Of a DNA stretch of 64,000 nt, positions 1 to 64,000 are shown piece by piece (positions within the stretch are counted from its first letter, which is position 1; the number at the start of each line of letters is the position of its first letter). This DNA comes from Lutibacter oricola. GTDB taxonomy: Bacteria; Bacteroidota; Bacteroidia; Flavobacteriales; Flavobacteriaceae. The stretch covers positions 930,001 through 994,000 of the forward strand of contig NZ_FNNJ01000001.1 in assembly GCF_900106565.1 (NCBI RefSeq), read 5' to 3'. The notes beneath the pieces were generated by a model, which worked only from the letters and a program-made list of their open reading frames with translations, was not told the DNA's origin and ran no database searches. A program made the translations under genes and the position numbers.

Positions 1-2
1 CT

Positions 3-1091
3 GTGGTAGAAACATTAAAGGCGGATTTTTTAACTCAAGGTCCGAAGGTTACTGAGTTTGAAGAGAAATTTGCTGAATATGTAGGTTCAAAGTATGCGCT
101 TGCTGTTAGTAATGCAACGGCCGGTTTACATTTATCAGTACTAGCATTAGGAATTCAACCTGGAGATCGTGTAATTACAACTCCAATAACTTTTGCAGCA
201 TCTGCAAATTGTGTTAGGTATGGAGAAGGAGAAGTGTGGTTTGCAGATATAGATCCAGAGACTTATTTGCTGTCTTATGAGAAGACAAAAGAATTGATAG
301 AGAGTAAACCCAAAGGTTTTTTTAAAGGGATTATTCCTGTCGATTTTGCAGGACTTCCTGTAGATTTGGAAAAGTTCAAGAAATTAGCAGAGAAGCATAG
401 TTTATGGCTTATAGAAGATGCTTGTCATGCTCCAGGAGGATATTTTATTGATTCAAATGAAAAGAAACAACACTGTGGTAATGGAAATTATGCTGATATA
501 GGAGTTTTTTCATTTCACCCTGTTAAACATATTGCTTGTGGAGAGGGAGGAATGCTTACCACAAATTCAGAAGAGTTATATAAAAAGCTTTCTTTATTAA
601 GGACACATGGTATTACAAAAGAAGGAATGATAGAGAACCATGGAGGGTGGTATTATGAAATGCAAGATTTGGGATATAATTATAGGTTAACAGATATTCA
701 ATCTGCACTTGGAATTACTCAATTAGAAAAAAATTATAAAGGAGTTGAAAGAAGAAATGAAATAGCAAAAGAATATAAGAAAGCTTTTCAAGGACTGGTG
801 AAATACCAAAAAAATCTTGAGAATAGTTATAATGCATATCATTTATTTGTAATAGAGGTAGAAGATAGATTAGGGTTGTATAATTTTTTGAGAGAGAATA
901 AGATATATGCCCAAGTACATTACATCCCAGTGCATAAATTACCATATTACAACGAGATTGGCTACAACTCAGCTAATTTGAAAAATGCAGAAAAATATTA
1001 TTCAAGGTGTCTTAGTTTGCCTATGTACCCTACTCTTACCGAAGATGAACAAAAATATGTTATAAAAAAAGTTTTTGAATTTGCACAGTGA
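3..1091 (+). CDS. pseC: PseC-type aminotransferase, 5' end outside window
   Basis: This is a DegT/DnrJ/EryC1-family PLP-dependent sugar aminotransferase. PseC makes UDP-4-amino-4,6-dideoxy-N-acetyl-beta-L-altrosamine, the second step of pseudaminic acid synthesis. The visible protein begins with the conserved segment LKADFLTQGP, which in this family lies about 20 residues after the true start, so the gene begins before the window; the GTG at base 3 is just an internal Val codon. The PLP lysine is in the motif FHPVKHIACGEGG, with the EDACHAPGG segment upstream. The pathway assignment rests on the neighbours pseF, pseG and pseI. The 3' end overlaps the next gene by 17 bases, which suggests translational coupling. 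Family is clear; substrate is inferred from context. Confidence 0.9.
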   Translation: MVETLKADFLTQGPKVTEFEEKFAEYVGSKYALAVSNATAGLHLSVLALGIQPGDRVITTPITFAASANCVRYGEGEVWFADIDPETYLLSYEKTKELIESKPKGFFKGIIPVDFAGLPVDLEKFKKLAEKHSLWLIEDACHAPGGYFIDSNEKKQHCGNGNYADIGVFSFHPVKHIACGEGGMLTTNSEELYKKLSLLRTHGITKEGMIENHGGWYYEMQDLGYNYRLTDIQSALGITQLEKNYKGVERRNEIAKEYKKAFQGLVKYQKNLENSYNAYHLFVIEVEDRLGLYNFLRENKIYAQVHYIPVHKLPYYNEIGYNSANLKNAEKYYSRCLSLPMYPTLTEDEQKYVIKKVFEFAQ

Positions 1092-1965
1092 TAAAAAAAT
1101 AATACTAGGTACTGTACAGTTTGGTTTAAATTATGGAATTAATAATAAATTTGGAAAACCAAACTTCGATGTTGTAAAACATATTCTAGATACGGCATTT
1201 AAAAAAGGTATTAAATTTTTAGATACTGCAGAAGTTTATGGTGATTCACATAATGTTATTTCTAGATACCATGAGGTATCCAACAATAGATTCAAAATTA
1301 TAACTAAATATTCTGCATCTCAACTAAATTATTCAATTAATTTTTTGGATAGGATTAAAGAACTTGTTAAGTTATTTGATGTAGATTATTTATATGCTTA
1401 TTTATTTCATTCTTATGAAGAATTTAAAAAAGTGGTAGATTATAACTTAAATGGATTTGATACTATTATTAATAACCCTTTAGTTACTAAGGTTGGAGTT
1501 TCTGTATATTCTAATGAGCAATTAGAGGATGTTTTAAATTATGACTTTGTGAAAATAGTTCAGGTTCCTTATAATTTATTAGACAATGATTTCCAAAGAG
1601 GGCAAGTTTTGTCAAAACTGCATGCCAAAGGTGTTGAAATTCATACTAGATCAGTTTTTTTACAAGGATTATTTTTTAAAGATGTAAAAAGTTTAACTGG
1701 AAATTTAATTGAGTTTAAAGAGAAACTAGAGCTAATAAACTCAATAAGTGATGAAAATGAACTAAAAAAAGTAGAACTAGCGCTTAACTATCCCCTTTCT
1801 AAAAAATATATTAGTAAGGTTCTTATAGGTGTAGATAGTTTAGAGCAACTAAAAGAAAATATAAAATCAATTAATTCTAGTATTGATTTAAAAGTCTGGA
1901 AGAAAATAGATAACATAAAAATAAAAGATAATCAATTATTAAATCCATCAAAATGGGACAAGTAA
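1075..1965 (+). CDS. Aldo/keto reductase in nonulosonic acid operon
   Basis: The 296-residue protein has the TIM-barrel aldo/keto reductase signature. The N-terminal strand carries LGTVQFGLNYG, and the catalytic tetrad can be placed at D50 (FLDTAEVYG), Y55, K78 (IITKYS) and H112 (LFHSYEEF). Such enzymes reduce carbonyls or oxidise alcohols with NAD(P). It sits between pseC and the SDR gene, overlapping both, so it probably acts on a sugar intermediate; the standard Pse pathway has no such step. No ATG is available near the start: TTG at 1075 or 1081 are the candidates, both inside the end of pseC. Family assignment is firm, substrate unknown. Confidence 0.85.
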   Translation: MNLHSDKKIILGTVQFGLNYGINNKFGKPNFDVVKHILDTAFKKGIKFLDTAEVYGDSHNVISRYHEVSNNRFKIITKYSASQLNYSINFLDRIKELVKLFDVDYLYAYLFHSYEEFKKVVDYNLNGFDTIINNPLVTKVGVSVYSNEQLEDVLNYDFVKIVQVPYNLLDNDFQRGQVLSKLHAKGVEIHTRSVFLQGLFFKDVKSLTGNLIEFKEKLELINSISDENELKKVELALNYPLSKKYISKVLIGVDSLEQLKENIKSINSSIDLKVWKKIDNIKIKDNQLLNPSKWDK

Positions 1966-2732
1966 ATTTATTTGCAGACATTAAAGATAAAGTTGTGCTG
2001 GTAACGGGGGGGTATGGTTATTTAGGATCTGCCATAAGCGAAATTTTAGCTGATTATGGGGCAGTAGTTTATGTTGGGGGAAGAAACATTCTAAAATTTA
2101 ATGAAAAATTTAAAAACAATGATTCTATTAAATTTATTGAATTAGATGTTTCTGATATGGAATCAATTGAATTGTCTTTTCAGAGGATATTCGAAAAAGA
2201 AAAAAAAATAGATGTATTAATAAATAATGCATATTTTGGAGCAGCTAATCATCCAGAAAAATTGACTTCAGATGAGTGGCGCATGGGTATGGAAGGTGGA
2301 GTGAATCAATATTTTGATATGATAAAGACTTCAATACCTTATATAAAAAAATCAAAATTTGGTAAAATTATTAATATTGCCTCTATGTATGGGGTAGTTG
2401 TTCCAGATCTAGCTATTTATAATGGAAGAGAAGAGTTTTTAAACCCAGCAAATTATGGAACTTCAAAGGCGGCTATTATTCATTTAACAAAATACTATGC
2501 AATGTATTTGTCAAAGTATCAGATAAATGTTAATACGATTTCTCCTGGGCCTTTCCCTTCAAAAGAAGTGCAGAAAGATATTGAGTTTGTACAAAGGTTA
2601 AAGGATAAAACTAAATTAAAACGTATTGGTGAACCAGATGATTTAAAAGGAGTAATTCTTTTATTGGCTTCTAATTCATCAAATTATATAACAGGACAAA
2701 ATATTAGTGTTGATGGTGGATGGACATTGTAA
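1953..2732 (+). CDS. SDR family oxidoreductase in nonulosonic acid operon
   Basis: This is a classical short-chain dehydrogenase/reductase of 259 residues. The Rossmann motif TGGYGYLG is at residues 18-25, NNAY at 91-94, the catalytic Ser at 144 and the YxxxK pair at Y168 and K172. The C-terminal SVDGGW motif is typical of the family. It overlaps the aldo/keto reductase by 13 bases and the cytidylyltransferase downstream, so the three are probably made together. A plausible role is oxidation, reduction or epimerisation of a nonulosonic acid or its UDP-sugar precursor, but nothing in the sequence fixes the substrate. Confidence 0.88.
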   Translation: MGQVNLFADIKDKVVLVTGGYGYLGSAISEILADYGAVVYVGGRNILKFNEKFKNNDSIKFIELDVSDMESIELSFQRIFEKEKKIDVLINNAYFGAANHPEKLTSDEWRMGMEGGVNQYFDMIKTSIPYIKKSKFGKIINIASMYGVVVPDLAIYNGREEFLNPANYGTSKAAIIHLTKYYAMYLSKYQINVNTISPGPFPSKEVQKDIEFVQRLKDKTKLKRIGEPDDLKGVILLLASNSSNYITGQNISVDGGWTL

Positions 2733-3549
2733 AATATTAGCTGTAATTCAGGCAAGATTAGGTTCAACAAGATTGCCGAATAAGGTGTTGATGTCAATGC
2801 CTGCGAATAGTGAGGTAAGTATTTTACAAAGAATTATTGATGCTTTGTATTTAGAAAAGAAAATATCAAAAGTAGTTGTGGCAACTTCAACAAATAAAAT
2901 TAATGATGATATTGAAAATATTTGCGGCAAGCTAAATGTATCATGTTTTAGAGGGAGTGAAAATGATGTGTTGTCAAGATTTTATGAGGTTATAAAAGAT
3001 AGTGATTATGATTTTGTTTTAAGGTTCACCGGGGATAACCCAATTTTAGATATTAAGCACCTTGATGTTTTTATTAAAAATCACTTAGAAAAGTCGTTAA
3101 ATTATTCTTATTCTGAGGGTTTGCCTCTAGGTTGTAATTTTGAAATGATTAGTACTGAAGTATTAAAAATAGCTTACAAGGAGTCTACGGATTCTTATGA
3201 TCGTGAGCACGTAACACCATTTATAAAAAGAAATTTTAAGCTTATTGAAACTTTTAATTTTTCTGTTTCTGAAAAATTTAAAAAATATAGATTTACAGTA
3301 GATTATCCAAGTGATTATGCTTTATTAAGTTTAATGTATAGTATGTTAGAAAATAAGGCTAGTTTCGAGCTATTAGACTTTATTGATTTAATTGACAAAA
3401 ATCCTTGGTTGTTAAAAGTAAATGAAGAAAATACTCAAAAAAATAAATTTGATTCATTAGAAGAGGAGGTTAATTATATTTTACCTAAAGTGAGGGAACT
3501 AGAATTATTATTCATTGAAAAATTACTGTTAAATGCTAAAGAAAAATAA
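2713..3549 (+). CDS. pseF: PseF/SpsF-like cytidylyltransferase
   Basis: This is a nucleotidyltransferase of the acylneuraminate cytidylyltransferase/SpsF type, with the N-terminal CTP-binding motif QARLGSTRLPNK at about residues 13-24 and a downstream RFTGDNP segment that carries the metal-binding Asp. In this operon it most likely activates the nonulosonic acid to its CMP form. ATG at 2713 was chosen; GTG 2707 and TTG 2710 lie just upstream in frame. The start lies inside the preceding SDR gene, and the last 17 bases overlap the PseG gene. The C-terminal part (after residue about 225) is charged and less recognisable. PseF function is inferred from context. Confidence 0.78.
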   Translation: MVDGHCKILAVIQARLGSTRLPNKVLMSMPANSEVSILQRIIDALYLEKKISKVVVATSTNKINDDIENICGKLNVSCFRGSENDVLSRFYEVIKDSDYDFVLRFTGDNPILDIKHLDVFIKNHLEKSLNYSYSEGLPLGCNFEMISTEVLKIAYKESTDSYDREHVTPFIKRNFKLIETFNFSVSEKFKKYRFTVDYPSDYALLSLMYSMLENKASFELLDFIDLIDKNPWLLKVNEENTQKNKFDSLEEEVNYILPKVRELELLFIEKLLLNAKEK

Positions 3550-4999
3550 AATACTTTTTAGAGCTGATGGAAATTCAGAAATTGGTTTAGGGCATTTATA
3601 TAGGCTTCTTGCTGTTGCAGAAATGTGTAAAGATTATTTTGATTTTGTTTTTTTAACAAAGTCAGATTCTTTTCTAGATGTTATACCTAAGAATTTTAGG
3701 CTAAAGACTATTCCTGAAAATATTACTATAAACGAAGAACCTAAATGGTTGTCAAATAATTATAAAGCTAAGAATTATTTAATAATAGCGGATGGTTATC
3801 AGTTTGTTTCAACATATCAAAAATTATTAAAAAAACATGGTTATCTCCTTGTTTATATTGACGATTTAACATCTGAACATATGTTTGCAGATGTTGTTGT
3901 TAACCATTCTCCAGGGTTAACTAAATCAAATTTTAAAGGCGAATTTTACACGAAATATGCATTAGGTATTAATTACGCAATGCTTAGACCTAAGTTTTTA
4001 GCAGAATCATTGGTTTATAGAGAGATAACAAAAATAGATAAAGCCTTTGTTTGTTTTGGAGGTGCTGATTATTTAGATTTGTCATTAAAGGCAACTAAAG
4101 CATTATTAGAAATTAGTCAGGTTACTGAAATACATGTGATATTAGGAGGTGCATATAAGTCATCTGAAATTTTTAAACTTGCAAAAGATTATCCTGAAAT
4201 AAATTTATATCAGAACTTAGGGGAAGCAGAACTATTTCAGATAATGAAACAGTGTAATTTTGCAATTGCTCCAGCTAGTACTATTTTATATGAATTGTGT
4301 TCGATAAAAATTCCTGTTTTATCTGGATTTTTTGTTGATAATCAAAGACATATTTACAACTATTTTTCTAGTAAGAAAGTTGTGTTTTCAGGTGGCAATT
4401 TTTCAACATATACAGTAGAAATTTTTAAATCTAAAATACAAAGTATTATTTTAAATAAAAATTACAAAACTTTTATAGATAAACAACAACAATTATTTAA
4501 TGGAGAGAGTCAAATCAATTTTCTTAACTTAATTAATAACCTGTTTTTAACAATTAGAAATATTAAAAAACAAGATATTCATTTTTTATATGAATTGTCT
4601 AATGATATGTTAGTTAGAAATAATTCTTTTAACTCTGATATAATATTATTTGAAAATCATAAAAAGTGGTTTAATTCAAAATTAAACGATGAGAATGTAC
4701 TTATGTATATTGGAGAGTATAATTCAAAACCCTTTGGTGTTGTTAGGTATGAGAAGTATGTTGATTATTCAATTATTGGGATCTCTATTTCAAAAGAATT
4801 TAGAGGTGAAAAACTAGCCTCATTATTATTAAACAAAGCTATAAATGCTTATTTTAGAATTAATAAAAAGCCTATTCTTGCTTATATAAAAGAGGCTAAT
4901 GTTGCATCTATAAAATCTTTTGAAAAGTCAGGTTTTACTTTCTTGAAGAAAGAAAATGTTAATGGTAGTTTGAGTAATGTATACAAATTAGAAAAGTAA
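3533..4999 (+). CDS. pseG: PseG hydrolase fused to GNAT acetyltransferase (PseG-PseH)
   Basis: The 488-residue protein appears bifunctional. Residues 1 to about 330 match PseG, the UDP-2,4-diacetamido-2,4,6-trideoxy-beta-L-altropyranose hydrolase that releases UDP. Its glycine-rich motif GLGHLYR is at residues 18-24, with H21 the likely catalytic base, and there is a GT-B-like second half (FGGADYLD, then APASTILYE). From about residue 345 a GNAT fold follows, with the acetyl-CoA loop region SKEFRGEKLASLLL and a C-terminal ANVASIKSFEKSGF segment. The GNAT part is probably PseH, which N-acetylates the substrate just before PseG acts. No separate pseH is present in the window. The length, well above that of a lone PseG, supports a true fusion. 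Confidence 0.87.
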   Translation: MLKKNKILFRADGNSEIGLGHLYRLLAVAEMCKDYFDFVFLTKSDSFLDVIPKNFRLKTIPENITINEEPKWLSNNYKAKNYLIIADGYQFVSTYQKLLKKHGYLLVYIDDLTSEHMFADVVVNHSPGLTKSNFKGEFYTKYALGINYAMLRPKFLAESLVYREITKIDKAFVCFGGADYLDLSLKATKALLEISQVTEIHVILGGAYKSSEIFKLAKDYPEINLYQNLGEAELFQIMKQCNFAIAPASTILYELCSIKIPVLSGFFVDNQRHIYNYFSSKKVVFSGGNFSTYTVEIFKSKIQSIILNKNYKTFIDKQQQLFNGESQINFLNLINNLFLTIRNIKKQDIHFLYELSNDMLVRNNSFNSDIILFENHKKWFNSKLNDENVLMYIGEYNSKPFGVVRYEKYVDYSIIGISISKEFRGEKLASLLLNKAINAYFRINKKPILAYIKEANVASIKSFEKSGFTFLKKENVNGSLSNVYKLEK

Positions 5000-5002
5000 A
5001 TA

Positions 5003-6022
5003 ATGGATACAGGTAAATGTTTTATAGTTGCTGAGTTATCAGCAAATCATGGAGGCGATATTGGTATTGCTAAAGAAACAATTAGAGCAGCGAAAAGAGC
5101 TGGTGCGGATGCAATAAAGCTACAAACGTATACAGCAGATACTATAACACTCAATGTGAGAAATAATTTTTTTAAAATAAATCAAGGTACAGCTTGGGAT
5201 GGGCAATACCTACATGATTTATATACAAAAGCTTCTTTGCCATGGGAATGGCATAAAGAATTATTTGAACTTGCAGAGGAAGAAGGACTTGTATGTTTCT
5301 CTTCACCTTTTGATAAAACCGCAGTTGATTTATTGGAAAGTTTAAATAATCCAATTTATAAAATAGCTTCATTTGAAATAACAGATATCCCTTTAATTAG
5401 ATATGTTGCTTCAAAGCAAAAGCCTATTGTAATTTCAACAGGTATAGCTTCTGAACAAGATATTGAATTAGCAATTAAGACGTGTAAAGAAGAGGGGAAT
5501 ACAAATATTACAATTCTGAAATGTACTTCAGCTTATCCTGCAGATCCAAAAGATGCTAATTTATTGACTATTCCAGATATTGTGAAGAAATTCAGGGTGA
5601 AATCAGGGTTGTCAGATCATACTAAGGGTATTGAAGGTGCAATTGTAGCTGTCTCCTTAGGTGCTAAATTTATTGAAAAACATTTTATATTAAATAAGGG
5701 TGTTGGAGGACCAGACGCTCATTTTTCACTTGATGAAAAAGAATTTAAAGAAATGGTTGATGCTGTTAGAACTGCCGAAAAATTTCTTGGAAAGGTAGAT
5801 TACGAATTAACGGATACAAAATTAAAAAGTAGGGAGTTTTCAAGGTCGTTATTTGTAGTAGAAGATTTGCTTGAAGGCGATGTTATTAATGAAGATAATG
5901 TCAAATCAATCCGCCCAGGTTTTGGAATGCATCCTAAACATTTCAATGAAATTATAGGTCGTGTAGTTTCAAAAAATATAAGTAAAGGAACACCGCTATC
6001 TTGGGAATTAATTAAAGAATAG
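5003..6022 (+). CDS. pseI: Pseudaminic acid synthase (NeuB family)
   Basis: PseI condenses phosphoenolpyruvate with 2,4-diacetamido-2,4,6-trideoxy-altrose to form the nonulosonic acid. The 339-residue protein has the NeuB TIM barrel (AELSANHGGD near residue 10, KLQTYTADT, LKCTSAYPA, LSDHTKG) and a C-terminal SAF/antifreeze-like domain (about residues 280-339; SIRPGFGMHP). Those motifs fit PseI better than sialic acid synthase NeuB, and the neighbours agree. It starts three bases after pseG ends and closes the identifiable Pse block. Confidence in the NeuB/PseI family is very high; the exact product could be a Pse variant because of the two extra oxidoreductases upstream. Confidence 0.93.
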   Translation: MDTGKCFIVAELSANHGGDIGIAKETIRAAKRAGADAIKLQTYTADTITLNVRNNFFKINQGTAWDGQYLHDLYTKASLPWEWHKELFELAEEEGLVCFSSPFDKTAVDLLESLNNPIYKIASFEITDIPLIRYVASKQKPIVISTGIASEQDIELAIKTCKEEGNTNITILKCTSAYPADPKDANLLTIPDIVKKFRVKSGLSDHTKGIEGAIVAVSLGAKFIEKHFILNKGVGGPDAHFSLDEKEFKEMVDAVRTAEKFLGKVDYELTDTKLKSREFSRSLFVVEDLLEGDVINEDNVKSIRPGFGMHPKHFNEIIGRVVSKNISKGTPLSWELIKE

Positions 6023-6027
6023 TTTTT

Positions 6028-7581
6028 ATGGGGAAAATTTTATGGGTTTGTAAAGAATCCTTTACCAGTTTAACTAATTTTTGTATTCCATATTTTAACG
6101 AATATAAAAATGAAGCAATTTTTATTCATCCAACAGAGTCTTTACTAAGAGATACTACTTTTGTCAATTTTAAAAAGAATAATAATGATATAAAAATACA
6201 CACATTAGACAAGATTGCTCATGTGTATTCAGATAATATTTCTGATAAATTATCAAAAGAGAGTACTAATAAACTTCAAGGGTTTGAAGAAAAATATTGC
6301 AAGAAAGTAGATTGGGGAACTTTATTAATGAGTTCTCAAATTTTTACAACTCCTTATCACTATAGATATTTTTTTAAAGATTTAACAGATGAAGAGAAAA
6401 ATTATTGGGTTTTGCTTCTTTTTGAATATATGGAGAATTTAGTTAAAACATCAAAACCTGATTTTATTTTTGATTTTGATAATTCAGAAATTGGAAGGTC
6501 TGTATTGTGGTTAGTTGCAGATTTTTTTAACATTCCTTATATAACTATTGAACATACAAGGTATAATGGATACTTAATACCCAATTTTAATTTAGGTAGA
6601 AAAGTTGATGACTTTTTCATTGAGAAGTTTTTGTCTATAAAAAAAGCTGATTCTAGTTTTGAAACTGAGGTGATTTCTTATAGAAATAAAAGCGAAATAG
6701 CTAATAAAGATTATAAGAATAATAAAACTTTAAAAAAAAACAACAACTCATTATTTAAAGATTTAAAAAGATTAGGCACATATGAAATTAGTGCAATAAA
6801 AAAAATGAAATCTAAAATTCGTTTTTTAAAATCTAATTTTAGATTTCCGTTTATTGCTCATTTTCCAAGTATCTTTTTCTTTTTTTTAGAAATGGTTTTA
6901 AGAGAACGATATTTACTTTCAAGTTTAAATCCTTTTTTTAAAAACCCCGTAGAAGGCGAGAAATATATATATTTTCCTCTACACTTAGTTCCTGAGTCGA
7001 GTACTCTTATAAAGGCTCCTTTTTACCCAAATGAAGAAAGTGTAATTGCTTTTATTTCAAAAGCACTACCTTTAGGGTGGAAACTTTATATTAAAGAGCA
7101 TGGAGCTATGATAGGTGAAAGGCCATTAAAATTTTATAAGAAAATCTCTCGTTTGTCAAATGTAGAATTTATAAAATTAGATGCTCATTCGGATCCTAAG
7201 AGTTGGATATTAAAATCACAAGGAGTAATAACTTTAACAGGAACATCAGCATTTGAGTCTGTAATGTTAGGGAAGCCAGCCATTGTTCTTGGGACAGTTC
7301 CATTTGAAATGATAAACGGAATAACTAAATGTAAAAGCTTATTGGCACTTCCAGGGATTATAAAGAAAGAATTTGTAGGCGTTTCTAAAATTGATAATTT
7401 TGAAAGTTGTGCAAAGTATTTACAAATTATAAATGAAATAGGAGAAATAGTTGAATTTACATTTTTGCATAATTCATGTTACAATTCTCTTTTATTTAAA
7501 ACAGATCTGTGTGATAAAGCAAGAAACCAAATAGTTAAAATGGTAGAAGTGTTAAAAAAAGGTGTTAACTTATCAAGCTAA
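6028..7581 (+). CDS. Uncharacterised capsule-type polysaccharide protein
   Basis: I do not recognise a named family for this 517-residue protein. It has no signal peptide. The C-terminal half contains KLYIKEHG and, near residues 403-421, TGTSAFESVMLGKPAIVLG. These resemble the GT-B-like nucleotide-sugar region of KpsS/KpsC-type capsule synthesis proteins. A hydrophobic stretch at about residues 275-290 could be a membrane-associating helix. It lies five bases after pseI and two before a glycosyltransferase gene. A glycosyltransferase that transfers the nonulosonic acid is a reasonable guess, but only the surface-polysaccharide context is firmly supported. Confidence 0.55.
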   Translation: MGKILWVCKESFTSLTNFCIPYFNEYKNEAIFIHPTESLLRDTTFVNFKKNNNDIKIHTLDKIAHVYSDNISDKLSKESTNKLQGFEEKYCKKVDWGTLLMSSQIFTTPYHYRYFFKDLTDEEKNYWVLLLFEYMENLVKTSKPDFIFDFDNSEIGRSVLWLVADFFNIPYITIEHTRYNGYLIPNFNLGRKVDDFFIEKFLSIKKADSSFETEVISYRNKSEIANKDYKNNKTLKKNNNSLFKDLKRLGTYEISAIKKMKSKIRFLKSNFRFPFIAHFPSIFFFFLEMVLRERYLLSSLNPFFKNPVEGEKYIYFPLHLVPESSTLIKAPFYPNEESVIAFISKALPLGWKLYIKEHGAMIGERPLKFYKKISRLSNVEFIKLDAHSDPKSWILKSQGVITLTGTSAFESVMLGKPAIVLGTVPFEMINGITKCKSLLALPGIIKKEFVGVSKIDNFESCAKYLQIINEIGEIVEFTFLHNSCYNSLLFKTDLCDKARNQIVKMVEVLKKGVNLSS

Positions 7582-7583
7582 AA

Positions 7584-8531
7584 ATGAATATTTCTCAATA
7601 TGCTCCAGTAGTTTTGTTCGTATTTAATAGATTAGATCATGCAAAACAAACAATAGAATCTTTAAAAAAGAATAAATTTTCAGATAAAACTGATTTATTT
7701 ATTTATTGTGATAATTACCTAAAGATTAAAGATGAGGAAGATGTAAGAAAGGTAAAAGATTTTGTTTATACTGTCACAGGCTTTAAATCAATATCAATTA
7801 TAGAGAGAGAGCAAAATTATGGGCTCGCAAAGTCTATAAAAGAGGGGGTTTCTAGTGTAATTGAAAGTTACGGTAAAGTAATAGTTTTGGAGGATGATAT
7901 TGTTACGTCTCCCTTTTTTTTGAGTTATATGAATAAAGCATTGCAAATTTACGCTAATGAAGAGAGAGTTATGCATATTTCAGGTTTTAATTATCCAATT
8001 AACAATAGTGAATTTGAATCGTCTTATTTTTCCTCAATGTCTGCTTGTTGGGGGTGGGCAACTTGGAAGAGAGCTTGGGATAAATTTGAAAATAATATTG
8101 AATTATTAGAAAATAAAATAACTGAGAAAGGAAAAGATAAATTTATTGTTTCAAGTAATTTTACCTATTGGGAACAATTGATATTAAATAAAAAGAAAAA
8201 ATTAAAAACCTGGTTTATTTATTGGTATGGTACAATTTATATAAACAATGGACTTTGTTTATATCCAAAAAGCACATACACTCAAAATATTGGTTTGGAT
8301 GGAACAGGAACAAATTCTCAAAATGGAAATGTTTATTATTCTGAATTAAATACAAGAGATATAGATTTTTTTCCAAGTAAGATTGAAGAATTTGAAAATA
8401 GTAATAATTCATTTAAAGAGTTTTTTGATAGAGTTGAAAAGAGTAAATTTGAAAAATATATAATTAACTTAGTAATTAAGATATTTGGTTTAGAAGGCTA
8501 TAAAAAAGTAAAAAAAGTGATTAGCAAGTAG
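7584..8531 (+). CDS. GT-A glycosyltransferase
   Basis: The 315-residue protein begins with a GT-A style strand-loop (PVVLFVFNRLDH), has a nucleotide-sugar/metal motif VLEDDI near residues 101-105 and a CWGWATW segment near residue 154. That combination is typical of a subgroup of family 2-like glycosyltransferases in bacterial surface-polysaccharide clusters. It probably adds one sugar of the repeat unit at the cytoplasmic face of the inner membrane. Donor and acceptor cannot be read from the sequence. It sits in a run of closely spaced genes, with two bases on either side. Confidence 0.78.
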   Translation: MNISQYAPVVLFVFNRLDHAKQTIESLKKNKFSDKTDLFIYCDNYLKIKDEEDVRKVKDFVYTVTGFKSISIIEREQNYGLAKSIKEGVSSVIESYGKVIVLEDDIVTSPFFLSYMNKALQIYANEERVMHISGFNYPINNSEFESSYFSSMSACWGWATWKRAWDKFENNIELLENKITEKGKDKFIVSSNFTYWEQLILNKKKKLKTWFIYWYGTIYINNGLCLYPKSTYTQNIGLDGTGTNSQNGNVYYSELNTRDIDFFPSKIEEFENSNNSFKEFFDRVEKSKFEKYIINLVIKIFGLEGYKKVKKVISK

Positions 8532-8532
8532 T

Positions 8533-9108
8533 ATGAAAAGAATTTATAATTTATTACTAGGTGTAATTTCTAATTTATACCACATTTTTCAGTTAAAATA
8601 TTTTAAGGTTTCTTATAGTTCATTTACTATTAATGGTTTTATGGCTATTAGAAATTATGGAGAATTAAAACTTGGTGAAAACTTGATTGTTAATTCTGGA
8701 AAAAATAATAACCCTATAGGAGGAGATGTTATTACAAGATTTATTGTTAAAGAACAAGGTAAGTTGATAATTGGAGATAATGTAGGTATATCTAATTCTA
8801 CTATATTTTGTGAAAATTCAATAAAAATTGATGAAGGTGTGTATATTGGTGGTAGTTGTAAAATTTGGGATACAGACTTTCATTCATTAGATTCAAAATT
8901 AAGAGGTACTATTAATGACCTGCCTAATACATTGCCTGTTTATATTAAAAAGAACGCATTTATTGGTGCTAATTCAATAGTTTTAAAAGGAGTTGTTATT
9001 GGTGAAAACTCAATTGTTGGAGCAGGAAGTGTAGTAACTAAAAGTATCCCTTCAGGAGAAGTTTGGGCTGGAAATCCAGCTAAATTCATTAAAAAAATAA
9101 ATCTATAA
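8533..9108 (+). CDS. Left-handed beta-helix O-acyltransferase
   Basis: This is a 191-residue hexapeptide-repeat acyltransferase. Imperfect [LIV]-G-x4 repeats run from about residue 70 (LIIGDNVGISN, IKIDEGVYIGG) to the C-terminal IGENSIVGAGSVVTKSIPSGEVWAGNPAKFI, which is the usual end of this family. A His in WDTDFHSL near residue 117 is in the position of the catalytic base. It probably O-acetylates a sugar of the repeat unit. It is one of four such genes in the locus, so individual targets cannot be assigned. Confidence 0.8.
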   Translation: MKRIYNLLLGVISNLYHIFQLKYFKVSYSSFTINGFMAIRNYGELKLGENLIVNSGKNNNPIGGDVITRFIVKEQGKLIIGDNVGISNSTIFCENSIKIDEGVYIGGSCKIWDTDFHSLDSKLRGTINDLPNTLPVYIKKNAFIGANSIVLKGVVIGENSIVGAGSVVTKSIPSGEVWAGNPAKFIKKINL

Positions 9109-9117
9109 TTATTCTAA

Positions 9118-9843
9118 ATGAAAGCTATTATTATATTTTATATTAAGTTAATTTTAGGGGGTATCTATAGGTGTATTGAGCATATTATTTTAATAAATAA
9201 GTTTAGACTTAAATTTTTCAAAAAAGGTGTTCGAATACAGAAAAAAGTTTCTTTGAATAATCAAACAGTTTTAAAAGGTAAAAATATTATTTACAGTAAT
9301 GCTAAAATTAAAAATGCTCATGTTGGTTTAGCATCATATATTGGTCCAAAAACAAATATTAATTACACTTATGTTGGTCGGTTTTGTTCAATTGGGCCTA
9401 GAGTTAGAGTTATTCAGGGGATGCATCCATCCAAAAAATTTGTAAGTACCCACCCAAGTTTTTTTTCTATAGATAAACAATGTGGATTTACATTTGTAAG
9501 TGAGACGATTTTTGAAGAATATAAGTATTCTGAAAAACAAAAAGAATATTATGTTGACATTGGATCAGATGTGTGGATTGGAGGGGATGCTACAATTTTG
9601 GCAGGTGTTTCAATTGGACATGGAGCAATAATTGCTAGTAATTCAAATATTGTTAAGAGTATTCCTCCATATGAAATCTGGGGAGGTAATCCAGCTAGAT
9701 TTATTCGAAAACGCTTTACAGATGAAGAAATTGAAAGATTGTTAGAAGTTAGATGGTGGGATAAATCTTTTACCCAAATAGAATTAGATTCTATTAAATT
9801 TGAGAATATAGAAAGTTTTTTAAACGATACTTCTGAATTTTAA
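9118..9843 (+). CDS. CatB-like hexapeptide acyltransferase
   Basis: The 241-residue protein is a left-handed beta-helix acyltransferase of the CatB-related (xenobiotic acetyltransferase-like) group. It shows YVGRFCSIGPRVRVIQGMHP, then a loop, then DVWIGGDATILAGVSIGHGAIIASNSNIVK and the terminal WGGNPARFIRKRF. The GMHP His is the likely catalytic residue. The N-terminus has a hydrophobic stretch that may associate with the membrane. In this setting it is a candidate O-acetyltransferase for the surface polysaccharide, not a drug-resistance enzyme. Confidence 0.78.
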   Translation: MKAIIIFYIKLILGGIYRCIEHIILINKFRLKFFKKGVRIQKKVSLNNQTVLKGKNIIYSNAKIKNAHVGLASYIGPKTNINYTYVGRFCSIGPRVRVIQGMHPSKKFVSTHPSFFSIDKQCGFTFVSETIFEEYKYSEKQKEYYVDIGSDVWIGGDATILAGVSIGHGAIIASNSNIVKSIPPYEIWGGNPARFIRKRFTDEEIERLLEVRWWDKSFTQIELDSIKFENIESFLNDTSEF

Positions 9844-9855
9844 TATTTTACACTT

Positions 9856-11115
9856 GTGAAAAAGATAGATTCTAAAATGAGTAAATCAGGTTTATTTGCT
9901 AAAATATCTAAGATTACTATAATTAATCTTTTGGCTCAATTAATATCAGTAATTGGCTTTAGTATTAATTCAAAATTGTATGGAGCAGAAGTTATTGGAG
10001 GTTTTGTAGTTGTTTTATCTTATTCTTCTATTATTTCTATTTTGTCTACAGGGTATTTAGAGCAAAGTTTTTTTGTAAAAAAAAATGAAGGGCTCTACAA
10101 GTATTTGATGATAAGTATTCTGTATTTGTCTACACTAGTTACTCTAGCTTCTAGTGTTTTTTTATATGTTTTAAATGTTTCGTATATATTTTTTATTGCA
10201 ATAAATATTTTTTCAGAATCAATGTTAAAAACAATAACATCTTATAATATAGCTAATAATAAAATTTTATTTATTTCTTATTCAAGGTTAGTTTTAGCAC
10301 CAATTATACCTGGTTTATATTTTGTTTTTTATAAAATGTTTGGAGCTGAAGAAATTTATTTAATATTAATTAGTAGTTGTTGTAACCTTTTATTTGCAAT
10401 AATAATTACAATAGTTACCTTAAATTCATTTAAAATTAAATTTAAGTTTTATGAGTTGTTTAAATTTAAAATCTATAACTTATTAATAAAAAGATATTTT
10501 AAATTTGTTAAATATAGTATGACAGGTGAGTTAATGAGAACTATAGCATTTAGAGGTCCTACAATTGTTTTAGAAAAATATTTTGGTAAAGAAGTTGCTG
10601 GGTTTTACGGTATTGCAAATAGAATTGTATTAATGCCTATTTTAATTTTTGTAGGTACTGTTAGTCAAATTTATATAGAAAGAATTTCTAATTTTAAAAA
10701 GCAAAATAAAAAGATAATGATTCTTACTGCTAATTTATTGAAATTATTATCTATTGCAACCATTATAGGCTTTAGTATTTATTTTGTTTTTGGTAAATGG
10801 ATGATAAATATTTTATTAGGAAATGAATTTGAAGAAGTGTATTATGTTATTATTTCATTGTTGCCATATGCCTTAGCCATAATAGTATTTAATCCTATTT
10901 TTAGTGTTTATTCAGTGTTTGAAAAACAAGAGTTTTTATTTAAAATGAAAGCGGGAATCTTATGTTTATCGATAATTTCTTTTTCAATTGCAATTATTCT
11001 TAATAATTATATATTAGGATTATCTTTGTTTTCACTTTCAATATTTGTAGTATATGTATTGTATGGTGTGAAATCTTTAAAAATTATTAAAAAATATGAT
11101 AAAAAAAATAATTAA
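9856..11115 (+). CDS. Wzx-type polysaccharide flippase
   Basis: This highly hydrophobic 419-residue protein has about twelve predicted membrane segments spaced through its length and fits the polysaccharide synthesis/MATE-like flippase family. It would move the undecaprenyl-linked repeat unit across the inner membrane. The start is GTG at 9856; ATG at 9877 (MSKSGLFAKI) is an equally good in-frame alternative. It is among the most AT-rich genes of the window, as is common for Wzx genes. It overlaps the next acyltransferase by 20 bases. There is no symbol-level similarity I can claim. Confidence 0.8.
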   Translation: MKKIDSKMSKSGLFAKISKITIINLLAQLISVIGFSINSKLYGAEVIGGFVVVLSYSSIISILSTGYLEQSFFVKKNEGLYKYLMISILYLSTLVTLASSVFLYVLNVSYIFFIAINIFSESMLKTITSYNIANNKILFISYSRLVLAPIIPGLYFVFYKMFGAEEIYLILISSCCNLLFAIIITIVTLNSFKIKFKFYELFKFKIYNLLIKRYFKFVKYSMTGELMRTIAFRGPTIVLEKYFGKEVAGFYGIANRIVLMPILIFVGTVSQIYIERISNFKKQNKKIMILTANLLKLLSIATIIGFSIYFVFGKWMINILLGNEFEEVYYVIISLLPYALAIIVFNPIFSVYSVFEKQEFLFKMKAGILCLSIISFSIAIILNNYILGLSLFSLSIFVVYVLYGVKSLKIIKKYDKKNN

Positions 11116-11773
11116 GTATTTATATAATAATTTGAAAGGAATAAAAGTAGATTTTAATTCTAAAATACCACTAAATATTATAGTGAAAGATAAAGATTCA
11201 AGATATCCAGTTTCAATTGTAAACTCTACATTTAACAATACTAGTTTTGGTTTAGGTTGTAAATTAAATAATTGCTTATGCTTAGGTGAAGTTCAATTAG
11301 GAAGATTTGTTTCAATATTTGGTCCTGGTACAGTGTTGAGTGCTATTAAAGGGCATATTAAAATTGGAAGTTTTTGTTCTATTGGTCAAAATGTTAGTAT
11401 TCAAGAGTCATATCATAATTATAATAATGTGTCAAGTTATTTAATTGGGAAGAATATTTTGAAAGATAATGATAGTGATGATTTCATTAGTAAAGGGAAT
11501 ATTATTATTGAAGAAGATGTATGGATTGGTTCAAATTCGATAATTCTTTCAGGAGTTAGAATAGGACGAGGTTCAGTTATTGCTGCGGGATCAATAGTTA
11601 CAAAAAATGTTCCAAGATATTCAATTTACGGAGGAAATCCAGCAAAGGAGATAAAGAAAAGGTTTGAAAATTCTAAAATTGATATTATTGAACAAAGTAA
11701 ATGGTGGGAATGGGAAGTTAATAAGATTATTGAAAATAAGGATTTTTTCTATAATAAAAGTAATATAAATTAG
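11096..11773 (+). CDS. Hexapeptide-repeat acyltransferase
   Basis: This 225-residue left-handed beta-helix acyltransferase has repeats such as VQLGRFVSIFGPG, IKIGSFCSIGQNVSI and DVWIGSNSIILSGVRIGRGSVIAAGSIVTK, ending with the standard YGGNPAKEIKKRF. A His in QESYHNYNN is the candidate catalytic base. The gene starts inside the end of the flippase gene, which suggests coupled translation. It probably acylates a sugar of the polymer; acyl group and target are unknown. Confidence 0.78.
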   Translation: MIKKIIKYLYNNLKGIKVDFNSKIPLNIIVKDKDSRYPVSIVNSTFNNTSFGLGCKLNNCLCLGEVQLGRFVSIFGPGTVLSAIKGHIKIGSFCSIGQNVSIQESYHNYNNVSSYLIGKNILKDNDSDDFISKGNIIIEEDVWIGSNSIILSGVRIGRGSVIAAGSIVTKNVPRYSIYGGNPAKEIKKRFENSKIDIIEQSKWWEWEVNKIIENKDFFYNKSNIN

Positions 11774-11778
11774 TTTTT

Positions 11779-12927
11779 ATGGAACGTAGAGTTATGGTTT
11801 TTGATAACCTAATTGTAGGGCATCATTTAGAATATATAAATCATTTATATAATATTGCTTTAAAAAAACAGAATCACAAGTTTATTTTTGTTGTACCAAA
11901 AGAATTTGTAAATATTAAAGATAAATTTAATTGGAATGATTCATCAAATATTGAATTTGATTACTTATCATCTAGAGAACTAATTAAATGTAACAATGTA
12001 AACTTATTTATTGGAGCTTATTATAAGTCTAGATTAGTAAAAAGAAAGCTTAAGGAGCATAATTGTAGTTCTTTGTTTTTGATTATGATAATGCAATTTC
12101 TACCATTTATAGCTTTTATGTTAAATGCAAGAGTGAAAATTTCAGGAATTATATACGCTGTTTATTTATATAAATGGAAGGAGTCAAATTTTATAATTAA
12201 AATGTTTAATATTTTTAAATATTTAATTATTGGGAGAGCAAAAGTTTTTGAGTCAGTATTTGTTTTAAATGATAATTCTTCTGCAAACTATTTTAATCAC
12301 CTTTATAAAACTAGCAAATTTAAAAATTTACCAGACCCTTTTATTCCAATAAAAAATGACGGGTTGTTAGATATTAGAAATGAATATAATATCTCAAATG
12401 AAAAAAAAATATACATTCATTTTGGTGATTTGACAGAAAGAAAAGGAACTCTAACGATACTAAAATCAATAGAATTTTTAACGAAAGAAGAAGGGAAACA
12501 AAACTGTTTTATTTTTGCTGGACGAATTTCAAAAGATATAAAAGAAGAATTTAGTGAGCTTTTAAAAAGAATAAATTTAAGAGTACAAATTTTGGTCTTT
12601 GATGAGTTTTGTAGTTATGAATTTTTAGGTGCACTTTGTAGAGCTTCTAATTATATTTTAATACCTTATTCTAATATTTCTCAAAGTAGTGGTGTATTGG
12701 GGTATGCTGCTCAATTTGGCAGGCCTGTAGTTGGTCCAAAACAGGGCTTGTTAGGTAAACTGATACGTAAAAATAAACTGGGATATACACTAGAAAAAGT
12801 TGATGAAAATTATTTGTCAGATTTTTATAAAAGTAATTACACATATAAACCAAATAAAAGTAATTATTTAATTGAAAATAATGTGGAATCTTTTACTAAA
12901 TGTATTATAGAAAATTTTATAGAATAG
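11779..12927 (+). CDS. GT4-like glycosyltransferase
   Basis: The 382-residue protein has a GT-B fold pattern. Its second domain begins with IHFGDLTERKGTLTIL near residue 215 and includes IPYSNISQSSGVLGYAAQFGRPVV near residues 295-318, the region that holds the nucleotide-sugar contact in GT4 enzymes. The N-terminal HHLEYINHL matches the acceptor-side start of such enzymes. It is probably a cytoplasmic repeat-unit glycosyltransferase. Linkage and donor are not readable. Confidence 0.75.
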   Translation: MERRVMVFDNLIVGHHLEYINHLYNIALKKQNHKFIFVVPKEFVNIKDKFNWNDSSNIEFDYLSSRELIKCNNVNLFIGAYYKSRLVKRKLKEHNCSSLFLIMIMQFLPFIAFMLNARVKISGIIYAVYLYKWKESNFIIKMFNIFKYLIIGRAKVFESVFVLNDNSSANYFNHLYKTSKFKNLPDPFIPIKNDGLLDIRNEYNISNEKKIYIHFGDLTERKGTLTILKSIEFLTKEEGKQNCFIFAGRISKDIKEEFSELLKRINLRVQILVFDEFCSYEFLGALCRASNYILIPYSNISQSSGVLGYAAQFGRPVVGPKQGLLGKLIRKNKLGYTLEKVDENYLSDFYKSNYTYKPNKSNYLIENNVESFTKCIIENFIE

Positions 12928-12947
12928 TTACTAAGGTCTGAATCTGA

Positions 12948-14210
12948 ATGTTAGGGGTATTAAAAAATAGAGATAAAAATAAGCATTATAGTTTACAACT
13001 TGAGATAGGTTTAGCTTTAATACTTATAGGTATGCCCTTAGGAACCGCAATTAGAAATGTGCTTCCAAATCTGGAATTAGTAAATTTTATTATGTTTTTA
13101 AGTTTTCTATTAGTAATAGATTATAAAAACTTAATTAATTTAAAGCTGCCATTTTTAAGCTTCTGGTTTATTATATTAATTATTTTTCAAATTATTGAAA
13201 TTTTATATGCTACTATAGAGAAGGTAAATGATTTTTATTTTTATCATATTTATTTAATATTAATTTTAATTGGGTTGTCTACACAAAGTAGAACCAAAAC
13301 ATTTTATAGTTTTTTAAGGATTATTTTTTACTTTAGTGGGTTTATTTCCTTTGTTGTTTTCTATCAAGCAACCTTAGGGTTAACTCAATTGATTGGTGGA
13401 GGGTATGTTGGAACAGGTAGACTATGGCTAGTAGAAGGAGGGGACCCAATAAATATGGCGCGGGCTCTTTTGGTTAATATAATAGTAGTCATGGTTTATA
13501 AAGGGAATTCACCCTTTGAAAAAATAATGAGATATGTGTTTTTGGTAACAAGCATAATAGGTCTTCTTGGTTTTGGTACTCGGTCATCTATTGTAGTTTC
13601 AATAATTGTTTTCACTCTATTTTTATGGAATAAGCAAATCTTGAAAATTACCACTACAAAAGATTTTTTCCGTATTGTTTCATATGTTTTTTTAATAACA
13701 TTGGTGTTAATTTTTCTGTATTTGAAAAATGATTTTTTTTCGCAAAAGGTTGATTACATTATAGAAGCAGTTGAAAGAGGTGTTGCAACATATTTTTTAG
13801 GAAATTCAAATTTAGGAGTTGATGGTTCAACAATTGTTAGATATAGAACATTTAATAAAGCTTTAGAAATTATGCGTAATGATTTTGAATTTCATAATTT
13901 TGTTTTTGGAAATGGATATATGGGGTTTTACATTGATATACCTCTAATTCAAGTTTTTTTTGATCTAGGTATTTTTGGTTTTATTTATTTTATTTTCACA
14001 ATAGTTTTCCCATTTAAAAGTAATGTTTTTAAAACGCGATTTAATGATGTTTATTTGTTTATTAAGTTATTTTGTGTGCAAATTTTATTTGATCAATTTT
14101 TTACTGGGTTACCATATTACTATACACAATTTGTGCCAATAATAATTTTGTTATTTGTTTCTAAAAGAAGGTTGTTAAATCAAAAAAAAACGGAATTTAA
14201 TTTAAAATAA
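12948..14210 (+). CDS. Wzy-type O-antigen/capsule polymerase
   Basis: This is a 420-residue integral membrane protein with about ten hydrophobic segments and a polar, presumably periplasmic, loop around residues 280-330 (containing GVDGSTIVRYRTF). That layout fits the O-antigen polymerase/ligase (Wzy/WaaL) superfamily. It would polymerise flipped repeat units in the periplasm. Conservation at sequence level is low in this family, so the call rests on topology and on the flippase, glycosyltransferase and priming genes nearby. Confidence 0.72.
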   Translation: MLGVLKNRDKNKHYSLQLEIGLALILIGMPLGTAIRNVLPNLELVNFIMFLSFLLVIDYKNLINLKLPFLSFWFIILIIFQIIEILYATIEKVNDFYFYHIYLILILIGLSTQSRTKTFYSFLRIIFYFSGFISFVVFYQATLGLTQLIGGGYVGTGRLWLVEGGDPINMARALLVNIIVVMVYKGNSPFEKIMRYVFLVTSIIGLLGFGTRSSIVVSIIVFTLFLWNKQILKITTTKDFFRIVSYVFLITLVLIFLYLKNDFFSQKVDYIIEAVERGVATYFLGNSNLGVDGSTIVRYRTFNKALEIMRNDFEFHNFVFGNGYMGFYIDIPLIQVFFDLGIFGFIYFIFTIVFPFKSNVFKTRFNDVYLFIKLFCVQILFDQFFTGLPYYYTQFVPIIILLFVSKRRLLNQKKTEFNLK

Positions 14211-14216
14211 AATAAA

Positions 14217-15245
14217 ATGAATTTGTTTATATTTCCGGCTATAGCTTCTTTTTCAGGAGGGTATGAGATTGCCGTTTATCATGCGTATAAAAAATTAAAA
14301 CCTAAAGAGGAAGATGTTGTTATCTGGTATACAAATTCTACTGAAATTCCTTTTTTAAGAGAGCAAGATATAGTTTTACCACAGGCAAGCTTAAAATCAA
14401 TAAAAAACATAAAAAATATATTATCTGGTAGGTTTAGTAAAGAGTTGTCAGTAAATGATTTAATTTTTCTAAAAAAATATGATTTTAATAATATTCATTG
14501 TGATGAAGTTGTTTTTTATAGAGCATTAAGAACGTTGTTTCCAGATAAATTAATAAATGTTCGTTTTCATAATTGTTTTAGTAGAATTTTACATAGAAAG
14601 GAACTTCTAAACATTAAACTAGATTTTAGATTTTGGTTAAAAATGAAGGTGTTGGCTATGTTAGAAAGAAAAATTTTTAGGGATAAAAATATCTATAAAA
14701 TATTTTTATCTGATGAGGATAGAGATTATTATAAAGCTAATATCGGAAATAATTATGATTCTGAGGTTTGGAGCTTTAAAATTGATTTAGAGAAAATGAA
14801 TGCTAACCGAAAAAACTATGTTCTGAAGAATAAGATAGTTTGGTTTGGAGGAATTGAATCTCATAAAAAGAAATCTGTAGAATGGTTTGTTACTAAAGTT
14901 TTTCCTGAAATTAAGAATCATTATCCAAAAATGGAGTTTCATTTGTATGGCAGAGGGACCGAAGATTTTAATTTACCACAAAAAAGCATTTTTGGCCACG
15001 GGTTTTATTTAAAGGAAGATTTTCCTTTTTCAACCGAAGCATTATACATTAACCCTGATCTAATAGGTGGAGGTGTAAAACTAAAGCTTTCAACTTATTT
15101 AGAAGAAGGGATTCCTTTTATAAGTACTCCATTTGGTTTTGAAGGTTATAAAAAAGAATTAAGAGACGATAAATATTGTTTTGTTGAAGAAGATAGTAAC
15201 TGGGTCGAAAAAATTATTTCAATTTTTGATGTTGATTTAAATTAA
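14217..15245 (+). CDS. Glycosyltransferase (GT-B type)
   Basis: The 342-residue protein has a C-terminal half typical of GT4-like enzymes: KIVWFGGIESHKKKSVEWF, then NPDLIGGGVKLKLSTYLEEG near residues 278-297, and IPFISTPFGFEGY. The N-terminal half is unusual and short, with FPAIASFSGGYEIAVYHAY. It likely adds a repeat-unit sugar. It follows the polymerase by six bases and precedes an acetyltransferase gene, in the same orientation. Confidence 0.72.
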   Translation: MNLFIFPAIASFSGGYEIAVYHAYKKLKPKEEDVVIWYTNSTEIPFLREQDIVLPQASLKSIKNIKNILSGRFSKELSVNDLIFLKKYDFNNIHCDEVVFYRALRTLFPDKLINVRFHNCFSRILHRKELLNIKLDFRFWLKMKVLAMLERKIFRDKNIYKIFLSDEDRDYYKANIGNNYDSEVWSFKIDLEKMNANRKNYVLKNKIVWFGGIESHKKKSVEWFVTKVFPEIKNHYPKMEFHLYGRGTEDFNLPQKSIFGHGFYLKEDFPFSTEALYINPDLIGGGVKLKLSTYLEEGIPFISTPFGFEGYKKELRDDKYCFVEEDSNWVEKIISIFDVDLN

Positions 15246-15260
15246 TAATTAAAATTTAAT

Positions 15261-15812
15261 ATGAAAGCTAATCTCGAATTATTTGATAATTCTACTTTTT
15301 GTAAAGGAGCAAGTAAAATAAAGCAAATTACTTGGTTGGTATTAAATGCAATATTTATTAAGTCTTCTTGGTTACCGTTTATGGGAGTTAAGGCTTTTTT
15401 ATTGAGATTGTTTGGAGCCAAAATAGGAAAAGGGTTGGTAATAAAACCAGCTGTTAATATTAAATTTCCTTGGAAATTAACAATTGGAGACAATGTTTGG
15501 TTAGGAGAAAGTATTTGGATAGATAATTTAGATGAAGTTAAAATAGGAAGTAATGTTTGTATTTCTCAAGGAGCAATGTTGCTAACCGGAAATCATGATT
15601 ATACTTTAACTACCTTTGACTATAAAAATGCTCCGATTGTAATTGAAGAAGGAGTATGGATTGGAGCAAAAACAGTAGTTTGTCCAGGAGTAATTTGTAA
15701 ATCCCATAGCATATTAGTAGTTGGGTCAATTGCTACAAAAAATTTAGCAGAGTTTACAATTTATCAAGGAAATCCAGCAAAAGAAATTCGAAAAAGAAAA
15801 CTAAAAAAGTAA
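15261..15812 (+). CDS. WcaF-family polysaccharide O-acetyltransferase
   Basis: The 183-residue protein matches the WcaF/colanic acid acetyltransferase group of left-handed beta-helix enzymes. An N-terminal segment (ITWLVLNAIFIKSSWLPF) precedes the first coil, followed by KLTIGDNVWLGESIWIDNL, GSNVCISQGAMLLTGNHDY with the catalytic-type His, and GVWIGAKTVVCPGV. It ends with the YQGNPAKEIRKRK signature. Within this locus it is the acyltransferase with the clearest link to extracellular polysaccharide modification. Confidence 0.83.
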   Translation: MKANLELFDNSTFCKGASKIKQITWLVLNAIFIKSSWLPFMGVKAFLLRLFGAKIGKGLVIKPAVNIKFPWKLTIGDNVWLGESIWIDNLDEVKIGSNVCISQGAMLLTGNHDYTLTTFDYKNAPIVIEEGVWIGAKTVVCPGVICKSHSILVVGSIATKNLAEFTIYQGNPAKEIRKRKLKK

Positions 15813-15816
15813 GTTA

Positions 15817-16581
15817 ATGAAGGTTTCTATTATAACCATTGTTTTTAATAATGAAGATTGTATTGACAACTGTTTAAATTCAGTAAAAAATCAAACATAT
15901 ATAAATATTGAACATATTGTAATTGATGGTGGTTCAATCGACAGAACATTAGATAGAATAGAACCTTATAAAAACAGCTTAGGTTATTTTATTTCTGAAA
16001 AAGATTCAGGCTTGTACAATGCCTTAAACAAAGGAATTAAAAAGGCTACAGGAGATGTGATTGGAATTTTACATTCTGATGATGTTTTTTATAGTACAGA
16101 TAGTATTGAAAAAGTAGTTAAAGTATTTCAATCCAAAAATGCTGATATTGTTTATGCAAATGGAATGTACGTTGAAAGAGATGACACAAACAAAGTAAAA
16201 AGAATTTATAAATCGAAGCCATTTAAAAGAAGATATCTAAATTTCGGATGGATTCCATTACATACTACTATTTTTGTAAAAAAAGAAGTATTTAAATATG
16301 AAGGAATGTACAATGAGTCTTATAGCATAGCAAGTGATTATGATATTTCATTAAGGTGGTTTAAAAATAGAGAATTAAAAAAAGTGTTTTTAAATGAATG
16401 GTTGGTGAAAATGAGGTTAGGAGGTAAAAGTACCACAGCATCACTACAAAAAAGAAAATCAACAGAAGATTTAGAAATTATAAAAAAACATAAATTACTA
16501 GGGGGAATTACTCTGTTATTTAAAATAGCAAGAAAAGTCCCACAGTATGTTTTACCTAGAATAATAACATATAAAGTATAA
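15817..16581 (+). CDS. Family 2 glycosyltransferase
   Basis: This is a compact GT2 enzyme of 254 residues. It opens with VSIITIVFNNEDCI, has the IDGGSIDRT donor-site motif near residue 37 and the metal-binding HSDDV motif near residue 86, followed by the acceptor-side WIPLHTTIFVKK segment. Similar short GT2 proteins often lie just before GDP-sugar genes in polysaccharide loci. It ends 34 bases before gmd. The transferred sugar is unknown; fucose or mannose is possible because of the neighbours, but this is only inference. Confidence 0.85.
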   Translation: MKVSIITIVFNNEDCIDNCLNSVKNQTYINIEHIVIDGGSIDRTLDRIEPYKNSLGYFISEKDSGLYNALNKGIKKATGDVIGILHSDDVFYSTDSIEKVVKVFQSKNADIVYANGMYVERDDTNKVKRIYKSKPFKRRYLNFGWIPLHTTIFVKKEVFKYEGMYNESYSIASDYDISLRWFKNRELKKVFLNEWLVKMRLGGKSTTASLQKRKSTEDLEIIKKHKLLGGITLLFKIARKVPQYVLPRIITYKV

Positions 16582-16615
16582 AAAACGTTATTTTTGACAA
16601 AAATTTAAGTAGAGT

Positions 16616-17749
16616 ATGAAAAACAAGGTAGCATTAATCACAGGGATTACGGGTCAAGATGGATCTTATTTAGCAGAATTGTTATTAGAAAAAGGATATA
16701 TAGTACATGGTATAAAGAGAAGATCTTCATTGTTTAATACAGATCGTATAGATCATTTATATCAAGATCCTCACGACCCAGATCAACGATTGAAATTGCA
16801 TTATGGAGACTTAACAGACTCAATGAATTTGACTCGAATTATCCAAGAGGCACAACCAGATGAGATATATAATTTAGGGGCCATGTCGCATGTTGCTGTT
16901 TCATTTGATACTCCTGAATATGTTGGGAATGTTGACGGATTGGGTACTTTAAGAATTTTAGAAGCAGTTAGAATTTTAGGATTAGAAAAGAAAACTAGAA
17001 TTTATCAAGCATCGACTTCAGAATTATATGGGGGTATGCCTGAGAATAAAAATGAAAGAGGTTTTTATGATGAATCTTCACCGTTTTATCCGCGTTCACC
17101 ATACGGTGTAGCAAAAATATATGGTTTTTGGATAACTAAAAATTATCGTGAAGCTTATGATATGTTTGCATGTAATGGTATTTTATTTAATCATGAATCA
17201 CCAAGAAGAGGAGAAACTTTTGTAACTCGTAAAATTACTCGTGCCGTTGCAAAAATAGCTTTAGGTTTACAAGAGAAAGTATATTTAGGGAATTTAGAAG
17301 CAAAACGTGATTGGGGACATGCTAAAGATTATGTTCGTATGATGTGGATGATTTTACAAGCTGAAAAACCTGAAGATTGGGTAATTGCAACAGGAGTTAC
17401 AACTACGGTACGTGATTTTGTACGTATGGCTTTTGAAGTAGTAGGCATTCAATTAGAATTTAAAGGAGAAGGTGTTGATGAGAAGGCTTACGTTAAAGCT
17501 TGTTCGAATAAAGATTATCAAGTAGAAATTGGTAAAGAAGTTTTGTCTATTGACCCATCTTATTTCCGTCCAACGGAGGTGGATTTATTAATTGGAGATC
17601 CAACAAAAGCAAAAGAGCAATTAGGTTGGGTGCCAGAGCATGACTTAAGAGACTTAGTTCAAGACATGATGGAAGGTGATGTTCAACTTATGAAAAAAGA
17701 CGTTGACTTGTTAAAAGCAGGTCATGAAATATTGAAACAAGCAGAGTAA
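16616..17749 (+). CDS. gmd: GDP-mannose 4,6-dehydratase
   Basis: Gmd converts GDP-D-mannose to GDP-4-keto-6-deoxy-D-mannose, the first committed step to GDP-L-fucose. The 377-residue protein has the NADP-binding motif TGITGQDG at residues 9-16, the characteristic IKRRSS loop, and the YxxxK catalytic pair at Y163 and K167 (YGVAK) after STSELYG. The C-terminal FRPTEVDLL(I)GDP segment is diagnostic of GMD. It is followed five bases later by fcl. Codon use looks less AT-biased than in the glycosyltransferase genes upstream, as expected for a conserved gene. Confidence 0.96.
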
Positions 17750-17754
17750 TAGTT

Positions 17755-18837
17755 ATGCAAAAAGATAGTAAAATATATGTTGCAGGGCATAGAGGTTTGG
17801 TAGGTTCTGCAATTGTTAAAAACTTAGAGGCAAAAGGTTATACTAATATAGTCTCTAGAGAGTTAGAGGAACTAGATTTAATTAACCAATCTGCAGTAGA
17901 ATTATTTTTTGAATCTGAAAAACCAGAATATGTTGTGCTGGCAGCAGCTAAAGTTGGTGGTATTGTAGCAAATAATACATATAGAGGAGCATTTATATAT
18001 GAAAATATGCAGATTCAAAATAATGTTATTCATCAATCATATGTTCATGGTGTAAAAAAACTATTGTTTTTGGGTTCTACATGTATTTATCCAAAAATGG
18101 CACCACAACCAATGCCAGAAGATTGTTTATTAACGGATGAATTGGAATATACAAATGAACCTTATGCAATAGCCAAAATTGCAGGGTTAAAAATGTGTGA
18201 ATCATATAACTTGCAGTATGGAACAAATTTTATTTCTGTTATGCCTACAAATTTATATGGGCCAAACGATAATTTTAATTTAGAAACATCACATGTATTA
18301 CCAGCAATGGTTCGAAAAATTCATTTATCTAAATGTTTAGAAGATAATAATTGGGAAGCTATCAGGAAAGATTTATCTTTAAGACCAATTGAAGGAGTTA
18401 ATGGGGGGGCTAGTAAAGAAAATATTATTAATGTTTTTGAAAAGTACGGCATTTTAAATAAAGATGGTGTAACTTTACAATTATGGGGTACAGGTAAACC
18501 AATGAGAGAGTTTTTATGGAGTGAGGATATGGCTGATGCTTGTGTCTATTTATTAGAAAATAGAAATTTTGAAGATATTGTATCTTCAAAAAACAATAAA
18601 GAAATTAAAAATACTCATATTAATATTGGAACAGGAAAAGAAGTTTCAATTAATGAGTTAGCAGATATTATTAAAAGTGAAATTGGTTTTAAAGGAAATT
18701 TAACTTTTGATATAAATAAACCAGATGGTACAATGAGAAAATTAACTGATCCCTCTAAGCTACATTCTCTAGGCTGGAAACATAATATTGAATTGAAAGA
18801 AGGTATTAAGTTAATGTATAAGTATTATTTAAATTAG
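17755..18837 (+). CDS. fcl: GDP-L-fucose synthase
   Basis: Fcl (WcaG) is the bifunctional epimerase-reductase that turns the Gmd product into GDP-L-fucose. The 360-residue SDR-type protein has [11 protein letters not shown] at residues 10-20, the GSTCIYPK motif and the YxxxK pair at Y137 and K141 (PYAIAK), with LYGPNDNF downstream. A segment around residues 195-240 ([15 protein letters not shown]) looks like the longer insertion seen in Bacteroidetes versions. It forms a block with gmd and manC that supplies GDP-L-fucose to the polysaccharide. Confidence 0.95.
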
Positions 18838-18876
18838 AAATAAATTAACTAATAATATTTTAATAAAATACAATAT

Positions 18877-19935
18877 ATGAAAAGTAATAACTATTTAGTA
18901 ATAATGGCAGGTGGAGTTGGATCTCGATTTTGGCCAATGAGTACAGAGCAAAAACCAAAACAGTTTTTAGATGTTTTAGGTTTAGGAAGAACATTATTAC
19001 AACAAACGGTAGATAGGTTTAAAGAGATTTGTCCTTCTGAAAATATTTTGGTTGTTACTTCTTCAAAGTATAAAAAACTAGTTTCAGAACAATGCCCAGA
19101 GTTGTTAGAATCTAATATACTTTTAGAACCTTGTATGCGAAATACAGCTCCTTGTATTGCATATGCTTCTTATAAAATAAAAGAGTTAAATTCCGAAGCA
19201 AATATTGTTGTAGCACCTTCCGATCATTTAATTACTAATACAACAGAATTTGTAAGAGTAATTAAGGAAGGTTTAGATTTTACAAGTAAAAATAAAGCAT
19301 TGTTAACTTTAGGAATTATGCCGCATAAGCCTGAAACAGGTTATGGCTATATTCAAGCAAATAATAATAACCAGCAACCATTGAAGGTCGCAGCTTTTAA
19401 AGAAAAACCAAATTTAGAAACGGCTAAGTCTTATTTAAATGAAGGTAATTATTTTTGGAATTCAGGAATATTTCTTTGGTCACTAGATACAATATTAGAA
19501 GCTTTTGAAGCTAACCTGCCAGAAGTAGCTGAACTTTTCAAAAAAGGAAAAGAGATATATAATACACCAAAAGAGCAAGCTTTTATCGATATAGAATTTC
19601 CAAACTGTATAAATATATCAGTAGATTACGGAATTTTGGAAAAAGCAAATAACATTTTTGTTCAACCAGCAGATTTTGGATGGTCAGATTTAGGTACTTG
19701 GGGATCATTATGGGAAAAACAATCTAAATGTGAAAACCAAAATGCTGTTATTGGAGAGAATACACATTTGTTTGAAGTGAAAAATACTATTGTCCATGTT
19801 CCAAATGATAAAAAAGTTGTTATTCAGGGGTTAGATAATTTTATTGTTGTCGAGGAAAATGGCACCTTGTTAATCTGTAAGAAACAGGAGGAACAGAGAA
19901 TTAAAGAGTTTAGATCTGCAGTCTTAGATAAATAA
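18877..19935 (+). CDS. manC: Mannose-1-phosphate guanylyltransferase
   Basis: This enzyme makes GDP-mannose from mannose-1-phosphate and GTP, feeding gmd. The 352-residue protein carries the nucleotidyltransferase signature AGGVGSRFWP at residues 11-20, EPCMRNTAP, the APSDHLI metal site and the later FKEKP and GWSDLGTW motifs. It lacks the C-terminal phosphomannose isomerase (cupin) domain found in bifunctional ManC/AlgA proteins, so only the transferase activity is expected. It starts 39 bases after fcl and appears to be the last gene of the long same-strand run before a 163-base gap. Confidence 0.93.
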   Translation: MKSNNYLVIMAGGVGSRFWPMSTEQKPKQFLDVLGLGRTLLQQTVDRFKEICPSENILVVTSSKYKKLVSEQCPELLESNILLEPCMRNTAPCIAYASYKIKELNSEANIVVAPSDHLITNTTEFVRVIKEGLDFTSKNKALLTLGIMPHKPETGYGYIQANNNNQQPLKVAAFKEKPNLETAKSYLNEGNYFWNSGIFLWSLDTILEAFEANLPEVAELFKKGKEIYNTPKEQAFIDIEFPNCINISVDYGILEKANNIFVQPADFGWSDLGTWGSLWEKQSKCENQNAVIGENTHLFEVKNTIVHVPNDKKVVIQGLDNFIVVEENGTLLICKKQEEQRIKEFRSAVLDK

Positions 19936-19957
19936 ATTCTCAACTTAAAGAATAAAT

Positions 19958-20009
19958 CTTTTTCCTAACATATTAGTAGTTTTTTGTAAGTTTGTATGTT
20001 GGGAAAAGG
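19958..20009. repeat. 15-bp inverted repeat between manC and the priming transferase
   Basis: The arms at 19958-19972 (CTTTTTCCTAACATA) and 19995-20009 (TATGTTGGGAAAAGG) pair over 15 positions with two G-T wobbles and a 22-base loop. No T-tract follows, so a simple terminator is unlikely. The loop contains a TAAGTTTG box. It could be a protein-binding palindrome or an RNA structure; the function is not known. Confidence 0.6.
19987..19994 (+). promoter_or_regulatory. Possible -7 box for the priming transferase gene
   Basis: TAAGTTTG matches the Bacteroidetes TAnnTTTG -7 consensus and lies 105 bases before the start codon at 20099. No good TTG element is seen at the expected upstream distance, so this is a weak call. 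Confidence 0.28.
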
Positions 20010-20098
20010 ATATTATTACTTTAAATATAAACTTGTATTTTTTTCTTAAATAGTGGAATTTAAAATTTAATCTGTTAAAGCATTTTTAAAGTTGCAAT

Positions 20099-21490
20099 AT
20101 GTTTAAAGGAAAAAATAGATTTCAATCTATACTTTTATTTATACTTGATTTAAGTATCCTTATTAGTAGTTTTTATTTAGCTAGTTTTATAAGTTTTGGT
20201 GATTTTAATCCAAATTATTACTATTATTCATTATTGCTAGGTTGGGGTATTATATGGGTAGGTGTAGTTTTAAAATACAACTTGTATGAAGTACCTAGAA
20301 TACTATATGTAGATAAAGTATTGTCAAAAAACTTTAGTGCTATTACTGTATTTATTGTTTTAAGTGCTGCGGCAATTTATTTTTTTACTAGTTATAAGTT
20401 TTCAAGAATATTTTTTATAACGGTAGTTTCATTATTTTCATTTCTTTTACTAATTTTTAGGATTCTTTTTTTGTATTTGGTAAAAAGCCAAAGGCTAAAA
20501 AAAGATTTTAGAAAAAGAGGGGTTATTATTGTTGGTATGAACCAAAATATTCAGAGGCTAATATCTAGAGTTTATAGCCGTCCTCAATATGCTTTTTTTA
20601 TTGAAGGGATATTTACAGATACAAAATTAAAAGGTAGATTAAAAAATAACCATAAAGGCGGATTAGATGATGTAAAGGACTATTTATTGACTAATAACCC
20701 GAAAGAGGTCGTTATTTCATTACCTCATAGTTACGGGGATTATATTGATGAATTAATTCATATAGCAGATAATAATTTAGTTAGGGTTAGAGTGGTTCCT
20801 GAGTTTTCAGAGTATTTGTCACAGCGTTTTTCAATTAAATATGTGGAGAATGTTCCGGTTATGAAATTTAGAAAAGAGCCAATGCAAAGTTTATCTAATA
20901 GAATTTTAAAACGAAGTTTTGATATTGTTTTTTCTTTAATGGCAGTAGTATTCATTTTTTCTTGGTTGTTTCCAATTATAGCTTTGATTATAAAATTAAC
21001 AAGTAAAGGGCCTGTGTTTTTTAGTCAGGAAAGAACAGGACAAGATAATGTGTCTTTTATGTGTTTGAAGTTTAGAAGTATGGTTGTAAATACAGATTCA
21101 GATAATTTACAAGCAACAAAAAACGATTCTAGAGTAACTCCTTTTGGTTCATTTATGAGAAAAACTAGTATAGATGAGCTTCCACAAATTATAAATGTAT
21201 TATTTAATCAAATGTCTTTAGTTGGCCCAAGACCACATATGTTAAAGCATACTGAAGAGTACAGAGTTTTAGTTAATAAGTTTATGGTGCGCCATTTTGC
21301 TAAACCTGGTGTAACAGGTTGGGCTCAAATACTTGGTTTTAGAGGTGAGACAAAGACTGTGAAAGATATGGAAAAGAGAGCTAATGCAGATATTTGGTAT
21401 ATTGAAAATTGGAGCTTTATGCTAGATTTAAAAATAATTTTTAGAACTGTATTTGGTATGCTTTTTAAGAGAGATAAAAATGCATATTAA
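20099..21490 (+). CDS. Undecaprenyl-phosphate sugar phosphotransferase (WbaP/WcaJ type)
   Basis: This is the priming enzyme that loads the first sugar-1-phosphate onto undecaprenyl phosphate. The 463-residue protein has four N-terminal membrane segments (within residues 1-125), a CoA-binding-like middle domain (VIIVGMNQN near residue 140), a further membrane helix near residue 280 and the C-terminal bacterial sugar transferase domain with KLTSKGPVFFSQERTG, KFRSM, DELPQ and GPRPH motifs. The architecture fits polyprenyl glycosylphosphotransferases of the WcaJ/WbaP type. It converges with the Wzi-like gene, the two stops being adjacent at 21490/21491. Confidence 0.9.
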   Translation: MFKGKNRFQSILLFILDLSILISSFYLASFISFGDFNPNYYYYSLLLGWGIIWVGVVLKYNLYEVPRILYVDKVLSKNFSAITVFIVLSAAAIYFFTSYKFSRIFFITVVSLFSFLLLIFRILFLYLVKSQRLKKDFRKRGVIIVGMNQNIQRLISRVYSRPQYAFFIEGIFTDTKLKGRLKNNHKGGLDDVKDYLLTNNPKEVVISLPHSYGDYIDELIHIADNNLVRVRVVPEFSEYLSQRFSIKYVENVPVMKFRKEPMQSLSNRILKRSFDIVFSLMAVVFIFSWLFPIIALIIKLTSKGPVFFSQERTGQDNVSFMCLKFRSMVVNTDSDNLQATKNDSRVTPFGSFMRKTSIDELPQIINVLFNQMSLVGPRPHMLKHTEEYRVLVNKFMVRHFAKPGVTGWAQILGFRGETKTVKDMEKRANADIWYIENWSFMLDLKIIFRTVFGMLFKRDKNAY

Positions 21491-22885
21491 TTAAAATTTT
21501 CCTTTTTTAATTATTTTTATAAAACCACCAATATTATTTTTAGATAAATTTCCTAAGTCTATTGAGCTACCTAGATAAAATTCAAAAGGAATTTTATCTA
21601 ATTTCGGATTAATTTCAAAGTATGTTGAGAATTGATTGTAGTCCATGTTTTCATTTGAATCATACCAATTATCAAAATTTATATAGTCAATATTCATTTT
21701 ATAACCTATATTCTTAACAAAACCTTTAATTCCAACATGTAAAGCAACAAACCTATTTAAACTTAAATCTGTTCCATATTCTTTATCGTTTGTTAAAATG
21801 TATGGCGTTCCAATTACATTTTTAAAATAGCTCCATCCAGAAAGATATACAAAATTATTGAAATATTCATCTCTACCACTAGCTGCATGGTACCCTGTTT
21901 CATCGGTGTAATGAGGTGCATTTCCGCTTCTATGCTTAGTGTACGTAATTTCAGCAAGCGCATGTGTTATTAAAGCTTTTTCTTTCTTGAGATCTAAAAA
22001 GAACCCATATAGGTTATCAGGATAATTCATTAATTCTCTTCCTGAGCGATCTTCAAAAGGATGAGATATATAAAAGTTCCAATTTGTTTTAGTTCCTTTA
22101 TAATCGAATTGTAAAATATAAGAACCTAAGTGGTTTCCTAGAGCATTTATTTGTTCGAGTATTGAAGCTTCAGAACCTCCAGAGCTTCCAGTCACAGTTT
22201 TAATATAGTTTTTAAATCCACTAGGTTGTTTGCCGCTGCTTAATGAAGTGCCATTCCATTGTGCGTAATGATTAACTCCAGTAATAATATCTAGTTTGTT
22301 GTTAATTTTAGATTTAAAATGAAGACTTTTTTGATGTAGCAATGTATTATCAACATATCTTTCATCATTCATCCAGAAATCTCCATACGTAGCTTTGAAT
22401 TTTAACCAATTTTTAGCAAAAGGAAGTTCAATAAAATCGACTGTACTAAGGTTGTAGCCAGGAATTGCTCTTGAGTTTGTGGACTTCATAAAGTTTCCGT
22501 TTGAAGAAGATAAACCCTCAAAAACAATTTCATCATTTTTACTTCCAATATCTAGCCTAACTTTTTTATATTTTAAACTAGCATATAATTCATTAATTAT
22601 TGCGTCATTTTCTTCAGCAATTGAACCAGTTATACTTCCTTTAAAAGCAAAATCTATTTTATTAGAATTGTTATTACTAAAACTTTTACCAAATGTTGCA
22701 GTTGTTAATGCGTAATTAGAATTAGGAATTTTCCCAAATTTATTAGCTGTCATCCAAAATGGTAATGTTTTTTCAGAACTTACTCCTGAGTTTAATTCAA
22801 CTTCATAAAAAAAAGAGTTGTTTTGAGCTATTGAATCAATAACGATCAGAGAAATAACGATTGAAAATAAATAGGATAATTTCAT
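21491..22885 (-). CDS. Capsule assembly Wzi family outer-membrane protein
   Basis: The 464-residue product has an N-terminal signal peptide (hydrophobic run ending at SIAQ, about residue 21) and a repeated pattern of alternating hydrophobic and polar residues typical of a beta-barrel. The early segment GVSSEKTLPFWMTANKFGKIP is characteristic of the Bacteroidetes Wzi-like capsule assembly family. Wzi proteins hold capsule polymer at the cell surface. Its position next to the priming transferase gene, though on the opposite strand, supports a role with this polysaccharide. Confidence 0.85.
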   Translation of the reverse strand: MKLSYLFSIVISLIVIDSIAQNNSFFYEVELNSGVSSEKTLPFWMTANKFGKIPNSNYALTTATFGKSFSNNNSNKIDFAFKGSITGSIAEENDAIINELYASLKYKKVRLDIGSKNDEIVFEGLSSSNGNFMKSTNSRAIPGYNLSTVDFIELPFAKNWLKFKATYGDFWMNDERYVDNTLLHQKSLHFKSKINNKLDIITGVNHYAQWNGTSLSSGKQPSGFKNYIKTVTGSSGGSEASILEQINALGNHLGSYILQFDYKGTKTNWNFYISHPFEDRSGRELMNYPDNLYGFFLDLKKEKALITHALAEITYTKHRSGNAPHYTDETGYHAASGRDEYFNNFVYLSGWSYFKNVIGTPYILTNDKEYGTDLSLNRFVALHVGIKGFVKNIGYKMNIDYINFDNWYDSNENMDYNQFSTYFEINPKLDKIPFEFYLGSSIDLGNLSKNNIGGFIKIIKKGKF

Positions 22886-22912
22886 AGATAAGTTTTACTG
22901 CTATTTTTTTAG

Positions 22913-22920
22913 CAAATGTA
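22913..22920 (-). promoter_or_regulatory. Possible -7 box for the Wzi-like gene
   Basis: On the minus strand this reads TACATTTG, a match to TAnnTTTG, and lies 28 bases before the start of the Wzi-like gene at 22885. No clear -33 TTG is present, so confidence is low. The rest of 22921-23090 shows no gene or structure that I can support. Confidence 0.35.
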
Positions 22921-23095
22921 CTATTTTTGTTTAAAACACTTGGTTTTATAAAGTATTTAGAATTAAAGTATTTGAGAATAAATGATAAATTACTGTTTTG
23001 AATATGAATAATTCAATGGAATTGCTTCTATTCTTATAAAAGGATATAAATTTTATAAATTTATTGAATAGTATGGCTATTAACAAAATAATATA

Positions 23096-23103
23096 TAGAT
23101 TTG
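23096..23103 (+). promoter_or_regulatory. Possible -7 promoter box of the aromatic operon
   Basis: TAGATTTG matches the TAnnTTTG consensus and lies 18 bases before the start codon of the Phe/Tyr-rich leader peptide. The position fits a short leader transcript beginning near 23110. The nearest TTG upstream (23064-23066) is too far away for a standard -33 element. Confidence 0.4.
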
Positions 23104-23121
23104 TCAGGAAAATTACGATTA

Positions 23122-23190
23122 ATGAGATTAACTAATACATTCAACCGCTTCTATTTTTACTTTTATTTTATTAATAAAAGAGAGGCTTAG
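23122..23190 (+). CDS. Phe/Tyr-rich leader peptide of aromatic attenuator
   Basis: A 22-codon reading frame starts with ATG at 23122 and stops with TAG at 23188-23190. Residues 10-16 read FYFYFYF, seven consecutive aromatic codons (TTC TAT TTT TAC TTT TAT TTT), and there is another Phe at residue 7. It lies 27 bases before a terminator hairpin and 75 bases before the prephenate dehydratase gene, in the same orientation. This is the arrangement of amino-acid attenuator leader peptides such as PheL: scarcity of charged tRNA-Phe or tRNA-Tyr would stall the ribosome here. Translation is inferred, not shown, but such a run of aromatic codons in this exact place is unlikely to be chance. Confidence 0.85.
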   Translation: MRLTNTFNRFYFYFYFINKREA

Positions 23191-23227
23191 TGTATATTAT
23201 TTAACAATAAAATATTTAAAAAGTCTC
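23182..23227 (+). promoter_or_regulatory. Candidate antiterminator pairing
   Basis: GAGGCTT at 23182-23188, at the stop codon of the leader peptide, can pair with AAGTCTC at 23221-23227 over seven positions (one G-T). The second segment is part of the 5' arm of the terminator at 23218-23230, so the two structures exclude each other. A ribosome that reaches the stop codon would cover GAGGCTT and allow termination; one stalled on the earlier Phe/Tyr codons would leave it free and allow read-through. Confidence 0.65.
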
Positions 23228-23251
23228 GATAAAAATCGAGACTTTTTTTTT
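23218..23251 (+). terminator. Attenuator terminator before pheA
   Basis: The arms AAAAAGTCTCGAT (23218-23230) and ATCGAGACTTTTT (23235-23247) pair perfectly over 13 bases around an AAAA loop, and the T-tract runs to 23251. Only 14 bases separate it from the pheA start codon, so it must control entry into the operon and does not simply end the upstream transcript. Confidence 0.88.
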
Positions 23252-23265
23252 AGATAAAAATTAAA

Positions 23266-24084
23266 ATGAGAGTAGCAATACAAGGAATTAAAGGGTCATT
23301 TCATCATATAGTTGCAGAACAGTATTTTGGTAAAAATATTGACTTAGTTGAATGCTTGTCGTTTAGTGAAATGCCATTGTTGTTAACAGATGATAAAGCG
23401 GAAGTTTTAATTATGGCAATTGAAAATTCTATAGCAGGAGCTATTTTGCCAAATTATGCATTAATAGATAACAATAATTTAAATATTTGTGGGGAATTTC
23501 ACTTACCAATTCATCATAATTTAATGGTGTTTAATGGTCAAAAAATTGAAGATATTAAAGAAGTTTATTCGCACCCAATGGCCTTACTACAGTGTCATAA
23601 ATTTTTTAAAGATTATCCGCATATTAAATTAATTGAAGATACCGATACAGCAAATGTTGCCAAAAGAATACAAGAAAATAAATTGTTAGGTGTTGGAGCA
23701 ATTGCTAGTTCGTTAGCTGCAGAAACATATAATTTAACAATAATTGCTCCTGAAATACAAACTATAAAAGATAACTCAACACGGTTTTTTATTCTTTCTA
23801 ATGAAGAGCGTAAACAAAGCTTATCTGCTAACAAAGTTTCTATAAAATTTGTAGTAGGTCACGATGCAGGTAGTTTGGCTGAAGTATTATCAATTTTGGC
23901 TAAGCATAATTTAAATATGTCTAAAATACAATCTATGCCTGTTATCGAGACTCCTTGGAAATATGCATTTTTTGCAGATTTTATTTTTAATAGTTATGCA
24001 GATTATTACGATGCATTGGAAGAAATAAAAGAAAAAGTTGAAACAATAAAAGTATTAGGTGAATACACCAAAAGTAAAAGATAA
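23266..24084 (+). CDS. pheA: Prephenate dehydratase
   Basis: The enzyme converts prephenate to phenylpyruvate for Phe synthesis. This 272-residue form is monofunctional. The N-terminal catalytic part begins VAIQGIKGSFHH and includes ENSIAG and the hallmark Thr-Arg-Phe motif in NSTRFFILS near residue 168. A C-terminal ACT domain starts near residue 190 (SIKFVVGHDAGSLAEVL) and would bind Phe for feedback inhibition; the usual ESRP motif reads QSMP here. It has no fused chorismate mutase, which in this operon is attached to DAHP synthase instead. The stop codon overlaps the start of the aminotransferase gene by one base. Confidence 0.95.
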   Translation: MRVAIQGIKGSFHHIVAEQYFGKNIDLVECLSFSEMPLLLTDDKAEVLIMAIENSIAGAILPNYALIDNNNLNICGEFHLPIHHNLMVFNGQKIEDIKEVYSHPMALLQCHKFFKDYPHIKLIEDTDTANVAKRIQENKLLGVGAIASSLAAETYNLTIIAPEIQTIKDNSTRFFILSNEERKQSLSANKVSIKFVVGHDAGSLAEVLSILAKHNLNMSKIQSMPVIETPWKYAFFADFIFNSYADYYDALEEIKEKVETIKVLGEYTKSKR

Positions 24085-25241
24085 TGATACAAAAAGCTGA
24101 TAGATTAAATAGTGTAACAGAATACTACTTTTCTACAAAATTAAGAGAAGTAGCAGCTTTACGAAATGAAGGTAAACCAATAATAAACATAGCAATTGGT
24201 AGTCCAGATTTAGCTCCGCCAAAAACTGTAATTGAAGCATTAGCAAATACTTCAATTTTGCCAACATCTCACCAGTATCAAAGTTATCAAGGTATTCCAG
24301 AATTTAGAGAATCTGTAGCTGGTTTTTATAAAAAACATTACAATGTTGCCTTAAATCCAGTAAATGAAATTTTACCATTAATGGGTTCTAAAGAAGGAAT
24401 TATGCATATCTCTATGGCTTTTTTAAATAAAGGTGATAAAGTATTAATTCCAAATCCAGGTTACCCAACATACGCATCTGTAACCAAATTAGTTGAAGCA
24501 GAAGCGCTAGCCTATAATTTAAATGAAGCTAATAATTGGTTACCAAATTTTGAAGAACTTGAAAAAGAAGATCTTTCTAAAGTGAAAATTATGTGGGTAA
24601 ATTATCCACATATGCCAACAGGAGCTGTAGCTTCAAAAGAAAATTTTAAACAATTAATAGCATTTGCTAAAAAGCACAATATTTTAGTTGTAAATGACAA
24701 TCCGTATAGTTTTATTTTGAATGACAATCCTATTAGTATTTTAGAGGTTGAAGGAGCTAAAGATGTTGCTATAGAATTAAATTCTTTAAGTAAAACATTT
24801 AATATGGCGGGTTGGCGTGTAGGTATGGTAGTTGGTGATTCGGAAATAATAAAAACCATTTTACAAGTAAAAAGTAATATGGATTCTGGAATGTTTTTAG
24901 GTATTCAAAAAGGAGCAATTGCTGCTTTAAATTGCAGTAAAGATTGGTTTAATGAGTTAAATGCAATTTATGTAAAACGAAGAAAACTAGTTTGGCAAAT
25001 ATTTGACGCTTTAGGTTGCACTTACGATACTGAAATAGGAGGGTTATTTGTTTGGGCTAAGTTGCCGGAAGGAAGAAAAGCTGGAGAGTTTACCGATGAA
25101 TTATTATATGAAAAAGATGTATTTATTACTCCAGGAATAATTTTTGGTACAAATGGAGAAGGATACATACGTTCATCACTATGTGTTGCAGAAAAAGTTT
25201 TAGAAGAAGTATTAAGTCGTTTAACTACAACCAATAATTAA
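24084..25241 (+). CDS. Class I/II aminotransferase (aromatic amino acid)
   Basis: This is a fold-type I PLP aminotransferase of 385 residues. It has NIAIGSPDLAPP near the N-terminus, the NPGYPTYAS segment, the NDNPYSF motif and the PLP lysine K237 in LSKTFNMAGWRVG. Its place between prephenate dehydratase and prephenate dehydrogenase indicates a role in the final transamination of phenylpyruvate and 4-hydroxyphenylpyruvate to Phe and Tyr, or of prephenate to arogenate. Aspartate- or LL-diaminopimelate aminotransferase relatives look similar, so the substrate rests on context. Confidence 0.87.
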   Translation: MIQKADRLNSVTEYYFSTKLREVAALRNEGKPIINIAIGSPDLAPPKTVIEALANTSILPTSHQYQSYQGIPEFRESVAGFYKKHYNVALNPVNEILPLMGSKEGIMHISMAFLNKGDKVLIPNPGYPTYASVTKLVEAEALAYNLNEANNWLPNFEELEKEDLSKVKIMWVNYPHMPTGAVASKENFKQLIAFAKKHNILVVNDNPYSFILNDNPISILEVEGAKDVAIELNSLSKTFNMAGWRVGMVVGDSEIIKTILQVKSNMDSGMFLGIQKGAIAALNCSKDWFNELNAIYVKRRKLVWQIFDALGCTYDTEIGGLFVWAKLPEGRKAGEFTDELLYEKDVFITPGIIFGTNGEGYIRSSLCVAEKVLEEVLSRLTTTNN

Positions 25242-25242
25242 T

Positions 25243-26100
25243 ATGAAAAAATTAGTAGTTGTAGGATTAGGACTAATAGGAGGTTCATTAGCACGAGATT
25301 TAAAATTACGAATGGATTATAAGGTCTATGGTGTTGATAACAACATAAATCATATAAATAAAGCAATTGAACTTGGTATTATTGATGAAGAAGGAAGTTT
25401 GAACGATGTTGCAGATGCTTCAGTTGTTATTGTAGCTGTACCTGTAAATGTAATGCCAGAAGTAATAAAAAAAGTTTTAGATAAAGTTGGGTTAGAAACA
25501 TTGGTTTTTGATGTTGGTTCAGTAAAAAATGAAATATGTAAAGCTGTTGAATATCATCCAAATCGTAAAAATTTTGTTGCAGCTCACCCATTAGCAGGAA
25601 CCGAGTTTTCTGGGCCTGAAGCAGCAATATTAGATTTGTTTGACGACAAGGTGAATATAATTTGTGAGGCCGATAAAACAGATTGGAGAATTTTAGATAA
25701 CGCTATAAGCTTATTTAAAAAACTGAATATGCATATTAAAATGATGAACCCGGTAGAACACGATAGACATATTGCTTATGTATCACATCTTTCTCACGTT
25801 AGTTCATTTATGTTAGGAAAAACGGTTTTAGAAATAGAAAAAAATGAACAAGCTATTTTTGATATGGCAAGTACTGGTTTTGCTTCAACAGTAAGGTTAG
25901 CAAAAAGTTCATCATCAACTTGGACACCTATATTTTTAGGTAACAAAGAAAACGTGTTACAATCGTTAAAAGAATACATTAAAAATCTATCTGAATTTAA
26001 AGAGATGCTCGAAAATGAAGATGCGGAAGGATTAAATAAAACAATGAATAATACAAATTATATTAAGAAAGTATTAAACGGAATAGAACAAAACAACTAA
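25243..26100 (+). CDS. tyrA: Prephenate dehydrogenase
   Basis: TyrA oxidatively decarboxylates prephenate to 4-hydroxyphenylpyruvate with NAD. The 285-residue protein begins with the dinucleotide-binding motif VVGLGLIGGSLARDL (glycines 8, 10 and 13) and has the AAHPLAGTEFSGP segment and the catalytic-His-containing HDRHIAYVSHLSH region near residue 170-185, as expected for the family. It starts one base after the aminotransferase stop and is followed by DAHP synthase. No ACT domain is visible, so feedback control probably lies elsewhere. Confidence 0.94.
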   Translation: MKKLVVVGLGLIGGSLARDLKLRMDYKVYGVDNNINHINKAIELGIIDEEGSLNDVADASVVIVAVPVNVMPEVIKKVLDKVGLETLVFDVGSVKNEICKAVEYHPNRKNFVAAHPLAGTEFSGPEAAILDLFDDKVNIICEADKTDWRILDNAISLFKKLNMHIKMMNPVEHDRHIAYVSHLSHVSSFMLGKTVLEIEKNEQAIFDMASTGFASTVRLAKSSSSTWTPIFLGNKENVLQSLKEYIKNLSEFKEMLENEDAEGLNKTMNNTNYIKKVLNGIEQNN

Positions 26101-26122
26101 TTAATAAGATAATTATTTAAAA

Positions 26123-27196
26123 ATGGAAATAACTAAACAAAACAGAAAGTGGTTAGACAATATGGGGTTAGATCATCCAATTGTAATTGCTGGCCCATGT
26201 AGTGCAGAAACTGAAGAGCAAGTATTAAAAACAGCTCATTTATTAAAAGAGACAGATACAAATGTATTTAGAGCTGGTATTTGGAAACCAAGAACAAGAC
26301 CAGGTGGTTTTGAAGGTGTAGGTGCAGTTGGATTACCTTGGTTACAAAGAGTTAGAGAAGAAACTGGAATGAAAATTACTACTGAAGTTGGTAATGCTAA
26401 CCACGTAGAACTTGCCTTAAAAGCAGATGTTGATATTTTATGGATTGGTGCACGTACAACTGTAAATCCATTTGCTGTTCAAGAAATTGCAGATGCATTA
26501 AAAGGTGTAGATAAGCCTGTTTTAGTTAAAAATCCAGTAAACCCAGATTTACCTTTATGGTTAGGTGGTGTAGAGCGTTTTAAAGCAAATGGAATTGACC
26601 AATTAGGTGTTATCCATAGAGGATTTTCTGCATACAATACTGGTCATTATAGAAATAAACCAAAATGGCATATTGCTATTGAGTTGAAAAAAGAATTTCC
26701 AGATTTACCTTTAATTTTAGATCCATCTCATATTTGTGGTCGTAGAGATACTATTTTAGATGTTTCTCAAACGGCATTAGATTTAAATTTTGATGGTTTT
26801 ATGATTGAAACTCATATTGATCCAGATAATGCTTGGAGTGATGCTGCACAGCAAATTACACCAGCTCAATTAGACCAAATTACTCAAGACTTAAAAATTC
26901 GTCAAAAAAGTAGCGATAAGGAAAGTTTCCAAAGTAAATTAAACCTATACCGTAAAGAGCTTGATTTAATAGATAATAATATTATCGATATTTTAAGTGA
27001 TAGAATGGGAGTTGCAGAGAACATTGGTAAATTAAAACATAAAGAAAACGTTGCTATTTTACAAAGTGGTCGTTGGTCAGATATTTTAAAAGCAATGATC
27101 GAAACTGGTCAAAGTAAAGGTTTAAGCAAAGAGTTTGTTGAAGAAGTTTTTAAAGCTATTCACGTTGAATCTATTAACATTCAGCATAAAGTATAA
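26123..27196 (+). CDS. Bifunctional DAHP synthase / chorismate mutase
   Basis: This 357-residue protein combines the first step of the shikimate pathway with the chorismate branch-point step. Residues 1 to about 262 are a KDO8P-type (AroA-beta) DAHP synthase: IAGPCSAE, WKPRTRPGGF, WIGARTTVNPF, VKNPVNPDL, HRGFS and DPSHICGRRD. Residues about 270-357 are an AroQ-type helical chorismate mutase: LNLYRKELDLIDNNIIDILSDRM and AENIGKLKHKENV. It ends the aromatic operon, directly before a strong terminator. The fusion is known in Bacteroidetes and Firmicutes, with the domain order differing between groups. Confidence 0.94.
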   Translation: MEITKQNRKWLDNMGLDHPIVIAGPCSAETEEQVLKTAHLLKETDTNVFRAGIWKPRTRPGGFEGVGAVGLPWLQRVREETGMKITTEVGNANHVELALKADVDILWIGARTTVNPFAVQEIADALKGVDKPVLVKNPVNPDLPLWLGGVERFKANGIDQLGVIHRGFSAYNTGHYRNKPKWHIAIELKKEFPDLPLILDPSHICGRRDTILDVSQTALDLNFDGFMIETHIDPDNAWSDAAQQITPAQLDQITQDLKIRQKSSDKESFQSKLNLYRKELDLIDNNIIDILSDRMGVAENIGKLKHKENVAILQSGRWSDILKAMIETGQSKGLSKEFVEEVFKAIHVESINIQHKV

Positions 27197-27216
27197 TAAC
27201 ATATATTTTTAAAATT

Positions 27217-27251
27217 AAAAGAGGCTATCTGAAAAGGTAGCCTCTTTTTTT
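27217..27251 (+). terminator. Terminator of the aromatic operon
   Basis: The arms AAAAGAGGCTATCT (27217-27230) and AGGTAGCCTCTTTT (27235-27248) pair over 14 positions with one wobble around a GAAA loop, followed by T's to 27251. It lies 20 bases after the DAHP synthase stop codon. Confidence 0.9.
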
Positions 27252-27429
27252 GTTTTAGAGTTACAGTTCATCAAATGAAAACTACCTTTTATAAACTCGT
27301 TATTTACAATGCTATTTTTTAAAAGAATATTAGCAAAAAATTATAAGAATAAAAATTTCTAAAAATTTAAGGGTAACAAAATAAGTAGGTCGCTTATATA
27401 TAAGTAACAATCATTAAAAATTAACAAAC

Positions 27430-27900
27430 ATGAAAAAAATCATTTTTATTTTAACTCTTTCTGTACTAATGGCATCTTGCGGTTCTTCAAAAGTAGTTAG
27501 AAAATCTAAAAAAGTAATTAAAGGTAATTGGACATTAAACACAGTGGCGCTTCAGCAAAAAGGGAATTATAATATTAGTTTATTTAATGTGGCCGATAAA
27601 AGTTGTTTTGAAGGTAGTTCGTGGAAATTTATTCCAAATAATAATTCAGGTAACTATGCTTTTAATAACTCAAATTGCGACGCAAAACTTAGAAACTTCA
27701 TTTTTACAATAAAAGAAATAGACCCAGAAACCGGGTTGTATGATTTCTTATTGAAGCCAACAAATTCAAAAGGAAAAAGCGAAAATAACCAAGGGTTTAG
27801 ATTGCGATTATCTCAATTGTCAGATACTAATATGCAATGGCAATTAGCAGTTAATGTAAGTGGTAAAACAGAAATAATTAATATGAATTTTATAAAATAA
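27430..27900 (+). CDS. Lipocalin-like lipoprotein
   Basis: The 156-residue protein has a lipoprotein signal with lipobox LMASC, Cys17 being the predicted lipidated residue. The mature part contains KGNWTLNTVALQ and FEGSSWKFIPNNNSGNY, a pattern seen in Bacteroidetes lipocalin-like lipoproteins (single-domain beta-barrel). It is probably in the outer membrane or the periplasm. It is followed after seven bases by an OmpA-family lipoprotein gene, so an envelope role is likely, but the ligand is unknown. Confidence 0.72.
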   Translation: MKKIIFILTLSVLMASCGSSKVVRKSKKVIKGNWTLNTVALQQKGNYNISLFNVADKSCFEGSSWKFIPNNNSGNYAFNNSNCDAKLRNFIFTIKEIDPETGLYDFLLKPTNSKGKSENNQGFRLRLSQLSDTNMQWQLAVNVSGKTEIINMNFIK

Positions 27901-27907
27901 TATAGCA

Positions 27908-28615
27908 ATGAAAAATATAGTTAAAAAAATAGGGTTAGGATTATGTGCGTTACTTGTTGTAATTAATTTTACAAGTTGTAATGCAGTAAAAAATGCAAAT
28001 AACAAACAAAAAGGAGCTGTTATTGGTACTACAGCAGGTGCAGGAATTGGAGCTGTTTTAGGAAATAATTTAGGAAGAGGTGGAAAAGGAAAACTTGGAG
28101 GTTTAATTGGTGGCGTAGTTGGTGGAGCTGCAGGATTGCTTATTGGGAATAAAATGGATAAACAAGCGCAAAAAATTGAGGAAGAAATTCCAGGAGCTAC
28201 GGTGGATAGAATTGATGATGCAATTGTAATTACTTTTGATGATAATAGCGGTGTACATTTTGATTCTGGTATGTATGTAATTAATACAGATTCTAGAGAA
28301 AGCTTAAATAAATTAGCTCGTGTTTTAATTGAATATCCAAATACAAATATTTTAGTTGAGGGTCATACAGATAGTGCAGGTGCTGATAATTTAAATTTTG
28401 AATTATCTAAAAAAAGAGCATATGCAGTAACAAATTATTTTATTCATTCAAAAAAATTAAACTCAAGTAGGTTTACAACTAAATGGCACGGAGAAAATAA
28501 CCCAATTAGTGATAATTCCGTTGCAAGCGGAAGAGCAAAAAATAGACGTGTTAATGTTACTATTATTCCAGATGAAACTATGATTAACAATGCAAAATCT
28601 AGCACAAAAAACTAA
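27908..28615 (+). CDS. OmpA-family lipoprotein with glycine zipper
   Basis: The 235-residue protein has a lipoprotein signal ending at FTSCN, then a glycine-rich segment (about residues 40-80; GAGIGAVLGNNLGRGG) of the glycine-zipper type, and a C-terminal OmpA domain with the peptidoglycan-binding motif VEGHTDSAG, then LSKKRAYAVTNYF and GRAKNRRV. This is the YiaD-like layout: outer-membrane anchor plus cell-wall contact. It forms a likely operon with the lipocalin-like gene before it and the small lipoprotein after it. Confidence 0.88.
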   Translation: MKNIVKKIGLGLCALLVVINFTSCNAVKNANNKQKGAVIGTTAGAGIGAVLGNNLGRGGKGKLGGLIGGVVGGAAGLLIGNKMDKQAQKIEEEIPGATVDRIDDAIVITFDDNSGVHFDSGMYVINTDSRESLNKLARVLIEYPNTNILVEGHTDSAGADNLNFELSKKRAYAVTNYFIHSKKLNSSRFTTKWHGENNPISDNSVASGRAKNRRVNVTIIPDETMINNAKSSTKN

Positions 28616-28624
28616 TCAATTAAT

Positions 28625-28993
28625 ATGAATAAATTATTTTATAGCTTAATAATAGTTCTAACATTTTTATCATCTTGTAGTAGTGATGATAATGAGGAAG
28701 AGGTTACAACAGGTGATAGTAAAATTGTATTTAGTTCTTTTGAAAACATTAATTGTGGCGATATTACAGTGAGTTTAGAAGGTGTTGGTAATAAAATAAT
28801 ACCATCAACAGCTACTCCAATTGGATTAGATATTTGTAATGACACGCATATAAACTTAGCAAAATTCGATAACCTAGTAGCTGGCTCATATAATTATTCT
28901 GCAAGTTGTACTAGTTATACTTGGACAGGTGTTATAACTGTTGGTAATATGGGATGTAGCGGATTGTCGTTCACCGTTTTATCTGCAGATTAG
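28625..28993 (+). CDS. Small lipoprotein of unknown function
   Basis: This 122-residue protein has a clear lipoprotein signal (LTFLSSCSS, Cys18) followed by an acidic linker DDNEEE, a common surface-export feature in Bacteroidetes lipoproteins. Four Cys residues in the mature part (in FENINCGD, LDICND, SASCTSY and NMGCSG) could form two disulfides. I do not recognise the family. It is nine bases after the OmpA-like gene and is followed by a two-way terminator. Confidence 0.68.
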   Translation: MNKLFYSLIIVLTFLSSCSSDDNEEEVTTGDSKIVFSSFENINCGDITVSLEGVGNKIIPSTATPIGLDICNDTHINLAKFDNLVAGSYNYSASCTSYTWTGVITVGNMGCSGLSFTVLSAD

Positions 28994-28997
28994 ATAT

Positions 28998-29030
28998 AAA
29001 AAAAGGGAAGTTATTAACTTCCCTTTTTTT
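28998..29030. terminator. Bidirectional terminator
   Basis: AAAAAAAGGGAAGTT (28998-29012) and AACTTCCCTTTTTTT (29016-29030) are perfectly complementary with a three-base loop. The run of A's before and T's after allows it to end transcription from both converging genes. Confidence 0.9.
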
Positions 29031-29035
29031 ATGTT

Positions 29036-29497
29036 TTATTGTTGAGGTTTAGGTCTTTTAAAAATATATCTAGTTACAAATATACCTTTACCATCACCTT
29101 TACCAGCATCACTTTCTACAGCACTTGTTACAAAAGCTAAATCCCAACCTTCAGTAACCATTGTATTTATTTTTGAAGATAATAAAGCATCATTAGAAGC
29201 TACATTTTGAAAATTAATACCAGCAATACTATAAAAGTTTACCAATTTAGTTTCTTCAAACTGATCAATTTTTGCATCTTTTCTTTTAGATTTATTTTGT
29301 TTTTTATTGTCTTCTGTTCTTTTTGAAGTAAAATCTTGATAGTTTCTATTTTCATCAGAAGAAATAATTCTAGATCTACCAAGTCCCATTGGTACAATAG
29401 ATTCGATACTTGTAATTTGCTTGTACTCAAAAGTTTGAGCGTTTAATTCAATAATTGATGTAACAGTAATAGCTATTACTAATAAAAATTTTTTCAT
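29036..29497 (-). CDS. Secreted protein of unknown function
   Basis: The 153-residue protein has an N-terminal signal peptide (cleavage probably after ELNAQ, residue 21). It then has a basic, low-complexity stretch (residues about 60-80: EDNKKQNKSKRKDAK) and a C-terminal part with MVTEGWDLAFVTSAVE and FVTRYIFKRP. That end resembles small proteins of the DUF4177 type, in which a GW motif lies before the last strand. The function is unknown. It converges with the lipoprotein operon and is divergent from rsgA. Confidence 0.6.
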   Translation of the reverse strand: MKKFLLVIAITVTSIIELNAQTFEYKQITSIESIVPMGLGRSRIISSDENRNYQDFTSKRTEDNKKQNKSKRKDAKIDQFEETKLVNFYSIAGINFQNVASNDALLSSKINTMVTEGWDLAFVTSAVESDAGKGDGKGIFVTRYIFKRPKPQQ

Positions 29498-29553
29498 TTA
29501 AATTTTAATTTAATTGGGTTAAAAATGTTTTTTAAAGTAGTTGTATTTTAAAC

Positions 29554-29561
29554 TATCTTTG
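29554..29561 (+). promoter_or_regulatory. Possible -7 box upstream of rsgA
   Basis: TATCTTTG fits TAnnTTTG and lies 77 bases before the rsgA start codon, in the 140-base gap between divergent genes. No TTG at normal spacing was found. Confidence 0.3.
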
Positions 29562-29637
29562 TTAACTACTGTCGTTTGTAGTTAAGTCAAATGTACTGTT
29601 TTTAGTAAATAGAAAAAACATTTAAATAATAAATTAA

Positions 29638-30576
29638 GTGAAAGGAATTGTAACAAAATCAACAGGTAGTTGGTACACAGTTTTTTACAATGAAAAAGAA
29701 GTTGTAGAGTGTAGATTGAAGGGTAAATTTCGTATTAAAGGAATTAAAAGTACAAACCCTGTAGCAGTAGGTGATTTTGTTAGTTTCGAATTTGAAGAAG
29801 GAAAAGAAACAGGAGTTATAAATGAAATTTTAGATCGAAAAAATTATATCATTCGTAAATCTGTAAACTTATCTAAGCAAACGCACATTATTGCAGCAAA
29901 TATTGATATTGCTTTTTTAGTAGTAACTATAGATAATCCCCCAACATTTCCTGGGTTTATAGATCGTTTTTTAGCAACTGCAGAAGCTTATAGTATAAAA
30001 GCTGTATTATTATTTAATAAGTTAGATTCTTATAATGATGAGCAGTTAGAAAAACTAGCTATTTTAGATGATATTTATACCGAAATAGGTTATCAATGCT
30101 TAGCAATTTCGGCAACTAAAAATATTGGAATAGATGAGGTTCAAGAGTTAATGAAAGGAAAAACAACAATGTTTTCTGGACATTCAGGAGTAGGAAAATC
30201 AACATTAATAAATGCAATTGAACCAAATTTAAATTTAAAAACAGCACAAGTTTCTAAACAGCATAAACAAGGAATGCACACAACTACATTTGCTGAAATG
30301 TTTAAGTTAAGTTTTGGAGGTTTTATAATAGATACACCAGGTATAAAAGGTTTTGGCGTTGTAGATTTTGAACCAGAAGAAATAACTGATTATTTTCCTG
30401 AGTTTTTTAGATTGAAATCTAACTGTAAATTTGGAAATTGCAAACATATAAACGAACCAAAATGTGCTATAAAAGAAGCTGTTGAAAATGGTGAAATAGC
30501 TTACTCAAGATACAATAGCTATTTGCAAATAATTGAAGGAGATGAAGAACATTACAGAACAGATATTTATAGTTAA
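29638..30576 (+). CDS. rsgA: Ribosome small-subunit GTPase RsgA
   Basis: RsgA is a circularly permuted GTPase that helps mature the 30S subunit. The 312-residue protein begins with an OB-fold (GIVTKSTGSWYTVFY), then shows the permuted G-motif order: NKLD near residue 126 before the P-loop SGHSGVGKST near residue 181 and DTPG later. The C-terminal zinc motif is CKFGNCKHINEPKCAI. The start is GTG at 29638, which aligns with the family N-terminus. It is followed nine bases later by dtd. Confidence 0.95.
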   Translation: MKGIVTKSTGSWYTVFYNEKEVVECRLKGKFRIKGIKSTNPVAVGDFVSFEFEEGKETGVINEILDRKNYIIRKSVNLSKQTHIIAANIDIAFLVVTIDNPPTFPGFIDRFLATAEAYSIKAVLLFNKLDSYNDEQLEKLAILDDIYTEIGYQCLAISATKNIGIDEVQELMKGKTTMFSGHSGVGKSTLINAIEPNLNLKTAQVSKQHKQGMHTTTFAEMFKLSFGGFIIDTPGIKGFGVVDFEPEEITDYFPEFFRLKSNCKFGNCKHINEPKCAIKEAVENGEIAYSRYNSYLQIIEGDEEHYRTDIYS

Positions 30577-30585
30577 GCTTACCAA

Positions 30586-31035
30586 ATGAGAATTGTAATT
30601 CAAAGAGTTTCAGAGGCCTCTGTTACTATTAATCAAATTAAAGTTAGTGAAATTAAACAAGGAGTTTTAGTTCTTTTAGGAATTGAAGAAGCTGACGGAA
30701 TGGAGGATATTGAATGGTTGGTAAATAAAATTGTTAACCTTCGAATTTTTAATGATGATAACGGAGTTATGAATAACTCTTTGATAAACGTTAATGGAGA
30801 TGCTATTTTAGTAAGTCAGTTTACACTGCAAGCAAGTACCAAAAAGGGACACAGACCTTCATATATAAAGGCGGCTAAACCAGATATTGCAATACCTTTG
30901 TACGAGAAATTTATTAAAATTTTTGAACAAAAGTTAGGAAAACCAATTGGTACTGGAGAGTTTGGCGCAGATATGAAAGTTTCTTTAATTAATGATGGCC
31001 CTATTACAATATTAATAGACTCTAAAAACAGATAA
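30586..31035 (+). CDS. dtd: D-aminoacyl-tRNA deacylase
   Basis: Dtd removes D-amino acids from mischarged tRNA. The 149-residue length is standard. The two active-site motifs of the family are visible: SQFTLQAST near residue 80 and the Gly-cisPro loop region in NDGPITILIDS near the C-terminus. MRIVIQRVSEASVTI is the usual N-terminus. It forms a two-gene unit with rsgA. Confidence 0.96.
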   Translation: MRIVIQRVSEASVTINQIKVSEIKQGVLVLLGIEEADGMEDIEWLVNKIVNLRIFNDDNGVMNNSLINVNGDAILVSQFTLQASTKKGHRPSYIKAAKPDIAIPLYEKFIKIFEQKLGKPIGTGEFGADMKVSLINDGPITILIDSKNR

Positions 31036-31112
31036 ATAACTGTTTTTTAAAAAATGATTTTAATCATATGAAGCTTTTTTATTTTTTATTATTTTAGTAA
31101 AAAATAAACGCT

Positions 31113-33023
31113 ATGAAGCCCCTTAAAATAATTACCTTGCAATTTCTATTGCTTGTTACTTCTATTGTATACGCACAAGATATTAGTTTTAATACATTTA
31201 CAATTTCTGAAGATTTAAAAAAAGATGCTAATTCAATAATTAGAAGCGAAAGTTTGTTTGTAAATATTAAATCGCAAACTTCTATGACTTTGAATGTAAA
31301 ACGAGCAGTAACTGTTTTAAATAATCAAGGAGATAAGTTTAGGTACGTTGTTGTTAATTACGACAAAAACACTAAAATAACTAAATTAAAAACTACAATT
31401 TATAACGCTTTTGGAGGTGTTTTAAAAAAAGTAAAATCTAAAGAGTTTAAAGATATAAGCAATTATGATGGTTTTTCTTTATATTCAGACAATAGATTAA
31501 AGTACTTCGAGTATATACCAATTCAGTATCCTTATACTATTTATTACGAGTACGAAATAGCAACAGTTAATACAGGTTTTATTCCTACTTGGACACCTTT
31601 CGATCGTTTTGAAACTTCAGTAGAAAAAAGTGAATATAAAGTCGTTTCTCAAAACGATATGAAACTTAGAACTAAAGAATTTAATTTTGAAGGCTATAAC
31701 ATTTCAAAAACAGTAAATGATTATGCTATTAATTACAGTTTAACTAACCAACCTAGTATAAAACACGAAACGTTAAGTCCGGGAATAAATACATATACTC
31801 CAAAGTTAATGGTAGGGCTTTATAAGTTTTGTTTGGAAGGAATTAAGGGAGAAGCCGAAAATTGGGAAGAGTTTGGTAAATGGAGATACGATTTTTTAAA
31901 AAATGGAAACGATATTGTAGATGAAGGCATAAAAGCTAGAGTTGAAGGTTTAGTTGCTGGTGTTGATGATAATTTAGAAAAAGCAAGAATTATTTATGAT
32001 TATGTACAAGGAAAAACTAGGTATATAAGTGTTCAAGAAGGAATTGGAGGTTGGAAACCTGCAAATGCAAATACTGTAGATCAGTTAGGTTATGGAGACT
32101 GTAAAGGGTTAACAAATTACACAAAAGCATTGCTAGATGCTGTTGGCGTAGAATCTTATTATTCAGTTATTTGGGCAGGGAAAACTAAAAAAAGTGTAGA
32201 TAAAGATTTCTTTTCTATGCAAGGAAATCATATTATTTTAAACCTGCCAACCGATAAAGAAGATATTTGGTTAGAATGTACATCGCAAGATGTTGCTTTT
32301 GGTGAATTAGGAGACTTTACCGATGATAGAGATGTTTTGGTTATTACACCAAAAGGTGGAGTTATAAAACATACTAAAAAGTACAAACCATTAGAAAGCC
32401 AACAAACTACTGTTGGTAATTATAAAATTAACGATAATGGATCTATAGAAGCTAAGGTTGAAATTTCTAGCAAAGGAATTCAATACGACGATCATTTGGG
32501 CTGGTTTTTAGGTAAAACTCAAAAAGATTTAGACATAGAGTTTAAAGATTATTTTTCTCATATTAACAATATAGAGTTTTCGAAAATTGATATTTCTAAT
32601 AATAAAAAGAAAGCTGTTTTTGAAGAGAATTTAGAGTTTAAAGCTCAAGATTATGCTTCAAAAAGTGGAGATCAAATGTTTATTCCTTTAAATGCATTTA
32701 CCAACAGTACATATGTACCTAAGCGAGTAAGAAATAGAAAGTTGCCATTTAAAATTTCGAGAGGCTATTTTGATGTTGATATGGTGGATGTGCAATTGCC
32801 AAGAGGTTTTAAAGTTGAATACATTCCTAGTTCTATTGAATTGGAATCAGATTTTGGTGTATATAAAATAGAAGTCGAAAAAGTAAATGAGTTAGAATAT
32901 AAGTATTCAAGAAAGTTAACAATTTACGATGGCGAATATACTAAAGATCAGTTTGATGCTTATAGAGATTTTAGAAAGAAAATTAGAAAATACGATAACA
33001 GAAAAATAATAATTACTAAATAA
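31113..33023 (+). CDS. DUF3857/transglutaminase-like secreted protein, catalytic residues kept
   Basis: The 636-residue protein has a signal peptide (ending near IVYAQ), an N-terminal DUF3857 domain (about residues 40-230), a transglutaminase-like core (about 275-420) and a C-terminal beta-rich domain. The core keeps the catalytic Cys330 (YGDCKGL) and His373 (GNHII), followed by a plausible Asp/Glu in IWLECTS. The family is widespread in Bacteroidetes, periplasmic or outer-membrane associated and of unknown substrate. Two related genes follow directly, forming a three-gene array. Confidence 0.82.
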   Translation: MKPLKIITLQFLLLVTSIVYAQDISFNTFTISEDLKKDANSIIRSESLFVNIKSQTSMTLNVKRAVTVLNNQGDKFRYVVVNYDKNTKITKLKTTIYNAFGGVLKKVKSKEFKDISNYDGFSLYSDNRLKYFEYIPIQYPYTIYYEYEIATVNTGFIPTWTPFDRFETSVEKSEYKVVSQNDMKLRTKEFNFEGYNISKTVNDYAINYSLTNQPSIKHETLSPGINTYTPKLMVGLYKFCLEGIKGEAENWEEFGKWRYDFLKNGNDIVDEGIKARVEGLVAGVDDNLEKARIIYDYVQGKTRYISVQEGIGGWKPANANTVDQLGYGDCKGLTNYTKALLDAVGVESYYSVIWAGKTKKSVDKDFFSMQGNHIILNLPTDKEDIWLECTSQDVAFGELGDFTDDRDVLVITPKGGVIKHTKKYKPLESQQTTVGNYKINDNGSIEAKVEISSKGIQYDDHLGWFLGKTQKDLDIEFKDYFSHINNIEFSKIDISNNKKKAVFEENLEFKAQDYASKSGDQMFIPLNAFTNSTYVPKRVRNRKLPFKISRGYFDVDMVDVQLPRGFKVEYIPSSIELESDFGVYKIEVEKVNELEYKYSRKLTIYDGEYTKDQFDAYRDFRKKIRKYDNRKIIITK

Positions 33024-33029
33024 TAAAAT

Positions 33030-35045
33030 ATGAAAAAGATTTTAGTTATAATTTTTATAGGGTTTCTAACAACCTCAATTTCAGCTCAAGATTATAAATT
33101 TGGAAAAGTTTCTAAAGCTGAATTGGAAGAAAAAGTATACGCTTTAGATTCGTCAGCTAATGCGGTAGTATTGTATAAAAGCAGAAAAACTTCATTTAAT
33201 TATGTACAAGGTGAAGGATTTCAGCAAAAAACAGAAATACATGAACGCATTAAAATTTATAATAAAGAAGGTTATAGATGGGCAACTAAATTAATAAAGT
33301 ATTATGTACCAGATACTGGCGATAAAGAGAATGTTTCTAAGCTTTCGGCAAAAACATATGTATTAGAAAATGGTAAAGTAAAAGGGTATAAGGTTCAAAA
33401 AAATCAAATTTTTACTGAGAAAAATAATAAGTATTGGTCTCAAAAAAAAATTACAATGCCAAACTTATCTGATGGTTGCGTAATAGAATGGAAATATGAA
33501 ATTAACTCACCATATAAAGGTATAAGTAAAGTAGAACTACAATATGCTATACCTATTAAAAAGGTAGTTTGTAGAATTTCTATGCCAGAGTACTTTAAGT
33601 ATAATGAAAAGCAGTTGGGTTATTTAGATATAAATAAAATAGATGGTTATGAGAATGATGAAATAAATTTACAGTATAAATCGAGGTCTCAAAATGGCGC
33701 TTGGGATCCTGTAAAAACTAATTATTCTACAGAAACGGTTAGGTTAACAAATAAAATTTCTAAAATTGATATGGAAAACATTCCAGCTATTTTAGAAGAA
33801 GATTATGTAGATAATATAGCTAATTATAAATCAGCTATACATTACGAATTATCAAGTGTACAATACCCAAACGATCCAATTAAATTATATTCTACTTCTT
33901 GGGAAGCTGTAGCAAAAACTCTATATAAAGAAAGTGATTTTGGAGGAGAAATAGAAAAACGTAATTATTTTAAAGAAGATTTAACAGCTTTAATTAAGGG
34001 AGAAACGGATGAAACAAAAAAGGCTTTGTTAATTTTTGAGTATGTAAAACAAAAAGTAAAATGGAATAAATACTACGGTATAACTACGGATGAAGGTGTA
34101 AAACAAGCGTATAAAAAAGGAACAGGAAATATTGCAGATATTAATTTAATACTAACAGCTATGTTGCAAGAAGCTGGTTTAAAAGCGTATCCTGTTGTTT
34201 CGAGTACTCGTAATCATGGAATTCCAATTTTTCCAACATTAAGTGGTTTAAATTATGTATTAGCTTCAGTTAAAATTAATGAAAAGGTAATATTATTGGA
34301 TGCAAGTGTTAAAAATTCGAAGCCAAATATATTACCAAAAAGGGCAATAAATTGGAACGGACTTCTTGTTGGGTCAAAAGGTAATTTTGACCAAGTTTCA
34401 CTGTCTAATTCTCAAAAAGCAGGGGTTAATTCAACCATATTAGCTACATTAGATAACGAAGGTGAAATTAATGGAATGTGTAGAACAAAATATTCTAATT
34501 ATTTTGAAATGCGTTATAGAGATGTTTATGGAGATTTAAATGAAGAAGAATTATTGTCAAAAATAGAAGAGGCTAATAACAATATTGAAATTGAAGAAAT
34601 TAAAATTCAAAACAAAAAGGAGATATACAAGCCGCTTTCTGAAATGTTTTCATTTACTTCAGAAGATTTAGTAACAACTTCTAATGATAAGATTTTTGTA
34701 AAACCAATGTTGTTTAATTGTATAACCGAAAATAAGTTTAAACTAAAAAGTAGAGATTATCCGGTTGACTTTACCACTAAATCATCTAAAAGGTACTCAA
34801 CAAGTATTACAATACCTGAAGGATATGAAGTGGAATCTTTACCTGAAAATATTGCAATAGGTTTGCCAGATAATTATGGTATTTATAGATTTAAAGTGGT
34901 TAAAGAAGGTAATAAAATTAATACAATTTCAGATTTATCTATTAATACAGTAATCTATCCAGCTAGATATTATCAAGAGTTAAAAGAGTTTTACAAATTA
35001 ATTGTTAAAAAGAATGCAGAACAGGTGGTTTTAAAGAAAGTTTAA
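33030..35045 (+). CDS. DUF3857 protein with degenerate transglutaminase core (copy A)
   Basis: This 671-residue protein has a signal peptide (ending near SISAQ), a DUF3857 domain and a transglutaminase-like core. The catalytic Cys position is Ile368 (GTGNIADIN) and the His position is Tyr409 (LNYVLA), while the later Asp (LLDAS) is kept, so it should not be an active peptidase or transglutaminase. It is highly similar along its length to the gene at 35193, evidently a recent tandem duplicate, and more distantly related to the gene at 31113. A binding or scaffolding role is possible; the function is unknown. Confidence 0.8.
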   Translation: MKKILVIIFIGFLTTSISAQDYKFGKVSKAELEEKVYALDSSANAVVLYKSRKTSFNYVQGEGFQQKTEIHERIKIYNKEGYRWATKLIKYYVPDTGDKENVSKLSAKTYVLENGKVKGYKVQKNQIFTEKNNKYWSQKKITMPNLSDGCVIEWKYEINSPYKGISKVELQYAIPIKKVVCRISMPEYFKYNEKQLGYLDINKIDGYENDEINLQYKSRSQNGAWDPVKTNYSTETVRLTNKISKIDMENIPAILEEDYVDNIANYKSAIHYELSSVQYPNDPIKLYSTSWEAVAKTLYKESDFGGEIEKRNYFKEDLTALIKGETDETKKALLIFEYVKQKVKWNKYYGITTDEGVKQAYKKGTGNIADINLILTAMLQEAGLKAYPVVSSTRNHGIPIFPTLSGLNYVLASVKINEKVILLDASVKNSKPNILPKRAINWNGLLVGSKGNFDQVSLSNSQKAGVNSTILATLDNEGEINGMCRTKYSNYFEMRYRDVYGDLNEEELLSKIEEANNNIEIEEIKIQNKKEIYKPLSEMFSFTSEDLVTTSNDKIFVKPMLFNCITENKFKLKSRDYPVDFTTKSSKRYSTSITIPEGYEVESLPENIAIGLPDNYGIYRFKVVKEGNKINTISDLSINTVIYPARYYQELKEFYKLIVKKNAEQVVLKKV

Positions 35046-35192
35046 AAAACAAGTATAAACTTACTTTTTGGCTGATTTAAAAGTTATTGTAATGATGGTT
35101 AGTTAACTATTTAAATAGACTTAAAAAAAGATAAAAACAATAAAACTCTTTTCAATAAAGAGTGAAAAAAAAATGTGAAAAAGTAATTAAAT

Positions 35193-37211
35193 ATGAAAAA
35201 GATTTTAGTTTTAATTTTTATTGGTTTGCTAACAACTTCAATGTTAGCACAAGATTATAAATTTGGAAAAGTTTCTAAAGCTGAATTAGAAGAAAAAGTA
35301 TATCCGTTAGATTCTTCTGCCAATGCAGTAGTATTGTATAAAAGTAGAAGAACATCATTTAATTATTTGCAAGGAGAAGGGTTTCAACAAAAAACAGAAA
35401 TACATGAACGTATAAAAATTTATAATAAGGAAGGTTATAAATGGGCAACTAAATTAATAAAATACTATTCACCAGATTCTGGAGAAAAGGAAAATGTTTC
35501 TAAACTAATAGCAAAAACATATGTTTTAGAAAACGGTAAAATAAAAGAGTATAAAATTCAAAAAAATCAAATTTTTACTGAGAAAAAGAATAAGTATTGG
35601 GCTCAAAAAAAGATTACTATGCCAAACTTATCGGATGGATGTATAATTGAATGGAAATATGATATTAATTCGCCATACAGAGGAATAAGTAAAGTGGAAT
35701 TACAATATGCTATACCAATTAAAAAGGTGGTTTGTAGAATATCTATACCAGAATACTTTAAGTATAATGTAAAGCACTTGGGTTATTTAGAAATAAATAA
35801 AAAAGATAGTTATCAGAACGATGAAATTACATTAGTTCATAAAGTACGTACTGGACAAGTGGGGTATAATCACACTTCTAGAGAGAATAATTCAACTGAA
35901 ACGGTTCGGTTAATTAATGAAGTTTCAGAAATTGACATGGAAAATGTACCTGCTATTTTAGAAGAAGATTATGTAGATAATATTAACAATTATAAGACTG
36001 CTATACATTACGAGCTAGCAAGTGTTAAATTTCCAAATGACAAGCTTAAATCATATTCTACATCATGGGAGGCAGTAGCTAAAACTCTGTATAAAGAGAG
36101 TGATTTTGGTGGAGAGATAGAAAAGCGAAATTATTTTAAAAATGATTTAGAAGATTTAGTTAAAGGAGAAACAGACGAAACAAAAAAAGCCTTGTTAATT
36201 TTCGAGTTTGTAAAGCAAAAGGTTAAATGGAATAACTATTTTGGATTAACTACCGATGAAGGAGTAAAACAAGCTTATAAAAAAGGAACAGGAAATATAG
36301 CAGATATTAATTTAATGCTTACCGCTATGTTACAAGAAGCTGGTTTAAATGCTTACCCAGTTGTTTCGAGTACGCGAAATCATGGAATTCCAATTTTCCC
36401 AACACTAAGTGGTTTAAATTATGTGTTAGCTTCAGCAAAAATAAATGGAGAAGTAGTATTGTTTGATGCAAGTGAAAAAAATTCTAAACCAAATATTTTA
36501 CCTCAAAGAGTAATTAATTGGAATGGACTTCTAGTTGGTGCTAAAGGTAATTTTGATCAAGTTTCACTATTGAATACTCAGAAGGCAGGAGTAAATTCAA
36601 CCATATCAGCTAAACTTGATGCTGATGGAGAAATAAATGGAATGTGTAGAACTAAGTATACTAATTATTATGAAATGCTTTACAGAGATGTATATGGAAG
36701 TTTAAATGAAGAAGATTTGTTGTTTAAACTAGAAGAAGCAAATGACAATATTGAGATTGAAAAAATTAAAGTGCAAAATAAAAAAGAGATATATAAACCT
36801 CTTTCAGAAATGTTCTCATTTACTTCGGAAGATTTAGTTACCACTTCAAACAATAAGATTTTTGTAAAACCAATGTTGTTTAATTGTATAACGGAAAACA
36901 AGTTTAAATTGAAAAGTAGAGATTATCCAGTAGATTTTACCACTAAATCATCTAAAAGATACTCAACAAGTATTACAATACCCGAAGGTTATGAAGTAGA
37001 ATCTTTACCAGAAAATATTGGAATAGGTTTACCAGAAAATTATGGTGTATATAAGTTTCAAGTAGTTAAGGTAGGTAATAAAATAAATACAATTTCAGAT
37101 TTGTCTATTAATACAGTAATTTATCCAGCTAAATATTATCAAGAGTTAAAAGAGTTTTACAAATTAATTGTTAAAAAGAATGCAGAACAGGTAGTTTTAA
37201 AGAAAGTTTAA
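35193..37211 (+). CDS. DUF3857 protein with degenerate transglutaminase core (copy B)
   Basis: This is the second copy of the tandem pair, 672 residues, with the same domain order. The signal peptide ends near SMLAQ. The catalytic Cys is replaced by Ile369 and the His by Tyr410, as in copy A. The most divergent stretch is near residues 215-235, where copy A reads RSQNGAWDPVKTN and copy B VRTGQVGYNHTSREN; the final 50 residues are almost identical. A 147-base gap separates it from copy A, so it may have its own promoter. No function can be assigned. Confidence 0.8.
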   Translation: MKKILVLIFIGLLTTSMLAQDYKFGKVSKAELEEKVYPLDSSANAVVLYKSRRTSFNYLQGEGFQQKTEIHERIKIYNKEGYKWATKLIKYYSPDSGEKENVSKLIAKTYVLENGKIKEYKIQKNQIFTEKKNKYWAQKKITMPNLSDGCIIEWKYDINSPYRGISKVELQYAIPIKKVVCRISIPEYFKYNVKHLGYLEINKKDSYQNDEITLVHKVRTGQVGYNHTSRENNSTETVRLINEVSEIDMENVPAILEEDYVDNINNYKTAIHYELASVKFPNDKLKSYSTSWEAVAKTLYKESDFGGEIEKRNYFKNDLEDLVKGETDETKKALLIFEFVKQKVKWNNYFGLTTDEGVKQAYKKGTGNIADINLMLTAMLQEAGLNAYPVVSSTRNHGIPIFPTLSGLNYVLASAKINGEVVLFDASEKNSKPNILPQRVINWNGLLVGAKGNFDQVSLLNTQKAGVNSTISAKLDADGEINGMCRTKYTNYYEMLYRDVYGSLNEEDLLFKLEEANDNIEIEKIKVQNKKEIYKPLSEMFSFTSEDLVTTSNNKIFVKPMLFNCITENKFKLKSRDYPVDFTTKSSKRYSTSITIPEGYEVESLPENIGIGLPENYGVYKFQVVKVGNKINTISDLSINTVIYPAKYYQELKEFYKLIVKKNAEQVVLKKV

Positions 37212-37256
37212 AAACAATTTAGTATACTTGCATTAATTATAATCAATCTAAATAAT

Positions 37257-37892
37257 ATGAAAAAAATAGTTTTACTAACATTAGTGTTAAGTATGTCTTT
37301 ATTAGCTTGTAAGACAGAGAAAAAAGAGCCAAAACCAACTGTTGTAGAAAACAAAACTCAAGTAGCTGTAGTTGAAAATGGAGTGTATATTGCAAATGTA
37401 GATGCTTCAGTTTTAAAATGGAAAGGTTTTAAACCTACAGAATCTCACGATGGTGAGTTTAAGTTAAAAGAAGGATCTTTTGAAGTAAAAGAAGGAAATT
37501 TAATTGCTGGTAAATTTACTTTAGATATGGGTAGTATAACTGTATCTGATATTCCTGCAGATGATAAATTTAATGCTAAATTAGTTGGTCATTTAAAAAA
37601 TGAAGACTTTTTTAATGTTGAGAAATTTCCTGTTGCTACTTTTGTAATTACATCTGTAGAAGGTAGTTTAGTAAAAGGTAATTTAACAATTAAAGATATT
37701 ACTAAACCTGTAGCTTTTGAAACTAAATTGGCTAAAACGGCATCTGGTGTTGAGTTTATTGCAGAGCCATTTAAAATTGATAGAACTGAATTTGATATTC
37801 AATATAAGTCAAAAAAATTCTTTGAAAATTTAGCAGATAAATTTATTAAAGATAAATTTGAAATTTCATTTAAAGTGCAGGCTTCTAAATAA
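37257..37892 (+). CDS. YceI-family lipoprotein
   Basis: The 211-residue protein has a lipobox SLLACK (Cys18) and a YceI domain (about residues 45-211), an eight-stranded lipocalin-like barrel that binds isoprenoid-type lipids in characterised members. Typical segments are SVLKWKGFKP, GSFEVKEGNLIAGKFTLDM, HLKNEDFFNVEKFPVATF and KGNLTIKDITKPV. It is probably periplasmic, anchored to the outer membrane. It is followed by a strong two-way terminator. Confidence 0.9.
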   Translation: MKKIVLLTLVLSMSLLACKTEKKEPKPTVVENKTQVAVVENGVYIANVDASVLKWKGFKPTESHDGEFKLKEGSFEVKEGNLIAGKFTLDMGSITVSDIPADDKFNAKLVGHLKNEDFFNVEKFPVATFVITSVEGSLVKGNLTIKDITKPVAFETKLAKTASGVEFIAEPFKIDRTEFDIQYKSKKFFENLADKFIKDKFEISFKVQASK

Positions 37893-37903
37893 AAAATCAA
37901 ATA

Positions 37904-37950
37904 TATAAACTAAAAAAAGCGACTTAACAAGTCGCTTTTTTTAGTTTATA
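37904..37950. terminator. Bidirectional terminator between YceI and Lrp genes
   Basis: The arms 37904-37925 and 37929-37950 are perfectly complementary over 22 bases with a three-base loop; the core is GCGACTT/AAGTCGC flanked by A- and T-runs. The right arm includes the stop codon of the Lrp gene (37941-37943), so it serves both converging genes. Confidence 0.93.
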
Positions 37951-38405
37951 GGCAATATAGAACTTTCTTTAACTTCGCTCATAACAATATTACTTTGCAC
38001 ATTGGCAACCGATTCTAATACCGATAGTTTGTTTTTTAAAAATAATTGATAAGCTTTTATATTAGGTATTACAATTTTCAACAAATAATCAAAATTACCA
38101 GCAACGTGATAACAACCCATTATTTCTGGCATGTTGGAAATAGAATTTTCGAACTGAGTAATTAATTTTTTAGAATGTGCCTGAAGTGTAACTTGGCAAA
38201 ACACAACCAAATCTAGCCCTATAATTTCTTTATTAATAATGGTGGTATAATTTTTAATAACATTAAGTTTTTCCAATCGTTTAATTCTATCATGAGTTGG
38301 TGAGTTTGTTAACCCAATTTTTAATGCAATTTCTTTAATATTCATTTTAGAATTATCTTGTAATAGCATTAATATTTTTTTATCGGTTTTATCTAGAGAT
38401 ATCAT
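37941..38405 (-). CDS. Lrp/AsnC family transcriptional regulator
   Basis: The 154-residue protein has an N-terminal winged-helix DNA-binding domain (residues 1-60; DKKILMLLQDNSKMNIKEIALKIGLTNSPTHDRIKRLE) and a C-terminal RAM ligand domain (from about residue 68), with the family motif GNFDYLLKI near residue 105. Such regulators sense amino acids. It is divergent from the methionine gamma-lyase-like gene with a 155-base gap, so that gene is its most likely target. Confidence 0.92.
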   Translation of the reverse strand: MISLDKTDKKILMLLQDNSKMNIKEIALKIGLTNSPTHDRIKRLEKLNVIKNYTTIINKEIIGLDLVVFCQVTLQAHSKKLITQFENSISNMPEIMGCYHVAGNFDYLLKIVIPNIKAYQLFLKNKLSVLESVANVQSNIVMSEVKESSILPIN

Positions 38406-38560
38406 AAAAGTAAATTTTTCTAAAAATAGTTAATTAAAATAGATTAATTAGAATATTATTCTTTAATGTATGCGAATTAGTTTTTTAAATTTCTGTATAT
38501 ATTTAATTATTCAGTAATATAGAGTGTAATGGTTTAATTTTATAAGATAAATTATATGTT

Positions 38561-39760
38561 ATGAGTAATAAACCAGCTAATAAAATTCAAGATTTACAAT
38601 ATTTTGGTGAGTTTGGAGGTGTAAACCCTTCAATATCAGATTCTGCAACCTATACCTTTTTACACGCAAAAACAATGCTAGACACTTTTGAAGGTCATGC
38701 AGAAGGATGTTATTTATATTCTAGGCATACAAGCCCTAGTAATTTATATTTAAGTGAAGCTTTAGCTGCAATGGAATTTACAGAAACAGCAAATGTTTCA
38801 GCTTCAGGAATGGGAGCAATTACATCGGTTTTAATGCAGTTGTGTGGTGCAGGAGACCATATTGTATCAAGTAGAACAATTTATGGAGGTTCCTATGCAT
38901 TTTTGAAAAATTTTGCACCTAAATTTAATATAACAACATCATTTGTAGATATTACTTCTTTGGAAAGTATTGAAGCTGCAATAAATAAAAATACAAAAGT
39001 TATTTATTGCGAAGTTGTAAGTAACCCATTGTTAGAAATTGCTAATGTTGAAGCGTTATCTAAAATTGCAAAAAAGCACAATATTAAGTTAGTAGTAGAT
39101 AATACATTTTCACCACTAATTATGTCTCCACAAAAACTTGGAGCTGATGTTACAATACATAGTTTAACAAAATTTATAAATGGAACAAATGATACTGTTG
39201 GAGGTGTAGTATGTGGTTCTCAAGAATTTATAGATAGTTTACGTAGTGTAAATGATGGGGCAGCAATGTTATTAGGGCCAGTTATGGATAGTGTTAGATC
39301 TGCAAGTATTTTAAAAAACCTAAGAACGCTTCATTTAAGAATGAAAAAACATAGTGAGAACGCTGCATATTTAGCGGAGCATTTTGAAAAAGATGGTTTA
39401 AAAGTGGTGTATCCAGGTTTAGAAAGTCATCCAGACCATAAATTGTTTAAGAAAATGTATAATAAAGAATATGGTTTTGGAGGAATTATGACTATTGATG
39501 TAGGAAATTTAGCTAAAGCCAATGAGTTAATGGAATTAATGCAACACAATAATTTAGGTTACTTAGCAGTAAGTTTAGGTTTTTATAAAACATTGTTTAG
39601 TGCTTCAGGTACAAGTACATCTTCAGAAATACCTGAAGAAGAGCAAATTAAAATGGGATTGTCTGATGGGATTATTAGGTTTTCTATTGGACTAGATAAT
39701 GATATTGAAAGAACATACAGAGCAATGCGCAAATGTATGACAACAGTTGGAGTGTTATAG
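38561..39760 (+). CDS. Cys/Met-metabolism PLP enzyme, probably methionine gamma-lyase
   Basis: This is a trans-sulfuration family PLP enzyme of 399 residues. It has the YSRHTSPSNLYLSEALAAME region, SASGMGAI, RTIYGGSYAFL, the VVDNTFSPL metal/PLP strand and PLP-binding K204 in SLTKFINGTNDTVGG. The residue following YSRHT and the sequence length are compatible with methionine gamma-lyase, which releases methanethiol, ammonia and 2-oxobutyrate, but cystathionine lyase or synthase activity cannot be ruled out. It is divergent from an Lrp-type regulator and followed by a terminator and nhaC. Confidence 0.83.
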   Translation: MSNKPANKIQDLQYFGEFGGVNPSISDSATYTFLHAKTMLDTFEGHAEGCYLYSRHTSPSNLYLSEALAAMEFTETANVSASGMGAITSVLMQLCGAGDHIVSSRTIYGGSYAFLKNFAPKFNITTSFVDITSLESIEAAINKNTKVIYCEVVSNPLLEIANVEALSKIAKKHNIKLVVDNTFSPLIMSPQKLGADVTIHSLTKFINGTNDTVGGVVCGSQEFIDSLRSVNDGAAMLLGPVMDSVRSASILKNLRTLHLRMKKHSENAAYLAEHFEKDGLKVVYPGLESHPDHKLFKKMYNKEYGFGGIMTIDVGNLAKANELMELMQHNNLGYLAVSLGFYKTLFSASGTSTSSEIPEEEQIKMGLSDGIIRFSIGLDNDIERTYRAMRKCMTTVGVL

Positions 39761-39784
39761 TAGTAATGTTCAATTATTCGTTTG

Positions 39785-39817
39785 AAAGCCTTGCTCTTAT
39801 TAAGAGTAAGGCTTTTT
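39785..39817 (+). terminator. Terminator after the methionine gamma-lyase-like gene
   Basis: AAAGCCTTGCTCTTA and TAAGAGTAAGGCTTT form a stem of about 14 pairs with one G-T, followed by TTT. It starts 25 bases after the stop codon at 39760. It also shows that an in-frame TTG at 39782 is not the start of nhaC. Confidence 0.88.
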
Positions 39818-39871
39818 CATTTGTGTAAAATTTCAAATTTGCGTATCATTACATTTCAAACAATAAAAAGC

Positions 39872-41359
39872 ATGCACGAAGACTCGAATATTGAAGAAAT
39901 TAAGATTGAAGATCAAAAAATAATTAGCAATAAAGAATTGAATATTGGGGAAGCTTTAATTCCTGTTTTAGCATTGGTAATTTTGCTTTTTTTTAATGTG
40001 TATGTGTACGGAGATGATGCCTTAAGTGGAAGTAACCAATTTATATTATTAATTGGAGCTTCTATTGCAGCAATAGTTGGTTTTTTTAACAAGGTTTCTT
40101 ATAAAATAATGTTAGAAGAAATTGCTGAAAATATTAAATCTACAGCTGGTGCAATTCTAATTTTATTAATGGTTGGTGCTTTAGCAGGAACTTGGTTAAT
40201 AAGCGGTATTATTCCTACAATGATTTATTATGGACTTCAAATTTTAAATCCTACCATATTTTTAGCGGCTTGTGTTGTTATTTGTGCAGTAATATCTATT
40301 GCTACTGGAAGTTCTTGGACAACTTCAGCAACCGTAGGTATAGCGTTAATAGGAATTGGAGAAACACTTGGTATTTCTTTAGGAATGACTGCCGGAGCGG
40401 TACTTTCTGGAGCATACTTTGGAGATAAAATGTCTCCATTAAGTGATACTACTAACTTAGCACCAGCAATGGCAGGAGGAGAGTTGTTCGACCATATTAA
40501 GTATATGACTTATACAACAGTACCTACAATTACAGTAACTTTAATTGTATTTATAATAATTGGTTTTAGTATAGATACTGTTGGAACTGCAGATGTAACA
40601 GATAAGTTAGCTTCAATAGATGGAGCTTTTAATATAACACCTTGGTTATTTGTTGTGCCTGTATTGGTTATTTTTCTAATTGTTAAAAAAGCACCACCTC
40701 TTATTGCTTTATTAGGTGGTACATTATTAGGTGGTGTTGCTGCTTTAATTTTTCAACCAGATATTGTTCTGAAAATTTCTGGACTGGATCAGTTAAATTT
40801 TATTGCAGGTTATAAGGGAGTTATGAATGCAATTACGGTAGATACAGCTGTAGAAACATCAAGTGCGGAATTAAATGATTTATTTAGCTCTGGCGGAATG
40901 AAAGGAATGTTAGGTACAATTTGGTTAATTATTTGTGCTATGGTTTTTGGAGGTGTTATGGATGCTATTGGAGCATTGGCAAGAATTAGTAAAGCAATGT
41001 TAAACTTATTCGATTCTATTTTTGGGTTATTTGCAAGTACAGTATTTAGTTGTGTTACTTTAAATGCAACAGCTTCAGATCAATATTTAGCAATTGTTGT
41101 ACCAGGAAAAATGTATGCAAAGGCATTTAAAGATAAAGGGTTAGCGCCTGAAAATTTAAGTAGAACATTAGAAGATTCTGGAACTGTAACATCTGTTTTA
41201 ATACCTTGGAACACCTGTGGAGCATACCAATCTGGGGTGTTAGGTGTAAGTGTTGCAGATTACTTTGTGTATGCCATATTTAATTGGTTAAGTCCATTTA
41301 TGACATTAATTTTTGCTGCTTTCAGAATAAAAATAAAAGAATTAGCAACTACTAAATAA
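39872..41359 (+). CDS. nhaC: Na+/H+ antiporter NhaC family
   Basis: The 495-residue integral membrane protein has about eleven hydrophobic segments and NhaC-family motifs: SGSSWTTSATVG, GAYFGDKMSPLSDTTNLAPA and later NATASDQYLAIVVPG and EDSGTVTSVLIPWNTCGAYQ. NhaC proteins exchange sodium (or, in some branches, organic ions such as malate/lactate) for protons. ATG at 39872 was chosen because the sequence upstream contains the terminator of the previous gene. The 3' end overlaps the converging porin gene by eight bases. The transported substrate might be other than sodium. Confidence 0.9.
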   Translation: MHEDSNIEEIKIEDQKIISNKELNIGEALIPVLALVILLFFNVYVYGDDALSGSNQFILLIGASIAAIVGFFNKVSYKIMLEEIAENIKSTAGAILILLMVGALAGTWLISGIIPTMIYYGLQILNPTIFLAACVVICAVISIATGSSWTTSATVGIALIGIGETLGISLGMTAGAVLSGAYFGDKMSPLSDTTNLAPAMAGGELFDHIKYMTYTTVPTITVTLIVFIIIGFSIDTVGTADVTDKLASIDGAFNITPWLFVVPVLVIFLIVKKAPPLIALLGGTLLGGVAALIFQPDIVLKISGLDQLNFIAGYKGVMNAITVDTAVETSSAELNDLFSSGGMKGMLGTIWLIICAMVFGGVMDAIGALARISKAMLNLFDSIFGLFASTVFSCVTLNATASDQYLAIVVPGKMYAKAFKDKGLAPENLSRTLEDSGTVTSVLIPWNTCGAYQSGVLGVSVADYFVYAIFNWLSPFMTLIFAAFRIKIKELATTK

Positions 41360-43478
41360 AGAAATTCCAAACTAAACCAAATCGTACAGTTAAATCTCTG
41401 TATGGGTAAGAAGGTGCTGCATAGTAATCTCTACCAGTAAAACTAGCTGTAAAGTTTTCTACTTTAAAGTACAATCTTGTACGTCTAATTTGAGCGTTTA
41501 CAAAAAGGTCTAATATTGGGTAATTTCCAATTTCAGTATCGTTTTGTAAAGTAAATTCACTTAGTAGCGGGTTGTAAGCACCTGCATTAAATTTGGTAAA
41601 GTATTTTAAAGTTACACCAGTTTGTAAAAATAACGGATCTCCTTTAAATAAGTAATCAGTATAAAAAAGTGAATTTCTAGTTACAATTTCAGGTACATTA
41701 AAAAAACTTTCTCCTTTAGCAACTTTTTGGTACATAACCGTATTGTCTAAAGTAAATTTACCATAACTAATAGCTTTGCTAGCCTTTACTTTTATATAGT
41801 TTAAAGTTTCACTTGCTTGTGTAGGAGTCGAGTTTTCGTTAAAATAAGTGTAGTTATCTACCAAATTGTAACTAGCTTTTAAATTACCCCATTTGTTGGA
41901 TTTAAACTCTACACCAATATTGGTTATATCTTCATTTTTAAAATTGTTACTCCAGTTATAATCTACATAATCACTTTGATAAAGTTGAGTGTTTAGCTGA
42001 GGTGTTTTAGTGGTAAATTCAGCATAACCTTTAAAGCTAAAAATACTATCCTTTTTTATATATGCTGAAGCTTTTAACGAACTACCAGTAATGTTTCCAG
42101 AAACAATAGTTGAAGCATTGGCGGTAATAAAAAAGTTTTTATAGTTGGTAATCCAATCAGCACCAAAGCCAATAGCATTTCCTTTAATTTTATTTTGAAT
42201 AGCCAAATTGTTGTTGTCTTCAAAAATAACACTATTGTAATGGTAGTTGTAATCGAAATAGTTAAGAGAAGCTTTTAATTTACCAATTATAGGCGATTTA
42301 AACTCTGCAAAAAGCTGATTGTCTAATTTTTGAAAAGATGTATGATCTTCAATTTCTGAGCTATGTGCATTACCATAAAAGCCACTTGTTATAGAATTAT
42401 TTGTTTGGTAAAATCTATAATGTTTTGTTTCGTATTGAAAAGAATGTCCAATTTTTAAACTAACTTCTTTAGAGGCAATAACATCTTTAAACATTGAAGA
42501 ATCTGCTGTAATTGCAGTTGCTAAAAATGTTAAAGAATCTATTTTGGCTTGGTTACTTGCTAAATTAAGGGTGTCAATTTTTAAGCGTTTAATTGTAGTG
42601 TTATATCTGTTTCTTTTTGCAAACTGTGTTTTTAAAGAATCGTTTTGCTGTTGTAATGTGGTGTTTTTTGAAATTAATGTGTAGTTATGGTCAAAATAAT
42701 AACGTTTACCTTCAAACATATTAGAACCGTTCGTGTAATTTACATCTAACCTAGCTCTTTCTACATAATTTGTATTTCCACTTTCAAAATTCTCTATGGA
42801 AGTAGCTGTTAATCCTCCATTTTCATTATTTAAAAAATCAAATGAAGAAAAATGCCCTCTTAAAAAGTATTTGCTATTTTTTGAACTATAATTAAAAGTA
42901 GTTCTAAAATTACCGTGGCTAGCTAATGAGTTTCTATATTTTCCTAAAGAACGTAAACCTTTATATGCAATTGAAATATTGGTTTGTTTAGAAAAATTCA
43001 TAGTTAACAACGCATCTAACATTTGGCCTTGTTCTAAACCTGTTCTGTAACTAAGTTCTGTTGTAGGTGTAGGTACATAGTAGTATTTAATATCTTCAAT
43101 AGTTTTGTAATTATAACGTTTAGCAGTAATTCCCATTTCTGGAAAAATGGAATTGTTTTCAAAGTTGTAACCTAGTTTATTATAAGTTTGCCCTTGATTA
43201 TGAAAAGGTAATAATTCAAAATCATCTTTTCTAGTATAATTTAACTTATAATCTTTTTGAATTGTTAATGTTGTATCTATAAAAGTAGTATCGTTAGAAG
43301 CTGAAATTACTTTGTAATCGGTATATTTAGTTTTATCGCTAAGTATTACTTTTATTTCTTTATTAGATCGTGTACTATCTGCTTTATAAAAAGAGTCTCC
43401 TTTTTCGGGTCTTATAATTTGACTGTTTGCAGAAACAGTTAAAAAAAATAATATTATAATAAGTATATTGTTTTTCAT
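41352..43478 (-). CDS. Putative outer-membrane porin
   Basis: The 708-residue protein has a signal peptide (MKNNILIIILFFLTVSANSQ) and many alternating strands rich in Tyr, Asn and Ser with the C-terminal FGLVWNFFI, a typical beta-barrel end. It fits the Bacteroidetes family annotated as putative porin. ATG at 43478 was preferred to an in-frame ATG 15 codons upstream because the signal peptide then starts correctly. A promoter with both boxes lies just upstream. The transported substrate is unknown. Confidence 0.8.
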   Translation of the reverse strand: MKNNILIIILFFLTVSANSQIIRPEKGDSFYKADSTRSNKEIKVILSDKTKYTDYKVISASNDTTFIDTTLTIQKDYKLNYTRKDDFELLPFHNQGQTYNKLGYNFENNSIFPEMGITAKRYNYKTIEDIKYYYVPTPTTELSYRTGLEQGQMLDALLTMNFSKQTNISIAYKGLRSLGKYRNSLASHGNFRTTFNYSSKNSKYFLRGHFSSFDFLNNENGGLTATSIENFESGNTNYVERARLDVNYTNGSNMFEGKRYYFDHNYTLISKNTTLQQQNDSLKTQFAKRNRYNTTIKRLKIDTLNLASNQAKIDSLTFLATAITADSSMFKDVIASKEVSLKIGHSFQYETKHYRFYQTNNSITSGFYGNAHSSEIEDHTSFQKLDNQLFAEFKSPIIGKLKASLNYFDYNYHYNSVIFEDNNNLAIQNKIKGNAIGFGADWITNYKNFFITANASTIVSGNITGSSLKASAYIKKDSIFSFKGYAEFTTKTPQLNTQLYQSDYVDYNWSNNFKNEDITNIGVEFKSNKWGNLKASYNLVDNYTYFNENSTPTQASETLNYIKVKASKAISYGKFTLDNTVMYQKVAKGESFFNVPEIVTRNSLFYTDYLFKGDPLFLQTGVTLKYFTKFNAGAYNPLLSEFTLQNDTEIGNYPILDLFVNAQIRRTRLYFKVENFTASFTGRDYYAAPSYPYRDLTVRFGLVWNFFI

Positions 43479-43494
43479 AAAATACATAAAGCAG

Positions 43495-43523
43495 CAAAGG
43501 TAAAATATTTGAACGAATTGCAA
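43495..43523 (-). promoter_or_regulatory. Promoter of the putative porin gene
   Basis: Read on the minus strand, TTG (43523-43521) is followed after 18 bases by TACCTTTG (43502-43495), a good match to the Bacteroidetes -33/-7 pattern. The -7 box lies 16 bases before the preferred start codon at 43478. Confidence 0.5.
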
Positions 43524-43703
43524 TCAATTATATTTTAGAACCCATTAAAATTAACATGTTAATTAATAAATACTAAGTTTGTTTTTTCAATAGTAGTTGT
43601 AAGCAATTAAAACAAACGTACGTAAGATGAACAAAATATTGAGATTTGGATTGTTTTTTGCTGGCAAACAGAGGTTTTATGCAGTGATACCAATAAGAAA
43701 AAA

Positions 43704-44252
43704 CACGTAATAAAAATAAATCGAATTATTTAAACATAAAGAGAGTAAAGCAAAAGTGGAAAATATAAATCCGAAAGAAAATCTAAAAAAACTCGAACTA
43801 GAACTTCCAGAAATCTCCACACCAGGAGGAAATTACGTATCGGTAAATGTGCGTGGAAATATTGCTTATATCGCAATACAATTTCCTATTTTAAATGAAG
43901 AGTATTTTTATCAAGGGCGTTTAGGAAATGAAATCGGAACTGAGCAAGGATACATTGCAATGGAATTATGTGCTTTGAATGTGTTGGCTCAAGTCGAAAA
44001 TAAAATAGGATTTGATAAAATTGTTGGGCTAAATCACTTTGATGCTTATTTTCAATCTGAAGAGAATTGGGACGATTCACCAATAGTTGTCAATGGAGCT
44101 TCGGATCTATTTGTAAAAGTATTAGAAGAAAAAGGAGAACATTCGAGAGCAATATTCGGAGTTGAAAAATTACCAAGAAATTTTAGTGCCGGATTAACAG
44201 CTACATTTACAATTAAAAATGATTAATAGCTGTATAGAAACCGCACGTAATA
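43704..44252. repeat. Nine-base direct repeats flanking the RidA-family gene
   Basis: CACGTAATA occurs at 43704-43712 and again at 44244-44252 in the same orientation, on both sides of the gene at 43756-44226. The intergenic DNA here (43524-43755 and 44227-44369) contains no other gene that I can support. The repeats could mark an inserted segment, but nine bases is short enough for coincidence. Confidence 0.45.
43756..44226 (+). CDS. RidA/YjgF-family protein
   Basis: The 156-residue protein resembles the longer branch of the RidA/YjgF superfamily: an early STPGGNYVSVNVRGNIAYIAIQFP, then GNEIGTEQGYIAMELCALNVLAQVEN, VVNGASDLFVKVLEEKGEHSRAIFGVEKLP and a final strand. In that branch the GASDL and HxRxAxGVxxLP motifs are conserved. 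RidA proteins hydrolyse reactive enamine/imine intermediates of PLP enzymes, but this branch is not well characterised. The start is GTG at 43756; no in-frame ATG precedes it. The gene stands alone between unrelated genes. Confidence 0.78.
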   Translation: MENINPKENLKKLELELPEISTPGGNYVSVNVRGNIAYIAIQFPILNEEYFYQGRLGNEIGTEQGYIAMELCALNVLAQVENKIGFDKIVGLNHFDAYFQSEENWDDSPIVVNGASDLFVKVLEEKGEHSRAIFGVEKLPRNFSAGLTATFTIKND

Positions 44253-44305
44253 CAGGTGTGTTTTAATGCTAGGCTTATTTTCTAAAGGAAATCAATCCAA
44301 TTTAT

Positions 44306-44313
44306 TAACTTTG
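44306..44313 (+). promoter_or_regulatory. Possible -7 box upstream of rnhB
   Basis: TAACTTTG matches TAnnTTTG and lies 57 bases before the rnhB start codon. No clear -33 TTG was found. Confidence 0.33.
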
Positions 44314-44369
44314 TTTTTAAGAAAATTACACCAAATTTATTTCGAAATAAAACCTACCAAAAACCGATT

Positions 44370-44972
44370 ATGGCGTTAAAAAAGTATTTCAAAAAAAACG
44401 TATTAGAAGCTGGAACAGACGAAGCGGGTAGAGGTTGTTTGGCTGGTCCTGTAGTTGCTGCTGCTGTAATTTTATCTGAAGATTTTGAACATCCGTTATT
44501 AAACGATTCTAAGCAGCTTACAGAAAAACAACGAGAATTATTGAGACCTTTTATTGAAGAGCACGCCTTAGCTTACGGAGTTGCTTTTGTTTCCGAAGAA
44601 AAAATTGATGAAATAAATATTTTACAAGCTTCAATTCTAGGAATGCACGAGTCTATTAAAAAGCTTAAAACACAACCAGAACATATTATTGTAGATGGCA
44701 ATAAATTTAAACCTTTAGGAGATATTCCCTATAAAACAGTTGTAAAGGGAGATGCTAAATATATGAGTATTGCTGCGGCTTCGGTACTAGCAAAAACGTA
44801 TAGAGATGATTTTATGCAGAAAATAGATGAAGAATTACCAAATTATTTTTGGAAAAAAAATAAAGGTTATCCAACTAAGCAACATAGAGACGCTATTAGA
44901 GAGTTTGGAGTTACAAAATACCACCGAAAAACATTTAAATTATTACCAGAACAATTAAAATTAGAATTGTAG
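44370..44972 (+). CDS. rnhB: Ribonuclease HII
   Basis: RNase HII cleaves RNA in RNA-DNA hybrids and removes single ribonucleotides. The 200-residue length is normal. The active-site motif AGTDEAGRG is at residues 14-22 (D17 and E18), with further conserved segments [19 protein letters not shown] (third acidic residue) and [12 protein letters not shown], and [14 protein letters not shown]. It stands as a single gene with its own probable promoter. Confidence 0.97.
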
Positions 44973-44995
44973 TTCAAAAAAATCATTAAATATTT

Positions 44996-45003
44996 TACAT
45001 TTG
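44996..45003 (+). promoter_or_regulatory. Possible -7 box upstream of ndpA
   Basis: TACATTTG matches TAnnTTTG and is 24 bases before the start codon at 45028. A TTG at 44967-44969 is 26 bases upstream, longer than usual spacing. Confidence 0.38.
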
Positions 45004-45027
45004 TCAAAGTATAAAAAAATGTAAAAA

Positions 45028-46077
45028 ATGATAAAAAGAACGAGAGCCGCAATTTCAAAATTTATTGTACATAAAGTTGGTAACAAATTTAATAGTGCTA
45101 CCAATGTTTTTTCAGAAAACACTGTGAAGTTTGATGAAGAAAGTTACAATTTAATGTTGCCTTTTTTATTAAAACCTTATGCTAATGTTGCAGAGAGCTA
45201 TCGTTTTAACCACCACGCAAATATTGAATTAAATGAAATTAATAATTATGCGAATGAAATTTTTACAAATGAAGAGTCGTTTGTAGAAGTATCTAAACAT
45301 ATTGTTACGCATTTATTTGAACAATCAAATTCAGCTCAAATAAAAACGGGTGATGTTATAGTTGCTTTGTTTGAGGATATTGAATATAAAGATATTATTA
45401 CACCAGCAATAGGTATTTTTAAAATTGAAAATAAAGTAGACTTTTTTCAAACTTATATGGAAACGGATACCCTTGATGTTTTTGTTCAAAAAGGTATTAG
45501 TACTAAAAAATTAGACAAAGGTTGCCTAATTATTAATTATACAGATGATGAAGGAAGAACCGTTTTAAGTGTAGATAACAATAATTATGATGCACAATAC
45601 TGGGTAAACCATTTTTTAAATGTAAAGTATGCCGATGATAGTAATCAGCACACAAAAAACTACATTGAAATGTGTACAGATTTTGCTGAAGATGTTATAA
45701 AAGAAGATTTTGGTAACCAAGAAAAAAGTAAGTTTTTAGCAAAAACTGTTGATTATATGAAAGAAAATGATTCTGTAGATTATCACGATTTTAAAGAAGA
45801 ACTGTTTGAAGAAGATGATCATAAAGATTTGTTCGAGGATTATAAAAAACAGTTTGAAGAGAATAATGATCTACTGCTAAGGAACCAATTTGCAATTTCT
45901 GATATTGTATTAAAAAAACAAAAACAACGTTTAAAAACTGAAATAAAGTTAGATACTAATATTCAAATTAAATTAGATATTGATGCTCCTGATGCTCCTG
46001 AAGAATATTTGGAAAAAGGATATGATGAGGAAAAGAAAATGAAATTCTATAAGGTTTATTTTAACGAAGAAGATTAA
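45028..46077 (+). CDS. Nucleoid-associated protein, NdpA family
   Basis: The 349-residue protein fits the 37-kDa nucleoid-associated (NdpA/YejK) family. It begins with FIVHKVGNKFNSA, has the LFEDIEYKDIITPAIGIFKIEN strand and an acidic C-terminal half rich in Asp/Glu/Lys. The family co-purifies with nucleoid DNA, but its role is poorly defined. It is a single gene, followed by a two-way terminator shared with the converging lipB operon. Confidence 0.83.
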   Translation: MIKRTRAAISKFIVHKVGNKFNSATNVFSENTVKFDEESYNLMLPFLLKPYANVAESYRFNHHANIELNEINNYANEIFTNEESFVEVSKHIVTHLFEQSNSAQIKTGDVIVALFEDIEYKDIITPAIGIFKIENKVDFFQTYMETDTLDVFVQKGISTKKLDKGCLIINYTDDEGRTVLSVDNNNYDAQYWVNHFLNVKYADDSNQHTKNYIEMCTDFAEDVIKEDFGNQEKSKFLAKTVDYMKENDSVDYHDFKEELFEEDDHKDLFEDYKKQFEENNDLLLRNQFAISDIVLKKQKQRLKTEIKLDTNIQIKLDIDAPDAPEEYLEKGYDEEKKMKFYKVYFNEED

Positions 46078-46095
46078 TATTAAATTCGTTAGAAT

Positions 46096-46132
46096 AAAAA
46101 AAGCCTCCATATTTTATATGAAGGCTTTTTTT
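46096..46132. terminator. Bidirectional terminator between ndpA and lipB
   Basis: The left arm 46096-46112 and right arm 46116-46132 pair over 17 positions with one mismatch; the core is AAGCCTcCATAT/ATATGaAGGCTT with A-runs before and T-runs after. It lies between converging genes. Confidence 0.88.
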
Positions 46133-46147
46133 ATTGTTTGAAGATAT

Positions 46148-46840
46148 TTAAATAAATTCAACTTCAAATTGTTCAGCAAAGTGCTTTAGTATTTTTTGTT
46201 GAACTTCATTCATATCTATTTTTCTATTTAGTTCTGCTTCCATTGATGTAACAGCTTTACCTTTTATTCCACACGGAATAATATTATCGAAATAACCTAA
46301 GTTTGCATTCACATTTAAAGCAAAACCGTGCATAGTTACCCAGCGACTTGTTCTTACTCCCATTGCACAAATTTTACGTGCAAACGGTGTTCCAACATCA
46401 AGCCAAACACCAGTTTCACCTTCGCTTCTTACTGCAGTTATATTATATTCATCTAAAGTTTTAATAATTACTTCTTCTAAAAAACGTAAATATTTATGAA
46501 TATCAGTAAAAAAATTATCCAAATCTAAAATAGGGTAACCAACAAGCTGACCAGGACCGTGGTATGTAATGTCTCCACCTCGGTTAATTTTATAAAAAGT
46601 AGCACCTTTAGAAGCTAATTGCTCTTCATTTAATAATAAGTTAGACATATCTCCACTTTTACCTAAAGTGTAAACGTGTGGATGCTCAACAAACAAGAAA
46701 TGATTAGGTGTTGGGTTCGAAGTTTCGTTTCTTCTATTATTAATTTTTATATCAATAATTTTTTGAAATAAGTCTTCTTGAAATTCCCAAGTTTCCTTAT
46801 AATCTTTTAAACCTAAATCTTGTAATTTAACTTTTTGCAT
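46148..46840 (-). CDS. lipB: Octanoyl-[ACP] transferase LipB
   Basis: LipB transfers octanoate from acyl carrier protein to lipoyl domains, the first step of lipoic acid synthesis. The 230-residue protein has FLFVEHPHVYTLGKSGD, RGGDITYHGPGQLVGYPILD, the catalytic Lys in ARKICAMGVR and the catalytic Cys in IIPCGIKGKAVTSM. It overlaps the lipoprotein gene upstream by one base (46840), so the two are probably co-transcribed with the small Pmp3 gene. Confidence 0.96.
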   Translation of the reverse strand: MQKVKLQDLGLKDYKETWEFQEDLFQKIIDIKINNRRNETSNPTPNHFLFVEHPHVYTLGKSGDMSNLLLNEEQLASKGATFYKINRGGDITYHGPGQLVGYPILDLDNFFTDIHKYLRFLEEVIIKTLDEYNITAVRSEGETGVWLDVGTPFARKICAMGVRTSRWVTMHGFALNVNANLGYFDNIIPCGIKGKAVTSMEAELNRKIDMNEVQQKILKHFAEQFEVEFI

Positions 46841-47574
46841 TAGTTTTTTAGTTTTACTTCAAAATCTAACGATTTTGGATCTTTAAAAATTGCACCTAAA
46901 TTAGATATAATTGTAACAGTTTTTTTATCCTCGCTAATTTGAGCGTTTTCAACCGAAACACTTTTAATTTTTTTAGGGAAATGATAAATTATTTTATATG
47001 TAGAGCCTTCTAATATTGCAGCACTTTGAGTTAAAAATGTATCGTTTTTTTCTTTTAACTCTGGCGTTAACTCTTTTGCAATTGATACTCTTTTAAAAGT
47101 ATTTCCTTTAAAGCTATATTCAACTTCAGAGTTAGGTGTAAAGTTTTTGTTGGGTTTACTCTTTTTACTATTTAAATCGTTGGCTTGACTTAATTTTTTG
47201 TTAATTCCTTTTAAATCTTCGAGACTTTCAAAATCAAGTAAAAAATTCATAGCCATTTTATTAGCAGCTTCATCAATATGCATTTCCATTCGTAAATCTT
47301 TCAAAGCTTCTATTTTTTCTTTTTCTTCATCACTAAGCTTAGATATACTGTCTTTTTTTTGTTCTAAAATATCTCTAAAATTAATAACAGAATCAATTTT
47401 TTTAGAAGGTATAGAGTCTTGTTTGTGATCTCCTTTAAGAGACATAAGTTTACTCATATCTACACCTAAGTTATAGGTTCCTTTAAAGTTTTTATCAAAT
47501 GTTATTTCTTCAGTAAAAGTACAACTAGTAAATAAAATACTTATTAACGCAATAATCGCAAAAGTTTGCTTCAT
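46840..47574 (-). CDS. Lipoprotein of unknown function upstream of lipB
   Basis: The 244-residue protein has a lipoprotein signal with FTSCT (Cys18) and a mature part rich in Lys, Asp and Glu. A helical charged stretch covers about residues 55-125 (ISKLSDEEKEKIEALKDLRMEM) and could form a coiled coil. The C-terminal third is predicted beta. I do not recognise the family with confidence. It is translationally coupled to lipB by a one-base overlap and starts four bases after the Pmp3-like gene. Confidence 0.7.
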   Translation of the reverse strand: MKQTFAIIALISILFTSCTFTEEITFDKNFKGTYNLGVDMSKLMSLKGDHKQDSIPSKKIDSVINFRDILEQKKDSISKLSDEEKEKIEALKDLRMEMHIDEAANKMAMNFLLDFESLEDLKGINKKLSQANDLNSKKSKPNKNFTPNSEVEYSFKGNTFKRVSIAKELTPELKEKNDTFLTQSAAILEGSTYKIIYHFPKKIKSVSVENAQISEDKKTVTIISNLGAIFKDPKSLDFEVKLKN

Positions 47575-47578
47575 AAAA

Positions 47579-47737
47579 TTAATTGTTTGGATTGTTATTA
47601 ATAATTAATGCTGCAATAACGCCAGGAATCCATCCTAAACAGGTTAATATAAAAACAATAATTAAACTTCCGCAGCCTTTATCTATAACAGCTAACGGTG
47701 GGAAAATAATACATAAAAAAACTCTAAAGCAGCCCAT
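47579..47737 (-). CDS. Pmp3/YqaE-family small membrane protein
   Basis: A 52-residue protein is encoded here, starting ATG at 47737 and stopping TAA at 47581-47579. It has two hydrophobic segments (about residues 4-18 and 24-46) and the family landmarks FPPLAV near residue 12, then LTCLGWIPGVIAA near residue 31. These match the Pmp3/YqaE/UPF0057 family of membrane stress proteins. It is easily missed because of its size. It lies four bases upstream of the lipoprotein gene, as the first gene of a probable three-gene unit ending with lipB. Confidence 0.88.
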   Translation of the reverse strand: MGCFRVFLCIIFPPLAVIDKGCGSLIIVFILTCLGWIPGVIAALIINNNPNN

Positions 47738-47750
47738 AATTAATAATTTA

Positions 47751-47781
47751 CAAATGTCTTAAAATTATATGTAGCATACAA
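47751..47781 (-). promoter_or_regulatory. Possible promoter of the pmp3-lipoprotein-lipB unit
   Basis: On the minus strand, TTG (47781-47779) is followed after 20 bases by GACATTTG (47758-47751), one mismatch from TAnnTTTG. The second box lies 13 bases before the Pmp3 start codon. The one mismatch keeps confidence moderate. Confidence 0.4.
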
Positions 47782-47815
47782 CGTTAAATAGTTACAATTA
47801 ATTATAATTAAAATG

Positions 47816-47823
47816 TATTTTTG
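47816..47823 (+). promoter_or_regulatory. Possible -7 box for gldA
   Basis: TATTTTTG matches TAnnTTTG and ends 13 bases before the gldA start codon, which would give a very short leader. No TTG element is found at the right distance upstream. Confidence 0.35.
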
Positions 47824-47836
47824 TTAAAACGTAATT

Positions 47837-48730
47837 ATGTCTATTGAAGTAAAAAATATAACCAAATTATACGGAAATCAAAAAGCCGTTAACGCTATCA
47901 ATTTTAAAATTAATAAAGGTGAAATTGTTGGGTTTTTAGGTCCAAATGGTGCTGGAAAATCTACTACAATGAAAATAATTACCGGATATGTTTCAGCTTC
48001 TGAAGGTGAAGTTAATGTTTGTGGTTTAGCTATTAATAAACAAACAATAGAAGCGCAAAAGCAAATTGGATATTTGCCAGAGCACAATCCTTTATATTTA
48101 GATATGTATGTAAAGGAGTATTTGTTATTTAATGCTTCTATATACAAAGTGCCTAAAAGTGAAGTAGATGTAATTATTGAAAAGGTGAAGTTAACACCAG
48201 AAGCGCATAAAAAAATTAGTCAATTATCTAAAGGTTACCGTCAGCGTGTTGGAATTGCTGCTGCGTTATTGCATAATCCAGAAGTTTTAATTTTAGATGA
48301 ACCTACTACAGGTTTAGACCCAAATCAATTGGTTGAAATAAGAAGTTTAATAAAAGAAGTGGGTAAAGATAAAACAGTATTGTTTTCGACTCATATTATG
48401 CAAGAGGTTGAAGCAGTATGTGATCGCGTAATTTTAATTAGTAAGGGAGAAATTGTTGCTGATAAAAATTTAAAAGAACTTAAGGAGAATCAGGCACAAG
48501 TTATAGAGGTTGAATTTGATTTAAAAATTGAAAAACAATTTGTTAAAAGAATTGAACATATTGTTGAGGTAGATAATTTTCATGATACAAGTTGGACATT
48601 AACTTTCAATACTACAACTGATATGCGATCTAAAGTGTTTGATTTTGCACACGAAAACGGATTAAAAATACTGCAACTAAACACTAAAAATAAAAACTTA
48701 GAAAGTTTATTTAGAGAGTTAACTACTTAA
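47837..48730 (+). CDS. gldA: Gliding-motility ABC transporter ATPase GldA
   Basis: GldA is the ATP-binding subunit of the GldA-GldF-GldG transporter linked to gliding in Bacteroidetes. The 297-residue ABC ATPase has Walker A GPNGAGKS at residues 35-42, signature LSKGYRQR near residue 135 and Walker B VLILDEPTTGLD near residue 152, then the H-loop STHIMQE. The family ABC-2 type transporters are close relatives, but length and overall sequence fit GldA best. gldF and gldG are not adjacent, as often the case. The 3' end overlaps the converging DUF2807 gene by eight bases. Confidence 0.85.
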   Translation: MSIEVKNITKLYGNQKAVNAINFKINKGEIVGFLGPNGAGKSTTMKIITGYVSASEGEVNVCGLAINKQTIEAQKQIGYLPEHNPLYLDMYVKEYLLFNASIYKVPKSEVDVIIEKVKLTPEAHKKISQLSKGYRQRVGIAAALLHNPEVLILDEPTTGLDPNQLVEIRSLIKEVGKDKTVLFSTHIMQEVEAVCDRVILISKGEIVADKNLKELKENQAQVIEVEFDLKIEKQFVKRIEHIVEVDNFHDTSWTLTFNTTTDMRSKVFDFAHENGLKILQLNTKNKNLESLFRELTT

Positions 48731-49472
48731 AAATAAGTTTACCAAAATCTCCTTGAACTTCAATATTAACAATTGGTGGCTTATTGTAAGAAATAATGTT
48801 TCCTGTTGATAGAATTTCTCCTGTTAAACTCTCTGTAGGAAAAACTTCAATATCATTAGAACTTAAATTTCTAGCAATAGCAACTTTTACTATTAAGTTT
48901 TTACCATGAAAACGAGTATCTCCATTAGAAAGGTTTACATCTAATTTGTTACAAGTTCCAGTTATGTAAAAATTAGCAACTCCATTACTCCAAACCTTTA
49001 GGTTTTCATTTTCAATGTCTAGATAGAAATCTCCTACAGGTAAATATTTTGTTTTATCTCCAACAGACATTAAGTAGAGTGAAGGGTAAGTTAACGTTCC
49101 TTTGGAAGCAACATCTTGTTCTGATGCATTTCTAATTCTGGTAATGTTTGGAGAAGTTACAATAACCTTAGTAGTACCGTAATCTCTTACAAAATTACAA
49201 GCATTATTATCTCTAACAATTAATTCACCATTTACAACTTCAACAGTAATATCTGGTAATAGGTTTTCTCCAGTTTCAATAATTACTTTTTGAATTGGGC
49301 CTTGTTCAATTATCAGTCCAGCTCTTTCGTGAATTAGTATTTTGTCAAAAGAATCAACATTAAATTCTTGTTGAATTGTAGTTCCAGCTGTTTGAAAACA
49401 ATCTCCTGTATCTTCATTATTACAGCTATTAAAGCTCAATAAGATAATTAATATGTATATATACTTTTTCAT
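48723..49472 (-). CDS. Head GIN domain (DUF2807) lipoprotein
   Basis: The 249-residue protein has a lipoprotein signal (LLSFNSCNN, Cys17) and a repetitive right-handed beta-solenoid type pattern (DKILIHERAGLIIEQG, ITRIRNASEQDV, LKVWSNGVANFYITGTCNKLDVNLSNGDTRF) that is typical of the head GIN/DUF2807 family. The family is common in Bacteroidetes and its role is unknown. It starts three bases before the first of two PagL-like genes on the same strand. Confidence 0.82.
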   Translation of the reverse strand: MKKYIYILIILLSFNSCNNEDTGDCFQTAGTTIQQEFNVDSFDKILIHERAGLIIEQGPIQKVIIETGENLLPDITVEVVNGELIVRDNNACNFVRDYGTTKVIVTSPNITRIRNASEQDVASKGTLTYPSLYLMSVGDKTKYLPVGDFYLDIENENLKVWSNGVANFYITGTCNKLDVNLSNGDTRFHGKNLIVKVAIARNLSSNDIEVFPTESLTGEILSTGNIISYNKPPIVNIEVQGDFGKLIFK

Positions 49473-49475
49473 TTT

Positions 49476-50546
49476 TTAAAATCTATAACCAATTCCTAAT
49501 TCTAATCCTTCTGCTCTAAATAAATTTGCTTTTAGTGTAACTTCAGAAAACAAATGTTTACCTAAATTATATTTAAAACCAAATCGTTCGTAAACTCTAC
49601 TTTCATATTCTTTAGGGTAATATAGATATACTCCAATTTGTGATATAAAGGCAAAATTGTTTTGAGTTAATTCGTGCCCTATAAAAATACCACCTCTAAC
49701 TATATTATTATTGTCGCTTTCAATTTCTGTATAATGCTTTAAAAATTCTGAAATAAAAAGTTCTGTTCCTGCAGTAAGCGTAGAATAGTTATTTATTGTT
49801 TTGGCTCCATAAAAACCTACTGTGTAAAAAGGGTGTAGGCCAGAACCTACCTGTTTACTCTCGTTAAAACCAGTTCTTAATATTAAATTGTAGTCTATTT
49901 TTTTGTCTACATTACTTTTAACAACAACTGTTTTTTGTTCTGTTGAATTTAAACTATAATTTAAACCAACGTTAAATGTAACAGTATTTAGGCCTAAGTT
50001 TGGGTTTTTAAATGCAACGTTTGAAAAATGAATTAATCCAACAGAAGAATTTATACTGAAATTAGTGCCTTTTAAAAACTGTAAATATTGAAGTTTTAAA
50101 TAACCCGAAGCTAAAATATTAGAACCTATTGCAAAGTTTTTTGGGTTACTAATTTTATTGTATTTTTTGGTAGCGTAACCAACTCCAAACCCTGTAGTTA
50201 AATGTAAATTTATTTTTCTGTTAGGTGTTAAGTTATAAGTGAAATGTCTATAACCTGCAAAAACTTCACCTAAAATGTCAGAATTTAAACCTTGGTACAT
50301 GAAAGAATAACCTCTTTCTGGATTGTTGAATAAACTATTGAAAGTTGATTTTTTAGTGTTGAGGTAATTGTAGCTTAAAAGAACTCCATATGATTTTCCT
50401 TGAATGGCTTCATTCAAAGATTTGTCGTGTTCTAAATGCTCACCAATAAAAAAATCAGTTTGAAAATTGCTAAATACTTTGTTAGAGTTTTGAGCTGAAA
50501 GAGATAAGCTAAGTATTGATAATATTATAAATATATTTAATTTCAT
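49476..50546 (-). CDS. PagL-like acyloxyacyl hydrolase / barrel protein (copy 1)
   Basis: The 356-residue protein has a signal peptide (ending near LSLSAQ) and a beta-barrel-like sequence with LLSYNYLNTKKSTFNSLFNNPERGYSFMY, TTGFGVGYATKKY, GLIHFSNVAFKNPNLGLNTV and a C-terminal LGIGYRF. The HFSN segment with a preceding Gly-Leu resembles the PagL active-site region (His-Ser). PagL removes an acyl chain from lipid A in the outer membrane. It is a paralogue of the gene at 50550. Activity is inferred from family resemblance only. Confidence 0.72.
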   Translation of the reverse strand: MKLNIFIILSILSLSLSAQNSNKVFSNFQTDFFIGEHLEHDKSLNEAIQGKSYGVLLSYNYLNTKKSTFNSLFNNPERGYSFMYQGLNSDILGEVFAGYRHFTYNLTPNRKINLHLTTGFGVGYATKKYNKISNPKNFAIGSNILASGYLKLQYLQFLKGTNFSINSSVGLIHFSNVAFKNPNLGLNTVTFNVGLNYSLNSTEQKTVVVKSNVDKKIDYNLILRTGFNESKQVGSGLHPFYTVGFYGAKTINNYSTLTAGTELFISEFLKHYTEIESDNNNIVRGGIFIGHELTQNNFAFISQIGVYLYYPKEYESRVYERFGFKYNLGKHLFSEVTLKANLFRAEGLELGIGYRF

Positions 50547-50549
50547 GTG

Positions 50550-51647
50550 CTATAATCTTACCCCAATTCCAAATTCAACAGTTTCAGCATTTGCTATATG
50601 TGCTTTTAATCTTACACTCGCAAACCACCTATCATTTATATAACGTTTTAAAGACAGTGTTTCGTAAATTCTATTTTCATATGTAAATGGATATTTTACA
50701 TAATATCCTAAAGCAGTTTCAATAGATAATTTATTTAAAAATAATTCGTGTCCAACAAAAACTCCAATTCTTGAGAATGAATTAACTTCACCAAGATTAC
50801 TATTAGGTCTTTGATTTGTTACTTCATAATAATCCTTAAGCATTGGCGAAATGTATAAATCTGCCCCAAATTGAATAGCAGATTTCCTATTGATTCGCTT
50901 ATCTGCATAAGCCGATACAACAAAAAATGGCTTTTGTCCAGTGCCAATTATTTCTGATTCGTTAATACCACCTCTAATTGCTAAATTGTATTTAATAGGT
51001 TGGGTAAATTTAATTTTTTCTGAAGAAGGTACTAATTCAATAGGTTGGTTTGTGTTATCTAAATTATAGTTTACACCAACGGTTACACCCCAAATATTAG
51101 CACCAGCATTGGGCGATTTTACATTAGAATTAGATGTGTGTAAAAATGTAAGTCCTGCATTTACACCAATTCTTTTAAAAATATTTTCTCGTTGATAGTA
51201 TAATTTAAAATAGGTTGAGGAGTTAAGGTGAGTTCCGAAGGCAATATTTTTATTGTTACTCACTCTATCGTAAGGTTTGTTGGCATAAGCTAAACCAATA
51301 CCGGTTCTAAGAATTAGCTTGTTTTTTGCTTTTCTGTTGAAGAAGTAGAAGTTATAATGTCCGTAGACAGAAAACACTTCACCTAAAATATCTGAATGAA
51401 AATTTTGGTAGGCAAATGAATATCCAAAATCTGGGTAGTTATAATGTTCATGCCATTTTTCGTTGCCAAAATTACGTTTATTATAGCTAAAAATATAACC
51501 TGTTGGATGACCTTCTAAAAATGCTTTTGTATCTGCATTTGCAGTTAAAACATTTCCATAAAAATAATCGGTTTGTATATAACTAGATTTATTTTGAGAA
51601 TAACCAAAACAATAGGTTATAAACAATAGAATAAATATTTTTTTCAT
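50550..51647 (-). CDS. PagL-like acyloxyacyl hydrolase / barrel protein (copy 2)
   Basis: This 365-residue paralogue of the adjacent gene has a signal peptide ending near FGYSQ. Shared landmarks are YFYGNVLTANADTKAFLEGHPTG, HYNYPDFGYSFAYQNF, TGIGLAYANKPYDRVSN, GLTFLHTSNSNVKSPNAGAN and the terminal VEFGIGVRL. The HTSN segment corresponds to HFSN in copy 1, so the possible catalytic His is kept but the Ser after it is shifted to Thr/Ser. It starts 11 bases downstream of dnaE and is followed after three bases by copy 1. Confidence 0.72.
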   Translation of the reverse strand: MKKIFILLFITYCFGYSQNKSSYIQTDYFYGNVLTANADTKAFLEGHPTGYIFSYNKRNFGNEKWHEHYNYPDFGYSFAYQNFHSDILGEVFSVYGHYNFYFFNRKAKNKLILRTGIGLAYANKPYDRVSNNKNIAFGTHLNSSTYFKLYYQRENIFKRIGVNAGLTFLHTSNSNVKSPNAGANIWGVTVGVNYNLDNTNQPIELVPSSEKIKFTQPIKYNLAIRGGINESEIIGTGQKPFFVVSAYADKRINRKSAIQFGADLYISPMLKDYYEVTNQRPNSNLGEVNSFSRIGVFVGHELFLNKLSIETALGYYVKYPFTYENRIYETLSLKRYINDRWFASVRLKAHIANAETVEFGIGVRL

Positions 51648-51658
51648 AGGTATTACAA

Positions 51659-54600
51659 CTAATTAAGTTTAAAATTAATTTGTTTGTCAACTAATTCGTT
51701 TAAAAACTCGTTAGAAATATCAATTTTTCTAGTTCTACTATGCATAGTTAATTGAATTTTTTCTTTTGCATCATAAACCACAAATGTAACATTTTTTGAG
51801 CCTGTGAATCTACTTAATAATTCGTTGTATTTTTTTGTTGTTTGTTCATTAACATCTTTAATGTCAATGTTTATTGTTATTTTCTTAGAATAAGTATCTA
51901 AAACTTCATGTAATAATTGCATGCTTGTAAAAGACAATCGCACATCGCCTTCATTCCAACCTTTTCTACCAAATATTTTAATGTGTAAAAATGCGCTAGG
52001 AACTAGAAAGTGTCTAAAACGTAAGTATTCTTCACCAAAAATTCTAAACTCATAGCTTCCAGAATAATCGTCAAATGTAAAAGAAGCCCAACCTTTTCCG
52101 TTTTTTGAGATTCGATGTTCTACAGCAGTAACAATTCCTCCAATAGAAGCCTCTCTATTCATCATACTAGCTTGGTCTTGAAATTCAATTACTTTACAAT
52201 TGCAAAAGTATTTTATTTCAGTTTTAAAATCGTCTAATGGATGACCAGAAATATATATTCCAACTAACTCTTTTTCTTTAGAAAGCTCTTCCATCATTCC
52301 CCATTTTTCAGCGTGTGGAATTTCGGGTTCAGGAAATTGAACTTCAGATGTTTCGCCAAACATAGAAATTTGAGCAGAGTTTTTATTTTCTTGGTATTTA
52401 TTACCAAAACGAATAGCTCTTTCAAGAAATGTAGCTCCTTTTTCATCGAGCGCATAGTATTGAGCTCTATGAACGGTGTTAAATGAATCTAATCCACCAG
52501 CTTTAACTAAACCATCAAAAGCACGTTTATTACAAGCTCTTAGATCAACTCTTTTAGTTAAATCGAAAATAGAAGTGTAGTTTCCGTTTTCTTTACGTTC
52601 ATTAATAATAGATTCTACTGCAGCACCACCAACACCTTTTATGGCTCCCATACCAAAACGCACAGCACCTTCTTTATTAACAGAAAATTTGTAATAAGAT
52701 TCATTAACATCTGGCCCAAGTACAGGAATATTTGCACGTTTACATTCTTCCATAAAAAATGTAATTTGCTTAATATCACTCATGTTATTCGAAAGTACAG
52801 CCGCCATATATTCAGCAGGGTAATGCGCTTTTAAATAAGCTGTTTGATACGCAATATAAGCGTAACAAGTAGAGTGAGATTTGTTAAATGCGTAGGCAGC
52901 AAAAGCTTCCCAATCTCCCCAAACTTTATTTAAAATTTTTTCATCATGACCTTTTGCTTTTCCTCCATCAATAAATTTTGGTTTTAGTTTCTCTAGCATG
53001 GAGAATATTTTTTTACCCATTGCTTTACGAAGCATATCTGCTTGACCCTTTGTAAAACCTGCTAATTTTTGAGAAAGAAGCATTACTTGCTCTTGATAAA
53101 CCGTAATACCATAAGTTTCCTTAAGGTATTCTTCCATACCATCTAAATCGTACGATATTTCTTCACGTCCATGTTTTCTATCAATAAATGAAGGAATATA
53201 TTCCATAGGACCTGGACGGTACAAGGCGTTCATTGCAATTAAATCGGCAAACTCTGTAGGTTTTAACGATTTCATATGCTTTTGCATACCTGGAGATTCG
53301 TATTGAAAAATACCTATAGTTTCCCCTCGTTGGAATAAAGCATATGTTTTCTCATCATCTAGCGGAAAATCGTCTGGAATTAATTCAATGCCATGTTTGG
53401 CTTTAACAATTTTAACAGTATCCTTAATAAGGGTTAAAGTTTTTAACCCTAAGAAATCCATTTTTAGTAAACCAGCATCTTCCACAACTCCATTATCGAA
53501 TTGTGTAACATACATGTCAGAATCTTTTGCCGTAGAAACAGGAACTAAATTGGTAATAGGCTCTGGCGTAATAATTACTCCACAGGCATGTATTCCTGTA
53601 TTTCTAATTGAACCTTCTAGGTTTCTTGCTTGGTTTATTGTTTCAGCTTCTAAATCATTTCCTGTTGAAAGGCGCCTTAACTCCTCAACCATTTCTAGGT
53701 CTTCGGCTTTTAAACCTTTTATTTTTCCAACACTTTTAGCGTCTTCACCAAATATATGTTGAAGTTTAACGCCGGGAATTAATTTGGCAATTCTATCAGC
53801 TTCATTTAATGGTAAATCTAACGCTCTGGCTGTATCTCTAATAGAAGATTTAGCAGCCATACTACCATAAGTAATAATTTGTGCTACTTGTGGTGCTCCA
53901 TATTTTTCAATAACAAAGTCAATTACTCGTTGTCTTCCTTCATCATCAAAATCAATATCAATATCGGGCATTGATACACGATCGGGATTTAAGAAACGCT
54001 CAAAAAGTAAATCGTACTTGATAGGATCTATATTAGTAATCCATAAACAGTATGCAACTACTGAACCTGCGGCAGAACCACGTCCGGGACCTACCGAAAC
54101 GCCCATTTTACGTGCTTCTAAAATAAAATCCCACACAATTAAAAAGTATCCTGGATATCCAGTTTTCTGAATAATTTCAAGCTCAAAATCTAGTCTTTCA
54201 ATAGTATCTTCATCTAGTACATCTCCATATCTAATTTTTGCACCTTCGTATGTTAAGTGTCTTAAGTAAGCATTTTCTCCTCTTACACCACCATCAATTT
54301 CATCTTGAAGGTCTACAAATTGTTCTGGAATATCGAATTTAGGAAGAAGTACATCTCTACTTAATTTAAAAACTTCGACTTTATCTACAATTTCTTGTAT
54401 GTTTAAAATGGCTTCAGGAATGTCTTTAAACAATTCCTTCATTTCGTCTTGCGACTTAAAGTAGTATTGATCGTTTGGTAAACCGTATCTAAAGCCACGG
54501 CCTTTTCCTTTTGGAGTAGCAGTTTTTTCACCATCTTTTACACATAATAAAATATCGTGCGCATGTGCTTCTTCTTGTTTGGTGTAAAAAGTGTTATTAG

Positions 54601-56302
54601 TTGCAATTAATTTAATATTGTGTTTTTTTGCAAACTTTATTAGTATTTCATTAACGTGGTCTTCATTTTCTTGACCATGTCTCATTAATTCTAAATAAAA
54701 ATCGTTTCCAAATTGCTCTTTCCACCAAATTACAGCTTCTTCAGCTTGAGCTTCACCAATATTTAAAATTTTGTTGGAAATTTCACCATATAAATTTCCA
54801 GATAATACTATAACGTCTTCTTTATATTCTTCAATTAATTTTTTATCAATACGAGGTACATAATAAAAACCATCGGTATGAGATTGAGAAGACATTTTGG
54901 CTAAGTTTAGATAACCATTTTTGTTTTTAGCAAGCATAACAATTTGGTAACCATTGTCTTTTTGCTTTTTATTAGTATGGTCTTCACAAACATTAAACTC
55001 GCATCCAGCAATTGCTTTAAAAGGAGTTTTGTATTCTTGTTGATCGTAGTCTAAATCAATAGCAGTTCTAACTTCTTCTATTTCTTCTTTCTCGTCTTCC
55101 TGTTTTTTTTCTTTAATTTTTGTAGTTACTAATTCTAAAACTACATCTTCCTTGTTTTCAATTCTAGTTTTAATGGTTTCCCATTCTTGCATTAAATTTT
55201 GAAGGTCGACTTTTACTTTTTCAGGTTTTTTATCTTTTTCTTCTTCTTTACCTTTTTCCTTTTTTGCTTTAGCATTGTATTCTAAAACTATGTCTTCCCC
55301 TTCAGCAATTCTTTTCTTTAGTTCTTTTGTAAAATCAATTTTTTTATTGTGAGCGTCTGCGCTAGAGTAATGTTTAAATCCAGTTTCTACAAAGTTAAAT
55401 GCGTTCATCATATTACCAGTATCTGTTATGGCAATAGAATTCATACCTCCTTTTATGGCTGAATTAATTAAATCTCCAATACTAGAAGTAGATTGTAAAA
55501 TTGAAAACTGAGAATGGCAATGTAAGTGCGAGAAATTAGCTTTAGCTAAATCTTCAGAAATTTCAACAGTTTGAGAACTATTTTTTTTGTTTTTAGATTT
55601 TGCTTTTAGCTTATCGCTTTCTTTTTTAAGGTTTAAATGTTTTAAGCCTATTATTTGTGTAAGCTCTTGGTTAAAGCTTTTATATTTTTGAAGAAAATCT
55701 TCTTCAATATTTATTTCTTCTTGGGTATAATTATTTAAACGAATTAACTCTAAAAAACAACGTGTTGTTGCTTCAACATCTGCAGTTGCATTATGTGCTT
55801 CAGCAAAAGGAGCGTTAAATAAATGTTGATGTAATTCAGTTAATGTTGGTAATTTAAATTTACCTCCTCTACCACCTGGTATTTGACATAATTGAGCAGT
55901 TTTTTCTGTACAAGTGTCTAGAACTGGTAAAGTAGTCATTGTCGATTCTATACCAGCTCTATAATATTCAGAACCCATAATGTTGACATCAAAACCAACA
56001 TTTTGACCCACTACGTAATTAGCCTTTGATAAAGCTTCATTAAATAGGTATAGTACCTTTTCTAAATCTTCACCTTTTTCTTCTGCTAATTGGGTAGAAA
56101 TACCATGAATTTGCTCAGCATCGTAAGGTATATTAAAGCCGTCAGGTTTTACTAAATAATCTTGATGCTCTATTAATTTTCCATATTTATCGTGTAATTG
56201 CCAAGCTATTTGAATACATCTAGGCCAGTTATCTGTATCAGTAATTGGAGCGTTCCAATTTTTTGGTAAACCGGTAGTTTCAGTATCAAATATTAAAAAC
56301 AT
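51659..56302 (-). CDS. dnaE: DNA polymerase III alpha subunit with fused exonuclease
   Basis: The 1547-residue replicative polymerase begins with a DEDD-type 3'-5' exonuclease domain (residues 1 to about 200; FDTETTGLP at 5-13, HNATADVEAT near 173). The PHP domain follows (FSHLHCHSQFSIL near residue 258, later GCEFNVCED). Polymerase motifs include GPGRGSAAGS near residue 740 and the catalytic PDIDIDFDDE near residue 780, then NKSHSTCYAYIAYQTAYLK, HhH and OB-fold regions toward the end. The N-terminal fusion is known in Bacteroidetes. A Lys/Glu-rich insertion of about 90 residues interrupts the PHP domain around residues 325-415. Confidence 0.96.
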   Translation of the reverse strand: MFLIFDTETTGLPKNWNAPITDTDNWPRCIQIAWQLHDKYGKLIEHQDYLVKPDGFNIPYDAEQIHGISTQLAEEKGEDLEKVLYLFNEALSKANYVVGQNVGFDVNIMGSEYYRAGIESTMTTLPVLDTCTEKTAQLCQIPGGRGGKFKLPTLTELHQHLFNAPFAEAHNATADVEATTRCFLELIRLNNYTQEEINIEEDFLQKYKSFNQELTQIIGLKHLNLKKESDKLKAKSKNKKNSSQTVEISEDLAKANFSHLHCHSQFSILQSTSSIGDLINSAIKGGMNSIAITDTGNMMNAFNFVETGFKHYSSADAHNKKIDFTKELKKRIAEGEDIVLEYNAKAKKEKGKEEEKDKKPEKVKVDLQNLMQEWETIKTRIENKEDVVLELVTTKIKEKKQEDEKEEIEEVRTAIDLDYDQQEYKTPFKAIAGCEFNVCEDHTNKKQKDNGYQIVMLAKNKNGYLNLAKMSSQSHTDGFYYVPRIDKKLIEEYKEDVIVLSGNLYGEISNKILNIGEAQAEEAVIWWKEQFGNDFYLELMRHGQENEDHVNEILIKFAKKHNIKLIATNNTFYTKQEEAHAHDILLCVKDGEKTATPKGKGRGFRYGLPNDQYYFKSQDEMKELFKDIPEAILNIQEIVDKVEVFKLSRDVLLPKFDIPEQFVDLQDEIDGGVRGENAYLRHLTYEGAKIRYGDVLDEDTIERLDFELEIIQKTGYPGYFLIVWDFILEARKMGVSVGPGRGSAAGSVVAYCLWITNIDPIKYDLLFERFLNPDRVSMPDIDIDFDDEGRQRVIDFVIEKYGAPQVAQIITYGSMAAKSSIRDTARALDLPLNEADRIAKLIPGVKLQHIFGEDAKSVGKIKGLKAEDLEMVEELRRLSTGNDLEAETINQARNLEGSIRNTGIHACGVIITPEPITNLVPVSTAKDSDMYVTQFDNGVVEDAGLLKMDFLGLKTLTLIKDTVKIVKAKHGIELIPDDFPLDDEKTYALFQRGETIGIFQYESPGMQKHMKSLKPTEFADLIAMNALYRPGPMEYIPSFIDRKHGREEISYDLDGMEEYLKETYGITVYQEQVMLLSQKLAGFTKGQADMLRKAMGKKIFSMLEKLKPKFIDGGKAKGHDEKILNKVWGDWEAFAAYAFNKSHSTCYAYIAYQTAYLKAHYPAEYMAAVLSNNMSDIKQITFFMEECKRANIPVLGPDVNESYYKFSVNKEGAVRFGMGAIKGVGGAAVESIINERKENGNYTSIFDLTKRVDLRACNKRAFDGLVKAGGLDSFNTVHRAQYYALDEKGATFLERAIRFGNKYQENKNSAQISMFGETSEVQFPEPEIPHAEKWGMMEELSKEKELVGIYISGHPLDDFKTEIKYFCNCKVIEFQDQASMMNREASIGGIVTAVEHRISKNGKGWASFTFDDYSGSYEFRIFGEEYLRFRHFLVPSAFLHIKIFGRKGWNEGDVRLSFTSMQLLHEVLDTYSKKITINIDIKDVNEQTTKKYNELLSRFTGSKNVTFVVYDAKEKIQLTMHSRTRKIDISNEFLNELVDKQINFKLN

Positions 56303-56571
56303 TTAGAAATTTTTACGAGTGAAATAAGAATGGATAAAAATATAAATTTTAAGCATGTTAATGATTTAAAATATTTTTTTTTATTAACAAATATTGTGTT
56401 CAAAATATAAATAAAGATTAAAACATCTTAATTATCAGTTAGTTGAAATTTTGTGGTTCTAATTTTAAGTTGTAACAATTGTTGCGATATTTAAAACCCT
56501 AACATTAATCATATTTTATATGACTTATTAGACTTAATTTTACGTGGTTAACCAATTATTCAATCTCGTAG

Positions 56572-57018
56572 ATGGAGAAGTTAGATTTAGATATATATAA
56601 AAATGGAGATCGGAAAGTGATAACTCATGATGGAGTTATTGCTAAAGTTACGGATAAAAATATTACGGTTGCGTTAATGGGAAATGTTCATTGTGAAGCT
56701 TGCAATGCAAAAGGTGCTTGTGGGGTTTCTGAAGGAGATACAAAAGAGATTATTGTAGATAATAATGGTTCTTATAAAGTAAATGAGCCAGTTAATGTTG
56801 TGCTTCAAAAAGAATTAGGTTTAAAAGCTGTTTTTTGGGCGTATGTTTTTCCTTTTATTTTAATGATTTCAGTTTTACTTATCTCTTCAAGTTTTGTAAA
56901 AGAGTGGATGGCAGGCTTATTGGCTTTTGCTGTTTTAATACCATATTATTTAGTGCTTTATTTAATGCAAGATACATTTGAGAAAGCATTTAGTGTTTCA
57001 ATATTTAAATATAATTAA
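56572..57018 (+). CDS. RseC/SoxR-reducing system family protein
   Basis: The 148-residue protein has an N-terminal cytoplasmic cysteine motif (C41, C44 and C50 in HCEACNAKGACG) and two membrane helices in the second half (about residues 80-125), the RseC/MucC family layout. In E. coli RseC works with the Rsx/Rnf complex in reducing SoxR. Here it heads the rnf operon, a position common in Bacteroidetes, which supports a role in Rnf assembly or maturation. It ends four bases before rnfB. The 269-base gap to dnaE upstream contains no supported gene; it must hold the divergent promoters. Confidence 0.88.
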   Translation: MEKLDLDIYKNGDRKVITHDGVIAKVTDKNITVALMGNVHCEACNAKGACGVSEGDTKEIIVDNNGSYKVNEPVNVVLQKELGLKAVFWAYVFPFILMISVLLISSSFVKEWMAGLLAFAVLIPYYLVLYLMQDTFEKAFSVSIFKYN

Positions 57019-57022
57019 TATA

Positions 57023-58027
57023 ATGACAGATTCGGTTTTATATAGTGTTTTACTATTGGCTTCGTTGGGAGTTGTTGCAGCTGTTGTGCTGTATATAGTT
57101 TCAAAGAAGTTTTATGTGTACGAAAACCCTTTAATAGGTGAAGTTGATGAAGTACTTCCCGGTGCAAATTGTGCGGGTTGTGGTTCTCCAGGTTGTAAAT
57201 CTTTTGCTGAAAAGCTAGTTAATACAGAAGATATTTCGGAGTTGTTTTGTCCGGTAGGAGGAAATGAAGTAATGAAACAAGTTGCTAGTATTTTAGGAAA
57301 AGAAGTTGCTGAAAAAGCTCCAACTGTAGCCGTGGTGCTTTGTCAAGGAGGTTGTGATGTTCGACCAAAAACAACAGAATATCAAGGGCCTCGTTCTTGT
57401 GCAATTTCATCGTTGGTTTATGGTGGTGAAACAGATTGCCAATATGGTTGTTTAGGTGATGGTGATTGTGTTGCTGTTTGTGATTTTGATGCCATGTATA
57501 TGGATGAGGAAACAGGGTTGCCTGTAATTGATTCAGATAAATGTACGTCTTGTGGTGCTTGTGTTAAAGCTTGCCCAAGAGATATTATTGAAATGCGACC
57601 TAAAAACAAACGTGATTTAAAAATATTTGTAGGTTGTTTAAATGAAGATAAAGGAGGAATTGCTAAAAAAGCTTGTGATGTTGCATGTATTGGATGTTCT
57701 AAATGTGAAGATGTTTGCCCGAAAGATGCCATTACAATGAATAATAATTTAGCATATATAGATGCAGAACTTTGTACGTTGTGCAGAAAATGTGTACCAG
57801 TTTGTCCTACTCATTCTATTATAGAAACCAATTTTCCACCGCCAAAAGTTAAAAAGGTAGTAGAGAAAAAACCAATAGCTAAGAAACCTGTAGCTAAAAA
57901 GGTATTAGAAAAGAAAGTAGAGGAAAAAAAAGAAGTAGTAAAGAAAGAGGTTGAAAAAGTTGCAGTAGTAAAAGAAAATGTAGTAGCAACTAAAGTTGAA
58001 CCTGAAAACCCTAAAACAGATGCTTAA
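57023..58027 (+). CDS. rnfB: Electron transport complex subunit RnfB
   Basis: RnfB passes electrons between ferredoxin and the membrane Rnf complex. The 334-residue protein has one N-terminal membrane helix, then a [4Fe-4S] motif with C50, C53 and C58 (CAGCGSPGC) and a fourth Cys near residue 75, then several ferredoxin-type motifs (CTSCGACVKACP, CIGCSKCEDVCP, CTLCRKCVPVCP). The last 60 residues are a Lys/Glu/Val-rich repetitive tail. ATG at 57023 was chosen; an in-frame start 15 codons earlier lies within rseC. The stop overlaps rnfC by eight bases. Confidence 0.95.
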   Translation: MTDSVLYSVLLLASLGVVAAVVLYIVSKKFYVYENPLIGEVDEVLPGANCAGCGSPGCKSFAEKLVNTEDISELFCPVGGNEVMKQVASILGKEVAEKAPTVAVVLCQGGCDVRPKTTEYQGPRSCAISSLVYGGETDCQYGCLGDGDCVAVCDFDAMYMDEETGLPVIDSDKCTSCGACVKACPRDIIEMRPKNKRDLKIFVGCLNEDKGGIAKKACDVACIGCSKCEDVCPKDAITMNNNLAYIDAELCTLCRKCVPVCPTHSIIETNFPPPKVKKVVEKKPIAKKPVAKKVLEKKVEEKKEVVKKEVEKVAVVKENVVATKVEPENPKTDA

Positions 58028-59348
58028 AACATTTCCAAAAGGAGGTATTCATCCTCCTGAAAATAAAATAACATCAGGCAAGGAAATAAAAAGAATGCCT
58101 GTGCCAAAAGTAGTGTATGTTCCTATTGCACAACATATAGGTATACCTTCAGAAATAATAGTTGACCGAAAAGATAAAGTTTTAAAGGGTCAAGTTATTG
58201 CAAAAACTAGTGGATTTGTATCTTCAAACATTCATTCTCCTGTTGCTGGAACAGTAACTAAATTAGATATGATGATTGATAGTAGTGGATACAAAAAGCA
58301 ATGTATTGTAATTAGAACGGATCAAAAAGACGAATCTAATTTTGAAGAAAAAGAATATCCATTAATTAGAGAAATATCTTTATCTCAAAAAGATATTCTT
58401 CAACATGTAATAGATTCTGGTATAGTTGGTTTAGGAGGGGCAACATTTCCTTCACATGTAAAATTAGACCTTAAGAATGATAATCACGTAGATTGTTTAC
58501 TTATTAACGGTGTAGAATGTGAACCTTATTTAACTGCCGATCATAGATTAATGATGGAAAAGGCGGATGAAATAATTGTTGGTATTCAAATTCTTATGCA
58601 CGCTTTACATATTAAAAAAGCTGTTATTGGTATCGAGAATAATAAAAAAGATGCCATTAAAGTATTGAAAGAAGCCTCGAAAGGAGATACAGGAATTCAA
58701 GTTGCAGCATTGCAAGTTAAATATCCTCAAGGAAGTGAAAAACAATTAATAAAAGCGATACTTAAAAGAGAGGTTCCTAAAGGGGGGTTACCAATGGATG
58801 TTGGTGTAATAGTGCACAATGTTGGGACAATCTTTGCAATTTATCAAGCTGTTCAATATAACGAGCCTTTAACAGAGCGAGTTGTTACAGTAACTGGTAA
58901 AAAAATAGAGAATGCTTCAAATTTTTGGGTTAAAATAGGTACTCCAATTAAAGATTTAGTTGAACAAGTTGGAGGTTTACCTGATGGAACTAGAAAAATT
59001 GTAAATGGAGGCCCAATGATGGGTAAAGCTATTAAAAATACGGATGTACCTGTAACTAAAGGAACTTCAGGAATTTTAGTAATTGACCAAAATGAAGCGA
59101 GTAGAGGTGAACCTAAAAACTGTATCCGTTGTGGAGAGTGTGTTTTTGTTTGTCCAATGGGATTAGAACCTCACTTGTTAATGAATCTATCTGAAAAAGG
59201 GTTGTACGAAAGAGCTTCTAACGAAGATATTATGACGTGTATTGAATGTGGTTCTTGTAGCTATGTTTGTCCATCACATCGTCCTTTACTAGACTACATT
59301 AGATTCGGTAAAAATATTGTTAAAAAGTTACAAACCGCTAAAAATTAA
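58020..59348 (+). CDS. rnfC: Electron transport complex subunit RnfC
   Basis: RnfC is the peripheral NADH-side subunit. The 442-residue protein begins MLKTFPKGGIHPPE, has the SLBB/biotinyl-like start and a Rossmann-type nucleotide region with GLGGATFPSHVK (GxGGAxFP), and two [4Fe-4S] motifs at the end, CIRCGECVFVCP and CIECGSCSYVCP. ATG at 58020 was preferred because it gives the conserved N-terminus; it lies eight bases inside rnfB. It belongs to the rnfBCDGEA operon. Confidence 0.95.
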   Translation: MLKTFPKGGIHPPENKITSGKEIKRMPVPKVVYVPIAQHIGIPSEIIVDRKDKVLKGQVIAKTSGFVSSNIHSPVAGTVTKLDMMIDSSGYKKQCIVIRTDQKDESNFEEKEYPLIREISLSQKDILQHVIDSGIVGLGGATFPSHVKLDLKNDNHVDCLLINGVECEPYLTADHRLMMEKADEIIVGIQILMHALHIKKAVIGIENNKKDAIKVLKEASKGDTGIQVAALQVKYPQGSEKQLIKAILKREVPKGGLPMDVGVIVHNVGTIFAIYQAVQYNEPLTERVVTVTGKKIENASNFWVKIGTPIKDLVEQVGGLPDGTRKIVNGGPMMGKAIKNTDVPVTKGTSGILVIDQNEASRGEPKNCIRCGECVFVCPMGLEPHLLMNLSEKGLYERASNEDIMTCIECGSCSYVCPSHRPLLDYIRFGKNIVKKLQTAKN

Positions 59349-59349
59349 T

Positions 59350-60360
59350 ATGAGCGCACAATCTATTATTATATCAGCCTCACCACACGTACATTCAGAC
59401 AGAACATCAAAAAAATTGATGTACGATGTAGTGATAGCATTAATTCCAGCTTTTCTAGTTTCACTTTATGTGTTTGGAATTGGTGCCTTTATAGTTACTG
59501 CAGCAGCAGTAATATCTTGCTTATTATTCGAATATTTAATTCAGAAATTTTTATTAAAATCTGAAGTTACCATTGGTGATGGTTCAGCCTTAATTACAGG
59601 GTTACTATTAGCATTTAACTTACCGTCAGGAATTCCAATTTGGATGATTGTAGTTGGTAGTTTATTTGCTATTGGTGTTGGAAAATTATCATTTGGAGGT
59701 TTAGGATTTAATATATTTAACCCTGCATTAATTGGTCGTGTTTTCTTATTGATTTCGTTTCCGATACAAATGACAACTTGGCCAACCGCTGTTGAAAATC
59801 AAACAGCTTTAGCAGATGCCGTTACAGGTGCAACACCTTTAGGTATTATAAAAGAAGGTTTAACCTTTGGAGGAACAATGACAGATTTGGCTTCTAAAAT
59901 TCCATCGACATTAGATATGTTATTAGGTGTTACTGGAGGTTCTATTGGAGAAATGTCTGCGATTGCCTTATTAATTGGTGGTGTTTATTTATTGGTTAGA
60001 AAAGTAATTACTTGGCATATACCTGTTACTATGTTAGTAACAATGGCGGTTATGACTGGTATTTTTTGGTTAGTAGATAGTGAACATTATGCAAATCCAT
60101 TAATTCATATTTTATCTGGTGGAGCTTTATTAGGAGCTTTCTTTATGGCAACGGATTTAGTTACGAGTCCAATGACGAAAAAAGGAATGATAATTTTTGC
60201 TATTGGTATTGGTGTTATTACTGTTGTAATTAGATTGTTTGGAGCGTATCCAGAGGGAGTTTCATTTGCAATTATAATTATGAATGCATTTGTACCATTA
60301 ATTAACACTTATTTTAAACCAAGACGTTTTGGTTCTAAAATTAAATCTAAAATTGTATAA
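59350..60360 (+). CDS. rnfD: Electron transport complex subunit RnfD
   Basis: RnfD is a membrane subunit carrying covalent FMN. The 336-residue protein starts MSAQSIIISASPHVHS, has about nine membrane segments and the flavinylation motif VTGATPLG with the target Thr162. The related Nqr subunit NqrB has the same motif, but the gene order with rnfB and rnfC indicates Rnf. ATG at 59350 matches the family start and follows rnfC by one base. Confidence 0.95.
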   Translation: MSAQSIIISASPHVHSDRTSKKLMYDVVIALIPAFLVSLYVFGIGAFIVTAAAVISCLLFEYLIQKFLLKSEVTIGDGSALITGLLLAFNLPSGIPIWMIVVGSLFAIGVGKLSFGGLGFNIFNPALIGRVFLLISFPIQMTTWPTAVENQTALADAVTGATPLGIIKEGLTFGGTMTDLASKIPSTLDMLLGVTGGSIGEMSAIALLIGGVYLLVRKVITWHIPVTMLVTMAVMTGIFWLVDSEHYANPLIHILSGGALLGAFFMATDLVTSPMTKKGMIIFAIGIGVITVVIRLFGAYPEGVSFAIIIMNAFVPLINTYFKPRRFGSKIKSKIV

Positions 60361-60362
60361 CA

Positions 60363-60959
60363 ATGGCTAAAAAGAAAGACACATTTATAAATATGGTAGT
60401 TTCACTTTTTGTGATTACCATAGTTGCAGGTCTATCGTTAGGATTTGTTAACGAATTAACTGTTGGACCTATTCAAAAAGGGAAAATAGAACGAAAAATA
60501 AACGCATTAAAATTGGTGTTGCCAGAATTTGATAACAATCCGGTTGAAGATGTAAAAATGATAAAATCTGATTTAGCTAAAGATAGTGTAGAAATGTATG
60601 TGGCTAAAAAGGGAGAAAATAATGTTGGAACAGCAGTTATTGGTTCTTCAGAAAAAGGATTTAGTGGTTTAATAAAAATTATGGTTGGTTTTAAATCAGA
60701 TGGAAGTATTAATAACATTCAAGTGTTAGAGCAGAAAGAAACACCTGGTTTAGGAACAAAAATGAAGGATGATAAATTTATCGAACAATTTAGAGGTAAA
60801 AACCCTTCAGAATTTAATTTAAAACCTACAAAAGATTTAGGTGAAGTTGATGCCTTAACAGGAGCAACTATTACAACTAGAGCTTTTGGTGAAGCTACTC
60901 AAATGGCTTATGATATTTTTATGAAAGAAGGTTCAACTACTAAAACTAAAAAAGATTAG
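60363..60959 (+). CDS. rnfG: Electron transport complex subunit RnfG
   Basis: RnfG carries a covalent FMN on the periplasmic side. The 198-residue protein has one N-terminal membrane helix (about residues 10-30), the FMN-binding domain with EQKETPGLGTKM and the flavinylation motif LTGATITTRA at residues 165-174, the modified residue being T169. It lies two bases after rnfD and two before rnfE. Confidence 0.95.
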   Translation: MAKKKDTFINMVVSLFVITIVAGLSLGFVNELTVGPIQKGKIERKINALKLVLPEFDNNPVEDVKMIKSDLAKDSVEMYVAKKGENNVGTAVIGSSEKGFSGLIKIMVGFKSDGSINNIQVLEQKETPGLGTKMKDDKFIEQFRGKNPSEFNLKPTKDLGEVDALTGATITTRAFGEATQMAYDIFMKEGSTTKTKKD

Positions 60960-60961
60960 TT

Positions 60962-61570
60962 ATGGCAGAGGCGTTAAATCAAAAAGATAATTTCTTAAAA
61001 GGAATTATAAAAGAAAATCCAGTATTTGTAATGCTGTTAGGTATGTGTCCAACGTTGGGTGTAACTTCATCTGCATTTAATGGATTAGGAATGGGAGTTG
61101 CAACATTGTTTGTGTTATTGATGTCGAACATTGTTGTTTCATTAATAAAATCTCAGGTGCCAAGTAAAGTTAGAATACCAGCATTTATTATAATTATAGC
61201 ATCGTTTGTTACTATTGTAGAAATGGTATTAGAAGCATTTATACCTTTTTTATACGAACAATTAGGAATTTTTATTCCGTTAATTGTAGTAAACTGTTTA
61301 ATATTAGGTAGAGCAGAAGCTTTTGCTTCAAAAAATAATGTAATGTCATCTATTTTAGATGCGTTAGGAATGGGATTAGGGTTTGTAATAGCGTTAACTG
61401 CTTTAGGTGCTGCCCGTGAAATATTAGGGAGCGGAAGTATTTTTGATATAAAATTTGTTGCTGAAAATGCAAACACATTTATTCTGTTTATTTTGCCTCC
61501 AGGAGCATTTATTGCTTTGGCATATTTAACAGTGTTTTTTAATAAAATTTCAACAAAAGAAGCTAAATAA
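60962..61570 (+). CDS. rnfE: Electron transport complex subunit RnfE
   Basis: RnfE is a six-helix membrane subunit of the Rnf complex. The 202-residue protein has KENPVFVMLLGMCPTLGVTSSAFNGLGMG near its start, the region holding the Cys that contributes to the intramembrane iron-sulfur centre between RnfA and RnfE, and VNCLILGRAEAFA in the middle. Its stop codon overlaps the rnfA start by one base. Confidence 0.95.
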   Translation: MAEALNQKDNFLKGIIKENPVFVMLLGMCPTLGVTSSAFNGLGMGVATLFVLLMSNIVVSLIKSQVPSKVRIPAFIIIIASFVTIVEMVLEAFIPFLYEQLGIFIPLIVVNCLILGRAEAFASKNNVMSSILDALGMGLGFVIALTALGAAREILGSGSIFDIKFVAENANTFILFILPPGAFIALAYLTVFFNKISTKEAK

Positions 61571-62145
61571 TGGAGTATATAATTATATTAATAGGAGCGG
61601 TATTTGTTAACAATATTGTATTATCACAGTTTTTAGGAATTTGTCCTTTTTTAGGTGTTTCTAATAAGGTTTCCACATCAGTTGGAATGTCAGGAGCTGT
61701 ATTGTTTGTAATGACAATTGCAACAATGGCAACTTATATGTTACACGAGTTTATATTAGTGCCTGCAGGCTTAGAATATTTAAGAACCATTACATTTATT
61801 TTAGTAATTGCAGCATTGGTTCAAATGGTAGAAATTATTTTGAAAAAAGTGAGTCCGCCATTATACCAAGCTTTAGGTGTGTTTTTACCTCTAATAACAA
61901 CAAACTGTGCAGTGTTAGGTGTAGCTATTTTAGCATTAGGAATGGAGAATGCAAGTTTATTAAAAGCAGTTTTCTTCGCTGTTGCAAATTCTATTGGATT
62001 TGGATTGGCATTAATTCTTTTTGCAAGCATTAGAGAACATTTAGAATTAGCTGATTTACCTAAAGGAATGAAAGGTGTGCCAATTAACTTATTAGTAGCG
62101 GGTTTACTTTCATTAGCATTTTTAGGATTCACAGGATTAGTTTAA
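61570..62145 (+). CDS. rnfA: Electron transport complex subunit RnfA
   Basis: RnfA is the partner of RnfE and has the inverted topology. The 191-residue protein has six membrane segments, the NNIVLSQFLGICPFLGVSNKV start and TTNCAVLGVAI in the middle, each with a Cys expected at the intramembrane iron-sulfur centre. It ends the rnf operon and is followed 17 bases later by a very strong terminator. Together the six Rnf genes encode a ferredoxin:NAD oxidoreductase that pumps Na+ or H+. Confidence 0.96.
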   Translation: MEYIIILIGAVFVNNIVLSQFLGICPFLGVSNKVSTSVGMSGAVLFVMTIATMATYMLHEFILVPAGLEYLRTITFILVIAALVQMVEIILKKVSPPLYQALGVFLPLITTNCAVLGVAILALGMENASLLKAVFFAVANSIGFGLALILFASIREHLELADLPKGMKGVPINLLVAGLLSLAFLGFTGLV

Positions 62146-62162
62146 AAAAAGATTATAAAATT

Positions 62163-62205
62163 AAAAGGTCGAAAATCTATACATATAGGTTTTCGACCTT
62201 TTGAT
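62163..62205 (+). terminator. Terminator of the rnf operon
   Basis: The arms 62163-62181 and 62184-62202 pair over 18-19 positions with one wobble; the core is AAAAGGTCGAAAA/TTTTCGACCTTTT. It lies 17 bases after the rnfA stop codon and before the rpsP promoter region. Confidence 0.93.
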
Positions 62206-62278
62206 TTTCAGTTTGTTAAGTTTTTGAAAAATATTGAAAATATACTTAAAAAGAATGATTTATTACAAAAAAACACAC

Positions 62279-62286
62279 TATATTTG
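62279..62286 (+). promoter_or_regulatory. Possible -7 box for rpsP-rimM
   Basis: TATATTTG is a full match to TAnnTTTG and lies 49 bases before the rpsP start codon. A small hairpin (AAGGT/ACCTT at 62308-62322) lies in the leader; whether it is regulatory is unknown. No TTG was found at normal spacing. Confidence 0.42.
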
Positions 62287-62335
62287 CGCACTCAAAAATT
62301 AATAATCAAGGTCGAGAACCTTAAAATTTAAAAAG

Positions 62336-62914
62336 ATGCCAGTAAAAATTAGATTACAAAGACACGGTAAAAAAGGAAAACCATTCTATTGGATAGTTGC
62401 AGCAGATGTACGTTCAAAAAGAGATGGTAAATACTTAGAAAAATTAGGTACTTACAACCCTAACGTAAACCCAGCACAAATTGATTTAGATGTTGATGGA
62501 GCTGTAACATGGTTACAAAACGGTGCACAACCAACTGATACTGCAAAAGCAATTCTATCTTATAAAGGAGCTATGCTAAAAAATCATTTAGTAGGTGGTG
62601 TTAGAAAAGGTGCTATTACTGAAGAGCAAGCAGAAGAAAAATTCCAAGCTTGGTTAGCTGAAAAAGAAGCTAAAGTAAATGCTAAAAAAGAAGGTTTAGC
62701 ACAAGCTAAAGCTGACGTTAAAGCAAAAGCATTAGAAGTTGAAGCTAAAATTAATGAAGATCGTGCTGCTGCTGTAAAAGAAGCTGCTGATGCTGCTATT
62801 AAAGCTGAAGCTGACGCAAAAGCTGCTGCCGCTGCTGAAGCTGCAGAGCCAGTTGAAGAAAAAGGACCTGAGTCTATCGACGACGCGCAAGCTGCTGCAG
62901 GAGAAGAAGCTTAA
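62336..62914 (+). CDS. rpsP: 30S ribosomal protein S16 with long C-terminal tail
   Basis: The first 85 residues or so are S16: [38 protein letters not shown] and [15 protein letters not shown]. The protein then continues to 192 residues with a helical, charged segment (about 95-150) and an Ala/Glu-rich end ([13 protein letters not shown]). Extended S16 proteins are usual in Bacteroidetes, so this is not an assembly error. The gene leads a two-gene unit with rimM, 16 bases downstream. Confidence 0.96.
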
Positions 62915-62930
62915 TAAATTTTATTCGATA

Positions 62931-63461
62931 ATGCGTAAAGAAGATTGTTTTTATTTAGGCAAAATCGTTAGAAAACATAGCTTTAGAGGTGAGGTTGTAG
63001 CAAAATTAGATACAGACGAACCAGAATTGTATAAAGAATTGGAATCAGTATTTGTTGAATTAAACAATAATCTGGTTCCTTTTTTTATTGAAAAAAGCTT
63101 ACTGCAAAAAGGGAATCAACTTAGATTAGCTTTTGAAGATATTTCTACCGAAGATGATGCAGATAATATTTTAGGTTCAGGTTTATATTTACCACTTGAA
63201 TTTTTACCCAAATTAACAGGTAATAAGTTTTACTTTCACGAAATTATAGGTTTTCAAATAGAAGATGTAAATTTTGGAAAAGTTGGTGAAATTGTAGCTG
63301 TTAATGATTCTTCAGCTCAACCTTTGTTCGAAGTTGATGCAAACGGTAAAGAAGTATTTATACCTATGATAGATGATTTTATTAAAGTAGTTGATAGAAC
63401 TAATAATAAAATTATTGTTGAAACTCCAGAAGGTTTAATAAACCTTTATTTAGATAATTAA
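62931..63461 (+). CDS. rimM: 16S rRNA processing protein RimM
   Basis: RimM assists 30S head assembly and binds S19. The 176-residue protein begins MRKEDCFYLGKIVRKHSFRGEVVAKL, the family N-terminal barrel, and has the PRC-barrel-like second domain from about residue 95 (FYFHEIIGFQIED, VGEIVAVNDSSAQPLFEV, EVFIPMIDDFI). ATG at 62931 was chosen because it gives this conserved start, although the frame is open much further upstream inside rpsP. It precedes the tRNA-Ser gene by six bases. Confidence 0.95.
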   Translation: MRKEDCFYLGKIVRKHSFRGEVVAKLDTDEPELYKELESVFVELNNNLVPFFIEKSLLQKGNQLRLAFEDISTEDDADNILGSGLYLPLEFLPKLTGNKFYFHEIIGFQIEDVNFGKVGEIVAVNDSSAQPLFEVDANGKEVFIPMIDDFIKVVDRTNNKIIVETPEGLINLYLDN

Positions 63462-63467
63462 AACTTT

Positions 63468-63555
63468 AGAGAAGTGGCCGAGTGGTCGAAGGCGCACGCC
63501 TGGAAAGTGTGTATACCTCAAAAGGGTATCGAGGGTTCGAATCCCTTCTTCTCTG
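63468..63555 (+). tRNA. tRNA-Ser (anticodon GGA)
   Basis: The 88-base gene folds as a class II tRNA. The acceptor arms AGAGAAG (63468-63474) and CTTCTCT (63548-63554) pair perfectly, with discriminator G at 63555. The anticodon loop CTGGAAA gives anticodon GGA at 63502-63504, reading Ser codons UCC and UCU. A long variable arm (about TATACCTCAAAAGGGTAT) and the T-arm GGTTCGAATCC are clear. CCA is not encoded. The 3' end is the usual insertion point for tRNA-targeted integrases, one of which starts downstream. Confidence 0.97.
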
Positions 63556-63657
63556 CGAAAATGAACACAAATTGAATCAAAACACAGCAAACCATAGGTT
63601 TTAAGGGGTTTTGAATTTTAGGAGTTAACAGATATATTGATTTAAATTCATTAAATA

Positions 63658-63820
63658 AGTCAACAAATCGGTCAACAAATAAAAAAAGTAAATTTGTTGA
63701 CCGAATTATTGCTGTAGATACTGTAAATACTGATAAAATGTATTTTTAAAAACGGTGAAACAGTACATAATTTAATGAGAATAAGGTAGGATTTGGTCAA
63801 CAAATCTTATACATTTGTTA
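63658..63820. repeat. Repeated GTCAACAAAT motifs next to the integrase
   Basis: GTCAACAAAT occurs as direct copies at 63659-63668, 63671-63680 and 63796-63805, and in reverse as ATTTGTTGAC at 63692-63701. The second and third-in-order copies form a perfect 13-base inverted repeat (63668-63680 with 63692-63704, 11-base spacer). A weaker partner ATTTGTT at 63813-63819 faces the last copy. Such repeats are expected for integrase arm-type binding sites. Confidence 0.7.
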
Positions 63821-63834
63821 CTAGGGCCAATATC

Positions 63835-63893
63835 CATAGTTGATTTGACTTTCGTCTTTAAAAAAAGTTAAACTTAAAAAGACGACAACTATG
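63835..63893 (+). promoter_or_regulatory. Potential RNA hairpin covering the integrase start codon
   Basis: CATAGTTG (63835-63842) pairs with CAACTATG (63886-63893) and TCGTCTTT (63852-63859) with AAAGACGA (63878-63885), giving 16 pairs interrupted by a nine-base bulge on the 5' side. The ATG of the integrase (63891-63893) lies in the 3' strand. This could reduce translation until the structure is opened. Confidence 0.5.
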
Positions 63894-64000
63894 AAAACCC
63901 AAAACACTTTTTCAATCCTAATTTGGATTAATGCTTCACGTGCCAAAAATAACGAAGCGGATTTATTCGCAAGAATTACGGTTAATCAGAAACGAGTTAA
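63891..64000 (+). CDS. Tyrosine-recombinase-type integrase, N-terminal part only
   Basis: An open frame starts with ATG at 63891 and continues past the window end, so only about 36 residues are visible. They read MKTQNTFSILIWINASRAK, then NEADLFARITVNQKR. This is the characteristic start of the arm-binding domain of Bacteroidetes tyrosine recombinases (CTnDOT/phage-type integrases), which use strands like IWIN and LYARITVNGKR. The catalytic domain is outside the window. Its position beside a tRNA 3' end agrees with the call. Confidence 0.8.
   Translation, partial: MKTQNTFSILIWINASRAKNNEADLFARITVNQKRV

Follow-up and report, generated by a model that had tools for sequence, protein, structure and literature searches.

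The DNA analysed, referred to here as the window, is a 64,000-nt stretch of the Lutibacter oricola genome (GCF_900106565.1, NZ_FNNJ01000001.1, forward strand, 930,001-994,000). It contains an operon for aromatic amino acid synthesis that begins with pheA and is preceded by a short open reading frame (ORF) and an intrinsic terminator (Table 1). The gene content of the operon is retained in related loci, which were taken as the best 80 of 237 stretches from a protein search and come mostly from Lutibacter and other Flavobacteriaceae; where enough sequence is available, tyrA lies downstream of pheA in 79/79 and the DAHP synthase gene in 78/78, and under a strict test the aminotransferase gene is found immediately 3′ of pheA in 68 of the 80. 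The closest gene upstream of the leader is on the minus strand, which leaves no evident upstream gene whose transcript the terminator could end.

Table 1. Features of the pheA leader and operon, in window coordinates
Feature	Position	Strand	Basis or remark
Candidate promoter box TAGATTTG	23096..23103	+	18 nt 5′ of leader ATG
Leader ORF MRLTNTFNRFYFYFYFINKREA	23122..23190	+	ORF translation; 22 codons, TAG stop
Regulatory codons FYFYFYF, residues 10-16	23149..23169	+	Leader translation
1:2 protector hairpin	23135..23195	+	Folding, alignment
Strand 2, GAGGCTT	23182..23188	+	Common to 1:2 and 2:3 helices
Strand 3, AAGTCTC	23221..23227	+	Partner of strand 2; inside 5′ arm of terminator
3:4 intrinsic terminator	23218..23251	+	13-bp stem + T tract; terminator scan, alignment
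pheA, prephenate dehydratase	23266..24084	+	Best NCBIfam match PRK11898, under its curated cut-off
Aminotransferase, operon gene 2	24084..25241	+	Nearest models LL-diaminopimelate aminotransferases, under cut-off
tyrA-type prephenate dehydrogenase	25243..26100	+	PRK08507, over curated cut-off
DAHP synthase/chorismate mutase fusion	26123..27196	+	NCBIfam matches under curated cut-offs

The original prediction placed FYFYFYF at residues 10-16 of a leader of 22 codons, which is exact by translation, and described a perfect 13-bp terminator followed by a T tract, which consists of 13 unbroken pairs (23218-23247) with T residues up to 23251. The proposed antiterminator pairing of GAGGCTT with AAGTCTC forms seven pairs, one of them G-U, and the overlap of GAGGCTT with the leader stop amounts to one base of the TAG. 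The NCBIfam matches bear out the presence of pheA, tyrA and a DAHP synthase-chorismate mutase gene in the operon and add the aminotransferase as its second gene. Neither the 1:2 protector hairpin nor the promoter box formed part of that description. The hairpin pairs early codons of the leader and codons of its run with strand 2 and adjoining sequence, and comprises an outer helix (23135-23141/23189-23195), a middle helix (23147-23152/23181-23186) and an inner helix (23160-23167/23173-23180). The box matches TAnnTTTG, which we take to be the Bacteroidetes -7 promoter consensus, and the same motif occurs 16-38 nt 5′ of the leader ATG in 57 of 81 loci (a count without a chance control), suggesting that transcripts may start close to the ATG.

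RNA spanning 23096-23266 folds better than its dinucleotide shuffles (z -3.46), and the terminator hairpin, read on both strands, is the sole terminator-like match between 22800 and 23500 (two matches vs 0.1 expected from shuffles). Seven-codon aromatic runs number three within the window, where 0.09 are expected. Genome-wide, 117 such runs on the forward and 19 on the reverse strand compare with 125 and 12 in a backwards control, and many of the matches fall in one poly-T tract. The rarity of the run was therefore rejected as evidence, such runs being common in this AT-rich genome, and the case for the leader rests on its arrangement and conservation.

Upstream of pheA, a short ORF containing three or more aromatic codons in a row is found in all 80 of the loci kept as the best of the 237 stretches. 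A leader defined as an ORF with at least six aromatic codons of nine, within 300 nt, is present in 77 of 81 loci, the window included, compared with 27/1620 shuffles and none of the 81 reverse complements. In two of the other loci (L006 and L009) the leader lies farther upstream, beyond 300 nt and behind an insert, and in two (L026 and L032) it has five aromatic codons of nine, which is under the threshold. The insert, of ∼90 nt, is a feature of several Lutibacter loci (L002, L003, L006, L009, L015, L017, and L020), where it separates the terminator from pheA; it has ATGCG...CGCAT-like ends, apparently occurs in two copies in L006 and L009, is shorter in L015 and resembles by eye a small repeat element.

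By the same definition, leaders were detected in 29/29 sampled loci of the same family (vs 8/580 shuffles) and in 26/31 sampled loci of the same class (vs 7/620 shuffles), with no reverse complement scoring in either sample; the class figure covers 31 of 33 genomes, two with weak pheA matches having been left out. One of the missed class loci (L128) has a leader with a GTG start, and no leader was found in four of the 31 (L117-L120), in one of which (L119) the stretch 5′ of pheA resembles by eye the end of an EPSP synthase gene. Six genomes of the same order and most genomes outside the class were left out of the sampling. Outside the class, a leader was found at one of nine loci picked from the listed matches. 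When genomes with a strongly similar pheA were chosen, a leader with at least five aromatic codons of nine together with a terminator-like hairpin was found in six of seven (L255-L259 and L261), one of these being the same genome as the one among the nine. The leaders of L258 and L259 are ∼320 and ∼640 nt 5′ of the pheA match, and pheA there lies inside a longer open frame. Leaders of this kind, as recognized from sequence, thus occur well beyond the L. oricola genome, and since they are found where a similar pheA occurs, outside the class too, the leader seems to be tied to one pheA lineage. The top matches of a covariance model (R1) are likewise 5′ of pheA with many weak ones elsewhere; 102 of 296 genomes pass an E-value of 0.01, a figure that is not a leader count.

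Pairing was assessed in an alignment (A1) of 81 leaders, from the 80 loci and the window, with ends set by hand for L025, L041, L048, and L026 and with the leader ORFs of L013, L017, and L020 taken from the alignment rather than from the automatic scan. An intrinsic terminator between leader and pheA was detected by the automatic scan in 73/81 loci and is visible in the alignment in the other eight. RNAalifold applied to the whole 81-row alignment returned the terminator alone, the 1:2 structure being absent from its output, and the three helices were therefore counted separately. Covariation is present in all three. The 3:4 helix is paired in 89.2% of cells, with changes on both sides at 10 of its 13 pairs, and the 59 cells changed on both sides compare with 20.2 in shuffles; its further pair types show no excess, their number being reached by 354/500 shuffles. 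In the 2:3 helix, 93.7% of cells are paired and both-side changes affect five of seven pairs, a count reached by 16/500 shuffles. Here 22 cells are changed on both sides; shuffles give 6.6 and slid versions of the helix, in which pairing drops to 28-64%, no more than 11. Further pair types are weakly above shuffles (reached by 52/500). The 1:2 hairpin, which holds the regulatory codons, is paired in 78.5% of cells overall and in 92.3% in its middle helix, although in only 55.5% in its outer helix. It has 92 cells changed on both sides vs 42.1 in shuffles, and one pair of the middle helix is U-A in 36/81 and C-G in 35/81 leaders; neither the number of pairs changed on both sides (12 vs 11.0; reached by 181/500) nor that of further pair types (reached by 383/500) exceeds the shuffles.

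The specificity of the antiterminator is further indicated by an arm-swap test on loci from within the family, from the class and from one genome outside it, in which the 2:3 duplex formed with a locus' own arm has an energy of -12.0 kcal/mol as compared to -7.5 kcal/mol with the arms of other loci (51 of 57 loci usable, the six without a detected terminator having been dropped). In 9 of the 51, over 5% of shuffles reach the native value. Alignment, folds and arm-swap test agree on a 2:3 antiterminator that is mutually exclusive with the 3:4 terminator. When segments 2-3 are folded alone, 2:3 forms with at least five of seven pairs in 81/81 loci; a ribosome placed at the stop allows 3:4 to form with at least eight pairs in 81/81; and in the untranslated leader, upstream sequence pairs with four or more bases of strand 2 in 79/81, all three being folds without a shuffle control. 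In the L. oricola fold the terminator is favored over the antiterminator at equilibrium, so antitermination must be kinetic, as it is in classical attenuators.

The codons of the run are aromatic at 544 of 567 positions in frame, compared to 197 and 177 in the other two frames, and the leader is thus a short reading frame in which codons for the amino acids made by the operon are clustered in a run, as in a leader-peptide attenuator. One or more aromatic codons lie just 5′ of the run in 79/81 leaders, the window having Phe at this site; Trp is among them in 54/81, and on this basis Trp may also be sensed in many species. The last aromatic codon 5′ of strand 2 is 13-16 nt away in 76/81 loci and 11-12 nt away in five, a spacing that fits one ribosome footprint. 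If the ribosome is modeled as covering 12 nt downstream, each locus has 4 to 10 aromatic codons at which a stall is predicted to leave strand 2 free. In 33/81 loci an extra aromatic codon is located where strand 2 starts or beyond, and a stall there would cover the strand. In relatives in which strand 2 starts 17-24 nt ahead of the stop, a ribosome that has finished translation would cover that strand partly.

Attenuation of the PheL/TrpL type is established in Proteobacteria. The anatomy, conservation, codon purity, spacing and covariation described above give high confidence that the leader functions as a ribosome-mediated transcription attenuator of the pheL/trpL kind in front of the aromatic operon, which very probably switches the aromatic genes on when Phe or Tyr is short. 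The reading offered by the original prediction is thereby upheld and is amended with the 1:2 hairpin and a wider occurrence. Leader frame, hairpin and antiterminator, whose conservation in relatives had been proposed as a check, are all kept there with covariation, and the spacing in the window agrees, under the 12-nt footprint model, with its proposal that a stalled ribosome exposes strand 2 and a finished one hides it. We infer from these features the start of transcription, its actual termination and its response to Phe and Tyr (and perhaps Trp). RNA polymerase would start just 5′ of the short leader ORF. With an ample supply of charged tRNA-Phe and tRNA-Tyr, the ribosome would reach the stop and cover strand 2, strands 3 and 4 would form the terminator and transcription would end 5′ of pheA. 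If either Phe or Tyr is short, the ribosome would stall in the alternating Phe/Tyr run and open the 1:2 hairpin without covering strand 2, which would then pair with the newly made strand 3, and transcription would continue into the operon. In a leader that is not translated, 1:2 would form and the terminator would win.

The position of the terminator could also suggest that the leader controls translation, the hairpin hiding the pheA start region and leader translation exposing it. The T tract in the window ends 14 nt from the pheA start and is similarly near in many Lutibacter loci. However, the pheA match begins anywhere from 11 to 192 nt after the T tract (L026 left out, and with an ATG up to 15 nt 5′ of the match start in some loci), and a hairpin ∼190 nt off, as in L006 and L009, is unlikely to hide the start. 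The T tract itself is kept, with at least six T at the aligned column in 77/81 loci and a tract shifted or interrupted by a base in four. This combination of a variable distance with a kept T tract favors termination over start hiding, and control of translation is correspondingly improbable.

Just as improbable is an arrest of the ribosome by the nascent peptide, for which TnaC is the model and in which free aromatic amino acid rather than starvation for charged tRNA would be sensed. The core FYFYFYF is strongly conserved within Lutibacter, as such a peptide might be, whereas relatives swap Phe, Tyr and Trp to give FYFYFFF, FFFFFYFY, YFYFFYFF, and WFYFFF, which indicates that the codon class is kept and the peptide sequence is not. 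A slightly smaller probability still is given to a T-box, riboswitch or protein-binding leader in which the ORF is a by-product of a U-rich tract. The run is indeed U-rich and the 1:2 hairpin is large, but no Rfam covariance model scores over its gathering threshold at the aromatic leader, the searches of the window yielding a tRNA and an S16-Flavobacteria leader. The codons also argue against an incidental ORF, as the other frames lose most of the aromatic codons and the third positions of the 567 run codons are T in 387, C in 176, G in four and A in none; loci of other families (e.g., L143 and L145) keep the aromatic codons with C at many third positions. That the hairpin is merely the terminator of an upstream transcript and the ORF a product of chance is hardly credible, for while the hairpin is terminator-like on both strands and this AT-rich genome has many aromatic runs, the closest upstream gene is on the minus strand and leaders are far more frequent at these loci than in shuffled or reverse-complemented sequences.

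Some groups have two aromatic leader ORFs in series 5′ of pheA. This arrangement was found in 20/30 loci of one genus (g24; L195-L224) and 17/30 loci of one family (f5; L225-L254), the samples being the best-scoring 30 of 35 and 30 of 38 genomes with a pheA match, respectively, and in none of 600 shuffles. Each ORF has its own detected terminator in 16 tandem loci of the genus and 16 of the family (32/37). In these 32 loci the strand 2 duplex formed with the arm of its own unit has an energy of -11.7 kcal/mol, compared to -8.5 kcal/mol with that of the neighboring unit; for all 87 units the value is -11.56, whereas 2000 permutations average -7.84 (sd 0.25) and go no lower than -8.67. Tandem leaders were also observed for L143 and L145 of the same genus and L124 of the same family.

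The L. oricola genome contains other candidate leaders. A MTFIQLHHHHLNTCNQAS leader is located 5′ of hisG, and the terminator-like hairpin that comes after it has a T-rich tail. A MKNNNLNTTWWWNSLIQ leader precedes a chorismate-binding gene, of trpE type by eye, and is followed by a hairpin with a T tract (L191 and L193). These appear to be His and Trp leader peptides, respectively. A search for five consecutive His codons had missed the hisG leader, which has four. A second chorismate-binding gene (L192) is preceded, at a distance of 14 nt, by a hairpin AAAAGTCCTTTC...GAAAGGACTTTT that has a T-rich tail; an obvious leader with regulatory codons was not found there among the ATG ORFs listed. 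The S16-Flavobacteria ribosomal protein leader in the window (RF03138; 62298-62332) scores over its gathering threshold, and the Bacteroid-trp covariance model (RF01692) gave no match in the L. oricola genome.

The leader resembles pheL and trpL of Proteobacteria, the trp attenuator being described in passages of PMC3641672, in that it has a leader ORF with regulatory codons, alternative 1:2, 2:3, and 3:4 helices and an intrinsic terminator, and the operon makes the same amino acids as the regulatory codons specify. It differs in its phylum, in the absence of an Rfam match to the L. oricola leader, in its mixed Phe/Tyr run before an operon with both branches and a DAHP synthase, and in a host group reported in parts of PMC9976891 and PMC10931766 not to use Shine-Dalgarno sites. 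The closest published counterpart is from Flavobacterium psychrophilum, for which PMC9723704 includes an account of structured 5′ elements before pheA and hisG, kept in other genera and without an Rfam match, and of strong clues for leader-peptide attenuation before amino acid operons; section 19 of that paper, on the pheA element, gives no leader peptide, antiterminator or covariation. Among other elements of Bacteroidetes, the Bacteroid-trp RNA motif (RF01692) is listed as a cis-regulatory candidate in a section of PMC2864571, its name pointing to trp genes, which differ from those of the L. oricola pheA operon. Long 5′ UTRs with short ORFs reminiscent of leader peptides are mentioned for Bacteroides thetaiotaomicron in a portion of PMC7366714, and the survey of short leader genes in many phyla, including Bacteroidetes, excerpted from PMC4833913 is mostly concerned with reinitiation.

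The tandem forms can be compared to the Salmonella mgtCBR leader, in which, as related in passages of PMC3641672, two short ORFs in one leader each act as an attenuator, the signals sensed by the two differ and the stem-loops are unlike intrinsic terminators. In the relatives with two leaders, by contrast, both ORFs have Phe/Tyr codons and most of the loci have an intrinsic terminator for each. A literature search that mostly excluded subscription papers found no description of a Phe/Tyr leader peptide before pheA and none of same-signal tandem leader-peptide attenuators. A 2010 article by Lopatovskaya et al. in Mol Biol may list attenuators of such a kind. The mechanism is of a known kind and the element is partly foreshadowed in print; what is new is the detailed anatomy, the extent across the class and the occurrence of tandem forms.

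On balance we lean toward a broader proposal, that the leader represents an old, class-wide aromatic OR gate, reading Phe or Tyr and in many species also Trp, which is bound to one lineage of the pheA operon and in some groups is doubled in series as same-signal attenuators, every unit having its own leader peptide and most their own terminator, which would make for a steeper or tighter switch. If this is true, transcription and translation would be tightly coupled at these leaders in bacteria that are reported to lack Shine-Dalgarno initiation. Classical attenuation needs a ribosome that closely follows RNA polymerase, and the aromatic leader, together with the His and Trp leaders, therefore makes such coupling testable in Bacteroidia. 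The leaders are also very short, so that initiation without Shine-Dalgarno sites would be directly testable in these organisms, and the pheA leader itself provides a clear, testable control element for aromatic amino acid synthesis in a large environmental group.
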